IMG/VR virus record: IMGVR_UViG_3300035659_000112
Location: 1-21,840 of that record
Direction: 5' to 3' (one strand)
Length of the DNA: 21,840 bases
Origin: a virus
A model generated the notes under the pieces. That model searched no databases and was not told the DNA's origin. It saw only the letters and a list, made by a program, of their open reading frames with translations. Positions 1 through 21,840 of this stretch are shown here, piece by piece; the stretch's first letter is position 1, and each line of letters opens with the position of its first letter. Both the position numbers and the translations under genes were made by a program.

Positions 1-113
1 TGATCCTTCAGTTTCGCGCCCATGGTGTCCACTACGGCCTTCATTACCGCGTTGCACAGGCTTGTTACTGAGTCATCGCTTCGCATGGCGTCAATCGTTC
101 TCGTCGTCTGCAT
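1..113 (-). CDS. Hypothetical phage protein, N-terminal part only
   Basis: The reading frame starts with ATG at 113 and runs off the left edge after 37 codons. A good ribosome site (AAGGAG) lies 5 bases before the start. It overlaps the end of the preceding gene by about 23 bases, which is typical of this compact genome. The visible peptide begins MQTTRTIDAMRSDDSV and is mostly helical in composition, with no signal peptide or recognisable motif. It is the third gene of the unit driven by the promoter at 1109-1137. Function unknown. Confidence 0.6.
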   Translation of the reverse strand, partial: MQTTRTIDAMRSDDSVTSLCNAVMKAVVDTMGAKLKD

Positions 114-312
114 GTTGTCTCCTTGGTGAAATGTTCGGGCAACCTGTCTCGTGACAAGCCTTGCCCATGATGATTACCACTTCGCATTGACTGCAACCGA
201 CGCGCATATACCACCGGGCATTTACGCGCTGGAGTGCGCTCTTGTCGAATCCATTGGCCTTATATCGTTCGATTGCTTCCTCCAACTGCTCTATCCTTTT
301 CTTATGAGTCAT
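91..312 (-). CDS. Small Cys4 (putative zinc-binding) phage protein
   Basis: A 73-residue protein with an AAGGAG ribosome site 7 bases before its ATG. An N-terminal charged helix (about residues 4-20) is followed by a compact cysteine cluster: C40 and C43 (CSQC), then C53, H54 and C58 in the run ACHETGCPN. That spacing suggests a small zinc-binding knuckle. Similar small proteins with a CxxC...CHExGC pattern are, from memory, common as uncharacterised phage accessory proteins. It follows the 206-residue gene at 400-1020 and is separated from it by a strong hairpin. Function is not known; binding of zinc is inferred from the cysteines only. Confidence 0.75.
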   Translation of the reverse strand: MTHKKRIEQLEEAIERYKANGFDKSALQRVNARWYMRVGCSQCEVVIIMGKACHETGCPNISPRRQHADDEND

Positions 313-330
313 CTGGTTCTCCTTTCTGTG

Positions 331-364
331 GGGCCGGGGAAGCTGCTGCCTTCCCCTGTGGCCC
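331..364 (-). promoter_or_regulatory. Intercistronic hairpin just upstream of a ribosome site
   Basis: GGGGCCGGGGAAG-type arms pair with CTTCCCC and GGCCC: 331-342 pairs with 350-364, giving 12 base pairs with a three-base bulge (357-359) and a seven-base loop. It has no T-tract, so it is probably not an intrinsic terminator. It ends only a few bases before the ribosome site of the 91-312 gene and could affect message stability or translation. Confidence 0.6.
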
Positions 365-399
365 GTTGTTCGTTTGTGGTGAATGAGTACCCTGCTCGA

Positions 400-1020
400 T
401 CAGTCGTTCATTACGATTATCGTGCGCGAGGCGTTCTCATTATTGTATATGGTGGTAATGTCGGTAGCCGCGGCCTGTGTGAACGTCTCAAGAATGTCCT
501 CGTCTTGATTGACAAGCAGGAAGCGCACCGGCCACGTATTTCGGTCAACTGGGAACCGGATGTCGCTGGCGTCAACTATCACTGCCGTGCCACGGTAGGC
601 ACCGACCTCAAGAGCCATTGAGTACACGCGAAACGTCTGCGGCTTTGGCGACGCCGCAGTCGGTGTCACTGGTGCCACGTATATCCGCGCATTGGTGCTG
701 TACACCTTGAAGTCCGATGCCCATTGAGAATGCGAGCGCGTCGTCTTCAGAAAAACAACCATGTCCGCTGGCTGGTTGCCGCAGTATGCAGCATCCGACT
801 CGTGAATGTTACCGGCCAGATACTGATCCGCAATGCGCTGGCAAAGGGCTGTGTCGTGTTGCGCGTCCGTTACCATATGCAAGCCGACATTGTACCACCG
901 GCCTTCACCACGGTGAATGTAGCAGTATAGGTGACCCGCTGGGGCTACCACCACTGCTCTGCGGCTACTGTCACTTGGGATATGCTTTGCTACTGCTGCT
1001 GTCGTTGTCGCTGTTCTCAT
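400..1020 (-). CDS. Hypothetical phage protein, 206 residues
   Basis: First gene after the consensus promoter at 1109-1137. An upstream in-frame ATG at 1137 overlaps the -35 box, so the ATG at 1020 with AAGGAG 7-8 bases upstream is chosen. The protein begins MRTATTTAAVAKHIPSDSS. It has a short Ala/Thr-rich N-terminus, a middle part with scattered aromatic residues and cysteines (C32, C60, C80), and a beta-rich C-terminal half. There is no clear signal peptide, transmembrane segment or motif that I recognise. Its long leader contains two near-identical GC hairpins. It lies beyond the terminator of the structural operon, so it belongs to a separate unit. Function unknown. Confidence 0.7.
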   Translation of the reverse strand: MRTATTTAAVAKHIPSDSSRRAVVVAPAGHLYCYIHRGEGRWYNVGLHMVTDAQHDTALCQRIADQYLAGNIHESDAAYCGNQPADMVVFLKTTRSHSQWASDFKVYSTNARIYVAPVTPTAASPKPQTFRVYSMALEVGAYRGTAVIVDASDIRFPVDRNTWPVRFLLVNQDEDILETFTQAAATDITTIYNNENASRTIIVMND

Positions 1021-1034
1021 CTTCGCTCTCCTTC

Positions 1035-1075
1035 GCCCCCTGTGGGGGCCTTTGTTATCGTCCCCCTGTGGGGAC
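1035..1075 (-). promoter_or_regulatory. Twin GC hairpins in the leader of the 400-1020 gene
   Basis: Two near-identical hairpins lie in the 5' leader. One is GCCCCC-TGT-GGGGGC at 1035-1049, the other GTCCCC-CTGT-GGGGAC at 1060-1075; each has a 6-bp stem. The nearer one directly abuts the ribosome site (1028-1033). No T-tract follows either. They could control translation or protect the transcript. Confidence 0.6.
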
Positions 1076-1108
1076 TGGGTTCTGGGGCCTATTGGCCTCA
1101 ACACCACT

Positions 1109-1137
1109 ATTATAGCAACTTCTATAGCGAATGTCAA
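1109..1137 (-). promoter_or_regulatory. Consensus sigma-70 promoter
   Basis: On the minus strand TTGACA (1132-1137) is followed after exactly 17 bases by TATAAT (1109-1114), with TGC before the -10 box (extended -10). Transcription would start near 1102 and read into the 206-residue gene at 1020. Both hexamers match the consensus perfectly. Confidence 0.9.
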
Positions 1138-1234
1138 GTCTGGCTGATTCTGGCTGTTTCACTGGCCCTACGACCTCCATGTATACTGGACAATGCTACC
1201 TGACGTTTACCCGTGGCCGTCGTGCTTTTTCCCC

Positions 1235-1271
1235 GGAAAATGCAACGGGCACGGATTTTCACCCGTGCCCG
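1235..1271 (-). terminator. Probable intrinsic terminator of the structural/lysis operon
   Basis: A perfect 9-bp stem (CGGGCACGG at 1246-1254 with CCGTGCCCG at 1263-1271) has an 8-base loop. On the minus strand it is followed by an imperfect T-rich tail (TTGCATTTT). It sits after the last lysis-region gene (stop at 1305) and before the next promoter, as expected for the end of the long operon. The tail is not perfect, so some readthrough is likely. Confidence 0.7.
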
Positions 1272-1304
1272 CTGAGTATACGACCGCGATGCTTTTCCTG
1301 AGTC

Positions 1305-1535
1305 TTACAACTCGGTCGGGATGTTGTTCACGGCGTTCGTGATGTCGGTCTCGTGAATGATGATCTGGTTCGTGATCTGGTCACGGGCACCGATGATATA
1401 CTCGGCCACCGATGGCCACTTGCGTGATGCTGCAAGAGCAATCGCAAGCGTGATCGCAATCAGCCATGGCACGATCTTTTTCTGCAACCACCGCTTCACA
1501 TATGGAGCGGCCTTTTTCAGTATCACTTCCCACAT
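1305..1535 (-). CDS. Small single-pass membrane protein of the lysis cassette
   Basis: A 76-residue protein with an AGGAG site only 4 bases from ATG. Residues 1-20 are basic and amphipathic (KKAAPYVKRWLQKK), residues about 20-37 form one hydrophobic segment (IVPWLIAITLAIALAA), and the C-terminal half is soluble and rich in Ile, Thr and Asn. It is the last gene before the terminator and follows the holin candidate by 7 bases. Size, topology and position suggest a second holin, an antiholin or a pinholin-like protein, but no family is recognised. Confidence 0.65.
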   Translation of the reverse strand: MWEVILKKAAPYVKRWLQKKIVPWLIAITLAIALAASRKWPSVAEYIIGARDQITNQIIIHETDITNAVNNIPTEL

Positions 1536-1542
1536 ACATCTC

Positions 1543-1851
1543 CTATCGTTTCCTGTTACGAATCTTGCTCACGATCCTTTCAGCGACCCATTCGCTCACA
1601 ATGGTCGTGGCAAACACTTTGTACCACATGCCCAGCGATTTCGAGTACATCATTTCCATGACTGCGCTCGCGCACAACGTCATGCAAAGAATGAATACGC
1701 ACGCGGGCCTCACGTATGCACGTACATCATCTTCTGATGCCGCTGTCCACTCGCTGAGAGCTTGCAACGATTCGGGCTTGTCGGCTGGCATGGTCGTGCA
1801 TTGCTTTCCGACATGCGAGCCATACTTCGGTTCGAGCCTGTCATCACTCAT
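1543..1851 (-). CDS. Putative holin
   Basis: A 102-residue protein with a charged N-terminal 45 residues, a hydrophobic segment at about 48-68 (VRPACVFILCMTLCASAV), a short loop, and a second weaker hydrophobic segment at about 74-90. The second ends in SEWVAERIVSK and the protein closes with a basic tail (KIRNRKR). Two membrane segments with a W-x-x-ER pattern and a basic C-terminus are common in phage holins that form the pores of lysis. Its ATG overlaps the stop of the preceding lipoprotein gene (ATGA at 1848-1851), so the two are translationally coupled. The identity rests on topology and position, not on a recognised family. Confidence 0.6.
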   Translation of the reverse strand: MSDDRLEPKYGSHVGKQCTTMPADKPESLQALSEWTAASEDDVRAYVRPACVFILCMTLCASAVMEMMYSKSLGMWYKVFATTIVSEWVAERIVSKIRNRKR

Positions 1852-2141
1852 GGCCGTGCCATAGTCACGGAATGATACACTATGCTACCCACGTCCCACG
1901 GTAGCAGTATCGTGTCGGTGGTCGCTGTCACTGGAATATCGGCCACCAGCGGCACCAGCCACCAGCGTGAAACGCCGTACTCTTGATCGTAAACGTATGG
2001 CACGAGTCCGACTTCTGCCACCGTGGGCTGATACACCGAATCCACGATGCCGTCTAACCGGGCCGATACCCCTAACGCTGTCCCGCATCCTTGCAGCAGC
2101 ATCAGGCACAACATGCACGCAATCGTCGCTATCGTTTTCAC
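1848..2141 (-). CDS. YceK/YidQ-like lipoprotein, possible Rz1-type spanin
   Basis: A GTG start at 2141 with GGAG 5 bases upstream gives a 97-residue protein. It begins with a lipoprotein signal (MKTIATIACMLCLMLLQGC) with the lipobox LQGC and lipidation expected on C19. The rest resembles the YceK/YidQ lipoprotein family: a run near residues 61-83 (WWLVPLVADIPVTATTDTILL) followed by PWD matches the family's hydrophobic strand ending in DTLLLPYD. In phages, small lipoproteins beside a holin usually act as outer-membrane spanins (Rz1) during lysis. No obvious inner-membrane partner overlaps it, so the spanin role is inferred from position. Its stop overlaps the holin start. Confidence 0.7.
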   Translation of the reverse strand: MKTIATIACMLCLMLLQGCGTALGVSARLDGIVDSVYQPTVAEVGLVPYVYDQEYGVSRWWLVPLVADIPVTATTDTILLPWDVGSIVYHSVTMARP

Positions 2142-2149
2142 GGTTCTCC

Positions 2150-3010
2150 TTATGGTAGTCTGTCAATCAGTACAGCCCTATGATCGGGCCGAATTTTCCA
2201 CGTCACTGTCATCATCGGAGACCGGGGCGGTGACTGCCGCCACGAGTCCGTATCTTCTGACCGCAGAAAGTCCGCGACCGTCTGCCGCAGTTCGTTCGCA
2301 AGGTGCAGTGCCTTGCCCTGTGGGCTGTCAATCTTCGAGCACGGTTCATAGGCCCGGCCTATCACATCGATTGCCCGTTGCGAGAATACCGACAACCCAT
2401 CTGTATGCAATGTACCGTATCCACCGTGAGAGTAGTCACAGCAGTCGGCGAAAGCAATCTGCCGTGCGGAACATGCTGCGATCACGGCCACATTGTCCAT
2501 CCCGGCGAACGCCTTCTGACAGGCAACGTCCGATTCTTGCGCCATGTCCTCATCGAACACGTCACCCACGGTCTTTGGTACGCCGGGCAGTCGTTTCTTG
2601 AATCCGCTGGCCTTCTTCGTCGCCCGACCGGCGAAGCATGCGTCCATGAGTATCGTTACCGCGCCACACCGCTTCTGCAATGGGGCAATGATCTGCTCTA
2701 CATACTGATCGAGCGGGATGCAGTTCTCCTTGTTCCCTAACCACAAGTACCACGTCTTCTTGTCCCGCGACAAAAGCCCATGATGCGAATGATGCAGGAT
2801 GGCATTGGCGCTGCCGTACAGCCTGTCTTTCGCAATCACAATCGACTGCATGGTCACCACGTCGCCAGTCAATACATCGGCCTGATATTGCCGCTCCTTG
2901 TACAAACGGCACATCGCCAGTACATCTTGGCGACATGCTGGCAACGGGCACTCCACTGATTCTGGGCCTACACCTAACACCCGGATGTCGGTTCGTGTTG
3001 TGCTTTTCAT
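2150..3010 (-). CDS. Caspase-like (C14/metacaspase-type) cysteine protease
   Basis: The start is ATG at 3010, overlapping the previous stop (ATGA at 3007-3010); a longer frame from 3103 would run 97 bases into that gene. The 286-residue protein has the caspase-fold order. A first strand (RVLGVG, 9-15) is followed by a helix (DVLAMCRLYKERQY). The catalytic His motif ILHHSHHG (71-78) puts H77 in the place of the usual SGHG His. The catalytic Cys strand VTILMDACFAG (118-128) gives C125. A p10-like strand VAVIAACSARQIAFAD (174-189) matches the family's ..SA..Q.A.E pattern. No signal peptide or fused effector domain is present, so it probably acts in the cytoplasm. It lies between two lipoprotein genes in the lysis cassette. 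Catalysis, specificity and role are inferred; an orthocaspase-like protease with Arg/Lys or Asp preference is possible. Confidence 0.75.
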   Translation of the reverse strand: MKSTTRTDIRVLGVGPESVECPLPACRQDVLAMCRLYKERQYQADVLTGDVVTMQSIVIAKDRLYGSANAILHHSHHGLLSRDKKTWYLWLGNKENCIPLDQYVEQIIAPLQKRCGAVTILMDACFAGRATKKASGFKKRLPGVPKTVGDVFDEDMAQESDVACQKAFAGMDNVAVIAACSARQIAFADCCDYSHGGYGTLHTDGLSVFSQRAIDVIGRAYEPCSKIDSPQGKALHLANELRQTVADFLRSEDTDSWRQSPPRSPMMTVTWKIRPDHRAVLIDRLP

Positions 3011-3540
3011 AGCTTGTTGCCTGCCCCACCGGCCACCTGCCCGATGAATGACATGATACCGCTTGCAGTGTTCCACATGCCGCCAAACAGTGAACCGAGC
3101 CAATCGCTGTTGCTTGTCTTTACCCGCATCACGATCTTGCCGGTTCGGGGATCATACGTCACTTCCCTCTCGATGTCTGCCGGGCCTTTACAGCATACCG
3201 TGCCTACAGTGAGAAGGCGAACCACGTCCGCTGCTGGATTCTGGTCATCCTCCATGAAGCCGTCTGCCGGGTCTTGTACATCTGGGTCAATCGTGGCCAT
3301 GAGCCGGGCTTCCTTCGCCTGTAGCTGCCGATCTCTGCCACATAGGGCTGGTAATGCGCGTTCGACCGTGTTCGTCGTTTCTACAGGGTACTCGATCCAC
3401 TGGGCACTCGACGTGGCCTTTGTCAATGCCGAGCATCCGCAGAAGCATAGCAAGCTCATGGCTGCTATGACCGACGCGGTGCATAGGCGGGGGGGGCGGT
3501 TATTGGTCATGCACTGTGGGGATGTTTCGTTCGTGGTCAT
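3007..3540 (-). CDS. Putative lipoprotein of the lysis cassette
   Basis: A 177-residue protein starting at 3540 with GAGG 5 bases upstream. A basic N-terminal stretch (residues 1-20) precedes a hydrophobic segment (about 21-35, ASVIAAMSLLCFCG) ending at C36, a non-canonical lipobox. Residues 75-130 include acidic and Asp/Pro-rich runs. The C-terminal 30 residues (WLGSLFGGMWNTASGIMSF onward) are Gly-rich and amphipathic and may associate with membrane. It is coupled to the caspase-like gene by an ATGA overlap, which suggests the two are made together. An eight-base C tract lies early in the gene. No family is recognised; the function is unknown. Confidence 0.65.
   Translation of the reverse strand: MTTNETSPQCMTNNRPPRLCTASVIAAMSLLCFCGCSALTKATSSAQWIEYPVETTNTVERALPALCGRDRQLQAKEARLMATIDPDVQDPADGFMEDDQNPAADVVRLLTVGTVCCKGPADIEREVTYDPRTGKIVMRVKTSNSDWLGSLFGGMWNTASGIMSFIGQVAGGAGNKL
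3489..3496 (-). repeat. Homopolymer of 8 C (8 G on the plus strand) inside a lipoprotein gene
   Basis: Eight consecutive G on the plus strand, read as CGC CCC CCC CGC (residues 15-18 region) in the lipoprotein gene. It lies between the start codon and the export signal, so a change of one base would put the rest out of frame. Runs of this length are typical contingency loci. Confidence 0.8.
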
Positions 3541-3547
3541 AGCAGCC

Positions 3548-3910
3548 TCATTTCTGAAGTGATTTCACGTCGCTGGACACAATCAGATTCTTCAATGCCA
3601 ATACCTGCGCAGCCATCTCGCGTACCTGCCTGTCACTGTGGCTTTCGATATATACTGCACTGAGTAGCAACGCCGCGATTATCCCTACCCCTACGGCCTT
3701 GACTGTTTTCCAGTCGCGCCGCTGTTTCACAAGCATGCCTATGACAGTATTCGCATACACGCTTGAGTCGATGTCCAGTGGATTGTCAGGCACGCCTAAC
3801 ACCTTGGCGATTCTGTCCACGCGCTCAACCAATGGTGCATGCTCAATGCACACCGTGCTTTCCACTTCGCATTGTTGTCTATCGTTCGACATCATGGTCT
3901 CCGTCGTCAT
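3548..3910 (-). CDS. Small membrane protein with one transmembrane segment
   Basis: A 120-residue protein with GGAGG 10 bases before ATG. A soluble N-terminal domain (1-68) holds a helix that may coil (HAPLVERVDRIAKVLGV). One strong transmembrane segment follows at about 71-88 (AVGVGIIAALLLSAVYI), then a helical C-terminal tail (VREMAAQVLALKNLIVSS). The layout is like XhlA-type or Rz-type membrane-tethered helix proteins: if the C-terminal helix faces the periplasm it could pair with a lipoprotein as an inner-membrane spanin. That is inference from topology; no family is recognised. Confidence 0.65.
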   Translation of the reverse strand: MTTETMMSNDRQQCEVESTVCIEHAPLVERVDRIAKVLGVPDNPLDIDSSVYANTVIGMLVKQRRDWKTVKAVGVGIIAALLLSAVYIESHSDRQVREMAAQVLALKNLIVSSDVKSLQK

Positions 3911-3913
3911 GCG

Positions 3914-4408
3914 TTATAGTCCTCCACCTTGAACCTCAACATGCTTGAGCGTCATGCCAATTTTCATGAGCCGGTCAAACAGTTCCTTGACCGTGTTTGT
4001 CTGATGCCATCCTAATTGTTCACCGGTCATCTGTGACAGTGCGACGGTATCAGCAGTTCCTATCGTCACGGGCTGCGGTTCATAACTGTACGCAGTCACA
4101 TCATTTGTGCTCACCACTGACCGCACGACCATCGAGTCCGTGTAGAATGTGTTCGTGACCGATCCCTCCACGTATAAGTTAGTCACTGCATTCTTCACAA
4201 AGCACATCTCGTTATTCGTCGTCACCACATCGCGAATCACATACGCACTTTGCTGCCATACTTCGCATGCGAACGCCGGGGCAAATGCGATCTTGAATGA
4301 CAGCATGGTCATGCTGTTCGGCTGCGGTACGCCGCCTATCTGGTACTCGGCAAGTACCGAGCTTGCCACAATCATCATCACTGCTGATAGCAAAGACATT
4401 GTCTTCAT
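3914..4408 (-). CDS. Secreted phage protein of unknown function
   Basis: A 164-residue protein with AGGGAG upstream of ATG at 4408, 9 bases after the fibre stop. It has a clear Sec signal peptide (MKTMSLLSAVMMIVASSVLA, likely cut after A20). The mature part is Thr/Asn/Val-rich and beta-like, with repeated short phrases such as TTNNE, VTNLY, SVTNT and STNDV at about 63-104, then a helix near the end (NTVKELFDRLMKIGM). The vocabulary resembles that of the fibre gene upstream, so it may be a fibre partner, chaperone or surface protein. Cysteines at 48 and 69 could form a disulfide after export. Confidence 0.65.
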   Translation of the reverse strand: MKTMSLLSAVMMIVASSVLAEYQIGGVPQPNSMTMLSFKIAFAPAFACEVWQQSAYVIRDVVTTNNEMCFVKNAVTNLYVEGSVTNTFYTDSMVVRSVVSTNDVTAYSYEPQPVTIGTADTVALSQMTGEQLGWHQTNTVKELFDRLMKIGMTLKHVEVQGGGL

Positions 4409-4417
4409 GAGTCTCCC

Positions 4418-7400
4418 TTACTTTTTTTCGACCACGAGTGAACATGGTCCAAAGGTTATCGTTTTTGCATTGGTAGTGAACTGTCTAACATATATGCCGA
4501 CATGCGTATTCGCATTCATTGGCGTTACACCTTCAATGGCAATCTGCATCGGCGCATTAGGATTCACGAATCGTTTCGAGAATTGCGGTATGTACACGTC
4601 GCCGATGAATACCGCGAGTTCGTAGTCGACCACGCTTGATGAAGTGTCGAGCGTGAAATTGCCGGATATTCTATATATGCCTTGTTTCTTTGGTTGCAGT
4701 TGTGCAATGAACTGGTAGGTCGGTACATTCGTAGGCGGGTACATCTGCATCCACGTTTCATCCGCTGGAGTCTTCTCCCATCCTGTATGCGCGTACTCGT
4801 GAAAGTTCGTAAACAAAATCCATACGCCGTTTGCAGGCAATGAATACGTGACACCGTCGGAAAGCATGCCTGTGCGCCATAGGTTAGCGTATACATACAG
4901 ATTGCTAAAGATATGGTACTGGTTCATATCCATGTTGCCTGTCATTGGCAATAAACCATCGCGCCTCAAGTATGTCGAATTCACGAATGGCCGTTCTACT
5001 TCAACAGTGTAGTTCACATTCACCACATCGTTACTGTGTTGCGAACCACTTTCGGGATTGCCTACGTGCAGTGGCGCGAGCTTCCCGGATGCGCTTGACG
5101 CCGCGTTCGTGAACACCGCCATGCCACCGCCGGGCACAATAGCGGACGCTGGATCGTACACATTGGCGATTGAGTATCGAGACACATTGTCCAAGAACAC
5201 TATCGACGGGCCGGTCATCGCAGGCGAATCGGCCAACAGTGTCACCTTGTTCGTGGCCGTGTCGGCGTTTCCTGTTCTTGCCGTGACAGCCTTCGCGTAT
5301 AGTGGTGCATAGGTGAATGCAATTGCCGCATCAGGCGCGTAACCATACCCGGTCATAGATAGAAGGTGCAACCCGTCATTGTACCTGTTGACTATGGACA
5401 CAATGCTACCCAGTGTATACATGTCCAAATAAGGGCCTGCGCCCATCAATACCTGATCGGCCTTGAGCCTGACATTCTGATTCATCGTCGGATTCGTAAC
5501 CATCAATCCTCTTGCGAATGACGTTTTCAATTCTATGCTGTTCGTGAGCACATTATAATTCACCGCGCAGAAGCCCTTCTTGTTCTCGATGCCTTCGTCT
5601 GCGTCTGCTACATACAGCCGTGCATATGCACTGCCATATACTTTTCCACTGCCGGTTTTCACGCTCAAGCCTTGACCGTACTTTCCTACTAAGGTCACAG
5701 TCTCCCCCCAGTTGTCCCAGTCAATATACGGGCCGCATCCGAATGTCGCGCCGTCCGTCGTGCCCAGCCATAGATTCATACTCGGGTGCGCTATGTTTGT
5801 CAAGCCTAAGTTCGTGAACCATGCCGTACCGCCGCTGGACAATTTGGAAGCAGTAGCGAGTTGCACTTCGTTTGTCACGCAACGATAGTTCATGAGGCAA
5901 TCGCCTTTTCTATTCCATGATCCTTCATCCGCGTCTGCCGCATACACTCTGCACAAGCCTGTATATTCAGTCAAGGTCTTTCCCAGTCCGTTCATGAATA
6001 TCAAGCCCATACCTGATCTGCTGGCAATCGAGAAGTTATTGCCCCACACATTGAAGTCCATCCATGACCCGTTGCCTGATGTCGTATACGTGCTGCCCAG
6101 TCGCAAGCTCACCATGTCTTGAGCATAGTTCGTTATCGTGAATGTGCCATCCACACTTTCACCCACTGATGTTATTCTGTTTGACAAATCCGTCTCTACC
6201 CATGATGCCCGATTCGATTCGGCGACTATCTGGTTCGACAAGCTGCCATCTATCCAAGCCGTGAGATTCGATATAGCAACAATCTGGTTCGATAGACTTC
6301 CATCTACCCATGCTGTCGTGTTCGATAGTCCGACTACCTGATTCGACAAGCTGGTCTCCACCCATGCGGCCCTGTTCGATTCGGCTACTACCTGATTCGA
6401 TATGCTGCCGTCTACTATCGCGAACGCATTCGATACTGCAATGATCTGATTCGATAAACTTCCGTCCACCCTTGAAAGCATGTTCGACAATGCGACAATT
6501 TGATTCGATACTGATGTCTCTACCCATGCAGCCCTATTCGATTCTGCCACAACCTGATTCGATATGCTACCGTCCACCCATGATGTCCGGTTCGATAGTG
6601 CAATTACCTGATTCGATATGCTTGTGTCCACTACCGCCATTGTATTCGACAATGCTGCCAACTGATTCGAGACCGAGCCGATCTGATTCGATAGACTTGT
6701 TTCTACCCACGAGGCACGGTTCGATTCCGATACGATCTGATTCGATATGCTGCCGTCTATCCACGCCATTGTATTCGACAATGCGCTCACCTGATTCGAT
6801 ACCGCTACCGTCTGATTCGACAGTGATGCCTCCACCACAGAAGCACGATTGCTTTCAGCGAGTATCTGATTCGAGAGCGAATGCGTAATGCCCGCATAGG
6901 TGCCGGACACCGCCACGATTGTATTCGATAGCGTGCCTTCAGTCCATGATGCTCTGTTCGATTCTATTATCACCATGTTCGATACGCCACCAATAGCAGT
7001 CGTGAACTCGTTCGACAAGAATGTTTCAACCCATGCCGCTCGGTTGCTTTCGGCCACAACCTGATTCGATACGCTGCCGTCTACAAGCGCGCACGTATTT
7101 GACACCGATACGATCTGGTTCGACATGTATGTCTCCACCCACGAGGCGCGATTGCTTTCGGCCACAACCTGATTCGACAAACTACCGTCAACGAGCGCGC
7201 AGCTATTCGATAGAGCGACTATCTGATTCGACACGTTCGCCTCGACCCATGAAGCGCGGTTGCTTTCCGCTACCACTTGATTCGATATGCTGCCTGATAC
7301 GAGCGCGGCACCGTTCGACACGGCAACGATCTGGTTCGACAAGCTCGTCTCCACAGTCGTTGCTCGATTCGATTCAGCCGACGTGCTGGTTGTCGATGCT

Positions 7401-7570
7401 TGTGCAGCCATGTTTGTCAGTGGTGCGAATGCTATTTCATTCGTCGTCCACCGAGACACCATCCTGATCTGCGCGCCGTCAATCTTGCTGCCTTTCTGGA
7501 TGTCGTACACACCCGCGAAAGCTGCGCCGACAAGGCTACTGGCCATTAGGCATAAACATAATCCACGCAT
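4418..7570 (-). CDS. Long repeat-rich fibre with a Sec signal peptide
   Basis: The start is ATG at 7570, with a near-perfect GGGGAGGA 5 bases upstream; an upstream in-frame ATG at 7612 has no comparable site. The 1050-residue product begins with a signal peptide (MRGLCLCLMASSLVGAAFA, cut near residue 19). Residues about 67-467 are roughly 22 copies of an 18-residue unit with SN pairs spaced 7 and 11 apart, probably a trimeric coiled-coil stalk. Three related beta modules of about 100 residues follow (about 500-770), marked by YAADADEG and YVADADEG. The last 120 or so residues look like a C1q/TNF-type or similar beta-sandwich (GIYRISGNFTL, VDYELAVFIGD), probably the receptor-binding tip. It overlaps the upstream gene by 35 bases. 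A signal peptide is very unusual for a virion fibre; a cell-surface adhesin is the alternative. Confidence 0.8.
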   Translation of the reverse strand: MRGLCLCLMASSLVGAAFAGVYDIQKGSKIDGAQIRMVSRWTTNEIAFAPLTNMAAQASTTSTSAESNRATTVETSLSNQIVAVSNGAALVSGSISNQVVAESNRASWVEANVSNQIVALSNSCALVDGSLSNQVVAESNRASWVETYMSNQIVSVSNTCALVDGSVSNQVVAESNRAAWVETFLSNEFTTAIGGVSNMVIIESNRASWTEGTLSNTIVAVSGTYAGITHSLSNQILAESNRASVVEASLSNQTVAVSNQVSALSNTMAWIDGSISNQIVSESNRASWVETSLSNQIGSVSNQLAALSNTMAVVDTSISNQVIALSNRTSWVDGSISNQVVAESNRAAWVETSVSNQIVALSNMLSRVDGSLSNQIIAVSNAFAIVDGSISNQVVAESNRAAWVETSLSNQVVGLSNTTAWVDGSLSNQIVAISNLTAWIDGSLSNQIVAESNRASWVETDLSNRITSVGESVDGTFTITNYAQDMVSLRLGSTYTTSGNGSWMDFNVWGNNFSIASRSGMGLIFMNGLGKTLTEYTGLCRVYAADADEGSWNRKGDCLMNYRCVTNEVQLATASKLSSGGTAWFTNLGLTNIAHPSMNLWLGTTDGATFGCGPYIDWDNWGETVTLVGKYGQGLSVKTGSGKVYGSAYARLYVADADEGIENKKGFCAVNYNVLTNSIELKTSFARGLMVTNPTMNQNVRLKADQVLMGAGPYLDMYTLGSIVSIVNRYNDGLHLLSMTGYGYAPDAAIAFTYAPLYAKAVTARTGNADTATNKVTLLADSPAMTGPSIVFLDNVSRYSIANVYDPASAIVPGGGMAVFTNAASSASGKLAPLHVGNPESGSQHSNDVVNVNYTVEVERPFVNSTYLRRDGLLPMTGNMDMNQYHIFSNLYVYANLWRTGMLSDGVTYSLPANGVWILFTNFHEYAHTGWEKTPADETWMQMYPPTNVPTYQFIAQLQPKKQGIYRISGNFTLDTSSSVVDYELAVFIGDVYIPQFSKRFVNPNAPMQIAIEGVTPMNANTHVGIYVRQFTTNAKTITFGPCSLVVEKK
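6170..7372 (-). repeat. About 22 imperfect 54-bp tandem repeats in the fibre gene
   Basis: The segment encodes an 18-residue unit of the form SNQxVAxSNxxxWVxxSx. On the plus strand it shows recurring CTGATTCGATA-type blocks. Copies alternate between an ESNRASWVET type and a xSNxxAxVDGS type, giving a 36-residue higher-order period, and at least two places carry an extra heptad (near 6660 and 6790). It is a coding repeat, prone to expansion or contraction by recombination. Confidence 0.85.
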
Positions 7571-8237
7571 AAACGTCCTCCCCTTCATAAGTTGAACCAA
7601 CTTCATTGACATTCCAGCGAATTATCGAGCCCGCTGGTAATGCAATCGAAACTTCTTCCTCCGGGATCATTGTAGTGCCGTCCGTCAATGTCAACACGTT
7701 CATCGAGGGCACGCCGTCCACGGTCATCTCTACTTCACAATCACTGCCTTCTGGGGCCTTCTTGCTGCCTCCAGCAAGCAATGTAACTACACCGCCGCCC
7801 GCTGGTACTCTGTAGGCCATACTACTCAAGAGTTCGCCCACCACAGGCAACCCTTCCGACATGAAGTATATCGGGTATGGCGCGGTCGCAATCGGCACCA
7901 CTGTCTGCGCTGTGTCCGGTTCATCCATGACGTTTACCATGAATGACCCATACTTCGTGATTGAACCATCGGAACATGACCAGAACACATCAAGATACAC
8001 CACGGTCGTTTGTGGTGACATGTACCCTACAGGCACTACAATGGTCACTTCGTTGTTTTCAATAGGTGCCGCTGAAGCGTAAATCTTGCCACCCATTGTA
8101 CGCCAGTACATTGAGTACATCACCAACAGAGCATTGTCGGGCTTCACGCCTGCGCCGTCAAGTGCGGATATAACTTCCGTCCACACGCGGCCGCGCGCGG
8201 GCGAGAATGCGCCTGCAATCTGCTGTACGTTTATCAT
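7536..8237 (-). CDS. Putative baseplate/tail-tip adaptor protein
   Basis: A 233-residue protein whose ATG overlaps the preceding stop (ATGA at 8234-8237), with GGAGG upstream. The first 100 residues are beta-rich (ALLVMYSMYWRTM, TVVYLDVFWSCSDG, YGSFMVNV) and resemble the N-terminal domain of BppU-like baseplate adaptor proteins. The C-terminal half is another beta domain ending in DVYAWIMFMPNGQ. Its position between the hub-like protein and the fibre fits a fibre attachment protein. The family match is a pattern judgement only. Confidence 0.55.
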   Translation of the reverse strand: MINVQQIAGAFSPARGRVWTEVISALDGAGVKPDNALLVMYSMYWRTMGGKIYASAAPIENNEVTIVVPVGYMSPQTTVVYLDVFWSCSDGSITKYGSFMVNVMDEPDTAQTVVPIATAPYPIYFMSEGLPVVGELLSSMAYRVPAGGGVVTLLAGGSKKAPEGSDCEVEMTVDGVPSMNVLTLTDGTTMIPEEEVSIALPAGSIIRWNVNEVGSTYEGEDVYAWIMFMPNGQ

Positions 8238-9568
8238 GATACGCCTCCGCGTTTACCTGTTTTACGCGCATATGCTGCGCTGGATATTTCAACTCGTTTC
8301 GCGTCAATGAACTCTGAGCTTTGCGTGGTCAATGCCAGTTTCGTGCCTGATATAGAATGAGTCACCGATGCAATGTCGATCACGAGTCCACGCAACTCAG
8401 GATCGAACACGAGTTCGCATCGGTCTCCGGGCAGTATGTCTGGTCTGTTTGTTCGCAATGGTAGTTCGCCTGCCACTATCGGTACGCTCATCTGTTTGTG
8501 CAGCGAGCGCACTATGTCACCCATTTCATTCGTCAAGTCTTGGTCGCTATCTGTGCCTCCATTTACGATCCCGAAATCTTCATCAATGAAGCCTGCGTCC
8601 GCATCTATTCCGTAATGGTCATACAACCAGCCTTGTTGACTCAATTCGCTTGTGAAGCGAATGTCCTGCCCTACGCCTATGTTGACAGTCACGCTGCCGC
8701 CCGTGACTGAGAACCGCATCTTGTCGAAGTCTTTGTCCAGTCCTACTTCATCGTACTCGGCGGTTGCTGAACGTGCCACTTCTACCGTCGAGCTTGGCAC
8801 CTTGTCCTCATTCACGATGCCGGGCACGGCCACGTCTTCTGGATTGCCAGTCAGTGTGACTTGTTTCGTGCATCGCTTGACGTCACAACTCTCCAGCCGC
8901 ACCGTTGTTGCACAGTCAGTAATATCCTCCGCGAGTTCACCCGCGCCTGTTATCATGTCTGTGCCGATCCTGTGAATGGGCGTGGCTTCCCTGTCGAATA
9001 TCTCAATCTGCGTACCATTGAATCTGTACGCGCTACGCGGGAACCGCTTCTGCACGTATTCAGCGAATGCGGAAGCGAATGTCGCTGCCACAAGCCAACA
9101 TGCCTTGACCTTGAAATCGAGGGGCGTGCTCACAAGCGACGGTGCCGCGCCGCAGCCGGTGACACATCTTGCCATGACATTGTTCACACAGTACCGCATC
9201 AAATCCACCACAGGCGTCCCGATCTCGTCGGCTATCCGTACTATGTATGACAGTTGCATCTTTCGCCCGCCTGTGAAGCCTGCGCCCGCGTCCGCATAGG
9301 ATATAGCCCTGATCTGCCTTGTGCATGCGTAGTTACCAAGCCCTTGCACAACATAGGATCGCATTACCACGCCCGCCGTTGCTGACAATGGTTTCTTTCT
9401 GAATATCACTCTGCCCACTACTCGGATGCCATGGGCGACAACATCGACATGCGTGCCGGGCAACAGCACGGTCGCTGAAGTAAACGACAAAATCACAGAG
9501 CCGAGAGCGTTCACAACCACAACGTTCCCGGCACCAATCCCTGCCAATGATCTTACTGTCTGGGTCAT
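8234..9568 (-). CDS. Putative tail hub / tail-tip protein
   Basis: The start is ATG at 9568, overlapping the preceding stop (ATGA at 9565-9568); a longer frame from 9700 would run into that gene. The 444-residue product has an opening beta domain (about 1-85), a middle helical part with several cysteines (around 120-150), a segment typical of hub proteins in form (YVQKRFPRSAYRFNGTQIEIF, about 177-197), and a beta-rich second half ending in a strand run before KRGGVS. It follows tape measure and two tail proteins, the slot of the baseplate hub in siphoviruses. I judge the assignment from position and strand pattern, not from a diagnostic motif. Confidence 0.6.
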   Translation of the reverse strand: MTQTVRSLAGIGAGNVVVVNALGSVILSFTSATVLLPGTHVDVVAHGIRVVGRVIFRKKPLSATAGVVMRSYVVQGLGNYACTRQIRAISYADAGAGFTGGRKMQLSYIVRIADEIGTPVVDLMRYCVNNVMARCVTGCGAAPSLVSTPLDFKVKACWLVAATFASAFAEYVQKRFPRSAYRFNGTQIEIFDREATPIHRIGTDMITGAGELAEDITDCATTVRLESCDVKRCTKQVTLTGNPEDVAVPGIVNEDKVPSSTVEVARSATAEYDEVGLDKDFDKMRFSVTGGSVTVNIGVGQDIRFTSELSQQGWLYDHYGIDADAGFIDEDFGIVNGGTDSDQDLTNEMGDIVRSLHKQMSVPIVAGELPLRTNRPDILPGDRCELVFDPELRGLVIDIASVTHSISGTKLALTTQSSEFIDAKRVEISSAAYARKTGKRGGVS

Positions 9569-10089
9569 AGTATGATGTCGTAACCCCATGAGTCCACGAG
9601 CACATAGGGGCATGAAACATTGGATGGAACCTGTATCCGCAAGTGCATGACATTTTGCGTATAGAGCAACATCAGGTGACGAACTCGTATCAGTTGCCAT
9701 CCACGAGCCGGATGCAACTTCACTGTAACCTCGCTTATCGGTTGCGAACCGAATGAACCTGTATCATGGGTCATCGCCACATTGACAGGCACAATCAAGT
9801 TTCCGGTCTGTTGCGCGAAAGCGTTGCGCCATGCCCTGCACAGTATCCACCCCTCAATCTGTGCTGCCCGAGTCCCGCTTGCTTGGTCTATCGTATAGGG
9901 CCATTCGATGTCCAGCCCATCAGTCACCAGTGTGCCGTATCGAACGATAATTCCTGCATCGTATGTCATGCCCAAGTCCGGGCGTTGGATCGGCCTGACC
10001 GTGACCGTAGTCGGGTCATACATGCCGGGATATGAACTCAACCCCGTCGAGAAAAACTTGTCAAATGCTTCGATGCTTGTCAGAGTCAT
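9565..10089 (-). CDS. Tail protein of unknown function
   Basis: A 174-residue protein with AGGAG 6 bases before ATG. It starts 9 bases after the upstream gene stops and overlaps the downstream start (ATGA). It is beta-rich with aromatic residues (GYDIIL at the end, RAWRNAFAQQ in the middle) and has no signal peptide or membrane segment. Location between tape measure and hub suggests a distal-tail or tail-tip component. I do not recognise the family. Confidence 0.6.
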   Translation of the reverse strand: MTLTSIEAFDKFFSTGLSSYPGMYDPTTVTVRPIQRPDLGMTYDAGIIVRYGTLVTDGLDIEWPYTIDQASGTRAAQIEGWILCRAWRNAFAQQTGNLIVPVNVAMTHDTGSFGSQPISEVTVKLHPARGWQLIRVRHLMLLYTQNVMHLRIQVPSNVSCPYVLVDSWGYDIIL

Positions 10090-10098
10090 TGTCGTCTC

Positions 10099-11109
10099 CT
10101 ACTGGGCCTTTACAATTTCGATCCATGCGCGCTTCACAATGAAGTCACATTTCAGTCCACCATCAGCCGCAGCGGGTATGCCAAAGGATAATTGATTGAC
10201 ACCACTGGGCGTGACCGTGAACACCAGCCTAAGCGTGATAGCCTGCCCTACGTTCGATGATACCTTGTATAGCTGGTTCTGGTATAGGCTCGCTCCGGTA
10301 TCTACCCTGCGAAGACTAATTATCATAGGCTGGTCGGGATCCGCAAGGTATGCCACGTTTACTCGTGGTTGCACTTGCACGCAGAAGGCAACCTCCTGCG
10401 TCGCCGCTGCATATGCTGGGCACGTCCACGCCTGCATCGCAAAAGTGTCAACCGGGGTCGCGCCCTGACTGAAAAACAATCCCCACGTATTGTCATCATC
10501 TGTCACGCGTGACACACCCAGTCCTCCCGATGTCGATGCGGGATTCGTAAGCGTCCACGATTCGGGCGTCCTCTCAACCGGTGATCCTTGCGCCAACTCA
10601 ATTGAGAAGTCAGCATTCTTGAACATATAGTCCGATGTCATCATGCCCGCCTCCGTTACCTCGAAAGTGAATATCAAGCTGCAAAATGAACTGCCATGCA
10701 ACTGGCCCGGCAACACGTTCGTACACAGTTGCGAGCCGAAGGGCAAGTACCGCTCGCTCGTTGTGGGATTGACAATATCGCTGCCGACCGCATTCGATGC
10801 TGTGTATGCCTGATAGAAGCGAAGGTCTACTCGCTTCTGTGCGAACTGTCTGAACGTGCGACGCCAAAGGTCGTACTGTTGCAGGGGCATACGCAATGTC
10901 GTGCCCACGTCATATTCCACTTCACACGTCACGGTCTGCGTCAAGCCACCGAGTCCTTGAATCTGCGACCATAGCGAACTGTTCAACGGGGTCTTTTCCA
11001 CCGTGCCCGCCGATTGAACATTGAATACCGGATTGTCATTGACAGAGCACAGCACGGTGCCTTGTTGTACACCGTTCAAGTACAGCCGCACAATATCTGG
11101 TTCAGCCAT
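10099..11109 (-). CDS. Putative distal tail protein
   Basis: A 336-residue protein beginning MAEPDIVRLYLNGVQQG with AGGAG 5 bases upstream, directly after the tape measure. The N-terminal part (1-165) is beta-rich with one helix (YDLWRRTFRQFAQKRVDLRFYQ, about 79-100 in form). The second half (about 170-336) looks like a jelly-roll or carbohydrate-binding-type beta sandwich: WTLTNPASTSGGLGV, TWGLFFSQGA, AITLRLVFTV and a closing FIVKRAWIEIVKA. The gene position is that of Dit-like distal tail proteins, some of which carry such glycan-binding domains. Function is inferred. Confidence 0.6.
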   Translation of the reverse strand: MAEPDIVRLYLNGVQQGTVLCSVNDNPVFNVQSAGTVEKTPLNSSLWSQIQGLGGLTQTVTCEVEYDVGTTLRMPLQQYDLWRRTFRQFAQKRVDLRFYQAYTASNAVGSDIVNPTTSERYLPFGSQLCTNVLPGQLHGSSFCSLIFTFEVTEAGMMTSDYMFKNADFSIELAQGSPVERTPESWTLTNPASTSGGLGVSRVTDDDNTWGLFFSQGATPVDTFAMQAWTCPAYAAATQEVAFCVQVQPRVNVAYLADPDQPMIISLRRVDTGASLYQNQLYKVSSNVGQAITLRLVFTVTPSGVNQLSFGIPAAADGGLKCDFIVKRAWIEIVKAQ

Positions 11110-11117
11110 GGAGTCTC

Positions 11118-13613
11118 CTATGCCGCTGATCGTTGTGTTGCCAGTGCGTCCATACGCCGCTTCAAGTCCTCAATGGCCTTCTGGTGCGTCTCGATGGCCT
11201 TAGTCGTTGCGGTTGCTGCCACATCTTCTTTCTGCCACGTCTCGCGCATCTTGTCAAACAGTGTTGCCATTTTCTCGTGGGCGACGAATTGCTTTTTCTC
11301 TGCCGCTTCTTGCGCCTTCTTCACCTTGTCTACAGCGGTCGTTTTCTTCTCATCCTTGCCCTTGCCTTGATCTTCTGGCTTCGTCGTATATCTGTCCGAC
11401 CACTGCTCTTTGTCACGCTTATCTTTCTTCTCACGTTCCTTCTTTGCGCCGGGCCTGCTTTCGTCAATTGCTTCCGCTGCCAAAGCCTCTTGACTATCTC
11501 CTGCACGTTCTGGCTTGGCGCGCTCTCGGGCAATGTAGCGCATCTGATGTTCGCGCTCTGCCTTTGCGAATTTCTCGTCTTTCTCCTTGTCGGCCTTAAA
11601 GGATGGGCTACGCTTCTGAGCCGAGTCACGGTACTCTTTGTCCTCGCGCTGTTCGACGAAATCTTCTTCGTCCTTCTTCTCGGCTTCTGCTTCGCGATGC
11701 TCAACCGTCCACTTCGCTCGTCGCTCTGCGGTCTTTTGTTTCCGCTCTGCTTTCCACGCCTTTGAACGTTCGGTGCCGGACATCATTTCTTTCTTGGTTT
11801 CTTCCTCGACCGGTTTCGACTTGGCCTCCGCTTCCTTATCCGTCGCCTTGGCGCACTTGTTTGCTGCCGCCGCAAGAGCTTCTATCTCCCTTTCTGCTTT
11901 CGATACCACCGCCGTCTTGCTTCCCATCTCCACGTCTGTTCCTAACCCTTGTTTGACAGCCGCCTTGCCACCTGCACGCGATCTTTCTTCTTGGTAGGTC
12001 TCCTTACCTGCCCTATAGCCTTCGTTGCCCACTGCCGCCAATATCTCCCCTGCGCGGGACTTCTGCGTCGCGCCCTGCGTCGCATAGTCCGCTTGCATCC
12101 GTTCTTTCTCGCCGGTCTGCTCACGGAGATTCATCTGCTTTGCGTCTGCCAACCTCTTCTGCTTTCCAAGCTTATGCACCTGATCGCCTGCGCTCGTAGC
12201 TGCTTCTTCAAACATGCTGCCCATGCCGGGGAGCTTGGCCATTGCGTTGAGTATCGACGACACCATATCGGTCGCCTGATATTTCATGGTCACAATTTCG
12301 CTGTTCGCCACCGAGAATAGCAACTGCATCTTGAGTCCAACAATGTCGATTGCCGTCATCCAGTAATTCCAATATGACTTAGTAGCACCGAGAATGTTCG
12401 ACACCAGTTCTTCTCTCATCTCTCCTAACGCCGACACCGCCGCACGCGCACCGGAACTGACAGCCTTGACAAAGTCCGTGCCGTATTCCACAATCACTTT
12501 CTCAATCGGAGCAACCAAGTATTCCGAGATCACAAAACCCATTTCCATGAGTGCGTTAGTCAACTGTGCGCTCCGGGCAATACATGTATCGAGATTGTCT
12601 GCCGCATAACCCGCCGATGCACCTGAAGCGTTGTTGACTTCATCGGTCGCCTGCTTCACGAGATTGACACCGCCCTTTGCCGCGTTCAACAGTTCGGTCA
12701 TGCCCTTTGCGCCGCGCCGGGAGAATATCGTAACCATGTCCGCTGCGGTCATTCCTTTCGCGGCCATTTCGTCAATCAGTTCGGCCATGGTCTTTACTTC
12801 GCCACTCGCTTTTTTGATCTCAATGCCATACTTCGAAAAGGTATTGTCTCCTGTCTCTGCAATGGACATCAGCCGCATCATTGCGACGTTCAACTGAGAA
12901 GTGGCTGCTCCGCCATCCTTCACCGCATTGCCCATCCCTAACGCTGTGCCGACGATCTCTTGAAACGAGTATCCCATCTCTTGTGCCTGCGGTGCGATTG
13001 TGCCCAAGGTGTCACCGAGTTCTGATAGCCCGCTATACACACCCTTGATACTCGACTTCGCCAACACATCCATCACGTCGCCTGTACGGCTGCTATCTAT
13101 CCCGTACTGCCGCATCACTTGCGCTGTGATTCTGTAGGCGTCCGCAAGTGAATTCTGCGTTGCTGTGGCCAGTTCTGCTATGTCATCAGTCGTCTCGTAT
13201 ATCCGCGCTGTGTCCTGACCTTGTTTTGCCAAGATGGCCATGGCCTGTACTGTTTCCTCCGCGCCGTACATCGTATTCTCGGCCATGTTCCGTGCATGCA
13301 GTGAGACAGCCTCGAAGTCCTCACCCATCGAATGTGCGGTATTCTTGGAAGCCCACTCCAGTTTCTCGTAGGCTTCTTCCATGTGCAGTAGCTTCTCGAT
13401 GCCTTTCTTTGCGCCTTCGTAAAGGGCCTGACCGCTTGCGAACTCGAATATCTTCTTGAGCGCGCCTCCGCTGCCTTCCTTGGTTCCCTCGGCCAATTTC
13501 TGTCCTACCTTGACGCCCGCCTTCTGTGCATCCGTCTCAAGCTGTTTCCACACCTTCTGGATGTCTGCCGGGTCGCCCGTGATATTGATTACCATTTCGG
13601 ATTTCGATTGCAT
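11118..13613 (-). CDS. Tape measure protein
   Basis: An 831-residue protein, the second longest here, with AAGGAG just upstream of ATG at 13613, where the ribosome site overlaps the stop of the chaperone T frame. Residues about 70-290 match the TP901-type phage tail tape-measure core (PhageMin_Tail): ARNMAENTMYGAEETVQAM, a Gln/Asp-rich loop, and LGTIAPQAQEMGYSFQEIVG. It sets tail length and is packed inside the tube. The stretch at about 560-800 is an extremely charged Lys/Glu/Arg helix with almost no hydrophobic residues, unlike the hydrophobic membrane-crossing parts of many tape measures. The position right after the G/GT chaperones confirms the call. Confidence 0.9.
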   Translation of the reverse strand: MQSKSEMVINITGDPADIQKVWKQLETDAQKAGVKVGQKLAEGTKEGSGGALKKIFEFASGQALYEGAKKGIEKLLHMEEAYEKLEWASKNTAHSMGEDFEAVSLHARNMAENTMYGAEETVQAMAILAKQGQDTARIYETTDDIAELATATQNSLADAYRITAQVMRQYGIDSSRTGDVMDVLAKSSIKGVYSGLSELGDTLGTIAPQAQEMGYSFQEIVGTALGMGNAVKDGGAATSQLNVAMMRLMSIAETGDNTFSKYGIEIKKASGEVKTMAELIDEMAAKGMTAADMVTIFSRRGAKGMTELLNAAKGGVNLVKQATDEVNNASGASAGYAADNLDTCIARSAQLTNALMEMGFVISEYLVAPIEKVIVEYGTDFVKAVSSGARAAVSALGEMREELVSNILGATKSYWNYWMTAIDIVGLKMQLLFSVANSEIVTMKYQATDMVSSILNAMAKLPGMGSMFEEAATSAGDQVHKLGKQKRLADAKQMNLREQTGEKERMQADYATQGATQKSRAGEILAAVGNEGYRAGKETYQEERSRAGGKAAVKQGLGTDVEMGSKTAVVSKAEREIEALAAAANKCAKATDKEAEAKSKPVEEETKKEMMSGTERSKAWKAERKQKTAERRAKWTVEHREAEAEKKDEEDFVEQREDKEYRDSAQKRSPSFKADKEKDEKFAKAEREHQMRYIARERAKPERAGDSQEALAAEAIDESRPGAKKEREKKDKRDKEQWSDRYTTKPEDQGKGKDEKKTTAVDKVKKAQEAAEKKQFVAHEKMATLFDKMRETWQKEDVAATATTKAIETHQKAIEDLKRRMDALATQRSAA

Positions 13614-13614
13614 G

Positions 13615-14387
13615 CTACTCCTTCGAGTCCAGTTCGACTTGACTCAACACATTCATGGCGTCCACATACTTCATGGGCTGATCTATTATACCGCCCGCTA
13701 CAGGATATTGATTCATGCAATGATACGTATACCACTGCATGTACAGCCTTGATACATCAGTGGCAATCCGCAGTAAACATGTCTTGCTTCCTTGCATTAC
13801 GATCACGGTGCGCCCGTATTCGATTCCACGGTTTCGGAGCTTGGTTGTGTCGAGTCTGAAGGTGCAACGTCTACACCACTCGCCGGGTTCGCCGGTGCTA
13901 CAACTGCTGCCGGGACGCTGGCAGGGGAAAGCCCTGTTGCGACGGGCATAATCGATTCGCCCTGCCATGTCCAGTTTTTTCTTTGTGATGCCGACAAGTG
14001 GTTATAGGCATATATCGCCGTCGAGAGTTCATCGAGAATCCGGTACCGCTTGCCGAATGTCTTGACAAGCCATTCGAGCGGTATACGCATCGCCCTATCG
14101 CCCGTGCGCGTCGTGAAGCTTTCGGATCGTGGTATCTCGATGTTGTCATCCTCTACATGCAATGACTTGATCCCTACCAAGCACATACTCACCCACGCAT
14201 AAGACAAGGCATGCCCTTCATCATAGCCTGCCTTGTCCCACTGATGTGCTACCCGGCCAACTTCGAGATCGACCCATGACGGTGCATTGAGCACCATCCA
14301 CTTCGTCTTGACCGTGCCCTTGTCGGATGCCAACTCCACTGCGGTACGCTCATCAGCCGACAACCCTGTCAGAATTTCTCCCAGCAT
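13615..14387 (-). CDS. Tail assembly chaperone GT fusion made by -1 frameshift
   Basis: Reads as the G protein to about residue 138, slips back one base at 13974-13980 and continues CTG GAC ATG in the T frame to the stop at 13615, giving about 257 residues. The T part (about 117 residues) contains a Cys cluster (C-x6-C-x8-C-x2-C) and near its end the run YPVAGGIIDQPMKYVDAM, typical in form of T-domains in siphovirus chaperones (GG..DQP). The T frame is the only coding sequence between 13803 and the tape-measure start at 13613. No good ribosome site precedes a T-only start, so frameshifting is the natural explanation. Confidence 0.8.
13803..14387 (-). CDS. Tail assembly chaperone (G-type)
   Basis: A 194-residue protein with AGGAG upstream of ATG. 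Residues 1-137 form the likely folded chaperone domain (ADERTAVELASDKG, IPLEWLVKTFGKRYRILDELS). The tail beyond residue 138 is an Ala/Pro/Ser/Thr-rich linker of low complexity. Chaperones of this kind bind tape measure and tail tube during tail assembly. The codons for R136, K137 and N138 contain the slippery heptamer A AAA AAC (13974-13980), where a fraction of ribosomes should slip to make the longer GT form. The unshifted product is the lambda gpG analogue. Confidence 0.8.
   Translation of the reverse strand: MLGEILTGLSADERTAVELASDKGTVKTKWMVLNAPSWVDLEVGRVAHQWDKAGYDEGHALSYAWVSMCLVGIKSLHVEDDNIEIPRSESFTTRTGDRAMRIPLEWLVKTFGKRYRILDELSTAIYAYNHLSASQRKNWTWQGESIMPVATGLSPASVPAAVVAPANPASGVDVAPSDSTQPSSETVESNTGAP
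13919..13980 (-). promoter_or_regulatory. Programmed -1 frameshift site: slippery heptamer plus stem-loop
   Basis: The heptamer A AAA AAC (13974-13980) is in the correct phase of the G frame (AGA AAA AAC). After a 6-base spacer an 8-bp perfect stem begins: TGGCAGGG (13960-13967) pairs with CCCTGCCA (13919-13926). Its 33-base loop holds an inner GCCC/GGGC hairpin (13931-13934 with 13944-13947). Slippery site, spacer and stem match the standard design of bacterial frameshift signals. Confidence 0.85.
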
Positions 14388-14425
14388 GCTTCTCTCCTGT
14401 GTTCGTTTGTGATTACTGTCCGGGC

Positions 14426-15412
14426 CTACGGCAGATAGTTGAACCGCAGAGTCAGTTCCGTTTCCACGGTCTCTGCCGACATTCTCATCTCCATGTTGTG
14501 CCGCCCCTCGCCGTCCTCATCCTCGGGCGGTGTCTGGACAACCTGCCCGCCTGCAATCAAGACCATCGTGCCACCGTTCGCTGCCTGAGTCTGATAGAGC
14601 AGTCTGCACATCGTTGCAGCGTCCCATCCGACAATAGCTGCAATGTCGAATGTGTCATTCATGTCCGGGGTCATCACTATCTTCGGTGCTCTGTTCGTGA
14701 TGATCGTACCGATTTCGCCGTACTTCCCTTTATGGCCCTTGCGCTGTTTCACTGTCGGTTGCCACTGGAGTTCAACACGGGCAAAGTCCATGGGATACGC
14801 AACGCCGCCGATCTCCAAGTCCACCTGACCGGCAAGTTCTGCCGTCTCGGCGTTCGCGAATGATGTTGCAGTCACCGGCGACATTGCACCGGTCACTGTA
14901 TCGTAGTACCGACCGGAAATCGTCATTGCGACTTTCCACAACCCGCCTGCGTCCGAGCTCATGATGAAGCCCACCTTGCAGTCAACGGCCTTGTATATCA
15001 GGCCGTCAAAGTAATGCCACACCGACAGCAGTGTGCCATTGTTCGACACCGGCTTGTACTCTGCCAGCGTCGGTGTCTTGGTCGTGCATACCAAGTCTGC
15101 TGCTTCGAGCAGGTTTCTGAACGGCGTGCTGGGGGCGTGATATTTCTCCATCAGTGCCGTACTGATCGGAAGCACAATGTCCACCGATGCGGTCGCTGAG
15201 TAGTGCCGGGGGCCGGGCCTTGCGGGCAACGGCGTGTGCGCGCCGCGAGCATTGCCGCTTCTCTCCAACGTCTCGCCTTCGATCTTGGGGGGCGACACTT
15301 CATACGCCTCCAAGAGTTCTCCGGCTATGGGCACGTTCACTCCGGGCCATGCGTATACGCCTGCCCCTGATTGTTTCTTCACATACAACTGCTGTAGTGC
15401 TGTCAGTCTCAT
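14426..15412 (-). CDS. Major tail tube protein
   Basis: A 328-residue protein with GGAG 6 bases before ATG. The start MRLTALQQLYVKKQSGAGVYA and the following strand YEVSPPKIEGETLERSG (about 37-53) with a later RHYSATASVDIVLP (69-82) match, in form, phage tail-tube proteins whose N-terminus reads like TRLQKLLVKEE...VEDLEISP...VER. The rest is a beta-rich tube fold. It precedes the tail chaperones and tape measure, the usual slot. It forms the stacked rings of the tail tube; there is no sheath gene next to it, consistent with a siphovirus. Confidence 0.75.
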   Translation of the reverse strand: MRLTALQQLYVKKQSGAGVYAWPGVNVPIAGELLEAYEVSPPKIEGETLERSGNARGAHTPLPARPGPRHYSATASVDIVLPISTALMEKYHAPSTPFRNLLEAADLVCTTKTPTLAEYKPVSNNGTLLSVWHYFDGLIYKAVDCKVGFIMSSDAGGLWKVAMTISGRYYDTVTGAMSPVTATSFANAETAELAGQVDLEIGGVAYPMDFARVELQWQPTVKQRKGHKGKYGEIGTIITNRAPKIVMTPDMNDTFDIAAIVGWDAATMCRLLYQTQAANGGTMVLIAGGQVVQTPPEDEDGEGRHNMEMRMSAETVETELTLRFNYLP

Positions 15413-15464
15413 CGTCGTCTCCGGTGTCGTTATTCTGTTCGTGTGAATCGTGGACTCGCGCCCG

Positions 15465-15650
15465 TCATTTCACTGTGTAGTTTTTCGCCTTGAAGTGCGC
15501 CACCTGATTCCGTGGTACCATGACCTCCACCCCTTGGGTCGTGAGCATGGCCACATTCGTTGCCTCGCTGGTAGGCGACTCTGCTTTCAAAGCATCTGTT
15601 TCACGCGCCGGGGCGATTGACTGCTCCGGTTTCCTTGTGCTGTTCTTCAT
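15465..15650 (-). CDS. Small tail-region protein
   Basis: A 61-residue protein overlapping the previous gene by 50 bases; its ribosome site (GGAG 7 bases before ATG at 15650) lies within that gene. The N-terminal 30 residues are polar and disordered; the end (MLTTQGVEVMVPRNQVAHFKAKNYTVK, residues about 35-61) resembles the short beta hairpin of small phage accessory proteins with a V.V....V..F...GY pattern. Function unknown; it may be a tail-tube or neck accessory. Confidence 0.6.
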   Translation of the reverse strand: MKNSTRKPEQSIAPARETDALKAESPTSEATNVAMLTTQGVEVMVPRNQVAHFKAKNYTVK

Positions 15651-16089
15651 TGACTTGCTCCATCGTTGTTCGATATGTTACTGCTACAGAAAGTGTCACG
15701 CGATAGTAGTTGCCTTCGCGCTCGGTGTCGGGTTCAACCACTGCGGTCGCCTCCTTCAATCCTAAGCCTAAGTCCGGGGGCCTGTTTTTCCACGCCCACC
15801 ACCACAGCCAGTGCAGCAGGCAATCTGCTTCGTGCTCGAGAAGTGCCTGCCAGTTCGTGGACTTCTTCACCTGATCCATGCTGGGCACATGTTTGAGTAT
15901 CACGAGCTTCACGAGCCGTTTCACTATGCCGGTGCGGGTCATGTTGACTGGCCCGTCCGTCTCGATCAGGAAAGTGTTATGCCACGCCTTGGCCGACACT
16001 TCGCGCTGCTTAGTGATGCGCTGGGGCTTGTGGTAACCTGCGAGCATCGCAATCGAGCCCAGCATCTCATGCACTACCATGTACGTCAT
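15601..16089 (-). CDS. Putative tail terminator / neck protein
   Basis: The ATG at 16089 (GGTGGAG about 9 bases upstream) is preferred over one at 16134. The 162-residue product contains a helix at the start (MVVHEMLGSIAMLAGYHK), basic strands in the middle (GIVKRLVKLVILKHV), and a tryptophan-rich patch (LLHWLWWWAWKNRPPD, about 91-106) before a strand typical of tail terminators (NYYRVTLSVAVTYRT). Position between head-completion genes and the tail tube fits a tail terminator that caps the tube. The family is inferred from position and size. Confidence 0.6.
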   Translation of the reverse strand: MTYMVVHEMLGSIAMLAGYHKPQRITKQREVSAKAWHNTFLIETDGPVNMTRTGIVKRLVKLVILKHVPSMDQVKKSTNWQALLEHEADCLLHWLWWWAWKNRPPDLGLGLKEATAVVEPDTEREGNYYRVTLSVAVTYRTTMEQVNEEQHKETGAVNRPGA

Positions 16090-16172
16090 GGCCGTAGCTC
16101 CACCGCGAGCATGGCTAAGGGCACGCCGAGGCATGCCCTATTCGTCCCGATGTCGTATAAGCTGGTACTCAT
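16086..16172 (-). CDS. Possible 28-residue coupled small ORF
   Basis: A small frame begins with an ATG overlapping the stop of the gene at 16169 (ATGA) and ends with a TGA overlapping the ATG of the gene at 16089 (again ATGA). It encodes MSTSLYDIGTNRACLGV... for 28 residues. Stop/start overlaps on both sides make translation by reinitiation plausible, perhaps only as a link that couples the two larger genes. No ribosome site other than the coupling is seen. It may be incidental. Confidence 0.35.
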   Translation of the reverse strand: MSTSLYDIGTNRACLGVPLAMLAVELRP

Positions 16173-16771
16173 ACCTTGCCGCCCCATGATTTCTTGACCC
16201 TACGCACCGCTGCGTCGAATGACTGTTTCACGCGCTTCTTGAACACCCGATCAAACTCCTCTGTCGTGTAGCTGAAAAACGGCCTGAGCACTTTCTTCTT
16301 GCCACTGCCTAACCGGTCGTGGATATAGGCAACGTCGTTCGTTGTCATCGTCGGCGTGGCCCGGTACATCTTTGTCACTCGTGACCGCGCAATGTTGGTG
16401 GCCTTCTGTTTCCCTACGCCTCCTTTCCATGACTTGCGAATGATGCGTGCATTCTTGCTCTTTGTGGAGCGTGTGTCCTCGCCATAACGCCTGTCCTTGA
16501 TGAATATCTGGACATGGTTCATCGCCATCTTTCGATGGCTGATATGGTCGCGCATCATGCCGGTCGCATACAGGGGCACCCGTGGCCTGTCCAAGCCGCG
16601 CCGCTCCTTTGATCGGATTGTCTTTGCCGCAAGTGGTGGCTGCACTTCTCCCTGCTCGATCTTCTTGCGAATCAACGCCGCGAGGTCGCCTGCTACCGCC
16701 ATGAGCGTTGGAGTGCAATCGAGCTTCGACCAGTTGATCGACGGGAAAATCACTGCCTTGCTTTTGCCCAT
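16169..16771 (-). CDS. Head-tail completion protein, HK97 gp10/virion-morphogenesis type
   Basis: ATG at 16771 with AGGAGG 4 bases upstream; a GTG one codon earlier is too close to that site. The 200-residue basic protein has the layout of gp10-like completion proteins: a helix (LMAVAGDLAALIRKKIEQG), then the run QPPLAAKTIRSKERRG (about 44-59), then PLYATGMMRDHI (about 67-78), similar to the family's pplsp.T...K.....PL..TG.mr.si signature. The C-terminal half is Arg/Lys-rich and includes an aromatic strand (FFSYTTEEFDRVFKKRVKQ). It would sit at the head-tail joint. Its start overlaps the stop of the preceding gene. Confidence 0.65.
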   Translation of the reverse strand: MGKSKAVIFPSINWSKLDCTPTLMAVAGDLAALIRKKIEQGEVQPPLAAKTIRSKERRGLDRPRVPLYATGMMRDHISHRKMAMNHVQIFIKDRRYGEDTRSTKSKNARIIRKSWKGGVGKQKATNIARSRVTKMYRATPTMTTNDVAYIHDRLGSGKKKVLRPFFSYTTEEFDRVFKKRVKQSFDAAVRRVKKSWGGKV

Positions 16772-17256
16772 CACGCCTCCTCTTCTTCGGAAGCGAGATT
16801 CGCCGGGCCTTCACCTTGCTCTACCTGATCGGGTACCCAGTAACAGTAGCAGCGTTCTCCGCATTCATTGGTGCCGTGCGTGGCCTCGAATTCTTCGAGC
16901 GACATTTCAGTGCCATGAAGTTCTGCACACCCGTCACATACATTGTCGCCGCCTGTGCTCATCCATGTGCCCATTGCGCTGCCGTCACCGCCAGCCAGTT
17001 CACGGGCCGTGTCTACCGCTATGATGGTCGTGCTGGCTTGCACTGCGCTGTCCACTGCACCTTTGGCCAGTTCGGCGAATGGCCCACGGCCAATGTCATC
17101 CATCGCGTCAATGTTGTCTATGATCTCTTGCTCGGTGACGCCTGAGTCGAGCCATGATTCAACTTGGCTGTCGAATGACTGAGCCGCGCCTGACGCTTTG
17201 GCCTTGATGTCCAGTTCCATCCGGTCTACCGCCGCACCGCTCTTGTCCTTAGCCAT
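16771..17256 (-). CDS. Minor head protein with a Mu F / SPP1 gp7-like Cys domain
   Basis: A 161-residue protein overlapping the previous gene by 8 bases. The N-terminal half is helical. The C-terminal part has VCDGCAELHG (106-115), a spacer, and ECGERCYCYWVPD (131-143): cysteines 107, 110, 132, 136 and 138. This resembles the C-terminal domain of phage head morphogenesis proteins (Mu gpF, SPP1 gp7), where CxxC.aLhG...HpnCrC is typical. Those proteins are usually longer; here only the C-terminal domain with a short helical lead is present, so the function may be split with the upstream gene. Confidence 0.6.
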   Translation of the reverse strand: MAKDKSGAAVDRMELDIKAKASGAAQSFDSQVESWLDSGVTEQEIIDNIDAMDDIGRGPFAELAKGAVDSAVQASTTIIAVDTARELAGGDGSAMGTWMSTGGDNVCDGCAELHGTEMSLEEFEATHGTNECGERCYCYWVPDQVEQGEGPANLASEEEEA

Positions 17257-17656
17257 TGGTCACCACCTGTTTGATCGCTGCCGACAGTGATGCTGCAATG
17301 GCCTTGCTTTTCTTCTCGATGCCGACGTTGCGTACCGCCTTGGCCATGTCTGCTGCCACGTTCTCAAGGTAGTGATTCATGCCGCCGATCACTCTACTTG
17401 ACCGCAGCAGATACATGGCCACACGTTTCACATTCAATGTCATGTGACCGTCACTCAGCATTGTCTTCGAGAGCCATTGGCGAAACTCGTTGCCGTCTCT
17501 CGCCGCGCTCATACGCGCAAGCACGAGAAGCCTGCCGCTTGCCGACTTTCTCACACGCTGAACGGCTGTCGCGAGTTCGACTCTCAAATCGCGCTGCGCC
17601 TGATACGCCACCTTGCGCGCCTTGTTCATGAGCTTTGCTTGATCCCGTGTAACCAT
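17249..17656 (-). CDS. Helical head-region protein, unknown
   Basis: A 135-residue basic, nearly all-helical protein (AKLMNKARKVAYQAQRDL, ELATAVQRVRKSASGRLL, ENVAADMAKAVRNVG). The ribosome site AGGTG lies about 6 bases before ATG. It overlaps the next gene by 8 bases. Its composition is like the N-terminal helical part of Mu F-type minor head proteins, so the two adjacent genes may be halves of such a protein. There is no membrane segment or signal peptide. Confidence 0.55.
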   Translation of the reverse strand: MVTRDQAKLMNKARKVAYQAQRDLRVELATAVQRVRKSASGRLLVLARMSAARDGNEFRQWLSKTMLSDGHMTLNVKRVAMYLLRSSRVIGGMNHYLENVAADMAKAVRNVGIEKKSKAIAASLSAAIKQVVTNG

Positions 17657-17669
17657 GACACACCTGCGG

Positions 17670-17861
17670 TCAGTCCTCGATCATGTGGACAACCCTGTCG
17701 GCAATACGATTGCATATCTCGTGACAGATCGGAAGGTCTCCGCTCTCATCGCGAATGCAACACGCTATGTTTGCCACCCATGACTGCCTGTAATCCGGGT
17801 CAGCCTTGAACGCATCCCGCATTGCTTGCCTGGCCTCTGCCACTGTGACTTTCTTTTTCAT
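17670..17861 (-). CDS. Small hypothetical protein
   Basis: Starts with ATG at 17861 (AGGAG 9 bases upstream); a longer frame from 17972 runs into the previous gene and is not used. The 63-residue product begins MKKKVTVAEARQAMRDAF and has four cysteines at about 34, 35, 46 and 50 (NIACCIRD, PICHEICN). A single helical domain with possible metal binding. Function unknown. Confidence 0.6.
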   Translation of the reverse strand: MKKKVTVAEARQAMRDAFKADPDYRQSWVANIACCIRDESGDLPICHEICNRIADRVVHMIED

Positions 17862-17881
17862 CGTTCTTTCTCCTGTTTGTG

Positions 17882-18592
17882 TTATCGTGTGAACTGTAGC
17901 GAGTTCATGGGTTCGTGTTCTGTTGCAGGCTCGAAGTATACAAAGTCCAGTGCATTCACCTTCGCTTCCCACTCCTTGTCAGCAAGAGCCCGCTTCTCCG
18001 CGTACACGCTATCATCTGTGCGCTGCAACATAAACAGTACCAGCCGCAATGCACCCCACTTGATCGCCGCGTCCGCGCCGCGCCAGCCGTCTGGAATGTA
18101 TATGGCCTTGTGGACTAACTCGTTCTCACGGGCACGGTCTAACGCCTCCTCGACCACTTCGACCACTGGGCACATGCCGGGCATATGGTACACTTCTTCA
18201 TATGCGTCCAGTATCTGTGGTGCGAAGCCGCCTGCCTGATATTGCACATTGCCGCGAGCCGCGAGAGTAAACGACATCGAAGGCTTGCCCGCGTCCTGCT
18301 CTATGACCATGGAAGTGTTAGTCAGAACGGTCTTGACATGATAGAAGCCGATGCCAAATAGAATCACCAGCGTGCCGGGCTTCGCTGCTGCGCCGTGACC
18401 GCGCTGGTGCTTGAAATTGCCTTGCGCGCTTGTCAGGGTTGCCGTCGTGCCGTCTGTGGCCACGTCCGACAATACCCCATCACGACCTCTGCCGTCCTTT
18501 GGCCAACTGTCCGCAAGTGCAGCAAGTTCCGACTCGAACTCGGGGCAGATACGGCGCAGGTCATCGTCGCCTACGTGGATTCGCAACGCCAT
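17882..18592 (-). CDS. Putative head-tail connector / head completion protein
   Basis: ATG at 18592 gives 236 residues (MALRIHVGDDDLRRICPEF); an upstream ATG at 18634 would overlap the previous gene by 20 bases. It contains a beta part (about 40-100) and a helical C-terminal half with GWRGADAAIKWGALRLVLF and EKRALADKEWEAKVNALDF. The helical half resembles small head-tail connectors, where a helical bundle docks on the portal. The assignment comes from position after the capsid gene and helix pattern. Confidence 0.5.
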   Translation of the reverse strand: MALRIHVGDDDLRRICPEFESELAALADSWPKDGRGRDGVLSDVATDGTTATLTSAQGNFKHQRGHGAAAKPGTLVILFGIGFYHVKTVLTNTSMVIEQDAGKPSMSFTLAARGNVQYQAGGFAPQILDAYEEVYHMPGMCPVVEVVEEALDRARENELVHKAIYIPDGWRGADAAIKWGALRLVLFMLQRTDDSVYAEKRALADKEWEAKVNALDFVYFEPATEHEPMNSLQFTR

Positions 18593-18614
18593 GCTACCGC
18601 CTGTTGTTCGGAGA

Positions 18615-19013
18615 TTATTCTGCCGGTGCGTCAACGCACGGCACGGCGGTCATGTTGTGACGCTGCCGTGACTTCACGATGGCTTTCTTCTGTCCTGACA
18701 CCGGGTCAACAAAAACCTCGGTATAAGGCTCGGTCGCGTTCTTCATCGCGTCGTACACTGAGTAGGTCACCTTCGTCTGGACATCGTAGGGCACATTCGT
18801 CTTGATCGTGTTCACGATCATCTGGATCCCACTGAGCTTTGCGCCCTGCGGTCTGCCTACCATCACCATCATAAAGTCGGGATGTCCGATCGGCGCGACG
18901 GCTGTCTGTGCCGTGGCCGGTGCTTGTGTGACGCCGTCGCTGGGAGCCGGGGCTTGTGCGACTGTGCCTTCGTCTGTAGTGCCTTGCGTCTGTGCTGTCT
19001 TTTTCGTGCTCAT
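18615..19013 (-). CDS. Hypothetical head-region protein with a disordered N-terminus
   Basis: A 132-residue protein with GGAG 6 bases before ATG. Residues 1-45 are a Thr/Gln/Ala/Pro-rich disordered segment. The rest is a small beta-rich domain (FMMVMVGRPQGAKLSG, YDVQTKVTYSVYDAM, YTEVFVDPVSGQKKAIV). No motif recognised. It lies between the signal-peptide protein and the connector gene. It could be a capsid decoration or head accessory protein, which is speculation. Confidence 0.6.
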   Translation of the reverse strand: MSTKKTAQTQGTTDEGTVAQAPAPSDGVTQAPATAQTAVAPIGHPDFMMVMVGRPQGAKLSGIQMIVNTIKTNVPYDVQTKVTYSVYDAMKNATEPYTEVFVDPVSGQKKAIVKSRQRHNMTAVPCVDAPAE

Positions 19014-19032
19014 TCTGTTCTCCGGTTCTGTA

Positions 19033-19052
19033 GGGCGGTCAAGCGACCGCCC
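19033..19052 (-). promoter_or_regulatory. Perfect intercistronic hairpin
   Basis: GGGCGGTC (19033-19040) pairs with GACCGCCC (19045-19052), an 8-bp stem with a 4-base loop. No T-tract follows, so it is likely an RNA stability or processing element rather than a terminator. It lies after the signal-peptide gene. Confidence 0.65.
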
Positions 19053-19082
19053 ACAATTATCACCTACTGCCTGCTCTCCTTG

Positions 19083-19517
19083 CTACTGAATCTTGATCCA
19101 CCCGCTTGTCTTGCCGGTGACATTGAACCACCAGTTGGACGTGCCCGCAGTCGTCGAGTTCGTGATGACCGCAATGCGGTACGCCACACCTCCGGGAGTC
19201 GCAATCGGCCACAGGGTAGTATCCCACTTCGTCGGAATGAAAGCGGAGTTCTGAACCACGTTGGTCACGGCGTTGGTCTTTGACATGTCATCCAGAATCC
19301 TCACCACGATCTGGGTCGTGACCGCAGAGGGGTCGGGCCATGCCAGTACCGCAATGGCCGGTACCGCGTCCTGCACGCCACGCAAGCCTGCGCTGGCGAA
19401 CACGCCGCCCTTGTATGACACCGCGCCCACGTCGTTCGAGAGCGTAGTCTGAGACCATGCAGCAAGGCTCATCAGCATTGCTACCACGCACAGCAGTAGA
19501 ATCATTGTCGTTTTCAT
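19083..19517 (-). CDS. Signal-peptide protein next to the capsid gene
   Basis: ATG at 19517 has GAGGA 7 bases upstream and gives a 144-residue product. It begins with a Sec-type signal peptide (MKTTMILLLCVVAMLMSLAA, likely cut near residue 20-23). The mature part is beta-like, with GGVFASAGLRGV, a Pro/Ala strand (AVPAIAVLAWPDPSA) and YRIAVITNSTT, and ends in GWIKIQ. The slot right after the major capsid gene is usually for decoration or head-fibre proteins, but those stay in the cytoplasm. The signal peptide implies export to the envelope instead. Flanked by two hairpins. Confidence 0.65.
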   Translation of the reverse strand: MKTTMILLLCVVAMLMSLAAWSQTTLSNDVGAVSYKGGVFASAGLRGVQDAVPAIAVLAWPDPSAVTTQIVVRILDDMSKTNAVTNVVQNSAFIPTKWDTTLWPIATPGGVAYRIAVITNSTTAGTSNWWFNVTGKTSGWIKIQ

Positions 19518-19546
19518 CGGAATGTCCTCGTCTTTCTTTTGGGATG

Positions 19547-19580
19547 CTGGGCCGGGTGAATGAATATCCACCCGGCCCAG
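19547..19580 (-). promoter_or_regulatory. Strong 12-bp hairpin after the major capsid gene
   Basis: CTGGGCCGGGTG (19547-19558) pairs perfectly with CACCCGGCCCAG (19569-19580), a 12-bp stem with a 10-base loop. No T-run follows on the minus strand. It may protect the capsid message from 3' exonucleases, raising its level over the downstream genes, as hairpins after capsid genes often do. Confidence 0.7.
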
Positions 19581-19604
19581 CGGTATTGTTTCTCCGCGTC
19601 GTGG

Positions 19605-20612
19605 CTACACCTTTGCCGCCACTTCCAGCCGACTCATGAAGGCGTCGTTCAGAATCTTGCACGTGTACAGGGCGACCCAGCCCACTGAGCTGTAGCGATT
19701 CAGTGCGCCGCCCACCTGCTCGGGCGTCTTGATTATCATGCCCGTGTTGACGCTGTTCTCCAGCGGGGCGGTGCCGAATGCTTCGCGACCAAGTGCGAGA
19801 ACCAGATACACATCCGCTTGCGCGCCGGTCTTGCTGCGCAGTGTGCCACCGGCTACGCCGCCCGCGTCGGGAATGACTGCGGCATTCGTGGTTTCGATGA
19901 ATCGCAGCAAGCCGTAGCTACCGAACTCGCCGGGCATGAGCGTGGTGTTCCCAGCGTAATTGCGCACGGGCACATATCCCGCGCCGTTCGCGCCGATGGC
20001 CTCAATCGCGGGCTTCAGGTGCGAATGCACGATGCAGGGGAAGCACGGCATGATCGGCTCTGCCACGGAGTCGAGCGAACTGGGCACAAACTCCGTGAGC
20101 GGACGTGCAAGACCCGTGGCGAGGTTCATCAAGAGCCGGTCGAGGTCTTGATAGGTCACGGTCGTTTTCACGTCCACACGAGCGGCGACGTTGTTCGCAT
20201 AGACCACGGAATTGCCACCCACGATCTTGTCGCGGGTCACGAGGTCAAGCGAGACGCCCATCTGCTCGCCGAATGCGTCCACCATGGAATTGAGAACCAC
20301 GTCCTGCTCGGTGACAGACTTGAGACTCGATGTCTCCGTGTAGTCGCCAAACTCTTCGAGCTCGGCATCCACGTTCGTCTTGTCCCAGTTCTGTCCGGGC
20401 GGGTTCACGCCTTCAACGAGCGGAGTCGTTGCGGGCTTCAGCGATTCGACGCGCACCCAGCGCACGATGCTGCCCATGTTCGGCATGAGATTGCCGCGCC
20501 GACCAAACAGGCCATGCACGAGATTCGGCACTGCACGGATCAGCAATGCGCGGTCGAAAAACTCCTCAACTGCATTGGGCACTTGTGCCCCGGTATTACC
20601 AAGCGTTACCAT
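19605..20612 (-). CDS. Major capsid protein, N4-gp56 family type
   Basis: A 335-residue protein with AAGGAG 6-7 bases before ATG. The N-terminal region matches the N4-gp56 capsid family in form: VEEFFDRALLIRAVPNLVHG (15-34) with GRRGNLMPNMGSIVRWVRVESLKPATTPLVEGVNPP (37-72 region), then FGDYTETSS and MVDAFGEQMGVSLDLVTRD. Ends in a strand and helix (YTCKILNDAFMSRLEVAAKV). It forms the HK97-fold icosahedral shell. Flanked upstream by the scaffold-like gene and downstream by a strong hairpin. Family assigned by sequence pattern, without a database search. Confidence 0.85.
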   Translation of the reverse strand: MVTLGNTGAQVPNAVEEFFDRALLIRAVPNLVHGLFGRRGNLMPNMGSIVRWVRVESLKPATTPLVEGVNPPGQNWDKTNVDAELEEFGDYTETSSLKSVTEQDVVLNSMVDAFGEQMGVSLDLVTRDKIVGGNSVVYANNVAARVDVKTTVTYQDLDRLLMNLATGLARPLTEFVPSSLDSVAEPIMPCFPCIVHSHLKPAIEAIGANGAGYVPVRNYAGNTTLMPGEFGSYGLLRFIETTNAAVIPDAGGVAGGTLRSKTGAQADVYLVLALGREAFGTAPLENSVNTGMIIKTPEQVGGALNRYSSVGWVALYTCKILNDAFMSRLEVAAKV

Positions 20613-20626
20613 TTGAGTCTCCTTGT

Positions 20627-20640
20627 GCTACCAAGGTAGC
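20627..20640 (-). promoter_or_regulatory. Small hairpin before the capsid ribosome site
   Basis: GCTACC and GGTAGC face each other (20627-20632 with 20635-20640) in the 38-base gap between the scaffold-like and capsid genes, with the capsid ribosome site directly after. A compact 5' hairpin next to a strong ribosome site may favour translation or stability of the capsid message. Confidence 0.5.
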
Positions 20641-20650
20641 AATTTTATTG

Positions 20651-21349
20651 TTAGTGAACACCCATTGCAGCGCGGCGCGCCGCAAGCTCCTTGGCCGTCA
20701 TCGTTCGATTCGGGCCGGGGGCTGAACCACCACCAGCGGGGTTCTGGGATTGCTCACTCTGTTGTGTCTTTACTTGAAACGCCGGAACGCCAATCGTGCG
20801 CAGGTCATTGAATGTTTCAACATTCTTCTGCATCTGCTCGACGGTCAATTCCTTGCCCGCTTCGGGCGCGACAAACTTCGATGCAAACGTCGCCTTGTGT
20901 TCGGGCACTGCGAGAATCGCGGCCAGATGCTTTGAGACCTCGCCGTACTTGGTTTTCACCGTCTCGGCTTCTCTCGTCTCGTATGCCGTGAGCTTCTGCT
21001 TCATCGGCTCGAATTGCTTCTGGTACGTTTCATTCTCTTGTGCCAACTTCTGCAACCGTTCGTCTGCGGCGGTCGTCATCAGTTTCACCCTGTCCTGCTC
21101 TGCGAATTGATCGCGGCGCATTCCAGTCACTTTCTCCAACAGGGCGGTCGCTGATTCCCTCACGGCTTTCGCTTCTTCCCTGACTGTGTGCAACTCACCC
21201 TGCGTTTCCTCGCGGGTGAATAGATCACCTTCAGGCATAAGCGCGGCTACTGCGGACACGCAGGCTCCTGCCTGTGCATCATCCAGTGTCAACCCTGCGG
21301 CCTTCAGGACGCCGGGCAACTTGCCTTTGACTGATTCAAACTTGAACAT
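20651..21349 (-). CDS. Scaffolding-like coiled-coil protein
   Basis: A 232-residue protein with GGAG 7 bases before ATG, the first gene after the promoter at 21395-21424. It has a short N-terminal domain (MFKFESVKGKLPGVLKAAGLT), a long charged coiled coil (about 50-130: LHTVREEAKAVRESATALLEK, LQKLAQENETYQKQF), then AGKELTVEQMQKNVETFND and a Gln/Gly/Pro linker ending in a basic helix (ELAARRAAMGVH). This layout is typical of capsid scaffolds (GP20-like), which direct shell assembly and are removed afterwards. The basic C-terminal helix probably contacts the capsid protein encoded next. Confidence 0.8.
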   Translation of the reverse strand: MFKFESVKGKLPGVLKAAGLTLDDAQAGACVSAVAALMPEGDLFTREETQGELHTVREEAKAVRESATALLEKVTGMRRDQFAEQDRVKLMTTAADERLQKLAQENETYQKQFEPMKQKLTAYETREAETVKTKYGEVSKHLAAILAVPEHKATFASKFVAPEAGKELTVEQMQKNVETFNDLRTIGVPAFQVKTQQSEQSQNPAGGGSAPGPNRTMTAKELAARRAAMGVH

Positions 21350-21371
21350 TTCATCTCTCCTTGTTGTGAAA

Positions 21372-21383
21372 CGGTTTCAACCG
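21372..21383 (-). promoter_or_regulatory. CGGT-TGAA-ACCG leader hairpin
   Basis: A 4-bp hairpin with a TGAA loop lies in the leader of the scaffold-like gene just after the expected transcription start (about 21388). The same loop and closing CGG/CCG occur at 21591-21602 with a C-G pair replacing U-A, a one-pair compensatory change. Overlaps the inverted repeat GAAAC-C-GTTTC, so a protein operator is another possibility. Confidence 0.45.
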
Positions 21384-21394
21384 CGTCGGCTACC

Positions 21395-21424
21395 AGTATA
21401 CCATACTTCACTACGATTTGTCAA
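21395..21424 (-). promoter_or_regulatory. Promoter of the structural operon (P3)
   Basis: TTGACA (21419-21424), an 18-base spacer, then TATACT (21395-21400) preceded by TGG (extended -10). It lies 46 bases upstream of the scaffold-like ATG and should start the long late operon. Confidence 0.88.
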
Positions 21425-21464
21425 GTTCTCTCCTATGCAGCCTCGCACACACGTCCCCACATCG

Positions 21465-21504
21465 AGGGGAAAAGAGAACGCCCCGACTTTCGCCGGGGCG
21501 TTCT
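21465..21504 (-). terminator. Intrinsic terminator T2
   Basis: AGAACGCCCC (21475-21484) pairs with GGGGCGTTCT (21495-21504), a 10-bp GC-rich stem (11 with 21485/21494). The tail CTCTTTTCCCC on the minus strand is T-rich but interrupted, so some readthrough into the structural operon is likely. Confidence 0.75.
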
Positions 21505-21643
21505 GAAAGGTGCCGTGGGGGTAGGAATCCTCACGGCGGGGCAGTATAACGGTTGCTCTGAATCTCTCCTGCTTTCGTCTGTCCGCTTCCCGGCTTCAGC
21601 CGTTCAATGGACATCCTTGCAGGTGCAGAATCAGCCACACCGC
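21470..21643 (-). ncRNA. Candidate structured small RNA of about 175 nt
   Basis: Begins about 7 bases after the -10 of P2 and ends at terminator T2. It contains a CGGC-TGAA-GCCG hairpin (21591-21602), a GCCGTG/CACGGC hairpin with a 14-base loop (21512-21517 with 21532-21537), and the terminator stem. A 27-codon frame (21529-21612) has its only Shine-Dalgarno-like bases touching the ATG, so the RNA is probably noncoding. Function unknown; a leader that attenuates readthrough is the alternative. Confidence 0.5.
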
Positions 21644-21649
21644 TGCACT

Positions 21650-21678
21650 ATAATACCATTTCCTTGCGTGGATGTCAA
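21650..21678 (-). promoter_or_regulatory. Consensus-like promoter P2
   Basis: TTGACA (21673-21678), 17-base spacer, TATTAT (21650-21655) with TGG before the -10. Directed to the left; about 145 bases before terminator T2 begins its stem. Confidence 0.85.
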
Positions 21679-21727
21679 CTCTGTGACAATAAGCTGGCCT
21701 ACATACACCGCATTGCCATGTCGAGGG

Positions 21728-21765
21728 GAAAAAAAGAAGCCCGACGCTATCAACATCGGGCTTCT
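21728..21765 (-). terminator. Intrinsic terminator T1
   Basis: AGAAGCCCGA (21735-21744) pairs with TCGGGCTTCT (21756-21765): a 10-bp stem, 11-base loop, then seven T on the minus strand (21729-21735). A textbook intrinsic terminator. Its flanks (TTCAGAA before, TTTTCCCCTCGA after) recur at T2. Confidence 0.92.
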
Positions 21766-21799
21766 GAACTGTAGTAGGATGCAGGTTGCCAACATCCAA
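21729..21799 (-). ncRNA. Candidate small RNA of about 70 nt
   Basis: From the expected start of P1 (about 21799) to terminator T1. It contains GGATG and CATCC arms that can form a small hairpin (around 21782-21798) ahead of the terminator stem. No coding frame with a ribosome site fits inside. Could be a true small RNA or a prematurely terminated leader; it does not fold as a tRNA. Confidence 0.5.
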
Positions 21800-21805
21800 C
21801 GAACC

Positions 21806-21835
21806 ATTATACCATATTGCACTGCCGGTTGTCAA
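21806..21835 (-). promoter_or_regulatory. Consensus promoter P1
   Basis: TTGACA (21830-21835), an 18-base spacer and TATAAT (21806-21811), with TGG directly before the -10 box. Perfect hexamers; reads to the left toward terminator T1 only about 40 bases beyond the start. Confidence 0.9.
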
Positions 21836-21840
21836 GTAAA

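Follow-up and report, generated by a model that had tools for sequence, protein, structure and literature searches.

Two tandem promoter-RNA-terminator units located between the portal gene and the head genes of an uncultivated tailed phage form, with a probability of about one half, an accessory non-coding cassette at the promoter of the head operon, i.e., a pair of RNA morons whose promoters serve as exchange joints. The allele of a sister phage gives good support to the idea that this cassette would be acquired or removed when the promoters at its ends recombine, with a promoter being kept for the head genes.

Organization of the array and its surroundings

The window, that is the whole stretch of 21,840 nucleotides that was analyzed (positions 1 to 21,840 of the IMG/VR record IMGVR_UViG_3300035659_000112, an entire contig), carries the recognizable head and tail genes of the phage on its minus strand. 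All features of the array are on that strand as well, in the order P1, RNA1, T1, P2, RNA2, T2, P3 and first gene of the head region.

21835-21806 (-): promoter P1, TTGACA-18-TATAAT, 12/12 match to the sigma70 consensus, extended -10 (TGG)
21729..21800 (-): RNA1, predicted, about 72 nt; 5' hairpin GGAUGU..GCAUCC, then T1; ends predicted
21765-21735 (-): stem of T1, a 14-pair intrinsic terminator, followed by a T-run
21716..21742 (-): terminator-border repeat, copy 1, which includes TTTTCCCCTCGACATGG
21678-21650 (-): promoter P2, TTGACA-17-TATTAT, 11/12 match to the sigma70 consensus, extended -10 (TGG)
21470..21644 (-): RNA2, predicted, about 175 nt; long rod, GCCGUG hairpin, T2; ends predicted
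21504-21475 (-): stem of T2, a 13-pair intrinsic terminator, followed by CTTTT
21457..21483 (-): terminator-border repeat, copy 2, which includes TTTTCCCCTCGATGTGG
21424-21395 (-): promoter P3, TTGACA-18-TATACT, 11/12 match to the sigma70 consensus, extended -10, before the head genes
21397..21807 (-): segment of exactly 411 bp missing in the sister; one equivalent placement
20651..21349 (-): first gene after P3, 232 residues, with the SD AAGGAGAG
19605..20612 (-): gene of the major head protein (phrog_1357, E 3.5e-49)
11118-13613 (-): tape measure gene

That two tandem units precede the head genes had been noted in the first-pass annotation, and the sequence is as it described, with near-consensus promoters (12/12 in P1, 11/12 in P2) and distances of about 70 nt from P1 to T1 and about 175 nt from P2 to T2. 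P3, which was absent from that annotation, completes the array. Thus, 450 bp hold three extended -10 promoters of 11-12/12 and two strong terminators, and TGG precedes the -10 box in P1, P2 and P3. Four promoter-like sites are present between positions 20000 and 21840, against 0.7 expected, and the strict extended -10 consensus occurs four times in the window, seven times in a 46-kb relative and not once in shuffled copies of that relative.

The array had also been said to lie ahead of the late operon. It does precede the head genes, but not the operon as a whole, as the terminase and portal genes are upstream of the cassette site. The portal gene is directly upstream of P1, as read from IMGVR_UViG_3300036761_000155, and a further conserved hairpin is found at its end, just before the array; TerL belongs to phrog_2. 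Judged by its position, the product of the first gene after P3 (20651-21349) is probably the scaffold; it has no match in PHROGs. A papain-family cysteine protease (Pfam PF00112) is encoded elsewhere in the phage (13048-13860 (-) in the relative L009). Farther along the window, positions 4418-7612 (-) encode a protein of 1064 residues with many SNQVVAESNRASWVET-type repeats followed by a non-repetitive C-terminal part, which has no match in PHROGs either.

Repeated elements and RNA bodies

Both terminators start with TTCAGAA (21768-21762 in T1, 21507-21501 in T2), and both are followed by TTTTCCCCTCGA (21732-21721 and 21473-21462, respectively), next to which comes CATGG or TGTGG. The earlier description of TTCAGAA, TTTTCCCCTCGA and Y-R-TGG as common to the two sides is borne out by these coordinates, and their sharing is above chance. 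Thus, the borders of T1 and T2 are 78% identical over 27 nt (21 matches), a level that none of 200 shuffles reached, and the exact 12-mer repeat was matched in 4 of 1000 dinucleotide shuffles. Among the promoters, the look-alike of P1 is P3, not P2: P1 and P3 are 80% identical over 35 nt (28 matches; reached in 0 of 200 shuffles), and P2 has little in common with P1 beyond the consensus positions. The RNA bodies without their terminators (34 and 141 nt) are not alignable, their score being equalled by 207 of 1000 shuffles. The proposal that the units are paralogous modules thus stands for the related terminator borders, but it does not extend to the RNA bodies, nor to a promoter P1 that resembles P3. 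Because the RNA bodies are unrelated and P2 is unlike P1, the repeat consists of the joints, namely the promoters and the terminator borders, rather than of whole units.

Both RNAs fold better than 200 of 200 shuffles, with a z score of -5.7 in each case, and RNA2 minus its terminator has z scores of -3.5 to -4.9. The Rfam scan yielded no family; its highest score, 22.4 bits where the threshold is 114 bits, is a chance match on the opposite strand. A 6S-like RNA, suggested by the rod shape of RNA2, was rejected, as it has no Rfam support, and so was a tRNA-like RNA, as ARAGORN finds none. RNA1 and RNA2 were not predicted to pair with the ribosome-binding sites of the phage any better than shuffled RNAs do. 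Neither RNA contains a credible open reading frame with a ribosome-binding site; in RNA2, the ribosome-binding-like AGGAGAGA is not accompanied by a suitably placed start codon, and a frame of 27 codons (MSIERLKPGSGQTKAGEIQSNRYTAPP) lacks a ribosome-binding site at the proper distance. On inspection of the sequence, neither RNA1 nor RNA2 was seen to begin with a pause element resembling a -10 box.

The sister allele

Relatives identified by the head protein, the portal and the next gene comprise two close contigs and one at 27% that has no such module, and none was found in GTDB genomes. IMGVR_UViG_3300036761_000155 (46254 bases) is of the same species as the window phage, with 8 differences in 7164 bases at the cassette end and 1 in 8656 at the other end. 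It is the sole relative that carries the cassette, across which it is identical to the window; the two same-species assemblies hence have zero differences in the cassette, against 9 outside it. At its two ends, the window aligns with opposite extremities of this contig, from which the genome would be circular or permuted, with a size of about 52 kb.

In the sister, IMGVR_UViG_3300032164_000516, whose head protein is 97% identical, the cassette is absent. The missing 411 bp, which correspond to one copy of the 9-mer TATGGTATA plus everything between the two copies, span the region from the -10 box of P1 to that of P3, including both RNAs, both terminators and P2. The breakpoint can be placed anywhere in the 9-bp TATGGTATA, which is identical in P1 (21816-21808) and P3 (21405-21397). 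The order in the sister is portal gene, same hairpin, single promoter and head genes, with no terminator between the promoter and the head genes. The spacer of this promoter agrees with that of P1 at 16 of 18 positions and with that of P3 at 12 of 18, and beyond the -10 box it is identical to P3 at 14 of 16 positions and to P1 at 6 of 16. As the sister promoter is P1-like upstream and P3-like downstream, the joint is located within TATGGTATA. Collapse by the assembler in the sister seems unlikely, given that the shared identical stretch is so short.

Either of two histories might account for these alleles. The array may be old, with P1 and P3 having recombined in the sister to delete it; alternatively, the cassette may have arrived with its own promoter end. 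At the 15 non-consensus spacer positions, P3 shows 6 differences from P1 and from the sister promoter alike, against 2 between the latter two; this larger divergence of the P3 spacer argues against P3 being a recent duplicate of P1. The data fit both histories, with a leaning, short of proof, toward deletion in the sister over insertion in this lineage.

Search for homologues of the cassette

Homologues of RNA1 and RNA2 were sought in IMG/VR and in GTDB genomes with exact short patterns, as well as in phage and plasmid records and in Rfam, and none was found in these collections beyond the same phage species. By blastn, the cassette gave a single 32-nt match among phages, to the stem of T2 (E 0.4), and no match among plasmids. 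In IMG/VR, TTTTCCCCTCGAYRTGG is present in 15 stretches, none of which, except in the same phage, has it after a hairpin; the other occurrences are in unrelated sequence and look like chance. A 19-mer from the core of RNA2, used as an exact pattern in IMG/VR, was found in the same phage only, and a 17-mer of RNA2 had 41 matches in GTDB genomes, none with extended similarity. For RNA1, a 17-mer had six matches in IMG/VR, with no terminator context outside the same phage. The best RNA1-like match, in L077 (73% over 64 nt), was rejected, as it sits within a gene. As no homologue of either RNA was found, there is no evidence of selection on the RNA structures.

Possible functions of the cassette

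Going by the consensus matches, the host sigma70 RNA polymerase would produce two RNAs, one of about 70 nt started at P1 and terminated at T1 and a structured one of about 175 nt started at P2 and terminated at T2, and P3 would drive the head genes. The cassette would come and go through recombination of the two extended -10 elements at its ends, which are nearly identical, and each exchange would leave one working promoter before the head genes. For a pair of RNA morons, the most likely role is one in trans, RNA1 and RNA2 being putative small regulatory or decoy RNAs that might act on RNA or protein of the host or of the phage.

The main alternative to an RNA moron pair is that only the terminator-promoter joints matter. 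The array would then be mere transcription punctuation, with the T1-P2 and T2-P3 joints kept for exchange and for insulation between transcription units, and the RNAs being functionless, or else remnants of protein morons. This is a possible but tentative reading, consistent with the restriction of the repeated parts to promoters and terminator borders, with the further hairpin at the end of the portal gene, and with the ribosome-binding-like motif and the 27-codon frame in RNA2. On the other hand, RNA2 without its terminator is still far better folded than shuffles, and two successive strong promoters and terminators exceed what insulation needs, the sister managing without them. Antitermination as at lambda PR'-6S-tR', with both T1 and T2 stopping transcription for as long as no phage factor permits readthrough to the head genes, would agree with the layout of promoter, short RNA, terminator and late genes. 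It is nevertheless unlikely, because P3 is located after T2, making readthrough unnecessary, because the sister has a single promoter and no terminator before its head genes, and because none of the phage proteins scanned matches an antiterminator, sigma factor or RNA polymerase family; the lack of a pause element at the start of either RNA also speaks against it. Moreover, the fact that the sister is without exactly these 411 bp points to an accessory recombining unit, and not to an essential antitermination switch. That RNA2 might be the mRNA of a 27-residue peptide is very improbable: its ATG-started frame does stop shortly before T2, but AAGG abuts the ATG with zero spacing and the frame is within the strong rod structure.

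It is rather doubtful that RNA1 and RNA2 represent two new families of trans-acting phage RNAs in interchangeable cassettes bordered by the late promoter itself. If the cassette is indeed a pair of RNA morons, it would exemplify accessory phage DNA that consists of RNA genes alone, with the promoter of the recipient as the recombination joint, and exchange at that joint would leave late transcription unbroken.

Comparison with known systems

By analogy, the cassette appears to work like lambdoid morons, the PeSLs of T4-type phages and the repeats of cluster O mycobacteriophages, although the phage is not of the T4 type and the moron gene is only putative. A moron carries a gene, usually protein-coding, that was acquired from elsewhere. 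Sequence matches indicate that the cassette has its own promoter and terminator, and it is present or absent between close relatives in which the flanking genes are adjacent. It contains no protein gene, and neither donor nor homologue was found in the collections searched. In lambdoid prophages, sRNA genes, among them anti-sRNAs such as AsxR and AgvB, are found at the moron site downstream of PR', where short RNAs of 51-60 nt are reported (PMC4104026). Like lambdoid morons, the units described here are extra, have their own transcription signals near a late promoter, and are missing from sister phages. In contrast, the lambdoid sRNAs belong to temperate E. coli phages, in which they form convergent pairs downstream of PR', whereas the present units are in tandem on the same strand in the portal-head interval, and no sequence relation was seen between those sRNAs and RNA1 or RNA2.

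The first-pass annotation had considered such a layout unusual for late promoters of phages, a statement that goes too far. In lambdoid phages, transcription from the Q-antiterminated late promoter PR' likewise runs into a terminator (PMC6266700), with sRNA genes downstream (PMC4104026). As at lambda PR'-6S RNA-tR', a strong late promoter runs into a terminator before late genes. Unlike in that system, where no promoter comes after the terminator, a separate promoter, P3, follows T2, and the sister does without the cassette; among the proteins scanned, none matches a Q-type antiterminator, a remote or unscanned one being possible.

The composite motifs called PeSLs, and their shuffling, were reportedly described by Arbiol in 2010 and by Comeau in 2014. 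As they are cited in later work, PeSLs of T4-type phages combine a promoter with a stem-loop terminator and are said to mediate the modular shuffling of genes (PMC4503421, PMC3950731). Inasmuch as these citations portray them, they resemble the present array, where terminator-promoter joints (T1-P2, T2-P3) are found between the exchanged units and the one exchange seen, i.e., the difference between alleles, is exactly between two joints. The array differs from them in that it has two joints only, a host-type sigma70 promoter, and RNAs instead of genes between the joints. Rather than a T4-type phage with many phage early promoters, its carrier is a phage of about 52 kb with a phrog_1357 head protein and a phrog_2 TerL.

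In cluster O mycobacteriophages, segments flanked by 17-bp repeats in one genome correspond to a single copy of the repeat in sister genomes, which has been ascribed to recombination between repeats (PMC4351075). The present case is similar in that a segment between short direct repeats is replaced by a single copy in the sister. However, the cluster O repeats are palindromes mostly unrelated to promoters, and here the repeat is the promoter itself.

Other transcription signals in the phage group

A third promoter-short RNA-terminator unit is present in the phage group (17373-17473 (+) in L009, 17081 (+) in L012), divergent from a GTP cyclohydrolase / PTPS / radical-SAM operon that probably encodes a 7-deazaguanine pathway. 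The RNA, 66 nt long, contains a hairpin whose loop, UCUCCU, is the complement of AGGAGA, which serves as ribosome-binding motif in 23 of the 47 phage genes examined; the pairing of this RNA with phage gene starts was not clearly above that of shuffles, and it has no match in Rfam. The sister has the same 5' hairpin, and its terminator stem shows a compensatory change from CAGG/CCTG to CGGG/CCCG. At positions 17373-17400 of L009, a palindrome (TTGACAATTCCTTGTCAA) that looks like an operator is shared by two overlapping, divergent promoters of the extended -10 type. Finally, L010 harbors two paralogous promoter-plus-leader stretches (16470-16610 and 18592-18735 (-), the second corresponding to window 994-1137 (-)), which are 83% identical over 145 bp and have 12/12 promoters and G/C-rich hairpins ahead of the ribosome-binding site.
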